64,000 nt of DNA from an uncultured Dehalococcoidia bacterium. Its GTDB lineage: Bacteria > Chloroflexota > Dehalococcoidia > Lucifugimonadales > GCA-2712585. Location: contig OY282371.1 in the NCBI GenBank assembly GCA_958295715.1, positions 434,001 through 498,000 of the forward strand. Reading direction: 5' to 3'. Positions within the stretch are counted from its first letter, which is position 1; every line of letters begins with the position of its first letter. Below, piece after piece: positions 1 to 64,000 of this stretch. The notes below the pieces were generated by a model. That model searched no databases. It had not been told where the DNA came from and was given only the letters and a program-made list of their open reading frames with translations. The translations under genes were made by a program, and so were the position numbers.

Positions 1-279
1 GTCTACGTTCTTGCCGACGCTGGCGGCTCTCCCCTATACGTAGGCGAGTGTAAAGACTTGAAGAACCAATGGGGATCGGGGGGCTTCGGCCTTATATCGC
101 CTGCGAACTGTTACAAAGGCGGTCAGCAGACCCATTGCCGGATAAACAACTGGATATACGAGGGAGTTAGGGCCGGCGCCAAGTTCAAACTGTGGTTCCG
201 CGCTGTTAGAAACGACGCAGACCGCGCGGGTCTCAAGAAGAAACTGCTTTTTGAACTGAACCCGCCCTGGAACAGGTAG
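1..279 (+). CDS. GIY-YIG-like nuclease domain protein, 3' part only
   Basis: The reading frame is open from base 1 to a TAG at 277-279 and has no convincing start inside the window, so the gene begins upstream. The visible 92 residues start with VYVLADAGG...LYVGECKDL, which resembles the GIY...YVG core of GIY-YIG endonuclease-like domains. It continues with a CYKGGQQTHCRINNWI segment and ends FELNPPWNR. The TTG at 58 is inside the conserved part and is unlikely to be the true start. Function beyond a GIY-YIG-like fold cannot be stated. It converges with the greA-like gene 15 bases downstream. Confidence 0.55.
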   Translation, partial: VYVLADAGGSPLYVGECKDLKNQWGSGGFGLISPANCYKGGQQTHCRINNWIYEGVRAGAKFKLWFRAVRNDADRAGLKKKLLFELNPPWNR

Positions 280-293
280 CCGGGGCTTCCGGC

Positions 294-1100
294 CTACTCC
301 CTCACGTCCTTAATCAGGTACTTTATGGCGCCTTTGGGGAGGTTGACGTTAACCACTTTTCCGGCGGGCTCGTTCAGAAGGGCCTTCCCCACGGGTGACT
401 CGCTGGATATCTTGCCCTCCCTGGGGTTGGCCTCCCTGGGGTGAACCACGACATACTCATGGGAGGACTTGCGCCCGATATCCGTCAGGATGACCCTTTT
501 GCCTATGGTCACGCGGTCTTTTTTGGCTGAGGACTTGGCGGCGACCACGGCGGAGTTCAGGGTGTGCTCCAACTCCCTAATCCGGGACTCCACGAACCCC
601 TGGCGCTCCTTGGCCGCGTCCAAGGGCGCGTTCTCGCGGAAGTCCTTGTCGGCCATGGCCCGGCCAATGTCGTCCACGACCCGAATCCGCTCGGCCTTCA
701 GGTTGTCAAGCTCGGCGGTAAGCTTCAGGTGGCCCTCCTTGGTCAGTTCCGCCGCGGCCGCGGCCTCCGCCTGGGTTCGCTGGGCCTTGGCGCGGCTCTT
801 GTTCTTGGGCGCTCGGATGTGGGACGCCAGGCTGTGGGTAACGAGCTTTTCCTTCTTCAAGTAGGAGAGGAAGGCCTTTACCGGCTCCAACTTCTTGGCC
901 ACGTCGCCGCCCCGCTGGCTCACCCATTCGCAGTAGGAGGCCGCGTCTTGGGGGGTCAGGGAGTCTAGGGAGCCTGAGGCGCCGTACCACTGCACAAATC
1001 TGTTGAGGTCCTGGGATACCTTCTTCAGCTGGCCGTCTTTGAGCCTGCTTACGTACTGGGTATAGGCTGTGTTGAGGGCCAAGCCCTGATTTTCTGCCAC
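294..1100 (-). CDS. greA: GreA-type transcript cleavage factor with integrase-like N-terminal domain
   Basis: GreA stimulates RNA cleavage by backtracked RNA polymerase. Residues about 118-190 form the GreA coiled coil, with the tip signature DKDFRENAPLDAAKERQ (151-167), where D153 and E156 match the acidic tip residues. Residues 195-268 are the FKBP-like C-terminal domain, including ISSESPVGKALLNEPAGK. Unlike the usual ~158-residue GreA, this protein carries about 100 extra N-terminal residues. These look like the SAM-like core-binding domain of tyrosine recombinases (helical, NRFVQWYG...LTPQDAASYCEWV, ending FLSYLKKEKLV). The start is GTG at 1100, preceded by a GGAG Shine-Dalgarno sequence. 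The GreA assignment is firm; the origin of the N-terminal domain is inferred from its pattern. Confidence 0.9.
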   Translation of the reverse strand: MAENQGLALNTAYTQYVSRLKDGQLKKVSQDLNRFVQWYGASGSLDSLTPQDAASYCEWVSQRGGDVAKKLEPVKAFLSYLKKEKLVTHSLASHIRAPKNKSRAKAQRTQAEAAAAAELTKEGHLKLTAELDNLKAERIRVVDDIGRAMADKDFRENAPLDAAKERQGFVESRIRELEHTLNSAVVAAKSSAKKDRVTIGKRVILTDIGRKSSHEYVVVHPREANPREGKISSESPVGKALLNEPAGKVVNVNLPKGAIKYLIKDVRE

Positions 1101-1404
1101 TCGGCTCCCGCTCCTTTGCGCTTAGTAGGTTATGGGTGAACTGTATACATATATGTTTGCCGGGTGAGGGATGGATGGAAAGGCTGGTCGTCCGTCCCTT
1201 CATTCGCCCTTTGTTCAATTGAACTTAGGCTAGCATACCAACTTACGGCGTTCTTGGCAAAGGGGCCAAGGCTGGTGGCGCCGGCGTGCGCGCCGGTGGC
1301 CGCCAACCCGGGTGGGGGGATGGATTCCCGCCTCCCCCTCCCCGTCATCCCCGCCCGCCCGCCCCGTCATTCCCGCTCCACCCCGTCATCCTGGCCCACC
1401 CTCC
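1101..1404. other. Intergenic stretch, no gene supported
   Basis: Upstream region of the greA-like gene. It contains a perfect 12-bp palindrome GTTCAATTGAAC at 1213-1224 and an AT-rich patch around 1140-1156 (TATACATATATG) that may hold the greA promoter on the minus strand. From about 1350 it runs into degenerate copies of the GTCATTCCCGC repeat. Open frames here lack coding character. Confidence 0.4.
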
Positions 1405-1577
1405 CGTCATTCCCGCGAAGGCGGGAATCCATCTTTCCCGATTCGCTGCTAACGCCAGCGTCCTCCTCTGACAGAACTCCGGGTTGGGCCGGCAGGCCGA
1501 GCCGGGGGCATGACAGCGACACATTGGCCGTTTTGCTATGGGGCCTTCCTGGATTCCCGTTTTCACGGGAATGACGG
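1405..1577. repeat. Mosaic intergenic element, class A, copy 1
   Basis: A left palindrome (CGTCATTCCCGC..GCGGGAATCC) at 1405-1430 and a right palindrome (GGATTCCCGT..ACGGGAATGACGG) at 1551-1577 enclose a ~120-bp spacer. The spacer begins ATCTTTCCCGATT and contains CTAACGCCA, CTCTGACAG, CCGGGTTGG, GCGACACATT and CCGTTTTGC. The same spacer recurs at 5244-5410, 5415-5574 and 63776-63935, and part of it inverted at 10442-10511. Confidence 0.85.
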
Positions 1578-1620
1578 ATGGGAAGAAGGGGAATGACGGA
1601 AAGGGGGTGGGAATCGAGAA

Positions 1621-1696
1621 GCGCCCAATGCAGAACCAACGCTCCGCAAAACAAAAATGGGCGCACGCGCCCTTCCCGCCTGCGCGGGAATGACGG
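1621..1696. repeat. Mosaic intergenic element, class B, partial copy
   Basis: The spacer contains CAGAACCAACGCTC, CAAAACA and GGGCGCACGCGCCCTTCCCGCC, and ends in a CCCGCCTGCGCGGG palindrome followed by AATGACGG. The same spacer type occurs at 5162-5262, 38783-38887, 47286-47471 (tandem), 54172-54240 and 63653-63712, in both orientations. Bases 1697-1811 hold further degenerate GGGAATGACGG units. Confidence 0.7.
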
Positions 1697-1811
1697 AAAG
1701 GAGGGGCGGGAATGACGGATAAGAGGGCGGGGAGCGGGAAGGGCGGATGGGAGGCCGGCCCTCGCCGTCCATAGGTGGCCTGACGGTTGGGCATAGGGTA
1801 TAATTAACATA

Positions 1812-2480
1812 ATGGTTATCGCGGTTCTGGCGTGGGTTAGTGATGCAGAGAGTCAAGCCGGTCTGGACGCCCTCAAGGGGGATGGCGTTAGCCTTGCCTT
1901 TGTAGACGGGGCCGGCGGCGCTGAAGGGTTGGAGGGGGCGGGCGGTCTTTTTATCGCCGGCGGCGGGACGGGCCAGGGTAGGCCCCGGCCCGGCGGCGTC
2001 CTCGCCAAGGCCTTGGAGTTGGACATGCCGGTTCTGGCGACGGGGGCCGGCCTCTTTTTGCTCAACGAGGCCTTTGGAGGCGGCCCACCGGCGGCTCTGC
2101 CCGTTGAGGCCCCCGCCTCTCAAATGGATGGCGGTAGGGAGCCGCGCCGGACGGTTTACGTGTCGCCGGGCAGCAAGACAGCGGCCATCCTGGGGGCCGG
2201 GGGGTTCCACCGGCTCAACGGCAGGCAGGACGTTGGCATCCTGGATGCCCAGCGGTCGCCGCGGCTCCTGGCCTCCGTCTACTCGGTGGAGGACGGTTCG
2301 GTGGAGGGGCTGGAGAGCCCGGAGAACTCCTGGACCCTGGGGTTCAGGGCCAGGCTGGAGCGGCCGGCCGAGGCCCCGCGTTCCTTCCAAAACGTCCTTA
2401 TGGCCTTTGTCGAACGCGCCCAGGACTACGCGCGGCCCTCCGGCAAGGCCTCCGTGTACGGCTTTGGTCCCAGGTCATAA
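1812..2480 (+). CDS. Class I glutamine amidotransferase-like protein, catalytic residues lost
   Basis: This 222-residue protein has the layout of class I amidotransferases and gamma-glutamyl hydrolase-like proteins. A Rossmann-type start (MVIAVLAWVSD) is followed by a nucleophile-elbow region PVLATGAGLFLLNEAFGG, which aligns with the usual PVLGICRGMQLLNVALGG, and a late segment SWTLGFRARLERP corresponding to WVLGVQWHPE. The nucleophile Cys is Gly here, and the His and Glu of the HPE motif are absent. It is therefore probably not an amidase but a binding or structural relative. It lies 114 bases upstream of gyrA on the same strand. The family assignment rests on pattern only. Confidence 0.6.
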   Translation: MVIAVLAWVSDAESQAGLDALKGDGVSLAFVDGAGGAEGLEGAGGLFIAGGGTGQGRPRPGGVLAKALELDMPVLATGAGLFLLNEAFGGGPPAALPVEAPASQMDGGREPRRTVYVSPGSKTAAILGAGGFHRLNGRQDVGILDAQRSPRLLASVYSVEDGSVEGLESPENSWTLGFRARLERPAEAPRSFQNVLMAFVERAQDYARPSGKASVYGFGPRS

Positions 2481-2594
2481 ATGGATGAACTCAGTCGCCG
2501 CATTCCTAAGTGGCGACGCGTGGGGCATTGGTAAAATGGAAGCACGGCCCCGCTGCGCCACCGGCATACGGTGTGAAGAAGAGGTGAAGCACAG

Positions 2595-5051
2595 ATGGTA
2601 ACAACCCCTGAAGAGAGAATCCGCCCCATTCGCATTCACGACGAGATGCGAACGTCGTACCTGAACTACGCCATGAGCGTAATAGTATCCCGCGCCCTGC
2701 CCGACGTTAGGGACGGTTTGAAGCCGGTGCAGCGCCGGATTCTGTACGCCATGCACGAGATAAACCTAGGCCCCAACACCGCCTATAAGAAGTGCGCGCG
2801 GATAGTCGGGGAGGTGCTGGGCAAGTATCACCCCCACGGCGACGGCCCGGTTTACGACGCCTTGGTGCGTATGGCTCAAGACTTCTCTCTGAGATACCCG
2901 TTGGTTGACGGCCAGGGGAATTTCGGCAGCATAGACGACGACCCCCCGGCGGCCATGCGGTACACGGAGGCGCGGCTGACCCGCATCGCTCAGGAGATGC
3001 TGGCGGATATCCAACTGAACACCGTTGACTTCTCCACCAACTTCGACGACTCCCTGAAGGAGCCCGTCGTGTTGCCGGCGCGCCTGCCCAACCTGCTGGT
3101 CAACGGGGCGTCGGGCATAGCGGTGGGCATGGCCACGAACATTCCTCCCCACAACCTCGGTGAGATCTGCGACGCCATTTGCCGGCTGATAGACCATCCC
3201 GACACCTATGTTGAGGACCTGCTGGAGATAGTTAACGGCCCCGACTTTCCCACTAAGGCGATGGCGTTGGTGGGAAAGGACAAGGAGTTCGCGCGCCAGT
3301 TGTACACCACGGGGCGCGGCAGGGTGGTGATGCGGGCGAGGGCGCAGATAGAGGAGGTGAAGAACGGCCGGTTCCAGATTATCATCAACGAGTTGCCCTA
3401 CCAGGTGAACAAGGCCAGCCTGGTGGCGCGCGTCGCCCAGATGGCCCGGGACAAGAAGATCGAGGGCATATCCGACATAAGGGACGAGTCGGACCGGCGG
3501 GGGCTGCGCGTTGTGATAGAGTTAAAGCGCGGCGTTCAGGCCCAACTGGTGTTGAACAACCTGTACAAGCACACCGCCATGCAGTCCTCCTTCAACGTCA
3601 TCATGCTCGCCCTGGTGGATGGACAGCCGCAGATACTCAACCTGAAGCGGGTCCTCCAACTGTTCATAGAGCACCGCCAGGTGGTGGTCACCCGCCGCTC
3701 GGAGTTCCTGCTGAAGAAGGCCAGGGACCGGGGCCACATCCTCGAGGGTCTGCTAAAGGCCATAGAGCTTCTGGACCTGGTCATCCGGCTCATTCGCGAG
3801 GCCTCCGACGTGGAGGAGGCCAGAAACAGCCTGATGGAGCGGTTGGACTTGTCGGAGGTCCAGGCGCAGGCGATTTTGGACATGCAACTGCGCCGCCTGG
3901 CGGCCCTGGAGCGTCAGAAGCTGGAGGACGAATACCAGGAGATCTTGAACACCATCAGGGAGTTGGAGGCCATTCTGGGAGACCCGGCCAAGGTGCTTTC
4001 GCTGATTAAGGCCGAGACCCGCCAGCTGAAGAAGGACTATTCCAGCCCCAGGCTCACCCAGATTGTGGAGGAGGGGCCGACTCAGCACACCTTGGAAGAC
4101 CTGACCCAGCATCAGGAGGTGGTGATTACCATCAGCCGCCGCGGTTACATCAAGAGGATGCCCACGGCCACCTACAGGTCGCAGCTCAGGGGCGGCAAGG
4201 GCGTGAAGGGGATGACCACGCGGGAGGCCGACGCCGTTCAACACGTGATGGTGTCGGACACCCACGACGTGCTGCTGTTCTTCACCAACCGGGGCCGCGT
4301 CTATAGGCTGCGCTGCTTTGAGATATTCGGCGACACGTCGCGCACCAGCCGAGGAACCCCTCTGGTGAACCTGATAAGCCTGGCCCCCGGAGAGCGGGTC
4401 AGCGAGGTGGTTTCCACTCCCGAACTGGACATGGACGGCCATTTCGTGCTGGGCACCATGAAGGGGAGGGTGAAGGGTCTGCGCCTACGGGACCTGGCCA
4501 ACCTGCGCAGCAATGGCCTCATCGTCATGAACCTGACGGGTGGCGACGAGTTGGTGTCCGTGCGGAAGCTGAACGAGGAGGAGGACGTGATATTCTTCAC
4601 CGCCAGGGGCGAGTCCATCCGCTTCCCCTCCGACAACGTGCCCTTGCGCTCCCGGCCTGCGGGGGGCGTCCGGGGCATAAAGCTTGTGGGCGATGACAAG
4701 GTGGTGGGCATGGAGACGGTGACTCCCCAAGACAAGCTGCTCATCATCAGCTCTCACGGCCACGGCAAGCTGATGTCCATGGTGAGGTATCCCAAACAGA
4801 AGCGGGGCGGCCAGGGCGTGCGGGCCTTCAACGTGACGGATAAGACGGGGCCGTTGGCTCACGCGCGGGTGTTCACCGACGGGGTGGAGGATGAGGTGAT
4901 GCTGGTGTCGGAGCGGTGCCAGGTGTACCGCACCAACTTGCAGGGCATCTCAACCCAGGGTCGCCACGCCAGCGGCGTTATAATCTGGCGGCCCGGCCCC
5001 GGCGACCAGGTGGCCTCCATCGCCTGCTTCAGGAACAACCACAAGAGTTAG
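2595..5051 (+). CDS. gyrA: DNA gyrase subunit A
   Basis: Breakage-reunion subunit of DNA gyrase, which introduces negative supercoils with GyrB; gyrB is not in the window. The 818-residue length is normal. The active-site tyrosine is Tyr123 ([10 protein letters not shown]). The C-terminal pinwheel contains the GyrA box [11 protein letters not shown] (about 530-540), which supports gyrase rather than topoisomerase IV. The quinolone-determining segment reads HGDGPVYD (81-88), so the usual Ser83 is Gly84 and Ala84 is Pro85. The start is ATG, with GAGGTGA upstream. The downstream spacer is filled with repeats. Confidence 0.97.
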
Positions 5052-5161
5052 GCCGGCGGCTGAAGGCTTAGGGGGGTTGCGCCACAACCGGCCCGCCCCT
5101 TCCGGACGGATGAGAACGCGCGCCGTGACGCGGTTGGCCCGGCGCAACGCGCCCCCCACGT
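5052..5161. other. Intergenic spacer before repeat cluster
   Basis: The spacer after gyrA shows no gene. GCGCGCCGTGACGCGGTTGGC..GGCGCAACGCG near 5117-5150 resembles sequence next to other repeat elements (about 38930-38950 and 47238-47256), so it may be a further spacer class. Confidence 0.3.
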
Positions 5162-5262
5162 CGTCATTCCCGTGAAAACGGGAATCCAGGAAGCCTACAT
5201 CCCAAAACCGGCGCTACTCAAAACTAAGTGGGCACGCGTGCCCTTCCCGCGCAGGCGGGAAT
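5162..5262. repeat. Mosaic intergenic element, class B
   Basis: A CGTCATTCCCGTGAAAACGGGAATCCAGG palindrome opens the element. The spacer follows with CCGGCGCTACTCAAAACTAAGTGGGCACGCGTGCCC, and the next palindrome (TTCCCGCGCAGGCGGGAATCC) is shared with the class A element that follows. Confidence 0.75.
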
Positions 5263-5410
5263 CCATCTTTCCCGATTTCCCTCTAACGCCATCGTTCCCC
5301 TCTGACAGCGTTCCGGGTTGGAGCGGGGGTTGGGCCAAGGGCGTGAGAGCGACACATTCGCCGTTTTGCCATGGGGACTTCCTGGATTCCCGCCTTCGCG
5401 GGAATGACGG
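5244..5410. repeat. Mosaic intergenic element, class A, copy 2
   Basis: Same organisation as 1405-1577: left palindrome, ATCTTTCCCGATTTCCCTCT, the CTCTGACAGCGTTCCGGG core, GCGACACATTCGCCGTTTTGCC, and a right palindrome ending in GGGAATGACGG. It is followed within five bases by a near-identical second copy. Confidence 0.85.
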
Positions 5411-5414
5411 ATAG

Positions 5415-5574
5415 GAGGCGGGAATCCATCTTTCCCGATTTCCCTCTAACGCCATCGTTCTCCTCTGACAGCGTTCCGGGTTGGAGCGGCTGGCTGGGCC
5501 AAGGGCGTGAGAGCGACACATTCGCCGTTTTGCCGTGGGGACTTCCTGGATTCCCGCCTTCGCGGGAATGACGG
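5415..5574. repeat. Mosaic intergenic element, class A, copy 3 (tandem)
   Basis: Near-identical head-to-tail copy of 5244-5410 in which the left palindrome is shortened to GGCGGGAATCC. Differences from the previous copy are a few substitutions (for example GGCTGGCTGGG for GGGGGTTGGG). The tandem arrangement suggests unequal recombination through the shared palindromes. Confidence 0.85.
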
Positions 5575-5670
5575 ACAGGAGGGCGGAATGACTGAAATGG
5601 GACGTGGGAATGACGGGAGCGGTGGATGTGCGGATGGGGGACGGTTGGCCGTTGGCTTGGCGGAGGCGGT

Positions 5671-6150
5671 CTAGCCCAGCGCGCTGAAGCGGCTTTCGTA
5701 GAAGAGCAGCGGCTTTTCCGGCCCTCCCAGGGCGGCCTCCATGACCCGGCCTATGTAGATGGTGTGGTCGCCGTGAACGTGGGAGTCCACCACCCGGCAC
5801 CCGAAGAATGCCAGGGACCCCTCAATGACGGGTAGGCCGCTTTCGCTCGGCCGGTGGCTGTAGGACACCTGGCCCAGGCGGTCCTTGGGGCTTTTGGCGA
5901 AGTAGGAGCCAATATCCTGCTGCTTTTGGCTGAGCACGTTGACGCCGAAGGCCCCCCGCGCCTCTATGAACCGGTGGGTGTTGGAGCGCAGGTCTACGCA
6001 CACCAGGGCCAGGGGCGGCTCGAGGCAGACGGAGGTAAAGGAGTTGGCCGTCATGCCGTGCATCGCTCCGTCCTGGTCAAGGGTAGTCACCACGGTCACC
6101 CCCGTGGCGAACCGGGCCATTCCCCTTCTGAACTCGTCCTTGCCGACCAC
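5671..6150 (-). CDS. Flavin reductase domain (FMN-binding split barrel) protein
   Basis: A 159-residue protein of the flavin reductase-like family (DIM6/NTAB type), which binds FMN and usually supplies reduced flavin to a partner monooxygenase. Family features are FRRGMARFATGVTVVTT at the start, GMTANSFTSVCLEPPLALVCVD (32-53), and a C-terminal HTIYIGRV strand. It stands alone, converging toward the repeat cluster, with no monooxygenase beside it, so its partner is unknown. The start is GTG or ATG at 6150. Confidence 0.85.
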   Translation of the reverse strand: MVGKDEFRRGMARFATGVTVVTTLDQDGAMHGMTANSFTSVCLEPPLALVCVDLRSNTHRFIEARGAFGVNVLSQKQQDIGSYFAKSPKDRLGQVSYSHRPSESGLPVIEGSLAFFGCRVVDSHVHGDHTIYIGRVMEAALGGPEKPLLFYESRFSALG

Positions 6151-6272
6151 CGGTCCCGTCCTTGGCTGTGCTGCGTCTATCTTGTACCCCGTCCCCGCTC
6201 ATGTCAACGGGAGGCGTTGTGGATTCGGGGTCTTTTCACGGTGGGAAGAACGGGTGGCGGGCAGATAAATTC

Positions 6273-6301
6273 TTGACAGTGGCCGCGCGAGGGGATAGAC
6301 T
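6273..6301 (+). promoter_or_regulatory. Sigma70-type promoter of the sulfite/nitrite reductase
   Basis: TTGACA at 6273-6278, a 17-base spacer, and TAGACT at 6296-6301. Transcription would start near 6308, leaving a ~135-base untranslated leader that contains the hairpins described next. Confidence 0.65.
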
Positions 6302-6346
6302 GTTGCCCAAATGAGACTTCCAGACGACCTGTTCCATCTCTGTCCC

Positions 6347-6435
6347 TGTCCTCCATAGGAGAGGACAAGCAGAAAACACAAGACCACGGGCTGCGCCTCT
6401 CCGGCTGTATGCGGGAGAGGCGTATTTTTATTTTA
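6347..6435 (+). terminator. Leader terminator with competing upstream hairpin (likely attenuator or riboswitch expression platform)
   Basis: A terminator stem CGCCTCTCC (6394-6402) / GGAGAGGCG (6414-6422) is followed by TATTTTTATTTTA, and lies between the promoter and the start codon. An upstream hairpin pairs TGTCCTC (6347-6353) with GAGGACA (6361-6367). GGAGAGG at 6358-6364 overlaps that hairpin and is complementary to CCTCTCC (6396-6402) of the terminator. An antiterminator can therefore form only when the first hairpin opens. The ligand or effector is not recognisable. Confidence 0.6.
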
Positions 6436-6442
6436 GGGAGGG

Positions 6443-8266
6443 GTGTTGACACAGAAGACGCGAAGAACCCAGGCAGATAAGCACAAGGAGAGCCTCCGGC
6501 TGGCGAAAAAGTCCAGGGGGATAATCCCTTACCTGGAGGAGGAGGTGGTTGAGTACCGCGATGAGGTGAAGGAGTTCAGGGCCGGGAAGGTGGAGGAGGC
6601 CCCGTTCATGGTCTTCCGGCTGCATCAGGGGGTCTACGGCCAACGGCAGCCGGACGCCCAGATGTTCCGCATCAAGGCCCCGGGCGGCGCCCTGACCCCG
6701 GAGGCCTTGGAGACCGTCGGCGAGATTGTGAAGCGGTACGCCCCGCTCAGGAAGGGGCACCTGTCCACCCGCGAGAACATTCAGATTCATCACATGACCT
6801 TGGAGGACTGCGCCGAGGCCATGGAGTTGCTGGGCAGGGTGGGGCTGAGCACGAGGGAGGCCTGCGCCAACACCGTCCGGAACGTGGTGGCCCCGCCGGA
6901 GTCGGGGGTGTGCGCCGACGAGTTGTTTGACGTAATGCCCTACCTGGCGGCCTACGTCCGCTACGCGGTGCGGCATCCGCTGACCCAGAACTTCCCGCGC
7001 AAGTTCAAGACCTCCTTCACCGGGTGCGCGGAGCACGACAGCGTTATTTCGCCCATGAACGACTTCGCGTTCATTGCCCAGACCCGCGGCGAGGAGAGGG
7101 GATTCAAGGTTCTGGTGGGCGGCGGGACTTCCATTATGCCCAAGCTGGGCCAGACGCTCTACGACTTTGTGCCGGTGGAGGACTACCTGCGGGTGGCTGA
7201 GGCGGTTTGGCGGGTCTACGACAAGGCGGAGACGCTGAGGAAGAACCGCATGATGGCGCGCATCAAGGTGCTCATCCACCGGATTGGCTTTGAGGCCTTC
7301 AAGGAGATGGTGGACGAGGAGTTGAAGACGGTTGGCCCCATTGACCCCGCCCCCCTCATGGAGGTGGACGAGGTATACAAGGAGATCCCGCCTTCCCTGA
7401 CTGTCAACGGCCGGGGTGAGGAGGAGCCGACGGGGGCGTTCCTGCGCTGGAAGGAGAGCAACACGCTGTCCCAGCGGCAGGAGGGTTACCGCTTGGCCTA
7501 CGTGACGGTTCCCCAAGGAGACGTTAGCGCCGAGCAGTTTTTCGCCTTGGCTGAGGTTGTGCGGGAGTTCACGGGGGGCACGGCCCGCGCCACGACAGAG
7601 CAGAACTTGGCCCTGCGGTGGGTCCCGGAGGGCCGCCTTTCTGAGTTGTGGAAGGCCCTGGATAGGATTGGGCTGTCGGAGTCCCACGCCAACTCGATAA
7701 CCGACGTGGTCTCCTGCCCTGGCACCGACAGCTGCAAGCTGGGCATCACCTCGTCCACCGGACTGGGCCGGGCGGTGCGGGATGAGCTTTTCGCAAGCGC
7801 GGAGTTGCTGGAAGACCCGATGGTTAGGCGTATGCACGTGAAGATAAGCGGGTGTCCCAACGGGTGCAGCCAGCACCACGTGGCGAATCTGGGTTTCCAC
7901 GGGGCCGCCATGAAGGGGCCATCCGGCCAGCAGATTCCCGCCTATGAGCTGTTCTTGGGGGGCAGTTACGGCGCAGGACGCGCGGAGGAAACGGCCTACG
8001 GGGAGCGGCTCCCAAGGGCCAAGGCCCCCGCCAAGATGGTTCCCAAGCTGGTCCGCATGATTGCCGAGGACTTTCACAAGAGGCGAGGGCCGGAGGAGAC
8101 CTTCAACGGGTTCCTGGAGAGAGTGGGAACCGGCCACATAAGGGAGTTGGTGGAAAGCTGCGCCGCGATTCCTCCTCTAAACGGCGCCTCGGAAGGGCTG
8201 TATATGGACTGGGAGAAGTCGGTGGCCTACAAGGTTGAGCGGGGCGAGGGGGAGTGTTCCGTTTAG
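6443..8266 (+). CDS. Ferredoxin-type sulfite/nitrite reductase (siroheme, [4Fe-4S])
   Basis: A hemoprotein of the sulfite/nitrite reductase family that reduces sulfite to sulfide or nitrite to ammonia with six electrons from ferredoxin. It has two ferrodoxin-like half domains and two siroheme/4Fe-4S domains. The cluster ligands are Cys425 and Cys431 (CPGTDSC) and Cys471 and Cys475 (GCPNGC). At 607 residues it is slightly longer than typical NirA/Sir. GTG at 6443 is only one base after GGGAGG; the TTG at 6446 has better spacing and may be the real start. Sulfite and nitrite specificity cannot be separated by eye. A promoter and attenuator precede it. Confidence 0.88.
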   Translation: MLTQKTRRTQADKHKESLRLAKKSRGIIPYLEEEVVEYRDEVKEFRAGKVEEAPFMVFRLHQGVYGQRQPDAQMFRIKAPGGALTPEALETVGEIVKRYAPLRKGHLSTRENIQIHHMTLEDCAEAMELLGRVGLSTREACANTVRNVVAPPESGVCADELFDVMPYLAAYVRYAVRHPLTQNFPRKFKTSFTGCAEHDSVISPMNDFAFIAQTRGEERGFKVLVGGGTSIMPKLGQTLYDFVPVEDYLRVAEAVWRVYDKAETLRKNRMMARIKVLIHRIGFEAFKEMVDEELKTVGPIDPAPLMEVDEVYKEIPPSLTVNGRGEEEPTGAFLRWKESNTLSQRQEGYRLAYVTVPQGDVSAEQFFALAEVVREFTGGTARATTEQNLALRWVPEGRLSELWKALDRIGLSESHANSITDVVSCPGTDSCKLGITSSTGLGRAVRDELFASAELLEDPMVRRMHVKISGCPNGCSQHHVANLGFHGAAMKGPSGQQIPAYELFLGGSYGAGRAEETAYGERLPRAKAPAKMVPKLVRMIAEDFHKRRGPEETFNGFLERVGTGHIRELVESCAAIPPLNGASEGLYMDWEKSVAYKVERGEGECSV

Positions 8267-8341
8267 GCGAACGCGTCTGGGAGATGCCGGATGACCTTGG
8301 TGGGGTTGAGGGCTTAGTTTAGGCGGGACGGGACGCGGCGG

Positions 8342-8740
8342 CTAGCGCCTGACCTTGAACCAGAGCTTCAGCTTCTCCCAGGCTGAGAGGGGCAGCCCGT
8401 CGTCAACCAGCCGTCCCCTAGATCGCCGCTCGTACTCAAAGCCGGGCCTGACAAAGATGATGCCGTAGACGATTATCAGGAGGACGAGGCCCGCCCAGGC
8501 GTAGAGGGGCACGAGGCCGGGGACCAGCACGTTTAGCAGGTAGGCTAGGAACAGCAGGACGACGCCCCCCAGGACGACCTTGTTGGGCGACAGCCTCAGG
8601 AGGCGGACCAGGCGCGCAAGGGCGGCTGACAGGCCGGAGGGGGCGGGGGGTCGTTGCCGTGGGGGGGCGCGGCGGTCCTTGCCGGGGTCCTCCGCCCGCT
8701 CCAGAATCTCCTCTATCTCTCGTATAAACTTATCGGGCAT
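8342..8740 (-). CDS. Small membrane protein with two transmembrane segments
   Basis: A 132-residue protein with no recognised family. The N-terminal ~45 residues are charged and proline/arginine-rich (MPDKFIREIEEILERAEDP, then RRAPPRQRPPAP). Two hydrophobic helices follow at about 55-74 (VVLGGVVLLFLAYLLNVLVP) and 78-96 (YAWAGLVLLIIVYGIIFV), and the basic tail ends LKLWFKVRR. The start MPDKFIREIEEIL recurs in Chloroflexota membrane proteins of unknown role, from general familiarity only. It lies downstream of the TPR gene on the same strand, with a terminator between them. Confidence 0.7.
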   Translation of the reverse strand: MPDKFIREIEEILERAEDPGKDRRAPPRQRPPAPSGLSAALARLVRLLRLSPNKVVLGGVVLLFLAYLLNVLVPGLVPLYAWAGLVLLIIVYGIIFVRPGFEYERRSRGRLVDDGLPLSAWEKLKLWFKVRR

Positions 8741-8821
8741 GGCTCTTGTTCTTCAGGCTGCCGTTGGGGCAACGCTGGTGTCCTACCGCTAATTTTACAA
8801 CAGGCGCCTTTCGCGGGCAAC

Positions 8822-8854
8822 ACAAAAAGAAAGGGCCTCGCAGATACGAGACCC
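8822..8854 (-). terminator. Rho-independent terminator of the TPR gene
   Basis: Read on the minus strand, GGGTCTCG (8854-8847), a six-base loop, then CGAGGCCC (8840-8833), followed by TTTCTTTTTGTG. The eight-pair stem has one G-T pair. It sits 27 bases past the TPR gene stop. Confidence 0.75.
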
Positions 8855-8880
8855 CTAGAGTTTACGGGAAATGGCGGTGG

Positions 8881-9720
8881 CTATTCGTTCTCATCCTCGT
8901 CATCGTCAACGTCGACCATGGCCCTCACGAAGCCCCTGTCGGGGGACACGGCTATCTCTTCACCGTCCTCCGTCCACATAGAGGCGGGGTCTTCTCCGGC
9001 CTCCTCCTCCGGCTCGCTGTCCAAGTCGTACCTCAGGAGGCTGTCGCGAATCTGGCCTGAGTAGCTGTCGCCGCCGGTGGCGGGGAAGGAGCAGAGGTTG
9101 GGCAGGGCCGGGTTGCGGTAGGCCTCCCGGATTATGACGGTTATCCCGTCCTGGCTGGCGCTGAGGACGGCGGCCTCGTACCGGTTGCCCTGTTTCGTTA
9201 GCCGCACCAGCCTGCTGCCGAGTTTGGGTTCCACGTAGCCGAGGACGTCGGCGTCCAGGCTCTCGACCACGAGGGTGTTGTTGTGGACTTTGAGGGTTAC
9301 GGCGTCGCCGCCGGCCACCTTTGCCAGGGCTTCCTCGGAGGCGATGGTCCTGAGGGTGGTGATTCCCGACTTGCCGCTCTCCTCCAGAAAGAGGCGCGGC
9401 GCGACCTTTTTCGGCTTTGGCGCCGCGGCGTTGGAGCTTGAGAGGTGGGACAGGCGCTTGAGGTTTTTCTTGGCGATGGTGTTGTGGGGGGCTATGTCCA
9501 ACACCTTCTTGAAGGACTCCCTGGCCTGGTCGTATTCGCCGACCTCAAGGTAGGCCTTGCCCAAGCGATTCAGGGCCTCTATCTCCTGGGGGAAGTAGTA
9601 GAGGATATCCTCATTTAGGGAGATGGCCTCGTGCCACCTGCCGGCCAGGGCGAACTGGATGGCGCCTTTGGACTTTTCGCGCTTCAGCTTGGTTGCGTCT
9701 ATTGAGTGAACGAGTTGCAT
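8881..9720 (-). CDS. Tetratricopeptide repeat protein with acidic C-terminus
   Basis: A 279-residue protein. TPR helices occupy about residues 15-85 (AIQFALAGRWHEAISLNEDILYYFP, then ALNRLGKAYLEVGEYDQARESFKKVLDIAP). A lysine-rich linker follows, then a beta-rich domain (about 125-215) of the kind seen near SH3/OB-like folds (TLRTIASEEALAKVAGGDAVTL...LVRLTKQGNRYEAAVLS). The tail is very acidic, ending VDVDDDEDENE. The frame extends to a GTG at 9768, but ATG at 9720 (MQLVHSIDATKL) begins the recognisable part and is preferred. It is probably a protein-interaction scaffold; no function can be assigned. Confidence 0.75.
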   Translation of the reverse strand: MQLVHSIDATKLKREKSKGAIQFALAGRWHEAISLNEDILYYFPQEIEALNRLGKAYLEVGEYDQARESFKKVLDIAPHNTIAKKNLKRLSHLSSSNAAAPKPKKVAPRLFLEESGKSGITTLRTIASEEALAKVAGGDAVTLKVHNNTLVVESLDADVLGYVEPKLGSRLVRLTKQGNRYEAAVLSASQDGITVIIREAYRNPALPNLCSFPATGGDSYSGQIRDSLLRYDLDSEPEEEAGEDPASMWTEDGEEIAVSPDRGFVRAMVDVDDDEDENE

Positions 9721-9768
9721 TGTCTTCTCTTCTTGGGTGCAGACTGCGCTCTGCGTCCCCGCTCCCAC

Positions 9769-9974
9769 TATCTTAAGCCAAGTCCAGCGGCGGCCTGCAA
9801 GGGCAAGCCCAACATTCTTTCATGGATATGCAAGATTCCCCCCACGGGATAGAATATAAATCGGCTACTACTGATACACTATGAAGCGTTGCGGGTCAAT
9901 ACCCTTTTGGCCGAATTCTTTGGGCGGTGGAAAATACGCGGGCCGTTCTCAGGGGTTAACGGGAAGCCTGTGGC
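9769..9974. other. Intergenic stretch, no gene supported
   Basis: Spacer between the TPR gene and the tRNA operon promoter. It is locally AT-rich (GGGATAGAATATAAAT near 9846-9861). The open frame from 9881 runs into the tRNA genes and is not credible. Confidence 0.4.
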
Positions 9975-10002
9975 TTGACACCTTTCGTTGGGGCGCTATA
10001 GG
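9975..10002 (+). promoter_or_regulatory. Promoter of the Ala-Arg-Trp tRNA cluster
   Basis: TTGACA at 9975-9980, a 16-base spacer, then TATAGG at 9997-10002, followed by an AT-rich GGATTTTTTAG. It lies 40 bases upstream of tRNA-Ala. Confidence 0.6.
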
Positions 10003-10042
10003 ATTTTTTAGTGACGCGTCGTTTAGCGGTGAACCGGAGCAT

Positions 10043-10118
10043 GGGGATATAGCTCAACAGGGAGAGCGCGGCGTTCGCAATGCCGAGGTTGGGGGTTCGA
10101 TTCCCCCTATCTCCACCA
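10043..10118 (+). tRNA. tRNA-Ala (anticodon CGC)
   Basis: Cloverleaf: acceptor GGGGATA/TATCTCC (one G-T pair), D stem GCTC/GAGC, anticodon stem CGGCG/TGCCG with loop TTCGCAA, T arm GGGGGTTCGATTCCCCC. The 3' CCA is encoded. Confidence 0.92.
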
Positions 10119-10121
10119 ATT

Positions 10122-10197
10122 GCCCCTGTAGCTCAGAGGATAGAGCGGTGGCTTCCTAAGCCGCGCGTCGGGGGTTCGAATCCCTCCAGGGGTACCA
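10122..10197 (+). tRNA. tRNA-Arg (anticodon CCT)
   Basis: Cloverleaf: acceptor GCCCCTG/CAGGGGT, D stem GCTC/GAGC, anticodon stem GTGGC/GCCGC with loop TTCCTAA, T loop TTCGAAT. CCA is encoded. Only three bases separate it from tRNA-Ala. Confidence 0.92.
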
Positions 10198-10198
10198 C

Positions 10199-10276
10199 AG
10201 GAGCGTAGCTCAGTCTGGCCAGAGCGCTGGTCTCCAAAACCAGTGGTCGGGGGTTCGAATCCTCCCGCTCCTGCCA
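10199..10276 (+). tRNA. tRNA-Trp (anticodon CCA)
   Basis: Acceptor AGGAGCG/CGCTCCT, discriminator G, anticodon stem CTGGT/ACCAG with loop CTCCAAA, T loop TTCGAAT. CCA is encoded. It begins two bases after tRNA-Arg. Confidence 0.92.
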
Positions 10277-10335
10277 AAGTTAACACAGGAACGCGCGCGC
10301 CGGCGTCCCCTTTCCGTCATTTCCCCTCTCTTATC

Positions 10336-10511
10336 CGTCATTCCCGCGCAGGCGGGAATCCATCCCTTCCCGGTTGCGCCAAAGGAATGACGCCACATGT
10401 TGGCCGCCCCCCGGCCCACCGTGCCGCCTCACCCCGATGGTCTGTCAAAGGGGAACGGTGGCGTTAGAGGGAATGGGGAAAGATGGATTCCCGCCTGCGC
10501 GGGAATGACGG
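10336..10511. repeat. Two intergenic palindromes with a partial inverted class A spacer
   Basis: A CGTCATTCCCGC..GCGGGAATCC palindrome lies at 10336-10361. From 10442 the sequence TGTCAAAGGGGAACGGTGGCGTTAGAGGG..AAAGATGG is the reverse complement of the left third of class A. It ends in GGATTCCCGCCTGCGCGGGAATGACGG at 10484-10511. The 10512-10734 remainder holds one more GGGAATCCATC fragment near 10540 and no gene. Confidence 0.7.
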
Positions 10512-10713
10512 ATAAGAGGCGGGAAGAGCGGAAAGGGGAGCGGGAATCCATCTATTCCTCTAGGACCCGGCGCCGGCGCTCTTGGCGCGACGGGGAGCGA
10601 GGAGCGCTGGCGGCAGTGGAGAGTGACAGGGAAGGGGCGGCGCTGTAGACTTAACTCGTGAGGGTGGATGGGATTAAACGCCGGGATGCTTTAAGAGATG
10701 CCGGGTTTTTTGG

Positions 10714-10719
10714 TATAGT
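10714..10719 (+). promoter_or_regulatory. Probable -10 element for tRNA-Leu(GAG)
   Basis: TATAGT lies 15 bases before the tRNA. A weak TTTAAG is 18 bases upstream of it as a possible -35. Only the -10 is convincing. Confidence 0.35.
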
Positions 10720-10734
10720 AGTGGGGCATGGAGG

Positions 10735-10821
10735 GCCGAGGTGGTGGAATTGGTAGACACGCAGTCTTGAGGGGGCTGTGGGCGTAAGCTCGTGTGGGTT
10801 CAAGTCCCGCCCTCGGCACCA
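10735..10821 (+). tRNA. tRNA-Leu (anticodon GAG)
   Basis: Class II tRNA: acceptor GCCGAGG/CCTCGGC, anticodon stem CAGTC/GGCTG with loop TTGAGGG, a long variable arm around GGGCGTAAGCTCG, T loop TTCAAGT. CCA is encoded. Confidence 0.92.
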
Positions 10822-10835
10822 AGAGTTGAGTATAG

Positions 10836-10911
10836 GGCGACGTAGCCAAGTGGTTAAGGCGGGGGTCTGCAAAACCCCTATGCGGCGGTTCGATTCCGCC
10901 CGTCGCCTCCA
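10836..10911 (+). tRNA. tRNA-Cys (anticodon GCA)
   Basis: Acceptor GGCGACG/CGTCGCC, discriminator T as usual for tRNA-Cys, anticodon stem GGGGT/ACCCC with loop CTGCAAA, T loop TTCGATT. CCA is encoded. Confidence 0.93.
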
Positions 10912-10937
10912 GCAACTTTGCCATTAGTCAGAGGAGC

Positions 10938-10969
10938 CGGGAAGGGGAACGCCCTCCCGCTTTTTGTTT
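10938..10969 (+). terminator. Rho-independent terminator after tRNA-Cys
   Basis: CGGGAAGGG / CCCTCCCG stem with one bulged base and loop GAACG, followed by CTTTTTGTTTC. It closes the Leu-Cys tRNA unit just before the next tRNA-Leu. Confidence 0.65.
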
Positions 10970-10975
10970 CTGTGG

Positions 10976-11058
10976 GCCGGGGTGGCGGAATGGCAGACGC
11001 GGCGGACTTAAAATCCGCTACCTTTACCGGTGTGTGGGTTCGAGTCCCGCCCCCGGCA
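10976..11058 (+). tRNA. tRNA-Leu (anticodon TAA)
   Basis: Acceptor GCCGGGG/CCCCGGC, anticodon stem GCGGA/TCCGC with loop CTTAAAA, variable arm TACCTTTACCGGTGTG, T loop TTCGAGT, discriminator A. The CCA end is not encoded (TTG follows), so it depends on the CCA-adding enzyme at 58537-60006. Confidence 0.9.
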
Positions 11059-11147
11059 TTGTAGGGGCAGACTCAATCAGGAAGACTTAGAGCAGCGGGA
11101 CGCTGGTCGATGGGCAAACACGGAAGCGGCTGGTCAAGCTCGTTGCC

Positions 11148-11378
11148 ATGCTTCAGGCGAATGAAGCCTTACGCAGGAGTAGAGGAACGGTGAGTTGGAA
11201 AATTTGGGGCGCCTTAGCGGGTATAGAAGTAATAGGCGCCGCATTGTTCCTACTTCTAGGACTCCTTATCCCGGCTGTTATTCATGCTATGGTGGCAGGC
11301 TTGTGCGTATGGCGAATAGTGGTTAAGCGTCAGGAGGCGTCTGACGCGGCTACTTGGAAGGCGATGGAGAAGAAATAG
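11148..11378 (+). CDS. Small two-helix membrane protein, unknown
   Basis: A 76-residue frame: MLQANEALRRSRGTVSW, then two hydrophobic segments at about 20-41 (IWGALAGIEVIGAALFLLLGLL) and 43-60, and a polar tail VKRQEASDAATWKAMEKK. No clear Shine-Dalgarno sequence precedes the ATG. No family is recognised. The amphipathic, positive-inside layout argues that it is a real protein. Confidence 0.45.
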   Translation: MLQANEALRRSRGTVSWKIWGALAGIEVIGAALFLLLGLLIPAVIHAMVAGLCVWRIVVKRQEASDAATWKAMEKK

Positions 11379-11411
11379 GAATTTACAGATTAGTAAAGAA
11401 AGGGGCAGCAG

Positions 11412-11582
11412 ATGAACGGTAGGCGGGTATTGAGGCAGTGGGGGTTGTGGATGGCTCTGCCCGTTCTTGTGCTGGCCGTCTTGGCGGCGGCGGCCCCGTG
11501 GCCGGGGGCGGCAAGGACCATGATATTTGTCGTTGGCGTCCTGGTGTGGGGGGTCTTTATAGCGAGGCCGAGGCTGGACTAG
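11412..11582 (+). CDS. Very small membrane protein, unknown
   Basis: A 56-residue frame from ATG at 11412 to TAG, preceded by AAAGGGGCAGCAG. It starts MNGRRVLRQWGLWMALPVL and has two hydrophobic helices (about 12-28 and 36-51) and a short tail IARPRLD. It may be co-transcribed with the similar small membrane gene 33 bases upstream. It converges on the amidohydrolase. Confidence 0.4.
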   Translation: MNGRRVLRQWGLWMALPVLVLAVLAAAAPWPGAARTMIFVVGVLVWGVFIARPRLD

Positions 11583-11611
11583 GGCGGGTCCGCGGCGCGT
11601 TCCCCCGTCGC

Positions 11612-13159
11612 TTAGGAACGGGCGTTGTATACGGAGTGGGGCGGCATGGGGCCCGTGGTCCCGGCGTAGTACCCCGTTAGGTGCGGTCTGATGAGGCCGG
11701 CCAACTCCTCCCTCTCTTGCTCATCGGGGGTTAGGGGCCTGTCTAGGGCGCGGCGAATATCCTTGAACAGGGCCTGCTTGTCCACCCGCGTGACGCGTCC
11801 ATCCTGCATCAGGACCTCACCGTCCACGATGGTGACGTCCACGTCAACGCCTCTGGCCCGGTGGACCAGGGCGTCGAGAATCGACGTGTTGGGGTTCAGG
11901 TAGGGCTGGTCGAGGCGTTCCAGCTTGATGAGGGCCGCGTCGGCGCGCCTGCCCGGTTCCAGGGCGCCGGTGGAGTCGCCGAAGCCGGCGGCGCGGGCGC
12001 CGTTCACGGTGGCCATCTCAAACACCTGCGCGGGCGTCAGGGGGTTGAACTCCACGGTGGGCAGGCGGTGGATTTTGAGGACCAGGCGCATCTCCTGGAG
12101 CATGTCCTTGTCGTCGTTCATGCCCATGTCGTCGGTCCCAAGGGCGACCTTCACGTTCTCCTCAACGAACCGGCTCACCGGGGCGATGCCCGACAGGAGC
12201 CGGAAGTTGGAACTCGCGTTGTGGCAAACGGAGGCCCCGGCGGCCTTGAGAAGGTCTATGTCTTCGTCGGTGACCCATACGCTGTGGCCGCAGACCACGT
12301 CGGGCCCCAGGAAGCCGATGTCTTGGAGGTGGCGCAGGGCGCTCACGCCGTACAGCTTGAGGCCGAAGAGCTTCTGATAGACGGTTTCTAGCAGGTGGAT
12401 GTGGGTTGTGGCGTTGTACTTTTGCGACAGGCCCTTGAGTCCCATGAGCATACCGTCTGAGCAGCGCTGGACGTTGGTGGGGGCCGTGTTGACGATGGTG
12501 CGGCCCTCGGCGCCCCCGTGGTAGTTCTTGAACAGGTCTTCGGACTGGGCCAGTGTCTCGTCCAGCGGCACGTAGCTGCCCTTCATAAAGGCTGCGAAGC
12601 GTCGTCCCAGGTTGGGAGGCAGGGAGGCGGCGAACTCCTCCTCGCCGCCTCGGGGGCCGGCGACCATCGAATTCTGGTCCTGTAGGTTTGGTGCGTAGGC
12701 CAGGCGCAGGCCGGCGTCCTGGTAGGCGCTGATAACCTTGTGGGTGGAGTCGGGGTCCATGGGGGCTACGCCGCGGCCGGGGGTGTACATTATCTGGACG
12801 GCCGTTGTGCCCGTCTCCAGCATCTGAATGGCGCCGTGGAGGTGCTCCAAGTACGGGTCCAGGCGGCGGGCCCCGATGCGTCCCAGCCCGGAGAGTTCCA
12901 ACGGCGCGTGGGGGACGCCCAGTTGGATGGAGGAGAAGCCCACGTGGTCGTGGTCGTTGACCAGGCCGGGGATGACCACGTGGTTGGGCGTTCCCACCGT
13001 CTCAACCGACGGATGCTTGGACCTGAGGTCGGCGTAGTCGCCCACCTCGATAATCTTGCCGTTCTCCTGGTAGATGGCGGCGTCGGTTAGTATCTCGGCG
13101 GCGTCGGGGCCGGTGACCTTGCAGATGAGGTACTTGCCGCGGATGAGGGAGGAAGCCAT
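11612..13159 (-). CDS. Metal-dependent amidohydrolase (cytosine deaminase/AtzA-TrzN group)
   Basis: A 515-residue amidohydrolase-superfamily enzyme that would hydrolyse or deaminate an N-heterocycle or related amide. The beta-sandwich start (LIRGKYLICKVTG...IYQENGKIIEVGD) is followed by PGLVNDHDHVGF, with the metal-binding HxH pair. Further motifs are HIHLLET (third metal His region), VVCGHSVWVTDEDIDLL (fourth His) and ALGTDDMGMN (metal Asp). The C-terminus returns to the sandwich (GALEPGRRADAALIKLE). The substrate is unknown. It follows a TPP-dependent decarboxylase by 34 bases on the same strand, suggesting a shared catabolic route. Confidence 0.85.
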   Translation of the reverse strand: MASSLIRGKYLICKVTGPDAAEILTDAAIYQENGKIIEVGDYADLRSKHPSVETVGTPNHVVIPGLVNDHDHVGFSSIQLGVPHAPLELSGLGRIGARRLDPYLEHLHGAIQMLETGTTAVQIMYTPGRGVAPMDPDSTHKVISAYQDAGLRLAYAPNLQDQNSMVAGPRGGEEEFAASLPPNLGRRFAAFMKGSYVPLDETLAQSEDLFKNYHGGAEGRTIVNTAPTNVQRCSDGMLMGLKGLSQKYNATTHIHLLETVYQKLFGLKLYGVSALRHLQDIGFLGPDVVCGHSVWVTDEDIDLLKAAGASVCHNASSNFRLLSGIAPVSRFVEENVKVALGTDDMGMNDDKDMLQEMRLVLKIHRLPTVEFNPLTPAQVFEMATVNGARAAGFGDSTGALEPGRRADAALIKLERLDQPYLNPNTSILDALVHRARGVDVDVTIVDGEVLMQDGRVTRVDKQALFKDIRRALDRPLTPDEQEREELAGLIRPHLTGYYAGTTGPMPPHSVYNARS

Positions 13160-13193
13160 TTTCGAACCTGCCTATTTTCTGGGATGCCGTCGC

Positions 13194-14933
13194 TTAGGGG
13201 TTCTCCCACCACTGGCCCCACGCCGATTGGATGGCTTCGGGGTCGAAGCTGTCGTCGAGGATAACGTCCAGGAGCCGCGGGGCGCCGGAGTCTAGGGCGT
13301 CGCGGAGGGCGGGGCCGAGGTCTTGGGGCCGCTCGATTCGCGCGGCCCGGATGTCGAAGGCGTGGGCCAGCTTCACAAAGTCCAGGGGCTGTTGATAGAA
13401 GTCCATGCCGATGTACCGGCTCTCGCGCTCGGCGCCGGTGAGGTAGCGGGCCATGTTTTCCCGCAGGACTTTGTAGCTGCGGTTGTTGCATATCAGGTAG
13501 GTGACGGGGATGTTGTAGTTGGCGGCGGTCCAGAGGGCCTGGATGGTGAACATGGCGGTGCCGTCGCCGACTATGCCCACCACCGGGCGGTCGGGGGAGG
13601 CCAATTTCATGCCGAGGGTCGCGCCCATGCCGAAGCCCAGGCTCCCGCCGCGGCCGCCTATCAGCGAGCCGGGTTGGTCGAAGTCTATGGCGGATAGGAG
13701 CGCGCTTCTCACGGTGATGGAGTCGTCGCAGACCAGGGCGTCGGCAGGGAGGGCGTCTTTCAACTCCATGGCGAACCGTTCAGGCGACGTGGGCGCGGAG
13801 TCCCACCGGCTGCGGGCCAGGGCGCGGAAGGCTTCCTGCCGCTCCTGCTTTTGCCGCGCTATGGCGTCGCCCCGGGCGCGGGCGGCTTCCACGGCGGCCC
13901 CGGTCATGGCGTCGCTGAGGGCGTCGGATAGGCTCTCAAGGCTGGCGGCGATGTCTCCCAGGACCCCCGCGGCCACGGGGTAGGAGCGTTGGATGTCCCA
14001 GTCGCTGCAATCCAGGTGGATTAGCTTGGGGACGCCGCTGAAGGTCGGCTCCGGGGTGGGCATGGACTGTACGAGAACGTCGGAGCCGATGACCAGGATG
14101 AGGTCTGCCTGGTCGAAGCGCCGCTTCATGTCGCGGTGGAGCCAGCTGGTGTCGAAGGTTCCCATGTAGTGGGGGTGGGAGCTGGCAACGTGGACTTCGG
14201 AGAAGCTGGCGGCGTGGATGGGTGCGCCTAGCAGGGTGGCTATCTGGGCGACGCCTTGGGGCGCGCCAGGGGACTGGGAGACCCGGTCGCCAATGAGGAT
14301 GAGGGGGCGTTGGGCCACGGCCAGGAGCCGGGCGGCCTTGGCCACGGCCCGCGGGTCGGGGAGGACGCGGAAGTAGTCGTCTACGTGGGGGTGTATGTCC
14401 ACGTCGGCCTCGGCGTTCAGGGCTTCCCAGGCAAGGGAGACGAACACGGGCCCGGTGGGCGGGGTGGCCGCCACCTTGAAGGCGCGCCGCATGATGGAGG
14501 GCACGTCTTGGGGGGTGGTTATCTCTCCCGCCCACTTGGTGTACTCCCGCATGACGTTGACCATGTTGGAGTAGAGGGTCGGGTTGTGGAGTTGGAGGGA
14601 CAGCGGGGCCTGGCCCGCGGTTATGACCATGGGTGTCCCGCCGCGCCAGGAGTTGTACATTACGGCGATGCTGTTGGAGACGCCCACGGAGATGTGGAAG
14701 TTCATGAAGGCGGGGCGTTGGGTCACCCGCGCGTATCCGTCAGCCATGCCCGCCGCCACGCCTTCAAAGAGGGTGTTGACGTACTGAATGTCCCCGGCGT
14801 CCTGTAGGGCGTCAAGGAAGGGCAGCTCGGTGGTGCCGGGGTTGCCGAATACGTGGCTGACGCCCTCGGCGCGTAGCATCTCCACCAAGGCGCTCCTGCC
14901 TGTCATTCGCACTATGGGCCGCCTCCGGCGCAT
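13194..14933 (-). CDS. Thiamine diphosphate-dependent decarboxylase (benzoylformate decarboxylase/acetolactate synthase-like)
   Basis: A 579-residue enzyme with three domains. The N-terminal pyrimidine domain has NPGTTELPFLDAL and the activating Glu in TLFEGVAAGMADGYARV. A central Rossmann domain follows, then the diphosphate-binding domain with IVGDGTAMFTIQALWTAA..LICNN (GDG-N motif). These spacings resemble benzoylformate decarboxylase more than anabolic acetolactate synthase, and no regulatory subunit lies nearby. The most upstream start is ATG at 14933. The GGAGG at the front fits better with GTG at 14912 or ATG at 14906 (MTGRSALVEML). Substrate specificity is not determinable. Confidence 0.85.
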   Translation of the reverse strand: MRRRRPIVRMTGRSALVEMLRAEGVSHVFGNPGTTELPFLDALQDAGDIQYVNTLFEGVAAGMADGYARVTQRPAFMNFHISVGVSNSIAVMYNSWRGGTPMVITAGQAPLSLQLHNPTLYSNMVNVMREYTKWAGEITTPQDVPSIMRRAFKVAATPPTGPVFVSLAWEALNAEADVDIHPHVDDYFRVLPDPRAVAKAARLLAVAQRPLILIGDRVSQSPGAPQGVAQIATLLGAPIHAASFSEVHVASSHPHYMGTFDTSWLHRDMKRRFDQADLILVIGSDVLVQSMPTPEPTFSGVPKLIHLDCSDWDIQRSYPVAAGVLGDIAASLESLSDALSDAMTGAAVEAARARGDAIARQKQERQEAFRALARSRWDSAPTSPERFAMELKDALPADALVCDDSITVRSALLSAIDFDQPGSLIGGRGGSLGFGMGATLGMKLASPDRPVVGIVGDGTAMFTIQALWTAANYNIPVTYLICNNRSYKVLRENMARYLTGAERESRYIGMDFYQQPLDFVKLAHAFDIRAARIERPQDLGPALRDALDSGAPRLLDVILDDSFDPEAIQSAWGQWWENP

Positions 14934-15120
14934 GGTCTAGGGGCACGGGGCGATTGTAGTGGTGGGATGGGGGCGGGTCAAGTTTTGGTGGGGGGGGGGG
15001 GTCTGGATTCCCGCCTGCGCGGGAGTATCCCTGTTGGAAGTCAAGGGGTTTAGGCGGTTGAAGGCTGTTCACCCTGACCCCTACTACCTCGACGCCACCG
15101 ACCCGCGCTTATCCTTTTCC
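14934..15120. other. Intergenic, with one palindrome
   Basis: The spacer contains a lone GGATTCCCGCCTGCGCGGGA palindrome (15005-15024) and a run of nine or more G around 14989-15000. No gene is seen. Confidence 0.4.
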
Positions 15121-15362
15121 CGTCATTCCCGCGCAGGCGGGAATCCATCTTTCAACCTTTATTATGCCAGGACAATCGCACAATGGCGCGAAGGGCCAGT
15201 AAGAGCTGGTCTTGTTACGGCCAGCCCGGCTTGAGGTCTCCACCCCTCGTTGGGTAGAGACCGGGATATCCTGGTAGACATCCCTACGGGTGGCCCTGGG
15301 GCTTGGGGCGCTGGTTTTGGGATGTAAGAGGGGATGGATTCCCGCCTACGCGGGAATGACGG
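15121..15362. repeat. Mosaic intergenic element, class C, copy 1
   Basis: Left palindrome CGTCATTCCCGCGCAGGCGGGAATCC and right palindrome GGATTCCCGCCTACGCGGGAATGACGG enclose a ~190-bp spacer. The spacer contains GACAATCGCACAATGGCGCGAA, CTTGTTACGGCCAG, CCGGCTTGAGGTC, CCCTCGTTG and GGTTTT(C/G)GGATGTAAG. The same spacer lies at 54302-54519. Confidence 0.85.
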
Positions 15363-15405
15363 ATAGGAGAAAGGCGGGGATGACGGAGGAGGTTGCGGGG
15401 CCGGC

Positions 15406-17148
15406 TTAGGGGCTTGGCCCGGTTGGGGGGCGGGGGTTTCTCAGCTTTGCGGTGGCGGGGGCGTCGACTTGGCCTGCCGCCTCGTCAATGACCACGCCGT
15501 AGGCCTCTCTGGCGTGGGCGGCGGTGACCTTGCCGCTGCGCCAGTCTTCCAGGGTCGCTTGGGGGTCGCGTTCCATGGGGTTTCCGTAGCCGCCGCCGCC
15601 CGGCGACGTGTGCCTGAACACGTCGCCCTGCTTTAGGCGGGTGTTGATTTTGGTGGGAAGGGTTTGGCCGCCGGGCCCCGGGTTGAGGGCGTTGAGGGAG
15701 CCTTGGCCGGGCTTGCCGCCCATGAGCCCGTAGGGTGGAAAGGCCCGGCGGTCGGAGCGCCAGGTGATGGTGGCCTCCGGGGCCAGGAGTTCCCACTCTC
15801 TGGTTATGGCGAGGCCGCCGCGATGCTTGCCCGGCCCGCCGGAGTCGGGGACCAGGCCGTACCTGCGGACGCGCAGAGGGACTTGGGATTCGAGGATCTC
15901 CACGGATACGTTGGAGATGTTGGCGCCAACGCTGGCGGCCCCGCCCCTGCCGTCGCCGTTGTTCCAGGCTCCGCGGACGCCGAAGACGTTGTCGTAGAAG
16001 ACGCGGATGGAGCCGTCGGGCTGGGGGAAACCGAAGCGGCCGGTGGAGGTTCCCCCCTCCGGGGCGGCGGCGACGCGGTCGGGGACCACCTGGGCCAGGG
16101 CGCCGAGGACGGCGTCGATGAGCCTGAAGGAGGTGACGCCGCGGGCGGCGCAGGAGGCCGGATGCCGCATGTTGGTTATGGTTCCCTCCGGGGCCACCAC
16201 CTCCACGGGCCGGAAGCAGCCTGAGTTGTTGGGCATGTCTTCTCGGATGGCGCACCGGATGGCGCAGTAGGCCATTGCCTTGCTCTGGCTGAGGACGCAG
16301 TTGATGGCGCCCCGGGTCTGAGGCGCGCTGCCGGTGAAGTCCACCATCGCGGAGTTGCCGTTGACGTGGAGGGCGACTTTTATGGGTATGGGGTCGTCGC
16401 TGAGGCCGTCCTCGTCCAGGTGGTCGGTGAAGCGGTACACGCCGTCGGGCCACTGGGAGATGGCGCGGCGGGTAATCCGCTCGCTGTAGTCCATCAACTC
16501 GCGGAGGCAGTCCTTGAGGAGGTCTTGGCCGTACTCCTCCACCAGGTCCAGGAGGCCGCGGCTCCCGGCGTTGCAGGCGGATATCTGGCTTGCCAGGTCT
16601 CCCATGACCACCTCAGGGGTGCGCACGTTCAGCTTTATGAGGTCGGCTAGGGTGGGGTTGAGTTTCCCCCTCTCGTAGAGCTTGAGGGGGGGGATGCGCA
16701 GTCCTTCCTGGTAAATCTCGGTGGAGTCGTGGGCCATGCTGCCGGCGGCCCGTCCCCCGACGTCCATGTGATGAACCACGGTGACGGAGTAGGCGAAGAC
16801 CCGTTCCTCAACGAAAATGGGCGTTACGCAGAAGACGTCGGGAAGGTGCAGGCCGCCGGAGTAGGGGTCGTTTAGGATAATGGCGTCCCCCGGGTAGACG
16901 CGGCCCTTGAATTTGGCGAGGACGGCTTGCACGGCGTTGGGGATGCCGCCCATGTGGATGGGGATGGCCAGGCCCTGGTCCAGCACGTCGCCGTTGGTGT
17001 CGCACAGGGCGGCTGAGAAGTCGAAGGCCTGGGTGGTGGTTGGGGAGCGGCCGGTGCGCTGGACGGTGAGCATCATTTCGTCGGTGATGGACTGGAGGGC
17101 GTTGCGTATGACTTCGAAGGTGACGGGATCCAAGGGCGGGCGGTTCAT
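15406..17148 (-). CDS. hyuB: Hydantoinase B/oxoprolinase-type subunit
   Basis: The B subunit of the ATP-dependent hydantoinase/5-oxoprolinase/acetone carboxylase family; it acts with HyuA to hydrolyse a cyclic amide or activate a substrate. Its 580 residues match the family. Recognisable parts are PVTFEVIRNALQSITDEM at the N-terminus, DFSAALCDTNGDVLDQG, HMGGIPNAV, GDAIILNDPYSGGLHLPD, and the glycine-rich end TSPGGGGYGNPMERDP. The hyuA stop lies one base upstream of its ATG, so the two are co-translated. The true substrate is open. Confidence 0.9.
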   Translation of the reverse strand: MNRPPLDPVTFEVIRNALQSITDEMMLTVQRTGRSPTTTQAFDFSAALCDTNGDVLDQGLAIPIHMGGIPNAVQAVLAKFKGRVYPGDAIILNDPYSGGLHLPDVFCVTPIFVEERVFAYSVTVVHHMDVGGRAAGSMAHDSTEIYQEGLRIPPLKLYERGKLNPTLADLIKLNVRTPEVVMGDLASQISACNAGSRGLLDLVEEYGQDLLKDCLRELMDYSERITRRAISQWPDGVYRFTDHLDEDGLSDDPIPIKVALHVNGNSAMVDFTGSAPQTRGAINCVLSQSKAMAYCAIRCAIREDMPNNSGCFRPVEVVAPEGTITNMRHPASCAARGVTSFRLIDAVLGALAQVVPDRVAAAPEGGTSTGRFGFPQPDGSIRVFYDNVFGVRGAWNNGDGRGGAASVGANISNVSVEILESQVPLRVRRYGLVPDSGGPGKHRGGLAITREWELLAPEATITWRSDRRAFPPYGLMGGKPGQGSLNALNPGPGGQTLPTKINTRLKQGDVFRHTSPGGGGYGNPMERDPQATLEDWRSGKVTAAHAREAYGVVIDEAAGQVDAPATAKLRNPRPPTGPSP

Positions 17149-17149
17149 G

Positions 17150-19255
17150 CTACTGCTCCCAACGGAGGATGACGTTCCACCGGTCGTCGCGGCTGACGGC
17201 GCAGCCCGGGGGCGCCACTATGGTGGTGTCGTACTCTTCTATGATGACTGGGCCGGGGATGGGTTGAAGGGAGAGGCGGCCGCGGGTGGTGACCTCGGTT
17301 TGAAGATGGCCGTGGCGGGGTCCGAAGTAGGCCGCGCGGCTGCCCCTCCCGCCCTGAGCGCGGTATAGGGACGCGCCTATGGCGGCCAGGTTGGGTTGGG
17401 ATGAGGGCGGGGCGGCGGGGCGTCCGATGACGCGTATGTTGATGATTTCGATGGGTTCTCCGGGGGACTGGTAGCCGTAGGTGCGGTGGTGCTCCTCGCC
17501 AAAGGCGGCTTCCAGGTCCGGCGTTTGCCCGGAGGGGGGCATGGGGACGGTGAGTTCGTGGACCTGGGCGGCGTAGTGGAGGTCGGCGAAGCGTTCGAAG
17601 ACCAGTCCCTGGGGGTCGTAGCCCTCCCGCCGCAGGACGTCTCCGGCCTCGGCCTCCAGAGCGGCGTAGCTTTCCTCCAGGACTGGGCGCGCTGCGGCGC
17701 CGGAGCCGGTCATAAGGCTGTGGACGAATTCGTACTCCTGGGGGGCGGAGAGGAGGCCCAGGCTGCTGAAGAGGCCCGGCGCGGCGGGGATGATGACCCG
17801 GGGTATGCCCATCTGGTGGGCGAGGGCCGCCGCGTGGCAGGGGCCGCTGCCGCCGAAGGCCACGAGGGTGAAGTTCCGCGCGTCTCTGCCCCGCTCGGTG
17901 GTGACGGAGCGGATGGCCCTGGCCATGGAGGCGTTGGCCACGGTGTGAACGCCGTAGGCCGCTTCCAACAGTGACAGCCCCAACGGTCTGGCGACCTGGG
18001 CGTCAAAGAGGCCGGCGGCCTTGTTCAGGTTGACTTTGAGGGCGCCGCCGAGGAGGCTTTCCGGGTTCAGATAGCCGAGGAGCAGGTTGGCGTCGGTGGT
18101 GGTGGGTTGGGAGCCGCCCCGGTCGTAGCAGATGGGCCCCGGCTCGGCGCCGGCGCTGCGGGGGCCGACCTGGAAGGAGCCGGCCTTGTCGAGGGATACG
18201 AGGCTGCCGCCGCCGGCCCCCACCTCGGCCACGTCCACGGCGCGGACCAGGAGGAGGTAGCCGCCGCCCTTGAGGAGCCGGCTGCCCCGGGAGATGGGCG
18301 CGCCGATTTCGTATTCGGCGGCCTTGTGGGGCGCGCCGTTTTCGATGACGGCGGCCTTGGTGGTGGTTCCCCCCATGTCGAAGGTTAGCAGGTTGGGCGC
18401 CGCCATCTCCTTGGAAAGTTGCAGCGCCCCGGCCACCCCGGCCACAGGCCCGGATTCCAGGGAAAACACCGGCCGGCGTCCGGCCCTGTGCGAGGTCATC
18501 ATGCCGCCGCTGGACTGCATCACCAGGATGGGGGCCTTGATTCCCATGGCCGTTATGCGGCGTCTAAGGGAGGTCAGATAGGCGTTCATAATCGGCATCA
18601 GGTAGGCGTTGGCCACGGCGGTGCTGGCGCGCTCGTACTCCCGTATGGCCGAGACTACGCGGTGGGAGAGGCTGACGAACATCCCCTCGTGGTCCTTGCG
18701 TATGAGGTCGCCTATGGCCTGCTCGTGGAGGGGGTTCTTGTAGGCGTTGATGAGGCATACGGCGATGGACTCGACGCCTTCTTGGAGGAGTTGGTCCACG
18801 GCGCGGCGCGCGTCCTCCGGGTCGATGGGCGTGAGGACACGGCCCTGGGCGTCCATGCGCTCGTCGACCTCCAGCCGCAGACGCCGGGGGACCAGGGGTT
18901 CGGGCGGGGTGTAGAAGAGGTCGTAGAGGGACGGGGTGCGCAGCCGGCGCAGTTCCAGAACGTCGCGGAACCCCTTGGTGGTGATGAGTCCGACGGTGGC
19001 CCCGCGGCGTTCCAAAACGGCGTTGGTGGCCGCGGTGGTGCTGTGGCACACCTCGAGGACGCTTTCAGGGGGAACGCCGGCGTCCTTCAGGACTTGGCGT
19101 ATGCCCGTGATTATGCCTTCGTCGTACCTGCCCGGCGTGGAGGAGACCTTCTTGACGGCGAACTGCCCGTCGGGGGCCATGAGGGCCACGTCGGTGAAGG
19201 TGCCGCCCACGTCCACGCCAAGGCGGTATCCTCTGTGGGCGGGTGGTGAGGTCAC
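17150..19255 (-). CDS. hyuA: Hydantoinase A/oxoprolinase-type subunit
   Basis: ATP-binding partner of HyuB. The GTG start at 19255 (VTSPPAHRGYRLGVDVGG) is chosen because the actin-like ATPase motif GVDVGGTFTDVALM begins a few residues later and GGAAGGAAG lies upstream. The longer open frame to 19555 is proline/arginine-rich shadow of the neighbouring gene. Other family signatures are CHSTTAATNAVLERRGA, GPVAGVAGA, LTFDMGGTTTKAAV, and the C-terminal GPVIIEEYDTTIVAPPG. It has 701 residues. It forms a module with hyuB and sits behind the threonine synthase-like gene. Confidence 0.9.
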   Translation of the reverse strand: MTSPPAHRGYRLGVDVGGTFTDVALMAPDGQFAVKKVSSTPGRYDEGIITGIRQVLKDAGVPPESVLEVCHSTTAATNAVLERRGATVGLITTKGFRDVLELRRLRTPSLYDLFYTPPEPLVPRRLRLEVDERMDAQGRVLTPIDPEDARRAVDQLLQEGVESIAVCLINAYKNPLHEQAIGDLIRKDHEGMFVSLSHRVVSAIREYERASTAVANAYLMPIMNAYLTSLRRRITAMGIKAPILVMQSSGGMMTSHRAGRRPVFSLESGPVAGVAGALQLSKEMAAPNLLTFDMGGTTTKAAVIENGAPHKAAEYEIGAPISRGSRLLKGGGYLLLVRAVDVAEVGAGGGSLVSLDKAGSFQVGPRSAGAEPGPICYDRGGSQPTTTDANLLLGYLNPESLLGGALKVNLNKAAGLFDAQVARPLGLSLLEAAYGVHTVANASMARAIRSVTTERGRDARNFTLVAFGGSGPCHAAALAHQMGIPRVIIPAAPGLFSSLGLLSAPQEYEFVHSLMTGSGAAARPVLEESYAALEAEAGDVLRREGYDPQGLVFERFADLHYAAQVHELTVPMPPSGQTPDLEAAFGEEHHRTYGYQSPGEPIEIINIRVIGRPAAPPSSQPNLAAIGASLYRAQGGRGSRAAYFGPRHGHLQTEVTTRGRLSLQPIPGPVIIEEYDTTIVAPPGCAVSRDDRWNVILRWEQ

Positions 19256-19386
19256 TGGGGCTTCCTTCCGGAGGCCCTGCGCCGGCCATGAGACGCGAGG
19301 GGCGTCAGGGCTTGGGCGCGTGGCGAATCCAGAGGCCGGGAGGCGCCGGAGGGTTTGGGCTGCCGGTTCTCCATCAGGCCGGCGGG

Positions 19387-20529
19387 CTAGTAGCCGGGTA
19401 TGGGTTCCTTCAGGCCGAATCCGGTGAGGGGGAGGAGGGCGGTCTCCCCAGGCTGGATGGCGCCCTTGGCCTTGAGGTTTTCCAGTGCGCCCAGGACGAT
19501 GGCCGAGGTGGGTTCCACTATTATCCCTTCCATCTCGGCCAGGAGCCGCTGCCATCGCAGGAGGCTGCCTTCCGAAACGGTTACGAAGCTGCCGCCGGAC
19601 CCCCTGGCGGCCTGTACGAGGACTGACGGGCGGGGCGGGTTGACGACGCCGATTCCGTTGGCCTTGCTGGTGGCGTCGCCGGGGCCGGGCGTCCAGGCGC
19701 GGCCTTCAAAGGCGGCCACCACGGGCTGAGTCTCCTCGGTCTGGGCGCCGTGGAGCTTGGGCATCCGGGCGACGCGTCCATCCTCCACCATCTCATTGAA
19801 TCCCTTCCAAAGGCCCTGGTATATGGAGCCGTTGCCGATGGGCACGATGACGTGATCGGGCAGAGGGTCCATCTGCTGGGCGATTTCGTAGGCCATGGTC
19901 TTGAGGCCCTCGATGAAGTAGATGTTTTGGCCGTAGTTCATGTGGAGAATGCCGGCGTCTTGGGCGTACTGGCGCGCGCCCTCGTTCCGCGCGGCGCGTC
20001 CGGAGCCGACGTTGTGGACCTGGGCGCCGTGCATGGCGATGGCGTGCAGCTTGCGGCTGTCGTAGGTGGTTTCGTTGGCGAAGCCGTGGAACTCAATGCC
20101 CGCGCGGGCGCAGTAGGCGGCGAAGGAGTGGCCCGCGTTGCCCCCCGTGGCGTCGGCCACCTTGGTGACGCCCGTGTCCTTGAGAACGGACACCTGTATA
20201 ACGTTGCCCCGGTCTTTGAAGGAGCCGGTGGGGTTGAAGTACTCCATCTTGGCGCTGAGGCCGGGAACGTCTAGGCTATGGCCGATGCGTGGGAGTGGGA
20301 CGATGGGCGTGTTTCCCTCACCCATGGTCACCAGGTTGGCGGGGTCGTTGATGGGGAGGGTCGGCAGGTACCGGGCAGTGCCGGCGGCGCCGGCGTCTAC
20401 GCGGGCCTCCACGGTGGCGGGGGTGTCGTATTGGGCGTCGAGGAGGCCGTTGCAGCCCTCGCAGTAGAGGCGGTACCTGCTGCTATCGTGTGTCCGGTCG
20501 CACTGGACGCATATGAGATGGTAGGCCAC
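19387..20529 (-). CDS. Threonine synthase-like PLP enzyme
   Basis: A fold-type II PLP enzyme of the threonine synthase family, 380 residues. An N-terminal zinc ribbon is formed by C7-C10 and C23-C26 (CVQC, CEGC). The Schiff-base lysine is Lys105 in NPTGSFKDRG, the phosphate loop is ATGGNAGHS, and the late PLP-ring motif is EPTSAIVLGAL. It has normal length for type 2 threonine synthase. Its position between a GlcG-like gene and hyuA, rather than beside hom or thrB, leaves open a different reaction (for example another beta/gamma-replacement) in the local catabolic cluster. Confidence 0.82.
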   Translation of the reverse strand: MAYHLICVQCDRTHDSSRYRLYCEGCNGLLDAQYDTPATVEARVDAGAAGTARYLPTLPINDPANLVTMGEGNTPIVPLPRIGHSLDVPGLSAKMEYFNPTGSFKDRGNVIQVSVLKDTGVTKVADATGGNAGHSFAAYCARAGIEFHGFANETTYDSRKLHAIAMHGAQVHNVGSGRAARNEGARQYAQDAGILHMNYGQNIYFIEGLKTMAYEIAQQMDPLPDHVIVPIGNGSIYQGLWKGFNEMVEDGRVARMPKLHGAQTEETQPVVAAFEGRAWTPGPGDATSKANGIGVVNPPRPSVLVQAARGSGGSFVTVSEGSLLRWQRLLAEMEGIIVEPTSAIVLGALENLKAKGAIQPGETALLPLTGFGLKEPIPGY

Positions 20530-20596
20530 GGCTTCTCCTTACCCTTGGGATGTGCGGCTGTTTGGGGTCATGGGTTGATGGCCGGCCCTTAAAGCC

Positions 20597-20992
20597 TTAG
20601 AGGGTCGCGATGCCGGCTGCGGCGCAGTCCTCGTCCTCCTGGGCCGTCCCGCCGCCAACGCCGCAGGCCCCGACGAAGCGGCCATCGCGGACGATGGGCA
20701 GCGCGCCTTGGCTGGGTATCATGTGGCCGCCTTCAGCGGCGATGATGCCCTGGATGATGGGGGCGTCGGCCCGGGCCTGGGTCTCCCGGCTGGGCTGGCC
20801 GAAGCCCACGGCGGCAATGGCCTTGCCCTGGGAGCCGTAGCAGCTGGCCCACGTGGCGGTTTCCATGCGCTGGAAGGCCAGGAGCCGGCCGCCGCCATCC
20901 ACCACGGCGGCGCTTATCCGTATGTTCAACTCATCGGCCTTGGCCATGGCCCCCTCTATGATGCGGTTGGCTTCTGCCAGGGTTAGGTTCAT
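20597..20992 (-). CDS. GlcG/HbpS-like heme-binding domain protein (DUF336)
   Basis: A 131-residue single-domain protein of the GlcG/HbpS family. It begins LTLAEANRIIEGAMAKADEL, with a central VDGGGRLLAFQRME, and ends GACGVGGGTAQEDEDCAAAGI. Members often bind heme or stand beside catabolic and transport genes; no fixed reaction is known. It is the first gene of the minus-strand run leading to hyuA/hyuB. Confidence 0.85.
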   Translation of the reverse strand: MNLTLAEANRIIEGAMAKADELNIRISAAVVDGGGRLLAFQRMETATWASCYGSQGKAIAAVGFGQPSRETQARADAPIIQGIIAAEGGHMIPSQGALPIVRDGRFVGACGVGGGTAQEDEDCAAAGIATL

Positions 20993-21133
20993 GGGCGCGG
21001 GCTCCTTTGCGTTGCGTGTGGGCCAGTTGTCAGCAGTCTAAAGGGCGCGGCGGGATGCGTCAAGTTCCGGTTCCACCCTCGCCCTTCCCGGCAAAAGGGG
21101 GATACGGCGTTGGAAGGACGGCCTTGGCGCGGT

Positions 21134-22150
21134 CTAGAGACCCTTGGCGGCTAGGAAGGCGCAGAGGTCGGCGGTGCGGCAGGAGTAGCCCCATTCGTTG
21201 TCGTACCAGCCAAGGATTTTCACCATTTCGCCCTCCATCACTATGGTGAAGAGGGAGTCGAAGACGCAGCTGTGGGGATTCCCGATGAAGTCGCTGCTGA
21301 CCAGGGGTTCGTCGCAGTACTGGAGGACTTGAGAGAGAGGGCCGGTGGCGGCGGCCTCTTGGAAGGCTGCGTTCACCTCCTCCACGGTGGTCTTGCGCTG
21401 GAGGATGGCGGTGAAGTCGGTGGCGGAGACGGCGCTGGTGGGCACGCGGAAGGCGGCCCCGTGAAGCCTGCCCTGCAGCTCCGGGATGACGAGGCCGACG
21501 GCTAGGGCGGCCCCGGTGGTGGTGGGTATGATGTTGGCGGCGGCTGCCCTGGCGCGGCGCAGGTCTCCGTGGACCTGGTCTAGTATCTTCTGGTCGTTGG
21601 TGTAGGCGTGGACGGTGGACATGAGGCCGTACCGAACGCCGAAGGTCTGGTGGAGGACTTTGGCCATGGGCGCGAAGCAGTTGGTTGTGCAGGAGGCGTT
21701 GGAGATGACGTGGTGCCGTTGGGGGTCGTAGGCGTCGTCGTTCACGCCCAGAACCAGGGTTATGTCCTCGCCCTTGGCGGGCGCGGATATGACCACCTTC
21801 TTGGCCCCGCCTTGCCGGTGGGCCGCGGCCTTGGCGGCGTCGGTGAAGAAGCCGGTGGACTCCACGACCAGGTCTGCGCCCACGGAGTCCCAGGGTATGA
21901 GGCCGGGGTCGCGTTGGGAAAAGACCCCCACCTCGGCGCCGTTGATGATGAGGGAGTCGCCGGCCGTCTCCACGGAGCCGGGAAAGGCCCCGTAGTTGGT
22001 GTCGTACTTGAGGAGATGGGCGTTGGTCCGGGCGTCGGCCAGGTCGTTGACGGCGACGACTTCCAGCGAGTCGGGATGGCGTTCCAGGGCCGCTCTCAGG
22101 ACCTGGCGTCCGATTCTGCCGAAGCCGTTGATGCCTATTCGAGTCTTCAA
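21134..22150 (-). CDS. gap: Glyceraldehyde-3-phosphate dehydrogenase
   Basis: A glycolytic and gluconeogenic NAD(P)-dependent enzyme of 338 residues. The Rossmann start is [22 protein letters not shown]. The catalytic cysteine is Cys154 in [17 protein letters not shown], and the C-terminus is [15 protein letters not shown]. It is transcribed after eno with a 104-base gap that may hold its own signals (a GAGGGGTTTTTTCT run near 22210). Confidence 0.96.
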
Positions 22151-22254
22151 GGGGTCACCTCGCGTCTGGTGAATTGTTTAAGGGTCACGGCGTATCTTAC
22201 AGGAGTTTGAGGGGTTTTTTCTAGCGGGGGGCGGGAGGACGTGGCGTTAGCGCC

Positions 22255-23541
22255 TCAAGCCAACAGGCCGCGGTAGGGGGAGAGGCCGGCGTATTCGGCC
22301 CTGGCGCCAAGCTCCTCCTCTATGCGGAGGAGGCGGTTGTACTTGGCGCAGCGTTCGGAGCGGCAGGGGGCGCCGGCCTTGATCTGCCCGGCGTTCAGGG
22401 CCACGGCCAGGTCTGCGATGGTTGTGTCCTCGGTTTCGCCGGAGCGGTGGCTCACCACGGCCCCCCACCCGGCCTTTTTCGCCAGGGTGAAGGCGTCGAT
22501 GGTCTCGGTGATGGACCCCACCTGGTTGAGCTTCAGCAGAACGGCGTTGCTGGCGTTCGTGTCGATGCCCCTTTGGATGCGCTCTAGGTTGGTGGTGTAG
22601 AGGTCGTCGCCGACGAGTTGCAGCCTGTGGGACAGGGCGTTGGAGAGCTTGCTCCAGCCGGCCCAGTCGTCCTCGCCGAGGCCGTCCTCTATGCTGAGCA
22701 CGTGGAACTCGCGGGCCCAGCCTCCGTAGAAGTCGATAAGCCCTTCGGAGTCCAGGGTAATCCCATCCCGGCTGAGGTGATAGGTCTCTCCGGCCATGAA
22801 CTCGGTGGCCGCGGCGTCGATGCCGATGAAGCAGTCCCTCCCCAGGGTGTGGCCCGCGTCTTCAACGGCGGATGCGACGAGTTCCAAGGCCATCCGGTTG
22901 GAGGGCAGTTGGGGCGCGAAACCGCCCTCGTCGCCCACGTTGGCGCTGAGGCCCTGCCGCTGGAGGATGGCCTTCAGGGACTGGTATATCTCGGCCCCGG
23001 CCCGTAGGGCCTCGCCGAAGGTGGGCAGTCCGGCGGGGATGACCATGATTTCCTGGATGTCTATGGAGTTTTGGGCGTGGGCGCCGCCGTTGAGGATGTT
23101 GAACATAGGGACGGGGAGGGTCGGGCGGTCGGAGACGGCCAGATACCGGTAGAGGGGGGTCTTCTTGGAAGCGGCGGCGGCGTGGGCGACGGCCAGGGAG
23201 ACAGCGAGGATGGCGTTGGCGCCTAGCCGGGACTTGTTGGGGGTGGCGTCTAGGTCGATGAGGAGGCGGTCAATCGAAGGCTGGTCGAAAGGGGAGCGGC
23301 CTTTAAGGGCGGGCAGCATCTCCCGGTGGATGTTGGCGATGGCCTTGAGAACGCCGCGGCCTCCGAAGCGTTGCGGGTCGCCGTCGCGCAGTTCCAGGGC
23401 CTCGTGAGCCCCGACGCTGGAGCCGGAGGGGACGGCTGCCCTCCCCCATGAACCGTCGGAAAGCTCCACCTGGGCTTCAATGGTTGGCGTTCCCCGGGAG
23501 TCTAGTATCTCGCGGGCGCGGATGTTGGCTATGGACGTCAC
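22255..23541 (-). CDS. eno: Enolase
   Basis: Converts 2-phosphoglycerate to phosphoenolpyruvate. It has 428 residues with the N-terminal IANIRAREILDSRGTPTIEA, metal ligands in GIDAAATEF, SIEDGLGEDD and VGDDL, and the C-terminal SHRSGETEDTTIADLAVAL and GAPCRSERCAKYNRLLRIEEEL. The catalytic lysine of the usual LLKLNQVGS is present. It starts at GTG 23541, overlapping the stop of the upstream gene (GTGA), so the two are translationally coupled. Confidence 0.97.
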   Translation of the reverse strand: MTSIANIRAREILDSRGTPTIEAQVELSDGSWGRAAVPSGSSVGAHEALELRDGDPQRFGGRGVLKAIANIHREMLPALKGRSPFDQPSIDRLLIDLDATPNKSRLGANAILAVSLAVAHAAAASKKTPLYRYLAVSDRPTLPVPMFNILNGGAHAQNSIDIQEIMVIPAGLPTFGEALRAGAEIYQSLKAILQRQGLSANVGDEGGFAPQLPSNRMALELVASAVEDAGHTLGRDCFIGIDAAATEFMAGETYHLSRDGITLDSEGLIDFYGGWAREFHVLSIEDGLGEDDWAGWSKLSNALSHRLQLVGDDLYTTNLERIQRGIDTNASNAVLLKLNQVGSITETIDAFTLAKKAGWGAVVSHRSGETEDTTIADLAVALNAGQIKAGAPCRSERCAKYNRLLRIEEELGARAEYAGLSPYRGLLA

Positions 23542-24062
23542 GGCGCGGCGCGGGGGTCTCCTGAGTCCGGGCCGCGGGACTTGGCGGCTGCGATGGCCTT
23601 TTCCACCGCGTCCACGGCGTCGGTGGCCCGGATGACGTCGTCGCCGGAGCCGTCACCGGCGGAGAAGGTCCAGGTGCCGAGGCCGACGACGGGTATCTTT
23701 TCGGCCAGGGCGTGGCCTATCTCCGACATGGTGCCGTAGGAGCCTTCAATGGCGATGACGGCGCGGCCGCTCTTGACCACCATGATGTTGCGGGCGTAGC
23801 CGATGCCGGCGCAGATGGGCACGTCCACGTAGGCGTTGGCGTCGTCGGGGTCGCTGCCGGGGAGAATGCCGATGGTGAGGCCGTTCTCCTCCTTGGCGCC
23901 CTTGCAGACACCCTCCATTATCCCGATGAGGCCGCCGCAGACCACGGCGGCGCCGCGCTTGGCAAGCTCCCGCCCAACCTGTTCGGAATGGCGCAGGGCC
24001 TTGGGCGAGGGGTATCTCCCGCCTATCACGGCTATGGTGAGGGGTCTGTGTGGGGGGTTCAC
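23538..24062 (-). CDS. LOG-like nucleotide-binding protein (TIGR00725 type)
   Basis: A 174-residue Rossmann-like protein of the lysine-decarboxylase-like/LOG superfamily. Motifs are IAVIGGRYPS at the start, VVCGGLIGIMEGVCKGAKEENG (36-57), and VIAIEGSYGTMSEIGHAL (100-117), the PGGxGTxxE site in altered form. Relatives include cytokinin-activating LOG and molybdenum cofactor carrier-like proteins; the role of this subgroup is unsettled. It overlaps eno by four bases. The ~90-base spacer upstream shows nothing clear. Confidence 0.8.
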   Translation of the reverse strand: MNPPHRPLTIAVIGGRYPSPKALRHSEQVGRELAKRGAAVVCGGLIGIMEGVCKGAKEENGLTIGILPGSDPDDANAYVDVPICAGIGYARNIMVVKSGRAVIAIEGSYGTMSEIGHALAEKIPVVGLGTWTFSAGDGSGDDVIRATDAVDAVEKAIAAAKSRGPDSGDPRAAP

Positions 24063-24156
24063 GGCGTCTCCTTAGGTTATATTGAGCAGAGGGCCATTAT
24101 ATCAGATTGGAGGATGGCGGGCCGCCGCGCCTGGGTTCCAACCTTCTACGCGCGGC

Positions 24157-25656
24157 TTAGGAGGCGAGGGGGAGGAGGGAGCCGACGGCGGCTTTGATGG
24201 CTTCGAGGAGGGGGAAGGGGTAGACGCCAACGAAGATGACCCCCAGGACCAGCGCGCCCAGGACGGCGGTTATGAGGATGGACGGCTTGGCGCGGGGCTG
24301 GCCGGGGCCGGTATCCGGGGCGATTTCGGTTCCCGGCGCTTCCGTTGGGAGGGGGTCGACGTACATGTGCCGCACCACCACCAGGTAGTAGTAGAGGGAG
24401 ATGAGGCTGTTGAACATGGCGAGTCCCGACAGCCAGAGGAGTCCCTGCGTGGCGGCGGCGGTGAAGAGGTAGAACTTTATGGTGAAGCCGGCGAAGAAGG
24501 GCAGGCCGGCGAGGGAGAACAGCCCAATGGCGATGGCGGCGGCGATGAAGGGGTGGCTGTCGGCCAGGCCGTTGAGGTCTGACACGTTCTCGCGGCCGGT
24601 GACGTTGAAGAAGGCGATGAGTCCCACGAACACGGTCATGCTGGTGACGGCGTAGCCCACCATGTAGAGTATCAGGGCCTCGGCTCCTATGGCGGAGAGG
24701 GCCGCGATGCCCAGCAGCATGAAGCCCACGTGTCCGATGCTTGAGTAGGCGAGAAGCCGCTTGAAGTTGCGCTGCGATATGGCCACCACGTTCCCCAAGG
24801 TCATGGTGACGGCGGCGAGAACGGCCACCAGTATCTGCCACTGGTCGATGGCCGGCATGAAGGCCTGCCCGAAGAGCCGCAGCAGCAGGGCGAAGGCGGC
24901 CACTTTGGAACCCACCGATAGGAAGGCGGTTACGGGAAGCGGCGCTCCCTCATAGGTGTCGGGGGCCCACATGTGGAAGGGCACGGCGGCGATTTTGAAG
25001 CCGAGCCCCACTAAGATGAGGCCCAGTCCAATCCACAGCGTGGGGGATACGGCGTCGGAGTTGGTCAGGGCGGCGGCGAGGGCGGCCTCGATTTCGGCGT
25101 ACCGGGTCACCCCCACGACGCCGTACAGCAGGCTGACGCCGTATAGGAGTATGGCCGATGAGAAGGCGCCAATGAGGATGTACTTGACTCCGGCCTCGTT
25201 GGACTTGGGGTTGTTGCGCCCGTAGGCCACCATGATGTAGAAGCTGAAGCTCATAAGCTCCAGGGCGATGTAGGCGGTTAGAAGCTCCACGGCGGAGGCC
25301 ATGACGGACATGGCGAGGACGGCGAATAGGATGATGGCGTAGAACTCGCCCGGACTCCGGAGGCGCTTCTTTACGAAGTCTGCGGAGCCCAGTATCACCA
25401 CCATGCCAAGGACGAGGAAGACGGCCTTGAACAGGAGGGCGTACCGGTCGGCCTCCACGAGTCCGCCGTAGAGGGATACGTCACGGTCCCAGAGGAGGGG
25501 GAGGGAGAGGGCCAGGATCCCCGCCAGTCCGGCGACGCTGAGCCAGGCCAGCAGGTTCTTCCGCTCCTGGGGCAGGAAGAGGTCGATGGCCAGGACGACG
25601 ACGGCCAGGGCCGCCAGCAGGAACTCCGGGAGGAGCAGATGCAGGTTCTCGGTCAT
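24157..25656 (-). CDS. nuoN: NADH-quinone oxidoreductase subunit N
   Basis: An antiporter-like proton-pumping membrane subunit of complex I, 499 residues with about 14 hydrophobic helices. Family-specific stretches are LISFSFYIMVAYGR-like ALELMSFSFYIMVAY, GFKIAAVPFHMWAPDTYEGAP and KRLLAYSSIGHVGFMLLG. The ATG at 25656 overlaps the nuoM stop (ATGA). It is the last gene of the minus-strand nuo operon. Confidence 0.95.
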   Translation of the reverse strand: MTENLHLLLPEFLLAALAVVVLAIDLFLPQERKNLLAWLSVAGLAGILALSLPLLWDRDVSLYGGLVEADRYALLFKAVFLVLGMVVILGSADFVKKRLRSPGEFYAIILFAVLAMSVMASAVELLTAYIALELMSFSFYIMVAYGRNNPKSNEAGVKYILIGAFSSAILLYGVSLLYGVVGVTRYAEIEAALAAALTNSDAVSPTLWIGLGLILVGLGFKIAAVPFHMWAPDTYEGAPLPVTAFLSVGSKVAAFALLLRLFGQAFMPAIDQWQILVAVLAAVTMTLGNVVAISQRNFKRLLAYSSIGHVGFMLLGIAALSAIGAEALILYMVGYAVTSMTVFVGLIAFFNVTGRENVSDLNGLADSHPFIAAAIAIGLFSLAGLPFFAGFTIKFYLFTAAATQGLLWLSGLAMFNSLISLYYYLVVVRHMYVDPLPTEAPGTEIAPDTGPGQPRAKPSILITAVLGALVLGVIFVGVYPFPLLEAIKAAVGSLLPLAS

Positions 25657-27203
25657 GCGCCCGGGAACCTGGCCAAGAGTTCAGCGACGCCGGCGTTGAT
25701 GACGTTCATCAGCGGCAGGGGCCACACGCCAACGACGATGAGAATAGCAACCAGCATGGCGGATACGCCCAACTCCCTGGGGTTGCCGTCGCTGAGCTTT
25801 TCCCACCGCGGGTCTTCCACGGGGCCAAAGAAGGCGCGGGCCAGCAGCCGGAGCACGTACACGGCGGTGATGGCCGCGCCAACGACGCCCAGAACGGCCA
25901 AGGGCAGGTACTCCTTGAAGACGCCAATGAAGATGAGGAGTTCGGCAATGAAGCCGCTCAGTCCCGGCAGACCGAGGGAGGTGAGGCCGGCCACGGCGAA
26001 GAAGACCACGGTTATCCCCATGCGCTTGGCGAGGCCGCCCAAGACGGTGATGTCGCGGGTGTGGGTCCGTTCGTAGATGATTCCCACGACGGCGAAGAAC
26101 AGGGCGGTCATAATGCCGTGGGAGAACATCTGAAGCACGGCGCCGCCCGTGCCCAGCGGGTGGAGGGTGGCTATCCCCATGAGCACCAGCCCCATGTGGC
26201 TGACGCTGGAGTATCCGACGACGTACTTGAGGTCACGTTGGGAGAGGGCTGAGACGGCGCCGTAGAGCACGTTCACGGTTCCCAAGCCGATGAGAACGGG
26301 CATCCAGTCCTCGGCCCCGTGGGGCAGCAGGGTCATGCCGACGCGTATGATGCCGTAGGCCCCCAGTTTCATCAGGACGCCCGCGTGCACCATGCTGACG
26401 GCCGTGGGAGCCGCCACGTGGCCGTCGGGCGACCAGGTGTGGAAGGGCCAGAGGCCGGCCAGGACTCCGAAGCCCACCATGAAGAAGGGGAAGAAGATGC
26501 GCTGGAAGTTTTCGCTGAAGGCCCCGTCGTCGGACAGGGCGGCCAGTCCCTCCAGGGAGAAGCTGGCCTGTCCGATGCCCTTGCCGGCCACGAACTCCCC
26601 GGCGGCCACGTAGAGGGCGATTATGGCTATCCAGACGAGGACGCTGCCGGCGACCAGGTATAGGGTTAGCTTCATGGCGCCGTACTCTTTGGCGCGTATG
26701 AAGTTGCCGAAGTTGGTTGTGCTGCCCCACACGGCTATGAGGGGGAACATGGGCAGCACCGCGAGCTCGTAGAAGAAGAAGAGGAAGAAGAGGTCGCGAA
26801 CGACGAAGACGCCGAACACCCCGGCGACTAGGAACATGAACAGGATGAAGAAGTCCTTGGTCCGGCGGTCGACGTTCCAGGATATGAGGACTCCGCCGAA
26901 CATCACGATGCCCGTCAGCAGCACCATGGGGGCCGAGATGCCGTCAATGCCCAGGCTGAAGTCGATGTTCAGCGGCCGGTCCAGCCAGGGGTAGGAGTTG
27001 ATGAACTGGTAGCCGCCCTCTTTGTAGTCGTACATGGCGAAGATGAGGATGGTCAGGGCCAGGGTCAGGGCGGCGGCTAGGGCGGCGAACAGTTTGATGG
27101 GGGTCGCGCGGTCCCGCGGGAAGAAGACTAAGAGCGTCCCCGCCCCCGCCGGGATGAGGATGGTCAGGAGCAGCGCGATGCTTTTGAAGTCATCCATGGT
27201 CAT
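25653..27203 (-). CDS. nuoM: NADH-quinone oxidoreductase subunit M
   Basis: A second antiporter-like subunit with conserved FGVLAGLWPFHTWSPDGHVAAPTAVSM and DLKYVVGYSSVSHMGLVLMG. The start at 27203 (MTMDDFKSIALLL) is chosen because its ATG overlaps the nuoL stop as ATGA. A frame to 27227 lies inside nuoL. It has 516 residues. Confidence 0.95.
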   Translation of the reverse strand: MTMDDFKSIALLLTILIPAGAGTLLVFFPRDRATPIKLFAALAAALTLALTILIFAMYDYKEGGYQFINSYPWLDRPLNIDFSLGIDGISAPMVLLTGIVMFGGVLISWNVDRRTKDFFILFMFLVAGVFGVFVVRDLFFLFFFYELAVLPMFPLIAVWGSTTNFGNFIRAKEYGAMKLTLYLVAGSVLVWIAIIALYVAAGEFVAGKGIGQASFSLEGLAALSDDGAFSENFQRIFFPFFMVGFGVLAGLWPFHTWSPDGHVAAPTAVSMVHAGVLMKLGAYGIIRVGMTLLPHGAEDWMPVLIGLGTVNVLYGAVSALSQRDLKYVVGYSSVSHMGLVLMGIATLHPLGTGGAVLQMFSHGIMTALFFAVVGIIYERTHTRDITVLGGLAKRMGITVVFFAVAGLTSLGLPGLSGFIAELLIFIGVFKEYLPLAVLGVVGAAITAVYVLRLLARAFFGPVEDPRWEKLSDGNPRELGVSAMLVAILIVVGVWPLPLMNVINAGVAELLARFPGA

Positions 27204-29095
27204 CTGCCCAGAACCAGCGCCCACCATGCCACGGCCACGCCCACGGCCCCGACGACCATGCCGAGGGCGTAGTTGTAGACCCGTCCGGTGACGTGACGGC
27301 GAAGGCTGAAGGAGGAGTGGCGCACGGAGTTGGCGGGGCCGTCAACCCCGGCGTCGTTGACTACCACGCGGTCGAACCAAGCTATGAAGCCGGAGAAGAC
27401 CAGGACTAGGCGGTCGATAGTCCACTGGTAGAGGTGGTCGAAGAAGTATCCGTTCTCCGCCAGCTTGATTAGTGGGAAGAAGCCGCGCTTGAAGGGCGTC
27501 AAGGACAGCGCGCCGGTCCGGTACGCGGCCCAGGCCAGGGCGAAGGCCGCCACGGTGATGGCGGTGGACCCGACGCCTAGAGCCACGTTGAACTCGAATC
27601 CGTGGGGCTTGTCGTAGAACAGGAAGGAGCCGATGCCGGTGAAGTCGCTGGTCCACTCCAAGGCGATGAAGCCGAATACGGCGGCCAGGACGGCCAGGAG
27701 CACAAGGGGCAGGGCCATGAACAGGGGCGACTCGTGGGCCTTGCGGTTCTCCTCCTTGAGGTCGCCCAGGAAGGCCACGAAGTAGGCACGGGCCATGTAC
27801 AGGGCGCTTAGGAACACGGCCACGAGGGTTAGGGCTATGAAGACGCCGTGCCGGTTGTCCAGCACCGACAGCAGGATTTCATCCTTGCTCCAGAAGCCGG
27901 CGAACACGGGCATACCGCCAAGGGACAAGGCCCCGATGGCAAATGTCAGGGCGGTGATGGGCATTACCTTGCGAAGGCCGCCCATCTGCCTGATGTCGGT
28001 CTGGTTGGCGCCGTGCATAACGCTGCCGGCCCCGAGGAAGAGCAGGGCCTTGGAGAATCCGTGGGCCAGCAGGTGAAATATGGCCGCCGTATATCCGAAG
28101 GCCCCGAGGGATAGCATCATAAGCCCCAGGTGGCTTACGGTGGAGTAGGCCAGTATGCGTTTCAAGTCGGTGGCGACCAGGGCCATGGTGGCGGCGACCA
28201 GGGTTGTGACGAGGCCGACGCTGGCCACGATTAGCAGGGCGTCGGGGGAGGCCTGGAAGAGGGGGAAGGCCCGCGCCACCAGGAACACGCCGGCCACGAC
28301 CATGGTTGCGGCGTGAATCAGCGCGCTCACCGGCGTGGGGCCTTCCATGGCGTCGGGCAGCCACACGTGGAAGGGGACCTGGGCCGACTTTCCCATGGCC
28401 CCTATGAACAGCAGGATGGCCGCGGCGGTGGCCGTTCCGCTGGTGAGGAGGCTTTCGCCGCCGGCCATTAGCGCCTGCGCCTCCCGGAAGGTGTCGGACA
28501 TGCTGAAGCTTCCCACCTCTTTGAAGAGCAGCAGTATGCCCACTAGGAGGGCTACGTCGGCTATGCGGGTGGTCACGAAGGCCTTCTTGGCGGCCTCAGC
28601 CGCCGAGCGTCGTTCGTACCAGAAGCCTATCAGCAGGTAGGAGCAGAGGCCCACCAACTCCCAGGCGACGTAGAGGAGTAGGAAGTTGTCGGCGAGGACG
28701 AGGGTGAGCATTGACGCCGCAAAGAAGGAGTGGACGGCAAAGTACCACCCGAAGCGGCTGTCGCCCTTCATGTAGCTCAGCGAGTAGATCTGGATCATCA
28801 AGGCGACGAAGGTCACGAGTCCCAGCATGACGATGGTCAGGGGGTCGATGATCATTCCCCAAGAGAGGGTGACGCTTCCCGCCTCGAACCACCGTTGGGT
28901 GAAGAAGTCGACCCCGGAGGCGCCGAGTCGTATCCGGTCGATGGCCACGAACCAGAATAGGACGAAGCCGGCCGCGATGGCGAGGATGGCCAGGAAGGAG
29001 CCTTTGCCGGGCAGGAACTTGCCGCCTATGGCGATTATGGGAAAGGCGGCAAAGCTCAAGACGGGGATGAGCCAGGCCCACTCCATGGTCGGCAT
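27200..29095 (-). CDS. nuoL: NADH-quinone oxidoreductase subunit L
   Basis: The largest antiporter-like subunit, 631 residues. Motifs are LLYVAWELVGLCSYLLIGFWY, GKSAQVPFHVWLPDAMEGPTPVSALIHAATMV, and DLKRILAYSTVSHLGLMML, with a C-terminal extension carrying the lateral helix. A ~50-base gap separates it from nuoK. Confidence 0.96.
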   Translation of the reverse strand: MPTMEWAWLIPVLSFAAFPIIAIGGKFLPGKGSFLAILAIAAGFVLFWFVAIDRIRLGASGVDFFTQRWFEAGSVTLSWGMIIDPLTIVMLGLVTFVALMIQIYSLSYMKGDSRFGWYFAVHSFFAASMLTLVLADNFLLLYVAWELVGLCSYLLIGFWYERRSAAEAAKKAFVTTRIADVALLVGILLLFKEVGSFSMSDTFREAQALMAGGESLLTSGTATAAAILLFIGAMGKSAQVPFHVWLPDAMEGPTPVSALIHAATMVVAGVFLVARAFPLFQASPDALLIVASVGLVTTLVAATMALVATDLKRILAYSTVSHLGLMMLSLGAFGYTAAIFHLLAHGFSKALLFLGAGSVMHGANQTDIRQMGGLRKVMPITALTFAIGALSLGGMPVFAGFWSKDEILLSVLDNRHGVFIALTLVAVFLSALYMARAYFVAFLGDLKEENRKAHESPLFMALPLVLLAVLAAVFGFIALEWTSDFTGIGSFLFYDKPHGFEFNVALGVGSTAITVAAFALAWAAYRTGALSLTPFKRGFFPLIKLAENGYFFDHLYQWTIDRLVLVFSGFIAWFDRVVVNDAGVDGPANSVRHSSFSLRRHVTGRVYNYALGMVVGAVGVAVAWWALVLGR

Positions 29096-29145
29096 GGCTT
29101 AGCCGCCGGCTCCGGCCACGGCTGCTCGGGAACTGTGCGCCGGGG

Positions 29146-29454
29146 CTACCATTTCATTAACTCTATCTCGTCTAGGTTGATGGTGGCGCGGCTGCGGAAG
29201 AGGCGCAGGACGATGGCCAAGGCCAGCCCCACCTCGGCGGCGGCCACGGTGATGACGAAGATGGCGATGATTAGTCCGGTGAACTTGGATGGGTCGATGA
29301 AGACGGCGGAGGCGATGAGGTTGAGGTTGACGGCGTTGAGCATTAGCTCAATGGACATGAGGACGAGAACGGCGCTGCGGCGCGCCAAGACCCCGTACAT
29401 TCCCACGGCGAAGAGGGCGCCGCTGACTATTTGGAAGTGGGCTAGCTCTATCAC
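29146..29454 (-). CDS. nuoK: NADH-quinone oxidoreductase subunit K
   Basis: A 102-residue, three-helix subunit. The family signature SAVLVLMSIELMLNAVNLNLI includes the conserved membrane glutamate. It starts at GTG 29454, overlapping the nuoJ stop (GTGA). Confidence 0.95.
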   Translation of the reverse strand: MIELAHFQIVSGALFAVGMYGVLARRSAVLVLMSIELMLNAVNLNLIASAVFIDPSKFTGLIIAIFVITVAAAEVGLALAIVLRLFRSRATINLDEIELMKW

Positions 29455-29939
29455 GCGCGTTTCCCCTCGCCGCGGGCGATGACTATGGCCCCTATCAGGG
29501 CTATCAGCAGCACCAGGGAGGCGATTTCAAAGGGGAGGGCCCAGTCGGTGAACAGGGAGCGGCCCAGGGTGGCGAAGGGCACCCGGCTGCGTTCCACGGC
29601 CCCGGGGTTGTTGACTACGAATGACGCGGTCAGGAGTCCGAAGAAGGCCAGGGCGGCCACGGCGGCCAGGGGCCACTGCCCGTTGTCGGAGATGCGGGGG
29701 TACTCCCGGGAGCGGGTTAGCATGATGGCGAATAGCAGGACGATTATGATGGCGCCGCCGTAGATGAATATCTGCACCAGGGCGAGAAACTCGGTGAGGA
29801 GGAGGACGTAGAGTCCGGCCACCGCCAGAAGGGATACGAGCAGAAACAGGGCCGCGTGAACCACGTTCCGGGTCGACACCACGCCCAAGGCTCCCCCCAC
29901 CGTCATGGTGGATAGCAGGATGAAGAAGAACCAGGTCAT
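29451..29939 (-). CDS. nuoJ: NADH-quinone oxidoreductase subunit J
   Basis: A 162-residue membrane subunit with about five helices. It contains NVVHAALFLLVSLLAVAGLYVLL and VQIFIYGGAIIIVLLFAIML, which carries the pi-bulge region of NuoJ. One base separates it from the nuoI stop. Confidence 0.94.
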   Translation of the reverse strand: MTWFFFILLSTMTVGGALGVVSTRNVVHAALFLLVSLLAVAGLYVLLLTEFLALVQIFIYGGAIIIVLLFAIMLTRSREYPRISDNGQWPLAAVAALAFFGLLTASFVVNNPGAVERSRVPFATLGRSLFTDWALPFEIASLVLLIALIGAIVIARGEGKRA

Positions 29940-29940
29940 T

Positions 29941-30453
29941 CTAGGCTGAGGCCTTCCTTGGGGCCGGCTTCTCCTTTTTGGCCTTGGCCAGCTGGGTGGG
30001 TGGAATCCAGCCGGTCTTATCCTGGTAGCGTTTGCCCATTTCCAGCAGTTCGATAAGGTCTACCCGGTCGCCGTTGCGCTCGTAGACGCTCATTTCGTGC
30101 TCGTGGCTCATTACGATGGCGTCGAAGTTGCACACCTCAACGCAGATGCCGCACAGGATGCACCGGTTGAGGTTTATCCCGAAGGTGTCAACGATTTTGC
30201 GCCGCTTGCTCTTGCCCTCCTTCTGGAGGGGGTTGTCCTTCATGGTGGCGCTCATGCACTGGGTGGGGCACTGGCGAATGCAGACCATGCAGGAGGTGCA
30301 ATAGGGTTCGCCAACGTCCTTGTCCCAGGTGAGGGCGGGAAAGCCCATGTAGCGGTTCTCCACGGGCCGGGGCTGGTTGGGGTACTGGTGGGTTACGGGC
30401 CTCTTGAACACGGAGGTGAGGGTGAGGACCATTCCCTTAAGGCTAGCTAACAT
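29941..30453 (-). CDS. nuoI: NADH-quinone oxidoreductase subunit I (8Fe ferredoxin)
   Basis: A peripheral-arm subunit of 170 residues carrying two [4Fe-4S] clusters (N6a/N6b), with motifs CTSCMVCIRQCPTQC and CILCGICVEVCNFDAI. It has an alanine/lysine-rich tail. It overlaps nuoH by 11 bases. In the absence of NuoEFG this is the likely electron entry side. Confidence 0.95.
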   Translation of the reverse strand: MLASLKGMVLTLTSVFKRPVTHQYPNQPRPVENRYMGFPALTWDKDVGEPYCTSCMVCIRQCPTQCMSATMKDNPLQKEGKSKRRKIVDTFGINLNRCILCGICVEVCNFDAIVMSHEHEMSVYERNGDRVDLIELLEMGKRYQDKTGWIPPTQLAKAKKEKPAPRKASA

Positions 30454-31606
30454 TGCTGACTCTCCGTGGGCGGTGCCCGTAGATTTTGGCCAGCTTTACG
30501 ACGGGCTGGGTGTAGCGGCGGTATATCCAATATCCTACCACACCGAGGATGGCCAATGACATGACGCTTAGGCTCCAGGCGGGCCAGTCGTAGAAGCGGT
30601 AGAGGGACGCGATGACCACGCCGGCGAAGGAGAGGGGTATCATCGCCTTCCACCCGAAGGTCATAAGCTGGTCGATTCTGAGGCGCGGCAGGGTGCCGCG
30701 TATCCAGAAGATGAGGATGACTACTAGATAGGTCTTGAGGAGGAACCAGAGCCACTCCGGCAGGAAGGGGCCGTACCATCCGCCCAGGAAGAGGAGGGCG
30801 GCCAGGGCCCCTACCAGGAAGGTGTTGATGTATTCGGCCAGGAAGAACACGGACCAGTGGGCGCCGCTGTACTCCACGAAGGGGCCGCCGACTATCTCCG
30901 ACTCGGCGAAGTAGATGTCGAAGGGTATGCGCCCCACCTCGGCCAGCCCGGCCAGCAGGAATAGGACGAGTCCGAGGGGGAAGATGACGACCAGGGGCAG
31001 TCCAATATGGTTGAAGTTGGCCCCGGCCTCGCGGGCCTCGTTGAGCACCGGCTCGGCGGCTCCCCACGGCACTTGGCTGGCGGAGATTACGCGCAGGTCT
31101 AGGGACTGGACCAGGATGGCCACCGAGACCACCACCATGACCAGGGGCACCTCGTAGCTGACCAGTTGGGCCGCGGAGCGGAGGCCGCCTAGCGCCCCGT
31201 ACTTGTTGGCCGACCCCCACCCGGCCAGCAGCAGGCCGAGGATGGACACCACCAGCAGGGCCACGATGACGAATAGGCCGAGGTCGAGGTTGCGCAGGAC
31301 CAGATTCTTGGCGGCGGGTATGGTGACCCATATCATGAATGACGGCACGAGGACGAGGAGGGGCGCCACCCAGAAGATGGCCTTGTCGGACCAGGAGGGT
31401 ATCAGGTCTTCTTTGAGGACGAGCTTGACGGCGTCGGCGATGGGCTGGATGAGGCCGAAGGGGCCGGTGCGGGTGGGGCCGAGGCGCCGTTGCAGCCGGC
31501 CCAGGAATTTCCGCTCTATCCACACCAGCGAGAGGACGACCACGGAAAGGGCCGTGAATAGGATGAGGAGGGCCAGGATGAGGAGGAGGGCGTCTAGCAG
31601 GCTCAC
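30443..31606 (-). CDS. nuoH: NADH-quinone oxidoreductase subunit H
   Basis: Membrane subunit forming the quinone site with NuoB/NuoD, 387 residues. Motifs are ERKFLGRLQRRLGPTRTGPFGLIQPIADAVKL, AEVGRIPFDIYFAESEIVGGPFVEYSG, and IRGTLPRLRIDQLMTFGWK. It overlaps nuoD by four bases. Confidence 0.96.
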   Translation of the reverse strand: MSLLDALLLILALLILFTALSVVVLSLVWIERKFLGRLQRRLGPTRTGPFGLIQPIADAVKLVLKEDLIPSWSDKAIFWVAPLLVLVPSFMIWVTIPAAKNLVLRNLDLGLFVIVALLVVSILGLLLAGWGSANKYGALGGLRSAAQLVSYEVPLVMVVVSVAILVQSLDLRVISASQVPWGAAEPVLNEAREAGANFNHIGLPLVVIFPLGLVLFLLAGLAEVGRIPFDIYFAESEIVGGPFVEYSGAHWSVFFLAEYINTFLVGALAALLFLGGWYGPFLPEWLWFLLKTYLVVILIFWIRGTLPRLRIDQLMTFGWKAMIPLSFAGVVIASLYRFYDWPAWSLSVMSLAILGVVGYWIYRRYTQPVVKLAKIYGHRPRRVSNVS

Positions 31607-32733
31607 CGGTCCACCTCGCCGAGGACGATGTCTAGGGAGCCGAGGATGACCACGGCGTCGGCGATGTAGGCGTTCTTGACCAGCTGCCGCAGGGCGCTGA
31701 GGTTGCAGAAGGACGGCGGCCTGACCTTAACGCGGTAGGGCTTGTCGGTCCCGTCGCTCACCAGGTAAACGCCAATCTCGCCCCGCGGGTTTTCGGCCCT
31801 CACGTAAACGTCGCCCTTGGGGGGGCGAATGAGCCGCCGGGCGCCGGCCATCACGGGGCCTTCCGGCATCTCTTTGAGGGCCTGCCGGATTATGTGGAGG
31901 GACTCGTACATCTCCATGACGCGGACGAAGTAGCGGTCCCAGCAGTCGCCGTCCCTGGCTATGGGGATGTTGAAGTCGAACCGGGGGTAGATGGAGTAGG
32001 GTTCGGCGCGGCGCACGTCGTACTCGAGGCCGCAGGCGCGTATGCAGGGGCCTGTCCAGCCGTAGTCGAGGGCGGTCTGTAGGTCGATGGCGCCAACGTT
32101 CTTGGAGCGGGCCACGAACACCTCGTTGAAGGTGAGGAGCCGGTCGCACTCCTCCACGTCGGCTTGGAGTTCGGATAGCAGGCCGTTCATAAGGGAGTGG
32201 AAGTTGTCGGGAACGTCCTCCTTGAGGCCGCCTATGTGCAGGTAGTTGTGCATCATGCGGGCGCCGCTGACGGCCTCGAAGAGGGCCTGGACGCGTTCGC
32301 GGCCCCGGAAGGAGAACATGACGGGGGTCATGGCCCCGGCGTCCAGCCCGAAGGTGCCCAGGAACAGGAGGTGGCTGGCGACCCGGTTCAGTTCGCCGAG
32401 GATTACGCGGATGTGCTCGGCCCGCTCCGGCGGCTCGATGCCCATGAGCTTTTCCACGGCGCGGCAGTAGACCCACTCGTTGTTGAAGTTGCTGATATAG
32501 TCCATGCGGTCGAAGAGGGTGACCACCTGGTGGTACTGCTCGCCCTCGGCCAGCTTCTCGGAGCCGCGGTGGAGGTAGCCTATGTGGGGCTCGGCGTCCA
32601 CCACAACCTCCCCGTCCACCCGCAGCAGCATACGGAAGACGCCGTGGGTGCTGGGATGCTGGGGCCCCATGTTGAGCATGAGGTCCACGTGGTGGGTCTG
32701 GCTGAGGGGGTCGGCGTTTTCCATGGCGCTCAT
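31603..32733 (-). CDS. nuoD: NADH-quinone oxidoreductase subunit D
   Basis: The 49-kDa-type subunit related to [NiFe]-hydrogenase large subunits, 376 residues. Motifs are MLNMGPQHPSTHGVFRMLL, GYLHRGSEKLAEG, RMDYISNFNNEWVYC, and the C-terminal SLDIVLGEVDR. The quinone-binding His and Tyr region is intact. It overlaps the small HicB-like gene upstream by four bases. Confidence 0.96.
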   Translation of the reverse strand: MSAMENADPLSQTHHVDLMLNMGPQHPSTHGVFRMLLRVDGEVVVDAEPHIGYLHRGSEKLAEGEQYHQVVTLFDRMDYISNFNNEWVYCRAVEKLMGIEPPERAEHIRVILGELNRVASHLLFLGTFGLDAGAMTPVMFSFRGRERVQALFEAVSGARMMHNYLHIGGLKEDVPDNFHSLMNGLLSELQADVEECDRLLTFNEVFVARSKNVGAIDLQTALDYGWTGPCIRACGLEYDVRRAEPYSIYPRFDFNIPIARDGDCWDRYFVRVMEMYESLHIIRQALKEMPEGPVMAGARRLIRPPKGDVYVRAENPRGEIGVYLVSDGTDKPYRVKVRPPSFCNLSALRQLVKNAYIADAVVILGSLDIVLGEVDR

Positions 32734-33005
32734 GGGGATTCGTCTTCCTGGTCGGTGAAAATCAGGTATATCTCCGTCTTGTCGTCGACGTCGGTGTAGC
32801 CGGCCTCCTTGAGGGTCTTTTCCAGCAGGCCCTTCTCCTCGCAGGTCTCGGCCCAGTTGCGGAAGTCCCGCACCAGGCGGCTCTCGGCCTCCTCAGCCGT
32901 GTCCCCGTAGGAGACCAGCGGGAGGTTGTCCACCGTGGCCAGGAAGGAGTTTCCCTGGCTGATGATGGCGCCTCGCAGGACTAGGGGGTTGGAACTAGTA
33001 CTCAT
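32730..33005 (-). CDS. Small HicB-like protein embedded in the nuo operon
   Basis: A 91-residue protein starting at ATG 33005 ([15 protein letters not shown]); the longer frame is inside nuoC. The stretch GNSFLATVDNLPLVSYGDTAEEAESRLVRDFRNWAETCEEKG has the strand-strand-helix pattern of HicB-like antitoxin domains (SYGDTxEEAxxxl). No HicA-like partner is adjacent. It overlaps nuoC by 11 bases and nuoD by four, so it is translated as part of the operon. It is not a known complex I subunit; its role is unknown. Confidence 0.65.
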   Translation of the reverse strand: MSTSSNPLVLRGAIISQGNSFLATVDNLPLVSYGDTAEEAESRLVRDFRNWAETCEEKGLLEKTLKEAGYTDVDDKTEIYLIFTDQEDESP

Positions 33006-33510
33006 CGTACTCGTGAAAGGGGAACTCCTTGCGGCCGGGGTAGCCCTCAAAGCCTTCGTAGAGGAGGAGGGGGGAGAGGTCGGGGTGGCCGGTGAAGCGG
33101 ACGCCGAACAGGTCGTGGGCCTCCCGCTCGTGCCAGTCGGCGGCCTTCCAGACGCCGGACACGGTGGGAAGCTCGGGGTTGTCGTAGGGCAGGTCGGTCT
33201 TTATGGCCAGGACCCGCTCCCCGTCGGTGGAGAGGAGCAGGTAGACCATCTGAATGCGGTCTTTGTAGTCGACGGCGGCGATGCACAGGAGGGTGTTGAA
33301 GGAGGTCTTGGGGTCGTTCTTCAGGATGCGGCACACCTGGGCCACGTCCTGGGGGTCAATGGTTATCTGCGGCCTGTCCAGCAGGGCGCCGGGGTTCAGG
33401 GCGCGGTCTTCCAAGACGAGGGCCACCCTGCTGAGGATGTCCCGTCCCTGCTCCGAGAGGGCGGCGAGGGGGTCCTGGGGCTGTTCCTGCTTACTTCTTC
33501 GCTGGGTCAC
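32995..33510 (-). CDS. nuoC: NADH-quinone oxidoreductase subunit C
   Basis: The 30-kDa-type subunit, 171 residues. Its signature is [34 protein letters not shown] (ERExxDxFGxxF.GHP), and it ends [18 protein letters not shown]. It is separate from nuoD. The start overlaps the nuoB end by about 20 bases. Confidence 0.95.
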
Positions 33511-34006
33511 CTTTGGCGTCCCGCATGATTTTTTCCTGGAGCTTCAGGATGCCCTGCATCAGGGCCTCGGGCCGTGGGGGGCACCCGGGCACGTAAACGT
33601 CCACGGGCACCACGTGGTCGACGCCCATGACCACCGAGTAGGAGCGGTAGTAGGGGCCGCCGTTGGTGGCGCAGCTGCCCATGGCTATCACCCACTTGGG
33701 TTCGGGCATCTGCTCGTAGAGCAGGCGAATGGGGTCGGCCATCTTCTTCACCACCGTTCCCGCCACTATCATCACGTCGGACTGGCGGGGGGATGGCCAG
33801 GTGACCACGCCGAACCGGTCGAAGTCGTGGTGGGCCATGTAGGTCGACATCATCTCTATGGCGCAGCAGGCCAGGCCGAAGGTGAGGGTCCACAGGGACG
33901 ACTTCCTGGCCATGGCGAAGAGGTTTTCCGACTTGGCGGTTATGACCCCGGGCATCCCCTTGTTGAGGAGGCTGGGGGCCGGGGTGTTGCCGGGGTTCAT
34001 GCTCAT
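33491..34006 (-). CDS. nuoB: NADH-quinone oxidoreductase subunit B
   Basis: Carries cluster N2 next to the quinone. Ligand motifs are [20 protein letters not shown] and [12 protein letters not shown]. The ATG at 34006 ([11 protein letters not shown]) is preferred because it overlaps the nuoA stop as ATGA. An ATG at 34015 is also in frame. The much longer frame upstream is shadow sequence. Confidence 0.95.
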
Positions 34007-34371
34007 CTCTGCCATTCGAGGACTCCCTTCTTCCAAGCGTAGATGATGGCGAAGAAGAGGACGGCGAGGAATATCATCATGGCGTAGAAGGCGATGTTGT
34101 TTCCAATAAATACGACGGCCCAGGGGAACAGGAAGACCGCTTCCACGTCGAAGATGAGGAAGAGGATGGCGAAGATGTAGTAGCGGATGTTTATCTGGGA
34201 GAAGGCGTAGGGCGTGGGCGGGATGCCGCACTCGTAGGGGGTGCTCTTTATCTCGGAGGCGCGCTTGGAGGAGATGAGGAAGGACGCGGCGAACATGATG
34301 GCTATGGCCGCGAAGGCTATAACGCCCGCCAGCAGGAGGGATATCGAGTTTTGCGCCAGGATGTCCGGCAT
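34003..34371 (-). CDS. nuoA: NADH-quinone oxidoreductase subunit A
   Basis: A 122-residue, three-helix membrane subunit. It contains the conserved loop [11 protein letters not shown] and [15 protein letters not shown]. It is the first gene of the operon, 42 bases downstream of the predicted transcription start. Confidence 0.95.
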
Positions 34372-34420
34372 GTTTTCTCTTTAAGGCCTTTTCCCGCCGT
34401 TGTGGGAGCAGGGCACATAG

Positions 34421-34450
34421 ACTATAGCATTGGGGTTTGAATAGCGTCAA
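34421..34450 (-). promoter_or_regulatory. Promoter of the nuo operon
   Basis: On the minus strand, TTGACG (34450-34445), an 18-base spacer, and TATAGT (34426-34421). The leader to nuoA is short, about 40 bases. Confidence 0.6.
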
Positions 34451-34765
34451 CGCTGAACGCCCCGATTTTTGGCCGGCCGCCGCCCCCCAAGGCCCTTTGC
34501 CCGCCTGCCCGTTCCCCGGCCCGCCTTCATGTTGCCCGGTTTGATTGCGGGGGAACCGGGGCGCCACAAGCCGCCGAGGGTCCGTTAGAATGCTGGGAGC
34601 CGTATTCGGATATTCTAATTCCCAGTTTTGAGCTGGGGGGGGTAGACGGACTAAAATGTCTCTTGTACAATGGCATACATATAGTAGAATCGCTGTTCTG
34701 CTCATCGGTTCTGCTAATTGGAGGTAGTGACTTATAAGTCGTCTAGGAAACTAAGGAGAAGGTGA
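34451..34765. other. Intergenic boundary of the restriction-modification island
   Basis: Composition changes from GC-rich to AT-rich near 34600. A possible plus-strand promoter for the methyltransferase is TTGTAC (34663-34668), 16 bases, TAGAAT (34685-34690). AAGGAGAAGG precedes the gene. Nothing else is seen. Confidence 0.4.
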
Positions 34766-35620
34766 ATGAAAGAACAGGCTGCGCTCTATTTCACGATGCA
34801 ACCTCCTAGTTTTGATGTGATAAGTGACGAATGGACTAACGAAGTTCATATCGGGGATTGCTTAGAAATAATGAGGGCTATGCCCTCGGAGTCCGTTGAC
34901 CTTATTGTAACTTCACCGCCGTATGCTGATGCCCGCCGCCATACTTACGGTGGCGTTTCTCCTGAGAAATATGTTGAGTGGTTCACCGAGCGAGCCGAGG
35001 AAATGATCCGACTATTAAAGCCATCAGGTTCATTCGTGCTTAATATCAAGGAAAAGGCGGTTGATGGTCAGCGCCATACTTACGTTTTGGACTTGATACT
35101 GTCTTTGAATCGCGAGGTGGGGTTTCGGTGGATAGAGGAGTATATTTGGCACAAGACTACGGCAGCCCCAGGCAAATGGAAATATAGATTCAGAGATTCG
35201 TGGGAGCGGATTCTGCATTTTAGTAAAACTCCCAACTTGAAAATGCGGCAAGATGCGGTGAAAGTTCCCATAGGAAATTGGACACGCGCTAGACTGCGCA
35301 ATATGAGCGATAATGACCGCACCCGGCAACAGTCAAGTACGAATTCTAGGATAGGGCGACGAATATCCGCATGGGAGGGTAAAGACATGGTTTACCCCTC
35401 CAATGTATTACACCGGTCTCCAGTAGCCCACAACACGGGTCATAGCGCTGCCTTCCCTGAATGGTTGCCGGAATTCTTTATCAATCTCTTCACCGATGAA
35501 GGAGATGTGGTTTTGGACCCCTTTTCGGGTAGCGGCACTACATTTCGAGTAGCATCTCGGTTGGGGCGTGTGCCTATTGGGATTGAAATCAACCCAGAGT
35601 ACGTGCAATGTCGAAGTTAA
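34766..35620 (+). CDS. DNA methyltransferase (amino-group, TSPPY type)
   Basis: A site-specific N4-cytosine or N6-adenine methyltransferase, 284 residues. Catalytic motif IV is DLIVTSPPYADAR (about 47-59), and the AdoMet motif I is DPFSGSGTT near the C-terminus, so the motif order is IV before I (beta class). The central target-recognition part has GKWKYRFRDSWERILHFSK. It ends abruptly as IEINPEYVQCRS and overlaps the next gene by 13 bases. Paired with the adjacent nuclease it should protect the same site. Codon use is AT-richer than that of the flanking genes. Confidence 0.9.
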   Translation: MKEQAALYFTMQPPSFDVISDEWTNEVHIGDCLEIMRAMPSESVDLIVTSPPYADARRHTYGGVSPEKYVEWFTERAEEMIRLLKPSGSFVLNIKEKAVDGQRHTYVLDLILSLNREVGFRWIEEYIWHKTTAAPGKWKYRFRDSWERILHFSKTPNLKMRQDAVKVPIGNWTRARLRNMSDNDRTRQQSSTNSRIGRRISAWEGKDMVYPSNVLHRSPVAHNTGHSAAFPEWLPEFFINLFTDEGDVVLDPFSGSGTTFRVASRLGRVPIGIEINPEYVQCRS

Positions 35621-36264
35621 ATTGGATTACAGACAAGGTTCTGGATGCTGCTATAGCCAAGTTCCGTTTGGCTGCCGATAATGCTGTTAAGAAGGCGGAA
35701 CAGCGGCAACAACGCAATGTTATTGACCCCTTCTTTTCTTTGCTTATAGCCTCCACCCTAGAGCTTGATGAAGCCAAAGATTTAGTCCAATGGCAGGCAA
35801 CGAACTCTGCATTAAACGGAATGGCTAACGCTCTTGGCCATTTTCACCAAGAGGTTCTTTCCGGTGTTGAAGGATGGGTGAATCACGATGCGGGTTACGA
35901 TTTGGAGTGTAAAGATAGGCAGATTTTGGCTGAGGTCAAGAATAAACATAACACTATGAACGCCAGCACTAAGGATAAAGCTGTTAATGACCTTGATGCT
36001 TTTATTCGGAATAAGGGACGTGGTTGGACTGGATATCTAGTGATTGTGGTGCCAAAGAAACCAGAGCGGTACAAAACTCACGTAGCCAGTAGTCGTTCTC
36101 TGTATGAGATTGACGGCGCATCGTTCTATGATGATGTGACAGGTCATCCCAATGCATTGCATGACTTATTTGATGTCCTGTGTAACGAATTAACTACATC
36201 GGACAACATCGCTGCATATTGCCAACAGATAATGAAGAATAGCATTCCCGCCCGTATTCCCTGA
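35608..36264 (+). CDS. Type II restriction endonuclease, Eco47II-like
   Basis: A 218-residue protein matching the Eco47II restriction endonuclease family in layout: NVIDPFFSLLIAST near 35-50, then HFHQEVLSGVEGWVNHDAGYDLEC and ILAEVKNKHNTMNAS, where D, E and K form a PD-(D/E)xK-type centre. Eco47II recognises GGNCC; whether this enzyme does is an inference from family. It overlaps the methyltransferase, as expected for a coupled pair. Confidence 0.8.
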   Translation: MSKLNWITDKVLDAAIAKFRLAADNAVKKAEQRQQRNVIDPFFSLLIASTLELDEAKDLVQWQATNSALNGMANALGHFHQEVLSGVEGWVNHDAGYDLECKDRQILAEVKNKHNTMNASTKDKAVNDLDAFIRNKGRGWTGYLVIVVPKKPERYKTHVASSRSLYEIDGASFYDDVTGHPNALHDLFDVLCNELTTSDNIAAYCQQIMKNSIPARIP

Positions 36265-36297
36265 CGTTATAAAGTTTAATTGTTTAGGCTCTAACTC

Positions 36298-36358
36298 AAC
36301 GGCCACCAGGGTGGGGCGGCGCGGAGGGCCAGGTGGCGGAAGATGCCGGGGTGGGCGT
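36298..36358. repeat. 61-bp direct repeat, copy 1 (duplicated thyX 3' end)
   Basis: This stretch (beginning AACGGCCACCAGGGTGGGGC and ending GGGTGGGCGT) matches 37271-37331 at 59 of 61 positions. There it encodes the last residues of thyX on the minus strand. Here the minus frame reads ...FRHLALRAAPPWWPLS and stops, so it is an isolated thyX tail. Confidence 0.95.
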
Positions 36359-36524
36359 GAGCGCTGAGTACGTTGAACTAAGTCAACGGCGAATCCAGAA
36401 GATGCAGGTTCGCCTACCGCTGCTTGTCGAACAAAAAACGTCTTATTCCGCACCGTCTGTGGGTGAAGGGGTGAATCATAATGGAGCCGTTGAATCTCAC
36501 GGCAGTTCAAGAGTACGTCAATGA
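36359..36524 (+). pseudogene. C-terminal fragment of a second DNA methyltransferase
   Basis: The frame reads VSAEYVELSQRRIQKMQ, then VRLPLLVEQKTS and a tail. It has the typical C-terminal pattern of beta-class methyltransferases (I.xEYvelaxkRI). No catalytic motifs exist upstream, because the sequence before it is the thyX tail duplication. It overlaps the start of the PmeII-like nuclease, as a cognate methyltransferase gene would. It is read as the stump of the lost methyltransferase partner. Confidence 0.65.
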
Positions 36525-37236
36525 AAACATAGTAGATTTCCATGAAAAGCGACGTAATAGCCTTGAACGGCTTAAGCTATCCCAAATCTTAAGGAAAAAC
36601 GCCTACCTATACAGGGCGAAGAATCTGGTGACCGCCGCGGGGTACGTAGAAGCGTCTCTTAACGCATTTTTGTCATCCTCCGAAGAAGAGTTATTTGGCA
36701 GATTTCTTGAAGGACTTGCGGTATTCGTAGCCCAACAAACCTCAAGAGGTCACAAGTCAACGGCTGAAGGAGTTGACCTTGAGTTCTTCAATAAAGGCAT
36801 TCACTACGTTGTGTCTGTAAAGTCGGGAACGAGATGGGGCAATAGTTCTCAGCACAACACGCTTGAGCAGAATTTGAAAGACGCGGTGAGAAGGGTCAAG
36901 CAGTATAATCAAGCTCTTAATGTCCAATCGGTATTAGGGATATGTTACGGCAAGACTCGCACAGTCCATACTCGCAGAGGGTACTTAAAAGTGGTCGGAC
37001 AGAACTTTTGGTATCTGGTCAGTGAAAGTAAGAGCTTGTATACGGATATCATTAAACCGCTTGAATATAAGGCACACGAGCATAACGAAAGGTTTCTTGT
37101 AGAAAAGGTAAGAATAACCAATATCCTTACCAAGGCGTTTATAGATACTTACTGTGACCAGTTAGGCGCGATTGACTGGAAGAAAATTGTTCGGTTCACC
37201 TGTGGCAACTACGACATGGACAAGTTTCTGCCGTAG
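36481..37236 (+). CDS. Type II restriction endonuclease, PmeII-like
   Basis: A 251-residue protein resembling the PmeII family. The start MEPLNLTAVQEYVNENIVDFHEKRRNSLERLKL is followed by KNAYLYRAKNLVTAA, GVDLEFFNKGIHYVVSVKSGTRWGNSSQ (catalytic D..VK core), CYGKTRTVHTRRGYLKVVGQNFWYLVSE, and ends CGNYDMDKFLP. Only a methyltransferase fragment precedes it, so protection must come from elsewhere or the nuclease is inactive. AT-rich codon use marks it as acquired. Confidence 0.75.
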   Translation: MEPLNLTAVQEYVNENIVDFHEKRRNSLERLKLSQILRKNAYLYRAKNLVTAAGYVEASLNAFLSSSEEELFGRFLEGLAVFVAQQTSRGHKSTAEGVDLEFFNKGIHYVVSVKSGTRWGNSSQHNTLEQNLKDAVRRVKQYNQALNVQSVLGICYGKTRTVHTRRGYLKVVGQNFWYLVSESKSLYTDIIKPLEYKAHEHNERFLVEKVRITNILTKAFIDTYCDQLGAIDWKKIVRFTCGNYDMDKFLP

Positions 37237-37266
37237 CAGCCGCCGTAGGCTATCGACTCTAGCTCC

Positions 37267-38688
37267 CTAGAACGGCCACCAGGGTGGGGCGGTGCGGAGG
37301 GCGAGGTGGCGGAAGATGCCGGGGTGGGCGTTTACGGCCAGGCGCAGGGCCTCGTCCATAACCTGTCGTATGGAGAAGTGGGCCTGGGTTTGCGTCCTCA
37401 GCTTGAAGAGGTGGAAGCACTGGCGGGCGTTGAGCCGGGTTAGGACCCGCCGCTTGTGGGCGTGGGTCGCCAGGTAGGGCGCCAAGTCGGGGGCGGCGTC
37501 GCGGAACTTCCAAAAAGCCTCTTCGGACCGGGCGACAGCGTCGTTGAACGTCCCCTGGAGGCCGGCCTCCTCAATGAGGGGCGGCGTGAGGACCCCGTGG
37601 GCCACGGTTAGGGGCTGGGGCACGTAGCTTTGCATCCGGTGCCGCTTGAACTCCCGGTAGGCCCCGTAGTCCATGACGAACTCGAAGGTGTAGTCGACCA
37701 GTTCAAGCTCTCTGGGGGGCGGGTCGTGGGGGCCGAGGCCCCTTAGGCAATCGGCGATGAGCTTCCCCTGGTCATCCGGCGTCATGGCGTCGATGGCGCG
37801 GCGCACGTCTTCGTAGGCGGCGGCGGCGTTCCGGTAGGCCAGGGCCGCGGCCAGCCGCGCCTCGGCGTCGGGGTCGTGGTGGACCAGCCGGGCGGTTATT
37901 CCCTCCGGGGCGTCGCCGGCGCTGACGCTTTCGGCCCACCGCTCTTGAGCCTGGCGGGTGGAGGCCAGATAGTCGCTGGCGTTGGCGTACTTGATGAGGG
38001 TTGGCGTGATTCGCCGTCCCTGAGCCTTCAGGTCGTCGCCCAAGTCCCGCTCCTCGGCCAGCGGGGAGGACAGCAGCTTGGTTATGGCGTGCTCCATGCT
38101 GCGGGCGTTCATGGTGACGCCCACGTTGGTGAGGGTGGCGGCGGGCAGGATGAAGCGGCAGGTGTCGATGGCCTCCCGCCGGAGGCGCAGTTTGTAGGCG
38201 CCGGCCCGCTCCTTTTCCCGCCGGGGCCGGGCGGCGCGGAGATGGGCGGTGAGTCCCTCCACCATCTCCTCATAGGCGGCGAAGAGATGGTCGCAGGTGT
38301 CGGAGTAGAGGGCCTTCAGGCGGGGGTCGTTGTCTAGCTCCCGCGGGGTGTGGAAGCACCCGCTCCGGAGGACCTGGAAGCGGGAGGACTTTTCGGTGTA
38401 GGAGGCCAGGCGGTTGTCTTCCAGCGTGTCGCAGGCGAGGCGGGAGAGGTTTTCGACGGCCAGGTGGAGGATGGCGTGCTCGGCGACGGAGGCGTGGCCG
38501 TATCCGAGGACCCAGCGTTCGTGGAAGTCGGCGGCCTTTTCCTGGGTTACCTGATTGGCTATCTCGTCGAAGGGTTCGGGACGCCGGGAGGTCATGGCGA
38601 AGACGACGGCCAACTGCTCCTCGGTTAAGTCCCGAGGGCTGAGGGGGTAGACGCGTCTGGGGAAGGGGAGCGCCGGGGTTGGGGGCAC
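37267..38688 (-). CDS. thyX: Two-domain FAD-dependent thymidylate synthase (ThyX)
   Basis: ThyX makes dTMP from dUMP using methylenetetrahydrofolate and FAD. About 473 residues hold two ThyX domains, about twice the usual ~220-260. The second has the intact signature KRHRMQSYVPQPL (RHRxxS), while the first has the matching segment EDNRLASYTEKSSRF, with RHR degenerated. GTG at 38688, preceded by GCGAGG, is preferred; the frame also opens from TTG at 38718. Its last 61 bases are duplicated at 36298-36358 across the PmeII cassette. Confidence 0.88.
   Translation of the reverse strand: MPPTPALPFPRRVYPLSPRDLTEEQLAVVFAMTSRRPEPFDEIANQVTQEKAADFHERWVLGYGHASVAEHAILHLAVENLSRLACDTLEDNRLASYTEKSSRFQVLRSGCFHTPRELDNDPRLKALYSDTCDHLFAAYEEMVEGLTAHLRAARPRREKERAGAYKLRLRREAIDTCRFILPAATLTNVGVTMNARSMEHAITKLLSSPLAEERDLGDDLKAQGRRITPTLIKYANASDYLASTRQAQERWAESVSAGDAPEGITARLVHHDPDAEARLAAALAYRNAAAAYEDVRRAIDAMTPDDQGKLIADCLRGLGPHDPPPRELELVDYTFEFVMDYGAYREFKRHRMQSYVPQPLTVAHGVLTPPLIEEAGLQGTFNDAVARSEEAFWKFRDAAPDLAPYLATHAHKRRVLTRLNARQCFHLFKLRTQTQAHFSIRQVMDEALRLAVNAHPGIFRHLALRTAPPWWPF
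37271..37331. repeat. 61-bp direct repeat, copy 2 (native thyX 3' end)
   Basis: Partner of 36298-36358, with two mismatches. Here it encodes the last residues of thyX, ending PPWWPF. The two copies bracket the methyltransferase stump and the PmeII-like gene. Confidence 0.95.
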
Positions 38689-38718
38689 GTGGGCCTCGCG
38701 TGGTGAAAGGTGGGGCAA

Positions 38719-39037
38719 TAGTACACTGGCGCGGGTGCTCTGTCACATCGGAGTTGAGGGATGGGTTCCCGCCCCCCCCCTCCGTCATTCCCGCGTAGGC
38801 GGGAAGGGCGCGTGCGCCCCCTTAGTTTTGAAGAGGGCTGGTTCCGCGTTGGGGCCTTCCTGGATTCCCGCCTGCGCGGGAATGACGAAAGGGAAAAAGC
38901 GGGAAGGGTGGAAAAGAGGGGGCGTCCTTGTGCGGTTGGCTCGGCGCAACGGCGGTAAGGAAGATGGGTTCCCGCCTTCGCGGGAATGACGAAAAAGAGG
39001 CGCGGGAATGACGGATAGAAAAAACGGGAAGGGCGGG
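38719..39037. repeat. Repeat-filled spacer with one class B element
   Basis: A class B element lies at 38783-38887 in inverted orientation: palindrome, GGGAAGGGCGCGTGCGCCC, TTAGTTTTGAAGAG, GGTTCCGCGTTGGGGCC, palindrome. A further palindrome GGGTTCCCGCCTTCGCGGGAATGACG is near 38965-38991. No gene is seen. Confidence 0.75.
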
Positions 39038-40009
39038 TTAGAGGAGGGACGAGGGGCGTTCCAGCAGCTTCTTCACGTCGTGGAGGAACTGTGCGCCGCC
39101 GGCCCCGTCGATGACCCGGTGGTCGATGGAGAGGGTGGCCTTCATCAGGCGCGCGATGGTTATCTCGCCGCCCTTCACGGCGGGCTTCTCCTTCACGGAG
39201 CCGACGGCCAGGACCGCGGCGTTGGGCGGGTAGATGATGGCCGTGAAGCTGTCCACGTCGTACATCCCCAGGTTGCTGATGGCGAAGGTGCAGCCGGTGT
39301 ACTCGCTGGGCTTCAGGGCGCCGCCGTGGGCGCGCTCTATGAGGGCCTTGCTGGTCTGGGCTATGTTCACCAAGTCCCTGTCTTGGCAGTCGGTTATGGC
39401 GGGAATGATGAGGCCCTGGTTGACGGCCACCGCGACGCCGATGTTGACGTGGGGGCTGTGGACCAGGTGGTAGTCGTGGAAGTAGGCGTTGAAGATGGGA
39501 TGTTTCTTGATGGCGAGGGCGCAGGCCTTGATTATCATGTCGTTGACGCTGACCCGGACGCCGGCGGGGAGGGTCTCGCTGAGTTCCCGCCTGAACCTGA
39601 CGGCCTCGGTCATGTCTATCTCGCTGATGACGTAGAAGTGGGGGGCCTCCCGCTTGCTCCGGGAGGTGCGGGCGGCGATGAGGCTGCGCATCCGGTTGAG
39701 GGGGACCCGCTCTTCGCCGGTGGGAGGCGGGGCGGGGGGTTGCAGGGTTTCGAGGTTGGGCAGGGCCTCATCCGGCGCGGCGATGAGGGCCAGGGCCGAC
39801 CCGGCGGGAAGGGTGGCTCCCTCCGCGGCTAGGAGCTTCACGAGGGATCCGGCGGCCGGAGCCTCCACCTCAACGATGGCCTTGTCGGTCTCGATTTCCG
39901 CGATGACCTCGCCCGGGGTCACGGGGCTGCCCTCCGTCTTGAGCCACCGGACGAGGACGCCTTCATGGGCGTCTGGCCCCATTCGCGGCATTTCAACGGC
40001 AACGGCCAA
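39038..40009 (-). CDS. 2-oxoacid dehydrogenase E2 (dihydrolipoyl acyltransferase), short form
   Basis: Transfers the acyl group from E1-bound lipoyl to CoA. Residues 1-80 are a lipoyl domain with the lipoylated lysine in EIETDKAIVEVEA. After a short proline-rich linker the catalytic domain runs from about 105 to the end, with SIDHRVIDGAGGAQFL (HxxxDG). The peripheral subunit-binding domain usually found between them is missing, which explains the 323-residue length. TTG at 40009 follows AGGAGGACGCC. E3 is directly upstream; the E1 genes are not in the window. Confidence 0.9.
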   Translation of the reverse strand: MAVAVEMPRMGPDAHEGVLVRWLKTEGSPVTPGEVIAEIETDKAIVEVEAPAAGSLVKLLAAEGATLPAGSALALIAAPDEALPNLETLQPPAPPPTGEERVPLNRMRSLIAARTSRSKREAPHFYVISEIDMTEAVRFRRELSETLPAGVRVSVNDMIIKACALAIKKHPIFNAYFHDYHLVHSPHVNIGVAVAVNQGLIIPAITDCQDRDLVNIAQTSKALIERAHGGALKPSEYTGCTFAISNLGMYDVDSFTAIIYPPNAAVLAVGSVKEKPAVKGGEITIARLMKATLSIDHRVIDGAGGAQFLHDVKKLLERPSSLL

Positions 40010-40069
40010 GGCGTCCTCCTAGGCGTGGGTTGGCGGCGGCCCCGGGCGGGGCTGAAGGCTCAAGGGGGG

Positions 40070-41461
40070 TTAGATGTGGATGGCCTCGCCCTGGGCGTCT
40101 AAGGCGGCCTCCTTCAGGGCTTCCGAGAGGGTTGGATGGGCGTGGACCATGCGGCCCATCTCCGTTACGCCGCCCTCCAGCATCCGGGTCATGGAGAGTT
40201 CGGGCAGTAGTTCGGTGACGTCGGAGCCTATCATGTGGACGCCGAGGATTTCGCCGTAGGCGGCGTCGGTGACCAGCTTCACCAGTCCCTCGGTGTCGCC
40301 CATGGCGGTGGCCTTCCCGTTGGCCTGGTATGGGAACCTTCCCACCTTCACGTCGTGGCCCCGCTCGTTGGCCTGGGCCTCGGTGAGGCCGAAGCCGGCC
40401 ACCTGGGGGCTGGAGTAGATGGCCTTGGGCACGTCGAGGTAGTTGAGGGGCTCCGGGTTCCGCCCGGCGATGGCCTCCACCACGTGAACGGCCTGGGCGG
40501 AGGCGACGTGGGCCAGGAGCAGCTTGCCGGTTACGTCCCCGATGGCGTAGACGCCCGGCGCGGAGGTGGCCATGCCGTCGTCTACGGGGATGAACCCGGA
40601 GGCGGGCCTTATGCCGATGGCCTCTAGGCCGATGCCCTCCACGTTGCCCAGCACTCCGACGGCCACCAGGGTCTTGTCGCAGTGTATCTCCACGTCCTCG
40701 GCGGCCTGCTCGACCTGAAGGGCGGGGCCGAGGTGATACCGGGTTACTCCGACTATCTCCGAGCCTGTCATTATTTTGATGCCGCGTTTGGAGAAGGAGC
40801 GCTCCAGCCGGCGGCTGATCTCCTCGTCCTCGTAGGGCAGGAGGCGCGGGAGCGTTTCCACCATGGTGACTTGGACGCCGTAAGCGCTGTATATGGATGC
40901 GAACTCGACGCCGACGGGCCCGCCGCCCACGATGACCACCGAGGATGGAAGCGTGGTCTGCTCAAGGGCTTGGCGGCTGGTGATGACAAAGTTGCCGTCG
41001 ATGGGCAGCGAGGGGATGGACTTGGGCCGGGCGCCGGTGGCTATGATGACGTTCTTGGCGTTTATCAACTGGTCGCTTGGCCGCACGTGAAGGGTTTGGG
41101 GGCTGACGAACCGGGCCGTTCCCTTGAACTGGTCCACGCCGTTTTTGCGCAGCAGGTATTCGACGCCCTTGACCATTTTGGCGACCACGTTGCGGCTGCG
41201 CCGTATGGCTTTGGGGTAGCTTATGGTGAGGTTGTCGAAGGAGACGCCGAATTCGTTGGCGCGCTTGAAGAGGCTGACTATCTCGGCGTTGCGCAGGAGG
41301 GCCTTGCTGGGGATGCATCCCCAGTTCAGGCAGAGGCCGCCCAGTTCGTCCCGCTCAATGATGGCGGTCTTGAGTCCCAGCTGCCCGGCTCGGATGGCTG
41401 CTACGTAGCCTCCCGGCCCTGCGCCAATAATGGCTACGTCGTACGCGGTGGGGGATGTCAA
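40070..41461 (-). CDS. lpdA: Dihydrolipoyl dehydrogenase (E3)
   Basis: A flavoprotein that reoxidises dihydrolipoyl groups with NAD. It has 463 residues: FAD motif DVAIIGAGPGGYVAAIRAGQLG, redox disulfide GGLCLNWGCIPSKAL, NAD motif VVIVGGGPVGVEFA, and the C-terminal catalytic VHAHPTLSEALKEA. TTG at 41461 is supported by AGGAGGAAC upstream. It is co-directional with E2, 60 bases apart. Confidence 0.95.
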   Translation of the reverse strand: MTSPTAYDVAIIGAGPGGYVAAIRAGQLGLKTAIIERDELGGLCLNWGCIPSKALLRNAEIVSLFKRANEFGVSFDNLTISYPKAIRRSRNVVAKMVKGVEYLLRKNGVDQFKGTARFVSPQTLHVRPSDQLINAKNVIIATGARPKSIPSLPIDGNFVITSRQALEQTTLPSSVVIVGGGPVGVEFASIYSAYGVQVTMVETLPRLLPYEDEEISRRLERSFSKRGIKIMTGSEIVGVTRYHLGPALQVEQAAEDVEIHCDKTLVAVGVLGNVEGIGLEAIGIRPASGFIPVDDGMATSAPGVYAIGDVTGKLLLAHVASAQAVHVVEAIAGRNPEPLNYLDVPKAIYSSPQVAGFGLTEAQANERGHDVKVGRFPYQANGKATAMGDTEGLVKLVTDAAYGEILGVHMIGSDVTELLPELSMTRMLEGGVTEMGRMVHAHPTLSEALKEAALDAQGEAIHI

Positions 41462-41598
41462 CGCGGTAGGTTCCTCCTGTGGGATTTGCCTGGGCGGTGG
41501 TGGGATTATACAGTTGGAAGGGCGCGGGCTTCAAGCACGGCGGCGTGAATGCCGGGGGAAACCGCCGCCCGGGGCCTCCGCCCAGGGCCGCCGCCGCC

Positions 41599-41910
41599 CT
41601 AGACCTGCGCGGTCTCTTTGGCCCTGGTCTTTACGGCGAAGTCGAAGCCCAAGGCCCTGGCGATGCGCAGCACGGTGGCGAAGCCGGGCTTGGCGTCTTC
41701 GGACAGGGCGTCGTAGAGGGCCTTGCGGGTGATGCCGGCGTCTTTGGCCACGCGAGTCATGTTGACCTTCCGGGCCTTGGCGATGCTTCGCAGGGCGGAG
41801 CGTATCAAACGCCCGTCGCCGTCATCCTCGGCTACGGAGGCTTCAAGGAATTTGCGGGCGGCTTCATGGGTGGGCAGATAAGGCTTCCATTCAGTATAGG
41901 TCTCGGGCAT
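41599..41910 (-). CDS. HTH antitoxin of the addiction-module antidote family, no toxin partner
   Basis: A 103-residue protein. The C-terminal helix-turn-helix is RVAKDAGITRKALYDALSEDAKPGFATVLRIARALG (about 53-88), typical of HigA-like antidotes of the TIGR02684 type. The N-terminal part contains EAARKFLEASVAEDDGDGRLIRSALRSIAKARKV. The usual HigB-like toxin would lie immediately upstream, but that space holds only a promoter and operator. It is probably an orphan autoregulated repressor. Confidence 0.82.
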   Translation of the reverse strand: MPETYTEWKPYLPTHEAARKFLEASVAEDDGDGRLIRSALRSIAKARKVNMTRVAKDAGITRKALYDALSEDAKPGFATVLRIARALGFDFAVKTRAKETAQV

Positions 41911-41948
41911 AGTTTACCCCCTTTCCCCAGCCAATTGCCTTACCGTTA

Positions 41949-41977
41949 ATTGTATAGATTTCTATACAGCTTATCAA
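41949..41977 (-). promoter_or_regulatory. Promoter with embedded palindromic operator of the antitoxin gene
   Basis: On the minus strand, TTGATA (41977-41972), 17 bases, TACAAT (41954-41949). The spacer region contains the perfect palindrome TGTATAGA-TT-TCTATACA (41951-41968), which would let a bound repressor block polymerase. It fits autoregulation by the HTH protein. Confidence 0.7.
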
Positions 41978-42021
41978 GGCTGCCGGCGGAGGCCCGCCGG
42001 GGCCGGCTGGGCTGTGGATGA

Positions 42022-42051
42022 TTGCGCCGCGCCGCCGGGGTGTGGTATTCT
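42022..42051 (+). promoter_or_regulatory. Probable promoter of tatA
   Basis: TTGCGC (42022-42027), 18 bases, TATTCT (42046-42051), ending 37 bases before the tatA start. Confidence 0.4.
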
Positions 42052-42088
42052 CCACCCATAAGAGGCCGGTTAGGAAAGGGGTAAGAAG

Positions 42089-42283
42089 ATGCGCGTTCCC
42101 GGACCGTGGGAGTTGGCCATAATACTGGCGATTGTGCTGGTTATCTTTGGCGCCGGGCGGCTGCCGGAGATAGGCTCCTCCCTGGGCCGGGGTTTGCGGG
42201 CCTTCAAGAGGGGCGTCGGCGGCAAGGACGCCTCTGAGGAGGGGGTTGAGGAGGCGCCGGCCAAGGTTGACGAAAAGAAGTAG
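42089..42283 (+). CDS. tatA: Sec-independent protein translocase TatA-type
   Basis: A 64-residue Tat component: one N-terminal helix (ELAIILAIVLVIFGAGRLPEIGSSLG), the FGAGRLP hinge, an amphipathic helix GRGLRAFKRGVGG, and a charged tail. TatA forms the protein-conducting assembly with TatC for folded, twin-arginine cargo. It is convergent with tatC. Confidence 0.92.
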   Translation: MRVPGPWELAIILAIVLVIFGAGRLPEIGSSLGRGLRAFKRGVGGKDASEEGVEEAPAKVDEKK

Positions 42284-42310
42284 GGCAGGCTAGGCCCGTC
42301 GAGCGGCCAG

Positions 42311-42337
42311 GACCCCCCATGCGGGGGTCTTGTTTTA
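42311..42337 (+). terminator. Rho-independent terminator after tatA
   Basis: GACCCCC (42311-42317), loop, GGGGGTC (42323-42329), then TTGTTTTA. It overlaps the end of tatC by a few bases and may work in both directions. Confidence 0.75.
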
Positions 42338-43072
42338 TGCGGCCGGGGCGGGGCGGCGGCCCCGGGCGGCCAGCTTGGACAGCCAGATGCCGGCCTCGTA
42401 CAGGACTATGAGGGGGCCGGCGACCAGGGCCTGGTTGATGGGGTCGAAGGTGGGGGTTATCAACGCTCCCAACACGAAGGCGACCACAATCCAGTGCCGC
42501 CGCCACCTGCTGAACCCCCGGGGCGTGACGACGCCCAGCTTGGCGATGATGAACATAACCACCGGTGTCTCGAAGACCACGCCCATCCAGAACAGCAGCA
42601 TGGCCACCAGGTTCACGTAGTTGCCCACCCGTATCGTCGGCTCGGCGATGCCGCCGCCGAAGTTTACGAGGAAGTTAATCGCCGGCGGTATCAGCACGTA
42701 GTAGCCGAAGGCGGCCCCGGCCAGGAAGGACAGGAGGGCGCCCGGCAGGAAGCCGTAGAGGTATCGCTTCTCCCTGGGGGTCAGGCCGGGGGCGACGAAG
42801 AGGAGTATCTGGTATAGGAGGATGGGCATGGCTAGGACGACGCCGGATATGAGGGAGACCTTCATCATTACCCCGAACATCTCGGTGACTTCAATGAAGA
42901 CCAGGCGCCCGGGGACCTGGGTGAGGGAGTCGGCGGGCAGGAGCAGGAACTCTATGATTCGCCTGTGAAAGACGAAGCATGGAATGGTGGTGAGGAGGAC
43001 GGCCGCCACCGAGATGGTTAGCCTCTTGCGGAGCTCGTCCAGGTGGCCTCGAAAGGGCATGGTCTGGTTCAT
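42335..43072 (-). CDS. tatC: Sec-independent protein translocase TatC
   Basis: The Tat signal-receptor subunit, 245 residues and six helices. It starts MPFRGHLDELRKRLTIS (the HL.ELRxR motif) and contains VAPGLTPREKRYLYGFLPGALLSFLAGAAFGYYVLIPPAINFL. It overlaps the tatB-like gene by four bases. Confidence 0.95.
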   Translation of the reverse strand: MNQTMPFRGHLDELRKRLTISVAAVLLTTIPCFVFHRRIIEFLLLPADSLTQVPGRLVFIEVTEMFGVMMKVSLISGVVLAMPILLYQILLFVAPGLTPREKRYLYGFLPGALLSFLAGAAFGYYVLIPPAINFLVNFGGGIAEPTIRVGNYVNLVAMLLFWMGVVFETPVVMFIIAKLGVVTPRGFSRWRRHWIVVAFVLGALITPTFDPINQALVAGPLIVLYEAGIWLSKLAARGRRPAPAA

Positions 43073-43275
43073 TTTGGCTTGTCCCGCGGCGGCGGGCCGT
43101 CCGGGTCGTCGTCATCCTCAACCATCCGGGTGAACTGGCCGGTGGCGTTTCGCAGCTCCCTCACCATTTTGCCGAGGCCCTTGGCGGTGGAGATGAGCCG
43201 GGTGGGGCCGAGGACGAGGAAGGCGACCAGCAGGATGACCAGGGCTTCCAGGCTGCCGACGCCGAAGAGGTTCAA
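43069..43275 (-). CDS. TatB/TatA-like translocase subunit
   Basis: A 68-residue protein starting at TTG 43275 (LNLFGVGSLEALVILLVAFLVLGP). The membrane helix is followed by the hinge LGPTRLISTAKGLGKMVRELRN and an acidic tail MVEDDDDPDGPPPRDKPK. The TTG overlaps the stop of the upstream fusion gene (TTGA). The hinge LGPTRL is more TatB-like than the FGAGRLP of the other copy. A longer frame upstream is shadow. Confidence 0.82.
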   Translation of the reverse strand: MNLFGVGSLEALVILLVAFLVLGPTRLISTAKGLGKMVRELRNATGQFTRMVEDDDDPDGPPPRDKPK

Positions 43276-45104
43276 GGGGCGGTCTCCGGCGTGGACGGGT
43301 GGGCGCGGCACGGGTCGGGAAGCCGGAGGCTTTGAGTGTCGTAGCCGAGTTGGCCCAGGAGGTCGGCGAGGGCGCAGAGGGGGAGTCCGACCACGTTGGC
43401 GCGGCACCCCTCCACCTCGGCTCCTGAATGAAAGGGTTCGTCCTGGAGGCCGTAGCCCCCGGCCTTGTCCAGAGCCGCGCCGGATGCCACGTAGCGGTCG
43501 ATTTCCAGGTCTGAGCAGGGGGGCAGTGTCACGGCGGTCTCGCGGGAGCCGGTCACGGAGGCCCCGTCGTTGGGGTCTATCACGGCGACGCCGGTGATGA
43601 CCGTGTGCCGCCTGCCTCGGAGTCGCTTCAGCATGTCCACGGCCTCGGCTGGGTTCTTGGGTTTGCCGAGGGGGACGCCGTCGCAGACGACCAGGGTGTC
43701 GGCGCCGACGATGGGGGAGCCGGGCGGGGGGTTGGGGAGTCGCGCGGCCACGGCCTGAGCCTTGGCCAGGGCCAGGCGGCGAACGGTGTCTTGAGGGGAG
43801 TCGCCGGCCACGGTTTCGGGGATGTTGGGCGGCGCGACTTTGAGGGGCGGGCCTAGAGATTCCATGAGGTCGCGGCGGCGCGGCGACGAGGAGGCCAGGA
43901 TGAGTCCCTCCACGGCGCGGCGGGGTCGCAGCGTGGCGACGCACTCCACGTGGTGAGTCTGGGGGAACATGTCTATGGGCTGGACGCTTTCCAGGTGGAA
44001 GGCCCTTTGGCATAGGACCTTCAGGTCTCTGGCGAGGGTGGCCGGGTCGCAGGACACGTAGACGACCTTGGCGGGCCTCAGCCGGTCCAGGGCCTTCAGA
44101 ACCGAGGGGTGGCATCCCTTGCGCGGCGGGTCCAGAATCACGCCGTGGGGTTGTTCGTCCAGTTGGGCCAGCGCGTCCTCCGTTCTGCCCTGCATAAACT
44201 CCACTTTGGGGTCGCCCGACGCGTTGTCCCGGGCGTCCTCCACGGCGGCGGGTGACTCCTCGATGGCGATTATCCTGCCGGCGCGGGGAGCCAGGAGGAG
44301 GGCGAAGGTTCCAACTCCCGCGTATGCGTCGACGATGAGTTCAGAGCCGGACAGCCCCAGGGCGGCGCCGACCAGTTCCACCAAATTGTCCATCTGCCTT
44401 ACGTTGACCTGGAAGAAGGACGGGGAGGCGACGCGGAACCGGCGGCCTCGCAGGGACTCTACGTAGCGCTTTTGGCCGGTGGGGATGGGAACGGCGGGGT
44501 TGGTCAGGGGCGGCTGGACGAGGAAGTCGCCGGTGTTGACGCCGTACCGCACGGATAGCTGGGTGGTCTCGGCGCACCGGCCTTGGAGTTGGGCCAGTAT
44601 GCCGTTGACGCCGGGATGCATGAGCATACAGTTGTCGATAGGGACCATCTGCCGGCTTTCGCGGTTGACGAAGCCGAGGGAGCCGCCGGGGCCGATGGTG
44701 AAGCGGGCGTGGTTCCGGTATCCGTAACGGTCCGGGGAGGGGAGGGTGGGGGCGACGGGGGCTTGGCTGAACCCGCCCACCCGCTCCAAGGCGTCGACAA
44801 CGGCGTCCCGCTTCATGCCGAGTTGGGCGTTGTAGTCCACGTGCTGCCACTGGCAGCCGGTGCAGGGGCCGAAGTAGGGGCACGGAGCCGAGGCGCGGTG
44901 GGGCGATGGGGTGATGACCTCAACCACCCTGGCGGCCAGACGCCGGCGGCGCTCGCCCACAACCTCGGCTATGACCTCCTCGCCGGGGATGCCGCCGGCG
45001 ACGAAGATGGGGCGGCCGTCGACGCGGGCCATGGCTTCGCCGAGCCTGCCCCACGAGTCGAGGCGCAGGCGCAGCTTTTGTCCTACGAGGCTGGATTTGT
45101 TCAA
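43272..45104 (-). CDS. Fusion: RumA/TrmA-type RNA uracil-5-methyltransferase + Maf-type nucleotide pyrophosphatase
   Basis: One 610-residue frame carries two enzymes. Residues 5-60 are a TRAM-like domain. Cys75, Cys81, Cys84 and Cys159 are the likely [4Fe-4S] ligands. The methyltransferase core has VDAYAGVGTFALLLA, ILDPPRKG (324-330) and the catalytic YVSCDPATLARDL (Cys352). At about 400 it passes directly into a Maf domain: LILASSSPRRRDLM (401-414), IVGADTLVVCDGVPLGKP, AGGYGLQDEPF. Maf proteins hydrolyse non-canonical or modified NTPs. The junction corresponds to about base 43904. The N-terminal half should act on rRNA or tRNA. Confidence 0.88.
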   Translation of the reverse strand: MNKSSLVGQKLRLRLDSWGRLGEAMARVDGRPIFVAGGIPGEEVIAEVVGERRRRLAARVVEVITPSPHRASAPCPYFGPCTGCQWQHVDYNAQLGMKRDAVVDALERVGGFSQAPVAPTLPSPDRYGYRNHARFTIGPGGSLGFVNRESRQMVPIDNCMLMHPGVNGILAQLQGRCAETTQLSVRYGVNTGDFLVQPPLTNPAVPIPTGQKRYVESLRGRRFRVASPSFFQVNVRQMDNLVELVGAALGLSGSELIVDAYAGVGTFALLLAPRAGRIIAIEESPAAVEDARDNASGDPKVEFMQGRTEDALAQLDEQPHGVILDPPRKGCHPSVLKALDRLRPAKVVYVSCDPATLARDLKVLCQRAFHLESVQPIDMFPQTHHVECVATLRPRRAVEGLILASSSPRRRDLMESLGPPLKVAPPNIPETVAGDSPQDTVRRLALAKAQAVAARLPNPPPGSPIVGADTLVVCDGVPLGKPKNPAEAVDMLKRLRGRRHTVITGVAVIDPNDGASVTGSRETAVTLPPCSDLEIDRYVASGAALDKAGGYGLQDEPFHSGAEVEGCRANVVGLPLCALADLLGQLGYDTQSLRLPDPCRAHPSTPETAP

Positions 45105-45204
45105 GGTTCTCCCAGAGCTACTATAAGGGAAGACGGGGAGTTCGACTATCCCCTGCCGGGCGCCTTAGGCCACCTGCGCGCCAGCCCCCTCCCGGCGGGA
45201 GCGC

Positions 45205-47097
45205 TTGGGAAGCCCTGCAAGTTGCGATAGCAGAGGCGAACATGCAGAATGGCTGTTAGGGGAAAGAAGAAATGCGGGAGAGAGTGCAAAGATTAAGAAG
45301 ATAGTATGGGTTCTAGTAGGTCTATTGAGTCTGACTATACTTGTAGGTTGTGGGTCAGACACTGTGATTCCGCCTACGCCAGCGCCGGCGCCAACGGCAA
45401 GTCCAACGGCGGCGGCGACCGCAACCCCGGCGGCAACACCGTCTCCAACGGCAAGTCCAACGGCTACCCCAAGACCGACCGCGACGCGGAGACCGACACC
45501 TAGCCCCACGGCAACGCCAACACCGTCTCCAACCGCAAGTCCTACGGCTACCCCAAGACCGACCGCTACGATGACGCCGACACCTATTCCGACACCAGCC
45601 GCGACTTCGACGCCTACTCCTACTCCGAGACCGGCTCCTACCGCAGCGCCGACGCCAACCGCAAGTCCTACGGCTACCCCAACCCCAAGACCGTCCCCCA
45701 GCCCCACGGCAACGCCGGCGCCAACACCTACCGCGACTCCGGCGCCAACCGCAACGCCTGCTCCCGAAAAGATTAAGGTAACTCAGGAGGTGTGGGATTG
45801 TTTCAGTGACTTTATAGCGGATCCTTCTAAGAGACCTGAGGACGACCTCAGTCACACGGGTTGCGCAGGTTGGGAAGACTCCACCATAGTTAAGTGGAAC
45901 CAGTCCAGGGTTATTAAGGTCTTCAGGGTGGGCATCGCTTCTTACGTAGAGAAGTTTGATGAAGAACTAAAGGCGTTACGGCCTCTATTGAATCTAGAAT
46001 TTGAGTTTGTAAGGACTGAAGAAGAGGCTGATTTCAGAGCTTACGTGGGAGTAACGAAAGAACATTCTAAATTCATTGACTTAGATTGTATCGACGCTTG
46101 GGGATGCGCTACCTGGGATAGGACTGATGAGGACGAAGTCACTGAAGCCGAAATAGCCATATGGATTAGGAAGCCCACTTCACAGGAGAATGCCTTAGGC
46201 TCGTGGGAAGCAAACTTAAGGACGACTATAAGGCATGAGATATTACATGTTTTAGTCCCCATGAGGCACAGCACCGAGCCCACTAGCCTTATGAATACCC
46301 TAGATGGGGTGTACCCTCCTACTTTCGGTAGGTTGGATGAGGAAGTAATAAGGCTGCATTCGAATTTCCTAGTGAAGCCGGGCATGAGTTTGGAAGAGGT
46401 GCGAGACCTGATAGTCATAGTGGAAGACACTACCGAACCCACTACCTACGAGATATTCCTAGAGGTCTACAACACCCTTAAGGAAGAGGATTCGGTGAAG
46501 TTCTCCTTCTCAGGGGAAGAACAGTACGTGAATACAAGCATCAATAGGTGCGAGAGTAGACCCATAGGACTTGATGGAGACGCCACCTTACATCTAGGGA
46601 ACTTCGACGCTTATGATCCTGGTTACTACGCTTTACAGACTAAGGACTTAGACTTCTACGCTCAGTGGGAAAAGGACCCTGACCCTCAGTGGACCACTTA
46701 CATTAAGACTAAGGACTCAGATTCTTGGGCCGTAGGGGACTGGGAGGACTTCTACAGGACTAGTGACTTCGTTCCGTGGAGAGCTGATCCTTTGACCTTA
46801 GCTAGTAGCTTGGTGGCCTTTTACAAAGAGGCGAACATCGAGATAGTGGAAGACGAGGAAGGAAACTTGAGGATAGACTTCTCTAACTTGAAGAGAAGGA
46901 CTTGGAGTTCTTGGTACTCGAACATCTTCTTAGAAGGCCGCCTAGTAGTGAATTCCGAGACTTACCAAATTCAAGAACTCTCAATGGAATTCGACTTTAT
47001 AGGGGCTTCTTCTAGGTACTGTGTGCAAAGGTTGGATTGGGGAATAGAGACTTGGGACTGGGTTTACGGGTTGCCCTTAACCCTGCCGGAGTTGTAG
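45205..47097 (+). CDS. Lipoprotein with long Thr/Pro-rich linker and metzincin-like metalloprotease motif
   Basis: In the frame from TTG 45205, a signal peptide IKKIVWVLVGLLSLTILVGC ends at lipobox Cys49. About 130 residues of Thr-Pro-Ala-Ser repeats follow (nt 45367-45768), then a folded domain. That domain has RHEILHVLVPMRH (His344, Glu345, His348, His355) followed by STEPTSLMNTL, resembling the HExxH...H and Met-turn of matrixin-like zinc proteases, with one residue more than the canonical spacing. The true start is uncertain: ATT 45292 gives a textbook signal peptide, and a well-placed ATG at 45272 is in another frame. Codon use (TTA, CTA, AGG, ATA) differs from neighbouring genes and suggests transfer. 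Confidence 0.7.
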   Translation: MGSPASCDSRGEHAEWLLGERRNAGESAKIKKIVWVLVGLLSLTILVGCGSDTVIPPTPAPAPTASPTAAATATPAATPSPTASPTATPRPTATRRPTPSPTATPTPSPTASPTATPRPTATMTPTPIPTPAATSTPTPTPRPAPTAAPTPTASPTATPTPRPSPSPTATPAPTPTATPAPTATPAPEKIKVTQEVWDCFSDFIADPSKRPEDDLSHTGCAGWEDSTIVKWNQSRVIKVFRVGIASYVEKFDEELKALRPLLNLEFEFVRTEEEADFRAYVGVTKEHSKFIDLDCIDAWGCATWDRTDEDEVTEAEIAIWIRKPTSQENALGSWEANLRTTIRHEILHVLVPMRHSTEPTSLMNTLDGVYPPTFGRLDEEVIRLHSNFLVKPGMSLEEVRDLIVIVEDTTEPTTYEIFLEVYNTLKEEDSVKFSFSGEEQYVNTSINRCESRPIGLDGDATLHLGNFDAYDPGYYALQTKDLDFYAQWEKDPDPQWTTYIKTKDSDSWAVGDWEDFYRTSDFVPWRADPLTLASSLVAFYKEANIEIVEDEEGNLRIDFSNLKRRTWSSWYSNIFLEGRLVVNSETYQIQELSMEFDFIGASSRYCVQRLDWGIETWDWVYGLPLTLPEL

Positions 47098-47661
47098 GCA
47101 TTCCTGGATTCCCGCCTGCCCCCTCCCTCCGGCATTCCCGCATCGCCTCCCGTCATTTCCGTTATGGAGGGCCGGCCATCATAGGACTGGCCCTTGCGGA
47201 TGGCCCTTGCGGATGGGTGGATAGATGGATGGAAGCGCGCGCCGTGGCGCGATTGTCTTGGGGTAATGGAGGGGAAAGATGGATTCCCGCCTGCGCGGGA
47301 ATGACGGAAAGGGCGGGAGCCGAGGCCCCGAACGCAGAACCAACGCTCTTCAAAACTTAAGTGGGCGCGCGCACCCTTCCCGCCTGCGCGGGAATGACGG
47401 AAAGGGCGGGAGCCGAGGCCCCGAACGCAGAACCAACGCTCTTCAAAACTTAAGTGGGCGCGCGCGCCCTTCCCGCCTGCGCGGGAATGACGGAAAAGGC
47501 GGCGTGGAATGACGAGAGGGGTGAGCCGGGAATGACGAAAGTAGAGAGGCGAAGGGGGGCGGGCCGTTGACCCGTGGGCATGGCGGGTATAAACTGGCGG
47601 GGCGGCGCTTGGCGAGTTGTGGAGCGCCGTTGGATGAAAAATTTATCGTCGGAGGCGAGCG
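47098..47661. repeat. Repeat-filled spacer with 93-bp tandem class B units
   Basis: Degenerate palindromes lie at 47105-47170. From 47286 a 93-bp unit is repeated head to tail (47286-47378, 47379-47471), with a third palindrome at 47472. Each unit is a CCCGCCTGCGCGGGAATGACGG palindrome plus a class B spacer (CCGAGGCCCCGAACGCAGAACC, CTCTTCAAAACTTAAGTGGGCGCGCGC). Only one base differs between the units. Bases 47500-47661 hold more GGGAATGACG fragments and the trxA leader. Confidence 0.9.
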
Positions 47662-47991
47662 ATGGCCAAGCCCTTTGCGGTGACGGACGCTGAATTCAAG
47701 GACAAGGTGGTTGAGGCGAGTATGCCGGTGCTGGTGGACTTCTGGGCCGAGTGGTGCGGGCCGTGCAAGGCCCTATCCCCCATCGTGGACGAGTTGGCCG
47801 AGGAGATGGACGGCCGCATGGAGTTCGCCAAGGTGGACGTGGACTCCAGCCCCATAACGGCCGTGACCTACGGCATCAGAAGCATCCCGGCCCTCCTCAT
47901 ATTCAAGGGGGGCAAGCCGGTGGAGCAGATAGTCGGCGCGGTCCCCAAGGGCCATCTGAAGCAGAAGATAGAGGCGGCCCTGGCCGCTTAG
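47662..47991 (+). CDS. trxA: Thioredoxin
   Basis: A 109-residue thioredoxin fold with the redox motif FWAEWCGPCKAL, the cis-proline segment IRSIPALLIFKGG, and the usual C-terminal helix. GGAGGCGAGCG precedes the ATG. It lies 26 bases upstream of tRNA-Sec on the same strand, so the two may share a transcript. Confidence 0.96.
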   Translation: MAKPFAVTDAEFKDKVVEASMPVLVDFWAEWCGPCKALSPIVDELAEEMDGRMEFAKVDVDSSPITAVTYGIRSIPALLIFKGGKPVEQIVGAVPKGHLKQKIEAALAA

Positions 47992-48017
47992 CCAGACAGC
48001 CAAAGGTCCACATGCAC

Positions 48018-48114
48018 GGGAGCGGATGGGGCCCGGTGGCTCTCGCGGACTTCAAATCCGCTGTGTCCCGTCACAACCGGGATGGGAGGGTTCGACTCCC
48101 TCCCGCTCCCGCCG
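48018..48114 (+). tRNA. selC: tRNA-Sec (anticodon TCA)
   Basis: All tRNA-Sec hallmarks are present: an 8-bp acceptor GGGAGCGG/CCGCTCCC, a 6-bp D stem GGGGCC/GGCTCT with four-base loop CGGT, anticodon stem GCGGA/TCCGC with loop CTTCAAA, a long variable arm GTCCCG/CGGGAT, T loop TTCGACT, and discriminator G. The encoded 3' end is CCG rather than CCA, so the last base needs repair. It implies a selenocysteine insertion system elsewhere in the genome and supports the UGA reading at 53213-53215. Confidence 0.95.
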
Positions 48115-48188
48115 CGCCTTTGGCTGAGGGCCGTGCAACCACGGCATTGGGTCTATCCACTAGTTAAGTCTTAAGGAGGATTTGGGCT

Positions 48189-48617
48189 ATGATGGACTTG
48201 GTGAAGCATTTGTTGGCGGTGTTTCTGGTGTTAACGGCCTTGACGGTGGCGGTCAACCTTATAGCGACGCCCTTGTATCACGACGGCAGGCCGGACTACC
48301 CGGTTTGGAAGGTTGTCAACTGGTTCATGGTGGGGGGCACGGTGATTATGCTAGTGGTGAACCTGATACGGCGCCACTGCATGGGGGGCGAGGAGACCAG
48401 GAACTCCGTGGACAGTCTGCGGGTGAGCCTGTCCTACTACGGCGCCATTGTCCTGACCATGCTGTTCTTTTGGGAGTGGTTTTGGAGCCTGAACCCGGAG
48501 AGCGAAACGGGCGGCGCCGTCACGTCCCATCTCATCTACTTCCCCTTCATGGACTCGCTGTACACCGTGCTTGGCCTTTCGACGGGGCGGTTTTTGTGGA
48601 AGGGAATCGGGAAGTAG
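48189..48617 (+). CDS. Membrane protein with about four helices, unknown
   Basis: A 142-residue protein with TAAGGAGG upstream. Hydrophobic segments lie at about 7-27, 42-60, 80-98 and 118-133, and a charged loop GGEETRNSVDSL sits between the second and third. No family is recognised. It sits between selC and the lut operon. Confidence 0.75.
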   Translation: MMDLVKHLLAVFLVLTALTVAVNLIATPLYHDGRPDYPVWKVVNWFMVGGTVIMLVVNLIRRHCMGGEETRNSVDSLRVSLSYYGAIVLTMLFFWEWFWSLNPESETGGAVTSHLIYFPFMDSLYTVLGLSTGRFLWKGIGK

Positions 48618-48755
48618 GGTCGGAGGAGACGGTCCGCGGGTGACGCCGCCGCCACGGCCGGTTTCGCGGGTGCGATGGGGAAGGGCGCGGGGTTGCTTGC
48701 CCCCCTATGGGTTGCTCTGCTACTCTGAGGCCCAAGGCCCCGGAGGAAGGAGAGC

Positions 48756-49496
48756 ATGGTCGGCAAGGCGCGAATTAGGGCATCCCTCTTTGTAACCTGT
48801 CTGGTCGACCAGCTGTTTCCCAGGGTGGGGGTCGGGGTGGTGCGAGCGCTGAGGAGCCAGGGCGTTTCGGTGGACTTCCCGCCGGACCAGACGTGCTGCG
48901 GCCAGCCCCTCTTCAACTCCGGCTTCCGGAAGGAGGCCGCCGCGCTGGCCCGCCGGACCCTGAAGAGCTTCGCCCACAGCGACCGAGTGGTGGTTCCCTC
49001 AGGCTCCTGCGCCTCCATGATGAAGGTCTTCTACCCCGACCTGTTCCGCGATGACCCGGAGTGGGGGCCTCTGGCCAGGGACCTGAGCGGCCGGGTCCAC
49101 GAGTTTTCCCAGTTCATGGTGAATGTCTTGGGCGTGACGGACGTCGGCGCCGCCTATGAGGGGCGGGTCGCCTATCATCCGTCATGCCACCTGCTGAGGG
49201 AGCTTGGGGCCGTCGACGAGCCGGTGTCCCTGCTCAATGGCGTCAAGGGGCTGGAGCGCGTCGAACTCCCGGAGGCCGGCGTCTGCTGCGGCTTTGGGGG
49301 CGGCTTCTCGGTGAAGCACGCCGGCATATCCGAGGCTATGCTGAAGGATAAGGTGGATAACGTGGTCGGGACCGGGGCGCGGGCGGTGGCATCCTGCGAC
49401 GCGGGTTGCCTGATGCAGATAGGCGGGGGCTTGAGCCGCCGCGGGGCCGACGTTAGAGCGGTGCATCTGGCGGAGATTCTGGGCGGGGTGGCGTAG
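48756..49496 (+). CDS. lutA: LutA/LldE-type Fe-S subunit of lactate oxidation complex
   Basis: A 246-residue protein with two cysteine-rich (CCG) domains: CCGQPLFNSGF...GSCASM, and HPSCHLLRELG...GVCCGFGGGFS..SCDAGC. These bind Fe-S clusters in LutA, LldE and GlcF relatives. With LutB and LutC it would oxidise L-lactate (or a similar 2-hydroxy acid) to pyruvate at the membrane. The stop directly abuts the lutB start. Confidence 0.9.
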   Translation: MVGKARIRASLFVTCLVDQLFPRVGVGVVRALRSQGVSVDFPPDQTCCGQPLFNSGFRKEAAALARRTLKSFAHSDRVVVPSGSCASMMKVFYPDLFRDDPEWGPLARDLSGRVHEFSQFMVNVLGVTDVGAAYEGRVAYHPSCHLLRELGAVDEPVSLLNGVKGLERVELPEAGVCCGFGGGFSVKHAGISEAMLKDKVDNVVGTGARAVASCDAGCLMQIGGGLSRRGADVRAVHLAEILGGVA

Positions 49497-50942
49497 ATGG
49501 CCGGGGTGAAGATGCGGGAGTTCCGGCGCGCCTCGGCCAGGGCCTTGGCTGATGACAAGCTGCAATCGTTCTTGGGCCGTTCCATGGGCACCTTTGACGG
49601 GGCCAGGGAGGAGGCCATCGAGGAGCTTTCGCGGCAGAGGTGGGATGAGCTGCGGGAGAGGGGCCGCGCCATCAAGCGGCACACGTTGGACAACCTGGAC
49701 TACTACCTGGATATGCTGTGCGACCGGGTGTCTCAAAACGGCGGCCACACCCACTTCGCCAAGGACTCTGACGAGGCGCGGCGCATTGTGGGCGAGATAG
49801 CGCGGGCCAGGGGGGCTAAGCTGGCCATCAAGAGCAAGTCCATGGTGTCTGAGGAGATGGAGTTGAATCCCTTCCTCGAAAGCATGGGCGTTGAGCCGGT
49901 GGAGACGGACTTGGGGGAGTACATCATCCAGTTGGCGGGCGAGGCCCCCTTCCACATCATCGCCCCGGCCATGCACAAGTCTAAGGAGGACGTGGGGGAG
50001 CTATTTGAGAAGAAGGGCATAGGCCTTCCCAATCTGAAGGAGATAGAGGCGATGGCCGACGCGGCCCGGGTGGCCCTGAGGGGGAAGCTCATCGCTGCGG
50101 ACATGGGGATAACCGGGGCCAACTTTATGGTCGCGGAGACGGGCACGGTGGCCTTGGTGACCAACGAGGGCAACGGCCGCTTCTGCACTTCGGTTCCGCG
50201 GACGCTAGTGTCCATCGCCGGGATGGAGAAGATAGTCCCGTGCCTGGAAGACCTGGCGGTCTTCATGCGGCTGCTGCCGAGGGCGGCCACGGGTCAGCGG
50301 ATAAGCAGCTACGTTACCCACGTGTCGGGGCCGCGGCGGCCCGGCGACGAGGACGGCCCCGAGGAGTTTCACCTGGTTATAGTCGACAACGGGCGTTCCA
50401 ACCTCCTTGAAGACCCCGACCTGAGAGAGGCCTTGTACTGCATCCGGTGCGGGGCGTGTCTCAACGCCTGCCCCGTGTATCGCAAGGTTGGAGGGCACGC
50501 CTACGGGTGGGTCTATCCCGGCCCCATCGGCGCCGTGGTGTCGCCGGCCCTGGCGGGGCTGGACAAGGGCAAGGAGTTGCCCTACGCCTCCAGCCTGTGC
50601 GGGGCGTGCAAAGACGTGTGCCCCATCAAGATAAACATCCCCCACATGCTGCTGAAGCTGCGAAGCAGTGTCGCGGAGGGCGCCGAGCGGGGGGGAACCA
50701 AGGCGTCGCTGGGTGAGCGGCTTGCGGTCAAGGGTTACGGGTGGCTTATGAGCAGACCAAGGGCCCTGTCCATGGCCCGGCGGTTGGGGCGATGGATGCA
50801 GTGGCCGGTGGCGCGCCGGGGTCTCATCCGCCGGGCGCCCGTTCCTCCCTTCTCCCGGTGGACGCGCTCCCGCGACCTGCCCGCCCTGGCGCCGAGGCCC
50901 TTTCGCGACCTGTGGCGCAGGGAATTGGCCGAGGAGGAGTGA
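49497..50942 (+). CDS. lutB: LutB/LldF-type Fe-S subunit of lactate oxidation complex
   Basis: A 481-residue protein. The LutB/YkgF N-terminal domain includes ETDLGEYIIQLAGEAPFHIIAPAMHK and TGANFMVAETGTVALVTNEGNGR. It is followed by a 2x[4Fe-4S] ferredoxin domain with CIRCGACLNACPVYRKVGGH and CGACKDVCPIKI. The C-terminus is basic. Its TGA overlaps the lutC ATG by one base. Confidence 0.93.
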   Translation: MAGVKMREFRRASARALADDKLQSFLGRSMGTFDGAREEAIEELSRQRWDELRERGRAIKRHTLDNLDYYLDMLCDRVSQNGGHTHFAKDSDEARRIVGEIARARGAKLAIKSKSMVSEEMELNPFLESMGVEPVETDLGEYIIQLAGEAPFHIIAPAMHKSKEDVGELFEKKGIGLPNLKEIEAMADAARVALRGKLIAADMGITGANFMVAETGTVALVTNEGNGRFCTSVPRTLVSIAGMEKIVPCLEDLAVFMRLLPRAATGQRISSYVTHVSGPRRPGDEDGPEEFHLVIVDNGRSNLLEDPDLREALYCIRCGACLNACPVYRKVGGHAYGWVYPGPIGAVVSPALAGLDKGKELPYASSLCGACKDVCPIKINIPHMLLKLRSSVAEGAERGGTKASLGERLAVKGYGWLMSRPRALSMARRLGRWMQWPVARRGLIRRAPVPPFSRWTRSRDLPALAPRPFRDLWRRELAEEE

Positions 50943-51679
50943 TGGCCCAAGGGTTGGGAACGCCGCGAGGGGAGTTCATAGCGTCGGTGCGGCGGCGGCT
51001 GGGCAGAAGGGCCGGCGCGCCGGACTCGCCCTATCCCGCCCTTGGGGAGGAGTTGGCGTCCCTTGAGGAGAGGGGCCGGCAGGCCATGCGCAGGCTGCAA
51101 GAGGGGCGCGGAGCGCTTATGGCGAGGATGGCCGCGACTGCCGAACTCCGGGGTTGGCGGGTCTGCCGCGCCGCCAACTCTGAGGAGGCGTTGGACTACT
51201 TGCGGGAAACAATCCAAGGGCTTTCGGCGAGGCTGGCCGTGCGGTCGCACGAGGAGGTTTTCCGGGAGACGCCGGTGGATGACCTGCTGGCGGGGATGGG
51301 CGTCAGGGTTCAGGTCATGGCCCGCGGCGACGACAGGGAGGGCGGCTTTGACCCCGCCTCGGCGGACGTGGGCATTACCGGCGCCGACTACGCCATCGCC
51401 GAGACGGGCACGGTGGTACTGGTGCCGCGCCGCGGTGTCAGCCGCCTGGTGTCGCTGCTTCCTCCCGTCCACGTGGCCCTGGTCCGAGGCCCTGAGGTGG
51501 TGGAGGGCCTGGATGACCTGTATCTGTTCAGGCGGTTGGAGTACCATAGACGAGGCGGCGACATGGGCAGCTACATGAACTTTGTCACGGGGCCTAGCCG
51601 CACCGCCGACATTGAGCAGACCCTTGTCATCGGCGCTCACGGCCCCAGGGAGACTCACATGATAATCTTGGAGGGTTAG
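50942..51679 (+). CDS. lutC: LutC/LldG-type subunit of lactate oxidation complex
   Basis: A 245-residue protein of the LUD domain family: GITGADYAIAETGTVVLVPRRGVSRLVSLLPPVHVALV and FVTGPSRTADIEQTLVIGAHGPRETHMIILEG. ATG at 50942 is chosen because it overlaps the lutB stop; a longer frame from 50741 lies inside lutB. Confidence 0.92.
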   Translation: MAQGLGTPRGEFIASVRRRLGRRAGAPDSPYPALGEELASLEERGRQAMRRLQEGRGALMARMAATAELRGWRVCRAANSEEALDYLRETIQGLSARLAVRSHEEVFRETPVDDLLAGMGVRVQVMARGDDREGGFDPASADVGITGADYAIAETGTVVLVPRRGVSRLVSLLPPVHVALVRGPEVVEGLDDLYLFRRLEYHRRGGDMGSYMNFVTGPSRTADIEQTLVIGAHGPRETHMIILEG

Positions 51680-51682
51680 CCC

Positions 51683-52024
51683 ATGCCCATGAGGGTGGGG
51701 TTCGTTCAGTACCGCACGCGGCTGTTGCAGGAGGAGTTGGAGCGGATTGTCGGTATGCTTCCCCAGTTGGGGGTCAGAAGGGCTATCCTGTTGAACCCCC
51801 TGTATCCCGGCGCCGTGGAGCCGGACACCGCTTTGAAGCTGGTGATGGTAATGGAGGATGACCGCCCCTTCGCACGGCGGCCTGACTTCTTCTACAGCCA
51901 CCTGTCGCCGGCGGCGGCGGTGGAATTTTTCCCGTACACCCCCGAGGAGATGGACGCCATCGACGAGACCGAGTCCTACCTGAGCAGGGCCATACGGATG
52001 GGGGAGGTGGTCTATGATGCCTAA
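51683..52024 (+). CDS. Degenerate MNT-like nucleotidyltransferase domain protein
   Basis: A 113-residue protein three bases after lutC. The segment ELERIVGMLPQLGVRRAILLNPLYPGAVEPDTALKLVMVME follows the plan of minimal nucleotidyltransferases (LFGSxARG...SDIDLLVV). The GS pair has become NP and the metal-binding DxD has become DTA, so catalysis is unlikely. An MNT gene followed by a HEPN gene is a known toxin-antitoxin layout, which supports the reading. Confidence 0.6.
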   Translation: MPMRVGFVQYRTRLLQEELERIVGMLPQLGVRRAILLNPLYPGAVEPDTALKLVMVMEDDRPFARRPDFFYSHLSPAAAVEFFPYTPEEMDAIDETESYLSRAIRMGEVVYDA

Positions 52025-52436
52025 CAGGCGGGCCGAGGGCGCGCGGTGGTTGAAGCAGGCGAGCCGGGACATCTCCGACGCGCGCTTGGCCAGGGAGCAC
52101 CAGCGGTTCAGCCTGGCGTGCTTCATGTCCCAGCAGGCGGGCGAGAAGGCCATGAAGGGGTATCTGTACGGCAAGGGCGCCGAAGACGTTTGGGGCCACT
52201 CGCTGGCCGACCTGTGCGAGGACGCCAAGGCCCTTGAGGCCCTGTTCGACGTGCTGAAGTCCAGGGCCATCTATCTCGACAAGTACTACAACCTCACCCG
52301 GTACCCCAACTACCTGCCCGGAGGCATCCCCGCCGACCACTTCGACGACCTGGAGGCTGAGCGGGCCTTGGAGCTGGCCGAGGAGGTTCTATCCTTTGTG
52401 AAGGAACGCCTGGCCGAGGAGGAGCCGGCCCCGTGA
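52014..52436 (+). CDS. HEPN domain protein
   Basis: A 140-residue helical protein: ARWLKQASRDISDARLAREHQRFSLACFMSQQAGEKAMKGYL, then GHSLADLC, and YYNLTRYPNYLPGG, matching HEPN domains paired with MNT genes. The RNase-type R-x4-6-H motif is not obvious. It overlaps the MNT-like gene by 11 bases and the next gene by four (GTGA). Confidence 0.8.
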   Translation: MMPNRRAEGARWLKQASRDISDARLAREHQRFSLACFMSQQAGEKAMKGYLYGKGAEDVWGHSLADLCEDAKALEALFDVLKSRAIYLDKYYNLTRYPNYLPGGIPADHFDDLEAERALELAEEVLSFVKERLAEEEPAP

Positions 52437-52786
52437 CGGTTAGCCGCGCCAAGGCGTGGGAGTACGCGGAGGGGGTGCTGGACACGCCCAGGAGCAGGGT
52501 TCCCGTCACGCTTCGCCGCGGCAAGAGCGGGGTTGCCCTCCTGCACCGGGGCCGGGTTCTTACCCGCTGCTACGACTCCAAGGTCGGACGGTGGGGCGCC
52601 CGGTTCATGGCCCAGGCCCTGGGGGTGGAGGTCCCTGAGGAGGGCGAGTCCGTCAGCGCGTCGGTGAGCACCGGGGTTCTGTTCCGGGCCATATCCATCG
52701 CCTCCCTGGACCTGAGGAGGGCGTCAACTCACGCCATTCTGGAGCGGATGTTGGAGGAGGCGGAGTTCCAGCGCGGCGGCAGGTAG
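52433..52786 (+). CDS. Hypothetical protein, last gene of the lut-MNT-HEPN operon
   Basis: A 117-residue protein starting at GTG 52433, which overlaps the HEPN stop. No family is recognised. It begins TVSRAKAWEYAEGVLDTP, has a basic middle part (GRVLTRCYDSKVGRWGARFM), and ends with a helical stretch RRASTHAILERMLEEAEFQRGGR. The second half of the gene is duplicated immediately downstream. Confidence 0.6.
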   Translation: MTVSRAKAWEYAEGVLDTPRSRVPVTLRRGKSGVALLHRGRVLTRCYDSKVGRWGARFMAQALGVEVPEEGESVSASVSTGVLFRAISIASLDLRRASTHAILERMLEEAEFQRGGR

Positions 52787-52860
52787 CGGCCATTCCCCTA
52801 TCCCCCTTCACGGCCCGGGAGGGTGAGTTGGATAAAAGAGCCGCGCCTAGGATTCGATGG
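52621..52860. repeat. ~240-bp tandem duplication, copy 1
   Basis: Covers the 3' half of the 52433 gene, the spacer with GGATAAAAGAGCCGC, and the last bases of the sulfurtransferase gene (CCTAGGATTCGATGG). It is followed directly by copy 2, offset 238-240 bases. Confidence 0.9.
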
Positions 52861-53024
52861 GGGTGGAGGTCCCTGAGGAGGGGCAGTCCGTCAGCGCGTC
52901 GGTAAGCGCAGGGGCGCTGTTCCGGGCCATATCCATCGCCTCCCTGGACCTGAGGAGGGCGTCAACTCACGCCATCCTGGAGCGGATGTTGGAGGAGGCG
53001 GAGTTCCAGCGCGGCGGCAGATAG
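52859..53024 (+). pseudogene. Truncated second copy of the hypothetical gene
   Basis: Matches 52621-52786 with scattered substitutions, including GGGGCAGTCC for GGGCGAGTCC. The 5' half of the gene is missing, so no intact product is expected. The rest of copy 2 runs to about 53100 and merges into the native 3' end of the sulfurtransferase. The junction sits on GGGGGTG, shared by both duplication ends. Confidence 0.85.
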
Positions 53025-53086
53025 CGGCCATTCCCTCCTATCCCCCTTCCTGGCCCGGAAGGTGGAGTTGGATAAAAGAGCCGCAC

Positions 53087-53917
53087 CTAGGATTCGATGG
53101 GGGTGTCGTCGCGGTTCCCCCACTCCCCCCAAGAGCCGTCGTAGTTGCGTGCGTCGGGATAGCCGAGAAGCCTGAGGACAAACGCGCCGTGCGCCGCACG
53201 GATGCCGGCCTGTCAATAGCTGTGCACGCGCTTGTCCGGGGTTATGCCGTGGGATTGGAGGATGCGCCGCATCTCGGCGGCGGGCTTCAGCAGGTGGGTG
53301 CGGTGGTCTACCAACTCCAGCCACTCCAGATGTACGGCATTGGGGATGCGGCCCGGGCGGCGGTTCCCGCGGGTGGTGTGGCCCAGATTTTCGCCGAGGC
53401 TCCGCACGTCCCACGCGACCACGTTAGGCTTGAGGTAGTCCTCCTTTAGCTGGTCTGCGGTGACCATGAAGGAGGGATCGAGCCTGGGGGTGAAGACGCG
53501 GCCGGAAGGCGGCTTGGCCGGGGCGTCGGTGACGGGGCGGCCTTCGGAGAGCCACTTGCGCCAGCCGCCGTTCAGGACCTTGACGTTGGCGTGGCCGTAG
53601 TAGTTGAGGGCCCACCACAGGCGGGCGGCGTACAGGCCCATGGAGTTGTCGTAGGCCACTACCAGCGTGTCGTCGCCTATGCCCAGGGACTGGGCCATGA
53701 GGGCGAAGGCATCCGGCCCCATGATGTGAACCCGGTTGGCGTCGGGGTCCTTCTGGTAGTGGTCGTCCATGAACGTGGCCCCGGGGACGTGGGCCCTGCG
53801 GTACTGGTCCGGCAGGTCGCAGTCCACCACCTGAAGGTTGTCGTCTTCCAGGCGTTCGGCCAGCCAGCCGGTGGAGGCCAGGAACTCCGGGTGGGGGAAC
53901 TCGTTGTGTTCGCTCAT
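53087..53917 (-). CDS. Thiosulfate sulfurtransferase (rhodanese) with selenocysteine at the active site
   Basis: A two-domain rhodanese of 276 residues if TGA at 53215-53213 is read as selenocysteine (residue 235). The N-terminal inactive domain has [20 protein letters not shown] and [19 protein letters not shown]. The C-terminal domain has [14 protein letters not shown], then [16 protein letters not shown]. The U-Q-A-G-I-R stretch fills the place of the CxxGxR loop. After the TGA the frame continues with [24 protein letters not shown] and a TAG, the standard family ending. Stopping at TGA would leave 234 residues without the catalytic loop. ATG at 53917 is preferred; repeat sequence lies beyond it. 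Confidence 0.88.
53187..53201 (-). promoter_or_regulatory. SECIS-like hairpin after the selenocysteine codon
   Basis: On the minus strand, 11 bases after the TGA, CCGTGC-GGC-GCACGG can form a six-pair stem with G at the tip. The loop lies about 17-20 bases past the TGA, within the range for bacterial SECIS elements. Confidence 0.6.
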
Positions 53918-54171
53918 GCCGCGCTCCAAGGTTGAGGTTTGGTGGCCGCCCCACGTTTTCGGGAGTCGGACGCCGCCCGTGCCGCGCCCCGGAGTCCGGG
54001 ACGCAGAGGCTTCACGTTGGATAGTACCAGCATCCTCCCGACAATGGTAGCCCGCAAAGGGGATGGATTGATGCTGCCCCATTCCGTCATTCCCGTGAAA
54101 ACGGGAATCCATCCCCCGCCGACGTGCGCTGGGTCAACCGTGCCATGGCGCGGCGCGCCATCCTCCCCTTC
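53918..54171. other. Intergenic, with one palindrome
   Basis: Upstream region of the sulfurtransferase. It contains a CGTCATTCCCGTGAAAACGGGAATCC palindrome at 54087-54112. The spacer CCGACGTGCGCTGGGTCAACCGTGCCATGGCGCGGCGCGCC may be another class. No gene is seen. Confidence 0.45.
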
Positions 54172-54240
54172 CCGTCATTCCCGCGTCGGCGGGAAGGGCG
54201 CGTGCGCCCACTTAGTTTTGAGTAGCGCTGGTTCTGCGTT
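54172..54240. repeat. Mosaic intergenic element, class B
   Basis: CGTCATTCCCGCGTCGGCGGGAAGGGCGCGTGCGCCCACTTAGTTTTGAGTAGCGCTGGTTCTGCGTT in the inverted orientation; the right palindrome is absent. Confidence 0.75.
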
Positions 54241-54301
54241 GTGGGGATGTATTGCCGCCCCCTGTCCTATCCGCCGCCGTCGGCCCACGCTTATCCTTAT
54301 C

Positions 54302-54519
54302 CGTCATTCCCGCGCAGGCGGGAATCCATCTTTCCCCTCTTTTACACCAAGGCAATCGCACAACGGCGCGAAACGCCGGTAAGGGCCATTCTTGTTACGG
54401 CCAGACCGGCTTGAGGTCGCCATCCCTCGTTGAGGGGCGAGGCGGGGGTGTCCCTGGGTCTGATGCGTTGGTTTTCGGATGTAAGGGGGGATGGATTCCC
54501 GCCTGCGCGGGAATGACGG
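54302..54519. repeat. Mosaic intergenic element, class C, copy 2
   Basis: Same palindromes and spacer landmarks as 15121-15362 (CAATCGCACAACGGCGCGAAA, CTTGTTACGGCCAGACCGG, CCCTCGTTGAGG, GGTTTTCGGATGTAAG), 24 bases shorter through internal indels. Confidence 0.85.
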
Positions 54520-54554
54520 AGAGGTGGGCGCGGGAATGACGGGGTGAGAACGGG

Positions 54555-54610
54555 AATGCGCTGGACCTAAAGGGGTACAAAGAATGCGCTGGACCCAAAG
54601 GGGTGCAAAA
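54555..54610. repeat. 28-bp direct repeat upstream of rplS
   Basis: AATGCGCTGGACCTAAAGGGGTACAAAG is followed by AATGCGCTGGACCCAAAGGGGTGCAAAA: two copies with period 28, just before the rplS promoter. Confidence 0.8.
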
Positions 54611-54620
54611 TAGGTTCCTC

Positions 54621-54650
54621 TTGCCTAGGGAGGCCGTCGCAGGATAGAAT
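54621..54650 (+). promoter_or_regulatory. Promoter of rplS
   Basis: TTGCCT (54621-54626), 18 bases, TAGAAT (54645-54650), ending 36 bases before the start codon. Confidence 0.6.
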
Positions 54651-54686
54651 AGACGGGTTCTAAGAGGAATTGGGAGATGAACGGCT

Positions 54687-55037
54687 ATGGCGGTGCATTC
54701 ACTTATCAACGTGCAGGCCAACCCCAAGATAGGCGAGTTCGGCCCGGGCGACTCGGTGAAGGTCAACTACAGGGTACGGGAGGGCGAGCGGGAGCGGATT
54801 CAGGCCTTTCAAGGCGTTGTCATCAAGCGGCGGGGGGAAGGCCCCGGCGCCAACTTCACCGTGCGCCGCGTCACCCAGAACATTGGGGTGGAGCGCACCT
54901 TTCCCCTCTACTCGCCGCGGATAGAGTCCGTGGACGTGACGCGCCGCGGCAAGGTGCGCCGGGCCAGGCTCTACTACCTGAGGGGGCGGTTCGGCAAGGC
55001 GGCGCGCATCAAGGAGCGGGGGCGTCTCAAGACCTAG
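54687..55037 (+). CDS. rplS: 50S ribosomal protein L19
   Basis: A 116-residue ribosomal protein at the 30S-50S interface. It contains [54 protein letters not shown] and the conserved end [25 protein letters not shown]. It stands alone here, without rpsP, rimM or trmD. Confidence 0.97.
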
Positions 55038-55361
55038 GCCCCTCCTCGCGCCTGGATGTCCTCGCAAGGGTCCGGGCGGCTTGGACGCGCGCCGGTTGTC
55101 AGCAACCTTGACGCCAAGGCTTCCGGATTCCCGTTTGCGATGGGGATGGCGGGATTGAGGAGGGGGCTGGTTTTGTGTTGGGGGATGGATTCCCGCCTGC
55201 GCGGGAATGACGGGAAAAGGGCGCGGGAATGACGGGGAGGTGGGAATGGCGGGAGTGCGGCGCGGGTATGCCGGGGGGTGACAGGGAGGAAGTAACGATT
55301 ATGCCAAGGTCATCTTTTGTGAGCCGTTGCAGTCCCGCCACCCATAGCCGCCCTTCACAAC
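55038..55361. other. Intergenic, with one palindrome
   Basis: Spacer after rplS with a GGATTCCCGCCTGCGCGGGAATGACGG palindrome at 55187-55213 and degenerate neighbours. No gene is seen. Confidence 0.4.
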
Positions 55362-55473
55362 CGCCGGGGCCATGAGCTACGCCGAGGTCGCCGTTGACGC
55401 GCTTATGATTCTGGTCACCCCACTTCAGATATCGCCGGGGCCATGAGCTACGCCGAGGTCGCCGTTGACGCGC
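55362..55473 (+). repeat. 41-bp direct repeat duplicating the priA start, with short upstream ORF
   Basis: 55362-55402 and 55433-55473 are identical over 41 bases and include GGGGCC, the ATG and the first ten priA codons (MSYAEVAVDA). The upstream copy opens a 24-residue frame (55372-55446), MSYAEVAVDALMILVTPLQ..., whose TGA overlaps the true priA ATG (ATGA). Confidence 0.9.
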
Positions 55474-57872
55474 CTCTGGGCGTCGACAGGACCCTTACTT
55501 ACAGCCTGCCGCCCCGTCTTCCGGCCATGCCCGGCCAAATGGTGTGGGCGCCCCTCGGCCCCAGGCCGGTGCAGGGCATGGTCTTCGCCGTCACCGGCAA
55601 GCCCCAGGTGGAGTCCCCCCGGCCCATCATATCCACCATTGAGCCGGCCTCCCTGGTCTCTCCCTTTGGGTTGGAGTTGGCCCGGTGGATGAGCCGCCGC
55701 TACCTTTCCACCCTCTTTGAGTGTGTTTCCCTCATGCTGCCGCCGGGCTTCAGGGACAGGGTGGACTCGCATCTCACGCCGGGCGACGCCGAGCCGCGCT
55801 CCCTGGCCGGCGAGGAGGATGAGGTGTGGCGGTTCCTCATCGACAGGGGCCGGACGGCGGAGAAGGAGGTCAGGAGGTCGCTGGGGGCCAAGTTCCAGCC
55901 GGCGATAAACCGCCTGGTCAGACGGGGCGCGCTGCGGAGGGAGTGGGAGATGCCCCGCCCACGAACGGCCCCGGCCTACGACGCCTTCCTGCTGCCTCAT
56001 CCCGAAGGTGGAGAGGCGGGACTCCTGGCGCCAAATGCCCCGAGGCAGGCGGCCCTGTTGGAGGCGGCGACGCGGGCTCCCCACCGGCTTTCGCGTTCCC
56101 ACGCCAACAAGGAGTACGGGAGCGGGGCGGTGGAGGCCCTCATAAAGAAGGGGTTGCTGGCTCAGGAGTGGGTCAGGAGGGATGGGTCGGCGGGGCCGGA
56201 TGAGGGGGTTGAACAGGCGTCTCCTCTAACCCTGTCGCCGGAGCAGGCCGAGGCCCTATCCCACGTCGCCGCCCTTATTGAGCGGGAGACTGCGGGGCCC
56301 AGGACCGTTCTTCTGCACGGCGTTACGGGCAGCGGCAAGACGGAGGTGTACCTGCGGGCCTTGGAGCGGTGCGTGGCCGCGGGGCGCCGGGGCATTCTGC
56401 TGGCGCCGGAGATATCGTTGACGCCGCAGCTTGCGGACAGGCTCAACGCCCGGTTTCCTGGCAGGGTGGCCCTCCTCCATAGCGGCCTCACCGTCAGGGA
56501 GCGGTTCAACGCGTGGTGGCGCGTCCGCGACGGGGCCTACGACGTGGTTGTGGGGCCGAGGAGCGCCCTGTTCGCCCCGATGCCGGACCTGGGCCTTATT
56601 GTGGTTGACGAGGAGCACGAGTGGACCTACAAGGAGCAGGACCGGCCGCCCCGCTATCACGCCAGGGCCGTGGCCATGAGGATGTCCCAGGCGTCGGGCG
56701 CGCCCTTGGTGATGGGCAGCGCCACGCCGGACGTGTCCACCTACTACCACGCGCGGCAGGGGCGGCACCGGCTGTTCCACCTGCCCTACCGCATAGGGGC
56801 GGGGCCGCGGCCTCCCGGTTCCCCCAAAGACGGGGCGGGTCTGGCCAGGGTTGAGGTCTTGGACATGCGGCAGGAGCTTAAGGAGGGGAACCGCAGCCCC
56901 TTCAGCCGCCGCCTCGTCCAGGCGTTGAGGGAGGGCCTTGGCCGCGGCGAGCAGGCAATCATCTTTCTGAACCGTCGCGGCGCGGCGGCCCTCGTCCAGT
57001 GCCGGGACTGCGGGGCATCTCTCGAGTGCCGGCGCTGCGCCGTGGCCCTCACCTACCACGGCGCCAGGGGGCTGCTGTGCCACCTGTGCAACCGCCGCGC
57101 CCGGGCGCCCTCCCGATGCCGCGGTTGTGGGAGCGCCAACGTCAGGTACTTGGGCATCGGCGTCCAGCGTCTGGTGGAGCTTCTGAAGGAGGTGACGCCG
57201 GACGCGGAGGTAGCCCGTTGGGACAGCGACGCCGTTCGCGAGGCGGGGGGCCACGCCGGCATTCTAAACGCCTTTGCCGGCGGCCAGGCCCAGGTCCTGG
57301 TGGGCACTCAGATGGTGGCCAAGGGTCTGCACATGCCCAACGTCACCCTCGTGGGGGTGGCCCTGGCCGACGTGGGCCTCTATCTGCCGGACTTCCGCGC
57401 GGGGGAACGCACCTTCCAACTGTTGTGCCAGGTGGCGGGAAGGGCGGGCCGCGGCGCCGCGCCCGGGCGGGTGATAATTCAGACCTACAGCCCGGATAAC
57501 TACGCGGTGCAGGCCGCCGGGCGCCAGGACTACGGCGGCTTCTACGAGAAGGAGATAGCCTATCGCAGGCAGCTGAGAAACCCGCCCTTCAGCAGCATGG
57601 TGAACCTGGTCTATCTCCACACATCCGAGGAGGCCTGCGAGAAGGAGGCGCGGCGCCTATCCGACAGCTTGCGTTCCACGGCCTACGCCCAGGGACTCTC
57701 CGCCATTGAGTTCATCGGCCCCGCGCCGGGTCATCCTCAGCGCGCCCGTGGCCGCTACCGGTGGCGCGTCATTCTGCGAGGAAGCCGCCTCCAAGACATC
57801 CACCGGCTCCTGTCGGTGGAGCCGGCGCCCAAGGGGTGGACGGTGGACGTTGACCCGGTGACGCTGCTTTAG
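55443..57872 (+). CDS. priA: Primosomal protein N' (replication restart helicase PriA)
   Basis: A helicase that reloads the replisome at stalled forks, 809 residues. The N-terminal DNA-binding domain begins YAEVAVDAPLGVDRTLTYSLP. The helicase core has HGVTGSGKTEVYLRAL (Walker A) and VVDEEHEWTYKEQD (Walker B/DEEH). The zinc-binding insertion is CRDCGASLECRRC...CHLCNRRARAPSRCRGCG, and the late motifs are GTQMVAKGLHMPNVTLVG and QVAGRAGRG. ATG at 55443 is kept, although an identical ATG context lies 71 bases upstream. Confidence 0.96.
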   Translation: MSYAEVAVDAPLGVDRTLTYSLPPRLPAMPGQMVWAPLGPRPVQGMVFAVTGKPQVESPRPIISTIEPASLVSPFGLELARWMSRRYLSTLFECVSLMLPPGFRDRVDSHLTPGDAEPRSLAGEEDEVWRFLIDRGRTAEKEVRRSLGAKFQPAINRLVRRGALRREWEMPRPRTAPAYDAFLLPHPEGGEAGLLAPNAPRQAALLEAATRAPHRLSRSHANKEYGSGAVEALIKKGLLAQEWVRRDGSAGPDEGVEQASPLTLSPEQAEALSHVAALIERETAGPRTVLLHGVTGSGKTEVYLRALERCVAAGRRGILLAPEISLTPQLADRLNARFPGRVALLHSGLTVRERFNAWWRVRDGAYDVVVGPRSALFAPMPDLGLIVVDEEHEWTYKEQDRPPRYHARAVAMRMSQASGAPLVMGSATPDVSTYYHARQGRHRLFHLPYRIGAGPRPPGSPKDGAGLARVEVLDMRQELKEGNRSPFSRRLVQALREGLGRGEQAIIFLNRRGAAALVQCRDCGASLECRRCAVALTYHGARGLLCHLCNRRARAPSRCRGCGSANVRYLGIGVQRLVELLKEVTPDAEVARWDSDAVREAGGHAGILNAFAGGQAQVLVGTQMVAKGLHMPNVTLVGVALADVGLYLPDFRAGERTFQLLCQVAGRAGRGAAPGRVIIQTYSPDNYAVQAAGRQDYGGFYEKEIAYRRQLRNPPFSSMVNLVYLHTSEEACEKEARRLSDSLRSTAYAQGLSAIEFIGPAPGHPQRARGRYRWRVILRGSRLQDIHRLLSVEPAPKGWTVDVDPVTLL

Positions 57873-57896
57873 CGCCGCTATCCGCTAGGCATTGGC

Positions 57897-57926
57897 TTTA
57901 CACCCGTTGAGCCACACGGCTATAAT
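57897..57926 (+). promoter_or_regulatory. Promoter of def
   Basis: TTTACA (57897-57902), 18 bases, perfect TATAAT (57921-57926). The expected transcription start is near 57933, which argues against the TTG at 57929 as start codon. Confidence 0.7.
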
Positions 57927-57958
57927 CTTTGAGAACCTTGAAGGAGAGGCCGCCGTCC

Positions 57959-58489
57959 TTGGTCGTAAAGCCCCTGGTTTTTGCCCCCGACGCCATGCTG
58001 AGTCGCAGGACAAGACGGGTTAGGCAGATCGACGCCGGCGTCCGCAAGCTGGTTGAGGATATGATAGAGACGATGCATGACGCCAACGGCGTAGGGTTGG
58101 CGGCTAACCAGATTGGCGTTCCCCTAAGGATAGCCGTCATCCAGATTCCGGAGGACGAGGAGGCCACGGTCCTCATCAACCCGGAGGTGGTGCGGCGGGA
58201 GGGGGAGCGTGAAGTCGAGGAGGGATGCCTCAGCATTCCGGGGTATCAGGGCAAGCTGAAGCGGTCCTTCAAGGTGCGGGTCAAGGCTCAGGGGTTGGAC
58301 GGCAAACCCTTCCGAATCAAGGCCGAAGACGACCTGAGGGCCCAGGCCCTTGAACACGAAATCGATCACCTGGAGGGCCGCTTGTACGTTGAGCGCCTGG
58401 TGAGCAAGGAGCAGCTTTGGAAGATTGGAGAGAGGGAAGAGGATGAGCAGGAACCGGACGGTCCGGAGGCTGCTCCATCCGTCAACTAG
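57959..58489 (+). CDS. def: Peptide deformylase
   Basis: Removes the formyl group from nascent proteins. All three metal-site motifs are present: GVGLAANQIG, EEGCLSIPG and QALEHEIDHLEG. TTG at 57959 (VVKPLVFAPDAML) is preferred because AAGGAGAGG lies upstream and the promoter excludes earlier starts. It has 176 residues and an acidic tail. The cca gene follows. Confidence 0.93.
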   Translation: MVVKPLVFAPDAMLSRRTRRVRQIDAGVRKLVEDMIETMHDANGVGLAANQIGVPLRIAVIQIPEDEEATVLINPEVVRREGEREVEEGCLSIPGYQGKLKRSFKVRVKAQGLDGKPFRIKAEDDLRAQALEHEIDHLEGRLYVERLVSKEQLWKIGEREEDEQEPDGPEAAPSVN

Positions 58490-58536
58490 AGCTGTCGCCC
58501 CGGCCCAACGGCCCCTGGGACTCGCGCCCGACCACC

Positions 58537-60006
58537 TTGCCTATGTCCTCTACCATCACTGCGCTTAAACAGTTCTTCGCCGCCCGCGGGACGCCCGCCT
58601 ACCTGGTGGGGGGGTATCTCAGGGACGCCCTCATGGACTCGCCCGGCGGCGACCTGGACCTGGCCGTTCAGGGTGACGCCCTGGCCCTGGGACGGGAGTT
58701 GGCCGGCGTCCTCGGTGGAACTTATGTGACCCTTGACAGGGACCGCGGCGTCGCCAGGATAGTCTTGGACGGGGAAGGACGCGGCGTCGACCTCACGTCT
58801 ATGGCCGGCTCCATTGAGGATGACCTGGCCCGCCGCGACTTCACCATAGACGCCCTCGCCCTCCCTCTGGACGCGGCGGAGACTCCACCCTGGCGCGAGT
58901 CGCTCATAGACCCCTTTGGCGGCAGGGATGACCTGGCCCGGCGTCTGATTCGCATGGTCGGCCCCGGGGCCTTCGCCTCGGACCCGCTGCGACTCCTCAG
59001 GGCGGCGCGGCTGGCCGCCGGCCTTGGGTTCGAAATCCAACCGGCCACGGCTCAGGCCATAGCCGCCAACGCCCATCTGATAACTCAGGTGTCGGTGGAG
59101 AGGGTGCGGGACGAACTGCTGTCCCTCCTGTCGCTGGAGGACGCCAAGGACGCCCTGCGCCTGTTGGACGACCTGGGCCTCCTCTGCCGCGTTATCCCGG
59201 AGTTGGAGATGACCCGCGGGGTTGACCAGCCCAAGGAGCACTATTGGGACGTTTTTGAACACACCCTTCAGGCCGTTGGCGAGGCGGGCCGGCTCACCGG
59301 CCCATCCGGCCGCAATGACCCCCTGACGGCTTCCCTCCACTGGGGGCAGGACATGGAGGACTACTTTGGCGAGGTGGTCAGCGACGGCCACACCCGCCGG
59401 ACCCTTCTAAAGCTGGGCGCCCTCTTTCACGATATCGCCAAGCCCCAGACCAAGTCCACTGACCCCACCGGGAGGACGCGGTTCCTGGGCCATTCCGAGC
59501 TTGGCGCGGAGATGGCCGGGGAGAGGCTTCGCGCCCTGCGCCTGAGCGCCCGTGGGGTTGGGGACGTTTGCGCCATGGTTAAGGGCCACCTGAGGCCCAC
59601 CCAGATGAGCAAAGACCTGGAGCTTCCCACCAACAGGGCCGTGTACCGCTTCTTTCGCGACCTTGGCCCGGCGGCCTACTCGGTGCTGTACCTGAGCTTA
59701 GCCGACTATCTGGCCGCCAGAGGCCCCATGCTGGACGCCGGCGAGTGGCTCCGCCGGGTGGAACTGGTCAACTACACCCTGGCGAAGGCGGGGGGCGAGC
59801 AGCCTGTCCCGCGCAGGGAGCGGCTGGTCACCGGGCGCGACCTCATCCACGTCTTTGGACTGGAGCCGGGGCCTCGTTTCCGCACGCTCCTCGACGACTT
59901 GGAGGAGGCCCACGCCACCGGAGAGGTCAGCGCCAGGGAGCAGGCCCTCGCCTGGATAGGGGCGCGGCTGGAAAGAGACGACGCGGAAAAGGCCTCCCAT
60001 GCGTAG
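58537..60006 (+). CDS. tRNA nucleotidyltransferase/poly(A) polymerase family protein with HD domain
   Basis: A 489-residue class II nucleotidyltransferase. The catalytic start is AYLVGGYLRDALMDSPGGDLDLAV (GG and DxD motifs), with DDLARRDFTIDALAL and RLLRAARLAAGLGF. A C-terminal HD domain has LGALFHDIAKPQT. It probably adds or repairs the 3' CCA of tRNAs, which the tRNA-Leu(TAA) and selC genes here need. The frame opens at TTG 58537; ATG 58543 is also possible. Confidence 0.88.
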   Translation: MPMSSTITALKQFFAARGTPAYLVGGYLRDALMDSPGGDLDLAVQGDALALGRELAGVLGGTYVTLDRDRGVARIVLDGEGRGVDLTSMAGSIEDDLARRDFTIDALALPLDAAETPPWRESLIDPFGGRDDLARRLIRMVGPGAFASDPLRLLRAARLAAGLGFEIQPATAQAIAANAHLITQVSVERVRDELLSLLSLEDAKDALRLLDDLGLLCRVIPELEMTRGVDQPKEHYWDVFEHTLQAVGEAGRLTGPSGRNDPLTASLHWGQDMEDYFGEVVSDGHTRRTLLKLGALFHDIAKPQTKSTDPTGRTRFLGHSELGAEMAGERLRALRLSARGVGDVCAMVKGHLRPTQMSKDLELPTNRAVYRFFRDLGPAAYSVLYLSLADYLAARGPMLDAGEWLRRVELVNYTLAKAGGEQPVPRRERLVTGRDLIHVFGLEPGPRFRTLLDDLEEAHATGEVSAREQALAWIGARLERDDAEKASHA

Positions 60007-62716
60007 ACACAGCCTCAGAATCTTCCTGCTAATCTCGGTTCTGGTCATCCTTTCATCGTTGGTTCTGGTGAACAGGGAGGTCGACCTGCCGGGGGACTCC
60101 TTGGACAGGGGCGGCTCGGGGCCTCTGGGCCTGGTCCTGGGGCTGGACCTCAGGGGCGGGGCGCACCTGGTCTACGAGGCCGAAAGCCCGGTGCAGATAG
60201 ACGTCACCTTCGAGAACCCCATATCTGAGGAACGGCTGCGAGCCGGCCTGTCGGGTATGGAACTGGGCGCGCTGGCCATCACGTCCTTCACCCGCGAGGA
60301 GTTTTCCATAGACGTTCCGAGTCTCCCTCAGGAGGGGGTTGACTCCTTCCTGCAAGACCTGGAGAGGGACGTGGGCTCCATCCGGGAGTTCACGACTGAG
60401 CGGGAGGACAGGACCAGGTTGGACATAACCTTGGTGGATCCCCCCGAACAGGACGCCGTTTCCCAGGCCATCGCGGACCTGGGTCACGCCAACGCGTCCG
60501 TGGCCGCCGTGCTGCCTCACATATTCACCGTTGATGGCCTGCCCGCCCTTGACGCTGAGACCGAGCAGGCCATGAGGGACGCCCTTGAGTCCATCCACCC
60601 TCTGAACGCCCTACAGACCGCGCCGGTGGAGGGTGAGGATGACGCGAGCCAGGCTATCATATACTTCATTCCCCTGCCTGAGGAGGGCGAGCTTGAGACT
60701 GCCCTGGACGCCTTGGGCTATTCGCGGGCGCGCATTGTGAACGTGGACGGCAAGACCTTCAGCGCCTACCTGCCCTCCCTTGACGCCGAGGCCCTGGCCG
60801 CCGTGGATACGGGGCTGCGCGATGAACTGCCGGTCATTGAGGCGGTGACCTCCACGGATTCGGAGGCGTCCCTCATCGACCTGACCCTTGAGACGGGGTT
60901 GAACCAGTCGGATATGGAAACGGCCCTCGTCGACCAGGGATTCGCAGAGGCGGTGGTGGTGGAGTCGAGGGGCACGGAGTATGTGGTGGACCTCCCGGTT
61001 CTCGACGAGGCGCGGGACCTGAACGTTGAGGGGCAGGTGGTCGAGAGTTTGGGGGCCGTGAGCCTGTTCCAACTCCAAAGGGACGCGCCCACCGAGGAGC
61101 GGATGCAGGGGGTTATAGACACCATCGAGCGGCGGGTCAACGCCTTCGGAATCACCGAGCCATCGGTGCAACTCTTTGGCGCCGACCGGGTGCTTGTACA
61201 GCTTCCCGGGGTGGAGGACACCACCATAGAGGTGGTCTTCAAGGTCCGTCAGGCCCAGGCCGCCGTGGAGACGGCCCTCCGGGACCTGGGCTTTGGCGAC
61301 GCGATTGTCGACAACGCGGCCTTGGTGGCCCTGCCCGGCATCGTTGACATCAGGCTTGCGAACCTCAGCCAGGAGGACCAGGATAGGCTTAGGGTAGGGC
61401 TGGAGGACGGGTTGGGCCCGCTGGACGCCTTCAGCTACAACCAGTCGGAGGGAAGGGCGCAGGTGGCCTTCCAACAGGCCGTTGCCCAGTCTGACGTGAC
61501 GGCTGCCTTAACGGAACTGGGGTTCGAGGGGGCTGAAGTCCTCCCCGGCGCCGGCATCTTCTACCGGATACGCACCCGCACCCTGAGCGGCCCGGAGCAG
61601 GACGACCTGCGCCGCGATCTGGCCGAGGCCGTCACCGCCATCGACTCCTTCAGCGCCACCGGCGGGGTGGAGGAGGCCAAGGCCCTCATAGGCCAAACGG
61701 CCCAGCTGGTCTTCAAGGAGCGCACCTGCTTGAACGCCGACTGCTCGGAGTTCACCGACAGGGACGCCGTGGGCAGGGGCGGGGAGTCCCTCACCGGCGA
61801 TAATCTGGTGCAGGCCTTCGCCGGGGCGCGGCCCACCACCGGCCTGCCGGTGGTCAACTTCGTCTTTGACGGCGAGGGCGCCCGGATATTCAGGGACATG
61901 ACCACCCGCATCTCGGGGGATAGGTCTCGCTGCATCGCCCATATCCTAGACGACGAGAGCATCATCTGCCCCGTGGTCAACCAGCCCATCGTCAGTGGGG
62001 CCGGGTTCATCGAAGGCCCCGACTTCACCTTCGACCGGGTCCGCACCCTGGCCATACAGCTGGAGTCGGGCAGCCTCCCCATAGCCTTGGACCTGGTGCG
62101 GGAGAGCACGGTTGACTCCCTGCTGGGCGACGAGTCGCTGAGGGCCAGCCTCAACGCCGCATTCGTGGGCCTGGGCCTCATAATCCTGTTTATGATGGTC
62201 TACTACCGGGCCGCCGGGGTGGTGGCCGCCTTCGCCCTCATCATCTACGCCGTTCTCATTCTGGCCGTCTTCAAGATGGTCCCGGTCACCCTCACCCTGT
62301 CTGGACTGGCTGGACTCATCCTGTCCATAGGCATGGCCGTCGACGCCAACATCCTTATATTCGAGCGTCTGAAAGAGGAGCTGCGGGCGGGAAGGAGCCT
62401 CCTCTCCTCCGTGGAGATAGGGTTCCGCCGCGCCTGGCCCGCCATTAGGGACAGCAACACCTCCACCTTCATCACCTGCGGGATACTCTTCTTCTTTGGC
62501 CGCGAACTTGGGGAACCCCGCATCACCGGCTTCTCCATAACCCTGGCCATCGGCGTGGCGGTTAGCATGTTCACCGCCCTGATGGTGAGCCGCAACCTCC
62601 TTCAGATGGTGGCCTTCACCGGGCTGGGCAGGCTGACCCATCTCTTCTCGCCGGAGGGGGCGCGCCGGACGCCCCTCGCAGAGGAAAGGAGGGACAGGCA
62701 GTCATGGACATCGTAA
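59999..62716 (+). CDS. secD: Protein translocase subunit SecD, greatly enlarged periplasmic region
   Basis: SecD with SecF uses the proton gradient to pull secreted proteins through SecYEG. The ends are standard: one N-terminal helix, GLVLGLDLRGGAHLVYEA, the P1 base EERMQGVIDTIERRVNAFGITEPSVQ, GTxxLE-like strands, and a C-terminal six-helix RND domain with LSIGMAVDANILIFERLKEEL. The protein has 905 residues against the usual ~400-620. The excess is a repeated ~75-residue module, four times before (about 50-350) and twice after (about 415-560) the P1 base. It overlaps the cca end by eight bases. Confidence 0.93.
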   Translation: MRRHSLRIFLLISVLVILSSLVLVNREVDLPGDSLDRGGSGPLGLVLGLDLRGGAHLVYEAESPVQIDVTFENPISEERLRAGLSGMELGALAITSFTREEFSIDVPSLPQEGVDSFLQDLERDVGSIREFTTEREDRTRLDITLVDPPEQDAVSQAIADLGHANASVAAVLPHIFTVDGLPALDAETEQAMRDALESIHPLNALQTAPVEGEDDASQAIIYFIPLPEEGELETALDALGYSRARIVNVDGKTFSAYLPSLDAEALAAVDTGLRDELPVIEAVTSTDSEASLIDLTLETGLNQSDMETALVDQGFAEAVVVESRGTEYVVDLPVLDEARDLNVEGQVVESLGAVSLFQLQRDAPTEERMQGVIDTIERRVNAFGITEPSVQLFGADRVLVQLPGVEDTTIEVVFKVRQAQAAVETALRDLGFGDAIVDNAALVALPGIVDIRLANLSQEDQDRLRVGLEDGLGPLDAFSYNQSEGRAQVAFQQAVAQSDVTAALTELGFEGAEVLPGAGIFYRIRTRTLSGPEQDDLRRDLAEAVTAIDSFSATGGVEEAKALIGQTAQLVFKERTCLNADCSEFTDRDAVGRGGESLTGDNLVQAFAGARPTTGLPVVNFVFDGEGARIFRDMTTRISGDRSRCIAHILDDESIICPVVNQPIVSGAGFIEGPDFTFDRVRTLAIQLESGSLPIALDLVRESTVDSLLGDESLRASLNAAFVGLGLIILFMMVYYRAAGVVAAFALIIYAVLILAVFKMVPVTLTLSGLAGLILSIGMAVDANILIFERLKEELRAGRSLLSSVEIGFRRAWPAIRDSNTSTFITCGILFFFGRELGEPRITGFSITLAIGVAVSMFTALMVSRNLLQMVAFTGLGRLTHLFSPEGARRTPLAEERRDRQSWTS

Positions 62717-63633
62717 GGAGGCGGCGCTGGTACTTCATCCTGTCGGCCATCGTGCTGATTCCGGGGATAATCTCGCTGATAATCCCACCGGCCATTAACA
62801 CGGGCATAGACTTTTCCAGCGGCTCCGCCTTTGAGGTGACCTTCAGCCGCGCCGTTCAGGAGGACGAGGCGCGCCAGGGGTTGAGTGAGACCGGCCACGC
62901 CAACGCGAGGATTCAGAAGCTATCCGCCGACACGGTTTTTATACGCACCAAGGAGTTGGGCGAGGGGGAGCGCGACAGGATTCAGGCCGCCCTAGAGCGG
63001 GCGGTGGCCCCCGTTACGGCCATTTCTAGGGTTGAGACCGTGTCGCCGGAGGTGGCGGGGGAGACGGTGCGTAACGCCATCATAGCCGTTTTGGTGGCCG
63101 CGGTGGGCATACTTATTTACATAACCTGGGCCTTTAGGAACATACCCGGCTCCTACCGCTACGGCGCGGCGGCCCTGCTGGCCTTGGCCCACGACATCCT
63201 GATAATCGTGGGGATATTTTCGCTCCTTGGAAAGGTCATCAACCTGGAGGTCAACGTGATGTTCGTCGTTGGCCTGTTGGCCGTGGCGGGATACAGCGTC
63301 AACGACACCATCGTGGTCTTCGACCGCATACGGGAGAACGTGGCCCGGAACATAGACCGGCCCCTGGCCGAGTCGGTGAACCTCAGCATCATGGAGAGCA
63401 TGGGCAGGTCCCTGGGCACCAGCTTGACCACCACCTTCGCCCTGCTGGCCCTCATCCTCATCGGCGGGCCTACCCTGCGGGAATTCCTGCTGGTGCTGCT
63501 CATCGGCGCGGCGGCGGGAACGTACAGCTCCATCTTCATAGCCAGCCAGTTCCTGGTCATGTGGGAACTGGGCGAGGTTGGCCGGTTCTTCCGGCTGCTG
63601 CGGCCCAGGAGGCCGTGGGCCGCCCGCGTCTGA
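62704..63633 (+). CDS. secF: Protein translocase subunit SecF
   Basis: A 309-residue partner of SecD with six helices. Signatures are GIDFSSGSAFEVTF, ARIQKLSADTVFIRTK, ALLALAHDILIIVGIFSLLG, and VAGYSVNDTIVVFDRIREN. ATG at 62704 overlaps the secD end by 13 bases. Confidence 0.95.
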   Translation: MDIVRRRRWYFILSAIVLIPGIISLIIPPAINTGIDFSSGSAFEVTFSRAVQEDEARQGLSETGHANARIQKLSADTVFIRTKELGEGERDRIQAALERAVAPVTAISRVETVSPEVAGETVRNAIIAVLVAAVGILIYITWAFRNIPGSYRYGAAALLALAHDILIIVGIFSLLGKVINLEVNVMFVVGLLAVAGYSVNDTIVVFDRIRENVARNIDRPLAESVNLSIMESMGRSLGTSLTTTFALLALILIGGPTLREFLLVLLIGAAAGTYSSIFIASQFLVMWELGEVGRFFRLLRPRRPWAARV

Positions 63634-63652
63634 GCCCGCCGCCCTCTTATCC

Positions 63653-63712
63653 GTCATTCCCGTGAAAACGGGAATCCAGGAAGGCCCCAACACAGAACCA
63701 ACACCTCAAGTC
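63653..63712. repeat. Mosaic intergenic element, class B, partial
   Basis: CGTCATTCCCGTGAAAACGGGAATCCAGGAAGGCCCCAACACAGAACCAACACC: a palindrome joined to the middle of a class B spacer. Confidence 0.65.
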
Positions 63713-63775
63713 CCGGCGTTGGGAGGGTACGTACCTTGTTGGCGCTCTCCGGCCCTTGCCCGCAGCCCTCTTATC

Positions 63776-63935
63776 CGTCATTCCCGCGCAGGCGGGAATC
63801 CATCTTTCCTACTCGCTTCTTCCGCTATCGCCCCCCTTTGACTGAAGGGCAGGTTGGGCCAGGGGGCATGAGCGCGACACACTGGCCGTTTTGCCGTGGG
63901 GCCTTCCTGGATTCCCGCCTGCGCGGGAATGACGG
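63776..63935. repeat. Mosaic intergenic element, class A, copy 4
   Basis: Complete element with the left palindrome, ATCTTTCCTACTCGCTTC, GGTTGGGCCAGG, GCGACACACTGGCCGTTTTGCC, and a right palindrome ending in GGGAATGACGG. It is more diverged from copies 2 and 3 than they are from each other. The remaining bases to 64000 are GC-rich repeat debris. Confidence 0.85.
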
Positions 63936-64000
63936 ATGGGGAGGGCGGCTACGGCGGAAGGGGGAGGGCGGCGGTATGGCGGGAAGCCGGAGCTTCCAAC

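Follow-up and report, generated by a model that had tools for sequence, protein, structure and literature searches.

A fused rumA-maf gene and its surroundings

The window, which is the whole stretch of 64,000 nucleotides that was analysed, comes from a SAR202-type Dehalococcoidia bacterium (Chloroflexota), and on its minus strand a single uninterrupted frame encodes an intact [4Fe-4S] RlmD/RumA-type m5U methyltransferase that continues into an equally intact YhdE-type Maf pyrophosphatase (Table 1). The fused protein gave 305.3 bits with the rumA profile NCBIfam TIGR00479 (cut-off 183.55) and, over residues 401-585, 174.6 bits with the Maf profile Pfam PF02545 (cut-off 27); the sequence GGGAG was found directly 5′ of the TTG start. 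An initial annotation of this DNA had described an intact RumA-type enzyme running into an intact Maf domain, and the 610-residue frame and both profile scores bore out this description. The cysteine numbering that it had given (C75, C81, C84, C159 and C352) proved to be exact, and the junction lay near position 43904, where it had been placed, with neither stop codon nor frameshift in the frame.

Table 1. Features of the fused rumA-maf gene and the adjoining tat genes
Feature	Position	Strand	Remarks
Fused rumA-maf gene	43272..45104	minus	610 aa; TTG start; TGA stop at 43272-43274
RumA/RlmD-type m5U RNA methyltransferase half, residues 1-394	43923..45104	minus	TIGR00479; model matches residues 5-396
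C75, C81, C84 of predicted [4Fe-4S] site	44853..44882	minus	Kept in 63/63 scoreable fused rows
C159, predicted fourth cluster ligand	44628..44630	minus	
C352, predicted nucleophile, motif SCDPATL	44049..44051	minus	Cys in 64/64 fused and 59/59 tandem rows
E387, conserved general-base Glu position	43944-43946	minus	Glu in 64/64 fused and 59/59 tandem rows
Linker RRAVEG, residues 395-400	43905..43922	minus	About 6 residues
Maf half, residues 401-585, YhdE subfamily	43350..43904	minus	PF02545; model matches YhdE 4p0e
Maf active-site span: R409, R410, E430, K448, D469 (catalytic), T470, K481, Q554	43443..43880	minus	Numbering follows PMC3899018
Candidate metal site, C-terminal in Maf half: C567, C577, C599, H602	43299..43406	minus	Putative ligands
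tatA-like gene	43069..43275	minus	TTG start overlaps fused stop (TTGA); assigned by homology and tatC adjacency, no Pfam match
tatC	42335..43072	minus	ATG overlaps tatA stop (ATGA); PF00902 219.4 bits, TIGR00945

The search for a separate maf or rumA that the initial annotation had proposed found none elsewhere in the host genome (2.40 Mb, estimated completeness 96.6%); the fused gene is its sole maf and its sole rumA/trmA-family gene, and it encodes the only recognised m5U-RNA synthase and the only Maf of that genome. A second route to m5U through TrmFO was considered and rejected, the sole weak match in the host genome, of 20 bits, being an unrelated NAD/FAD-binding N-terminus; no TrmFO was found in the 60 genomes searched, and seven control genomes did match. 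An artefact of assembly or annotation was ruled out, with virtually no probability left to it, because no fewer than 21 family-level groups contain independent fused assemblies, single-contig genomes among them. At the junction, an ATG was present in just 6 of 68 fused loci, a GTG was frequent, in part as a Val codon within the Maf motif, and on reading the sequence the junction GTG of the window was seen to lack a preceding Shine-Dalgarno-like sequence; separate translation of a free Maf from the fused gene appears unlikely.

The fused gene, tatA and tatC form a tight operon (42335-45104) with four-base TTGA and ATGA overlaps, an arrangement that is order-wide and not found beyond the order. 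Among 39 family representatives, tatA and tatC lay downstream of the rumA-maf pair in 26, all of them from the window's order, and a divergent lipoyl synthase-like gene was often present upstream (14 of 39); in representatives of other orders the pair was retained and the tat genes were not adjacent. Two other genes of the vicinity are recorded here. Beside the fused gene and on the opposite strand (45205-47097, plus), a putative lipoprotein is encoded in which long Pro/Thr/Ala-rich repeats are followed by a domain with a HEILH zinc-protease-like motif, and at 41599-41910 on the minus strand there is a gene for a small protein resembling a HigA-type addiction-module antidote.

Predicted structure, active-site residues and a C-terminal Cys/His pattern

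A high-confidence structure was predicted for the fused protein (mean pLDDT 89.3, pTM 0.85; 12 sequences). In this model, spRlmCD (5xj2) and E. coli RumA (1uwv) matched residues 5-396 with Z scores of 41.9 and 39.1, respectively, and residues 396-591 gave Z 23.8 with YhdE (4p0e) and Z 23.4 with the human ASMTL Maf domain (2p5x); among the structure matches listed there was no solved chain covering both halves.

Residue conservation was scored over 64 fused and 59 tandem rows. On the methyltransferase side, the four cluster cysteines, the nucleophilic Cys with its Glu and the Gln in FFQVN were retained, except for a single C-to-S change and a truncated row. On the Maf side, the Ser, the two Arg, the Lys, the catalytic Asp and the second Lys were retained across both sets of rows, the metal-binding Glu was E in 118 of 123 rows with rare E/D/N changes, and the R-T-Q signature was found across the rows with T replaced by S in 10 of them. 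The signature R409-T470-Q554 of the window Maf is that of the YhdE subfamily, as against the W-Q-E of YceF, and the catalytic D469, the metal-binding E430 and the triphosphate-binding R410, K448 and K481 are all present. To judge from these residues, the two halves would be independent, working active sites in one bifunctional protein.

The Mafs of Chloroflexota, fused or not, carry in their tails a further pattern, G-C-Y-x-N-V-V-G-L-P-x-C ... C-x2-C (loci L142-L306), whose version in the window is C567, C577, C599 and H602 (Cys3-His). Some families have G-C-Y-C-N-V-V-G-L-P ... C-x2-C instead, with one Cys shifted and the total still four, and the whole ligand set is absent in a few lineages (L146, L268 and L074). 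The four-ligand pattern was absent from most of the Mafs of other phyla that were examined and from the solved Mafs compared; several Anaerolineae-type Chloroflexota Mafs have C-x5-6-C in its place, and one Coriobacteriia Maf has CxxC. Because the ligands are gained or lost jointly and one cysteine shifts its position, the pattern suggests a metal or Fe-S site.

Distribution and origin of the fusion

The arrangement of the two genes was surveyed in 60 genomes, including the window's own, which were mostly one per family of its order. rumA and maf formed one frame in 22 genomes and stood in tandem on one strand in 18, while they were 1.7 kb apart in one genome and far apart in three; seven genomes carried rumA without maf, two carried maf without rumA (one of them at a contig end), and seven carried neither. 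The co-occurrence of the two genes (44/7/1/7, Fisher p 7e-5) was given no independent weight, because neighbouring genes are lost as a unit and the test makes no correction for relatedness. The same fusion, which the initial annotation had proposed to seek in relatives, was present in two further genomes of the genus (G001 and G002) and, over all loci fetched, in 21 family-level groups of the class; additional fused frames came from an even sample of 393 class genomes. Two separate adjacent genes, which it had envisaged as the possible state of all relatives, are thus widespread but not universal, and since the adjacent pair is about as common as the fusion, the operon is the older and more general unit.

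The named relatives are Dehalococcoidia and SAR202 metagenome assemblies. One fused record labelled Acidobacteria (L070, PBML01000036.1) was firmly placed inside Dehalococcoidia by the RumA tree; it is probably a mislabelled assembly. Outside the class, the tandem rumA-maf pair was found in the Chloroflexota family groups f163, f140, f153, f130 and f154, and none of the pairs inspected there was fused. No maf lay near rumA in any of 63 control loci (L079-L141, flanks of up to 6 kb, some shortened by contig ends), which were mostly from Cyanobacteria, Bacteroidota, Bacillota and others, with a few Chloroflexota.

The fused state requires no fewer than 10 changes on a FastTree tree built from 148 RumA sequences, where well-supported branches force 4 of them; the corresponding minimum on an IQ-TREE tree built from 75 RumA+Maf concatenations is 9, with 6 forced in this way. 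On both trees, gain and loss of the fusion are indistinguishable. With this number of changes, the general unit is the tandem operon, which has repeatedly fused or split in Dehalococcoidia; its fusion came late, recurred and is reversible. Many tandem pairs overlap via ATGA or share a frame with one intervening stop. In the fused proteins, the methyltransferase end ECVATL leads into the Maf start LILASSSPRR, and the linkers, 7 to 37 residues long when counted between domain boundaries, vary among groups in both length and sequence and are not conserved. A tandem, translationally coupled pair, old in Chloroflexota, would have become fused by losing the stop between rumA and maf, and such a loss would have occurred, or been reversed, many times. 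In four pairs (L212, L213, L228 and L229, from f106 and f91), both genes are in the same frame with a sole TAG or TAA between them, followed directly by ATG or TTG; these pairs appear to be a single base change short of fusion, or else freshly split.

A neutral origin would account for much of this pattern: rumA and maf would happen to lie side by side within a compact housekeeping operon with translational coupling, in which in-frame stops come and go, and the two enzymes would work independently. The repeated changes of the fused state, the variable linkers and the pairs that overlap or differ by one in-frame stop are all as expected of such an origin, and so are the seven genomes that retain rumA without maf and the inclusion of tatA and tatC, two genes with no obvious tie to RNA methylation, in the order-wide block. 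It fits less well, however, with the retention of the pair, in the absence of tat neighbours, both in further orders and beyond the class, or with the absence of maf from the vicinity of rumA in the 63 control loci; decay of one domain would also be expected in some fusions, and no decayed domain was found among the scoreable fused rows. We consider a neutral origin a serious candidate, though on balance unlikely.

Function of the two halves and comparison with known systems

There are two proposals for the cellular role of Maf enzymes, control of cell division and removal of modified nucleotides. In the fused protein, the N-terminal half is predicted to be an RNA m5U methyltransferase of the [4Fe-4S] type that depends on SAM and belongs to the RlmD/RlmCD family, and its target would probably be 23S rRNA, at U1939 and perhaps U747. 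Because no other m5U-RNA synthase was recognised in the genome, U54 of tRNA is possibly an additional target; TrmA or TrmFO is responsible for m5U54 of tRNA, and RlmD for m5U1939, in the majority of characterised bacteria (PMC7226160). The C-terminal half is predicted to be a YhdE-type Maf pyrophosphatase on pyrimidine triphosphates, m5UTP among them. Mafs with the R-T-Q signature (YhdE) cleave dTTP, UTP, CTP, pseudo-UTP, m5CTP and m5UTP, the Km of this subfamily being lower for modified bases, and the W-Q-E subfamily cleaves m7GTP (PMC3899018).

Our main reading, with a probability of about 0.6, is a bifunctional enzyme whose halves are kept together by co-expression, and the fact that the pair outlasts the tat block, being retained outside the order where no tat genes are adjacent, was counted in its favour. 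The methyltransferase half would write m5U into RNA, while the Maf half would act on free triphosphates. Decay of the methylated RNA would give m5UMP (or m5UDP), from which kinases would form m5UTP; RNA polymerase can misincorporate m5UTP, and Maf would convert it to m5UMP before the polymerase could use it. The fusion would keep both halves at equal dosage, and m5UTP clearance would be the likeliest reason for it. Such a cycle of decay, rephosphorylation, misincorporation and Maf cleavage has been drawn for Mafs generally (PMC3899018). Direct channelling between the halves is unlikely, because the methyltransferase works within RNA and Maf takes free triphosphates.

The initial annotation had suggested a functional pairing in which Maf destroys the free modified nucleotide released by RNA turnover. 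The latter step has to be corrected, since Maf needs triphosphates and m5UMP or m5UDP must first reach m5UTP. The cleaning of m5U by Maf was retained in part: m5UTP is among the substrates of the subfamily, but its removal would be one of several duties, alongside dTTP, UTP, CTP, pseudo-UTP and m5CTP. As for the pairing, the functional link is plausible, and it is strengthened by the phylum-wide tandem, the repeated fusion, the preserved active sites and the signature of the m5UTP-cleaving subfamily.

Removal of m5UTP as the reason for the pairing, taken by itself, is a tentative proposal that falls somewhat short of even odds. YhdE Mafs cleave dTTP and UTP, which are canonical, and overexpression in E. 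coli raised dTMP and UMP (PMC3899018), so the substrate of relevance may be another than m5UTP. Moreover, 7 of the 60 genomes have rumA without maf, so the methyltransferase can do without Maf, and the frequent splitting of the fusion means that the physical link is dispensable. The rumA-maf pairing is a prediction of the published cycle (PMC3899018), yet it is also attainable by chance fusion in a compact operon. A more elaborate proposal, that of a write-and-clean enzyme in which the only m5U-RNA synthase bears an m5UTP-destroying domain whose Cys4 (here Cys3-His) metal or Fe-S site adds to or controls its activity, seems improbable.

Control of growth would offer a different rationale, in which Maf, as part of one chain with the rRNA methyltransferase, ties its cleavage of dTTP and UTP to ribosome maturation; ribosome assembly would thereby be linked with nucleotide supply or with division arrest, and m5U would be incidental. 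YhdE-type Mafs cleave dTTP and UTP and block division when overexpressed (PMC3899018), and RlmD-type enzymes work on rRNA, which is in line with this idea; however, no regulatory feature was found, and it is left unexplained why the tandem partner is an m5U methyltransferase, the product base of which is a Maf substrate. We regard such control as very improbable.

A Maf that is paired with the maker of the matching base, in an operon found phylum-wide and fused several times, provides comparative evidence for house-cleaning, and the fused protein is a ready-made construct for testing it. The repeated joining in Dehalococcoidia suggests that RNA uridine methylation and the destruction of pyrimidine triphosphates belong together.

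Compared with the 23S rRNA m5U methyltransferases RlmD/RumA of E. coli and RlmCD of Streptococcus pneumoniae and B. subtilis, the window methyltransferase shares the TIGR00479 profile, the fold (residues 5-396) and the catalytic Cys and Glu, and it has the four cluster cysteines of RumA; unlike in these enzymes, its last residues continue into a Maf domain. With YhdE and B. subtilis Maf (BSU28050), which are pyrimidine and m5UTP pyrophosphatases, the window Maf shares R-T-Q, the catalytic Asp, Lys, Arg and Glu, and the fold; it differs from these two in being the C-terminal half of a larger protein, and from solved Mafs in having a candidate four-ligand Cys/His site. The principle of linking Maf with a methyltransferase is already known: Tchigvintsev and co-workers pointed to the fusion of Maf with a methyltransferase in ASMTL and to an archaeal maf beside a methyltransferase gene, and suggested a functional relationship (PMC3899018, 2013). 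A RumA-Maf fusion, with an m5U RNA methyltransferase as the partner, was not found in the open-access papers searched. Like human ASMTL and the archaeal maf, the window Maf is joined to, or in tandem relatives encoded beside, a methyltransferase; in ASMTL, however, Maf is N-terminal and its ASMT-like partner C-terminal, whereas in the window the order is reversed and the methyltransferase belongs to another family, one acting on m5U in RNA, whose product base is itself a Maf substrate. With a house-cleaning pairing of this kind, what was suggested for ASMTL and archaea (PMC3899018) would come to include a defined RNA modification.
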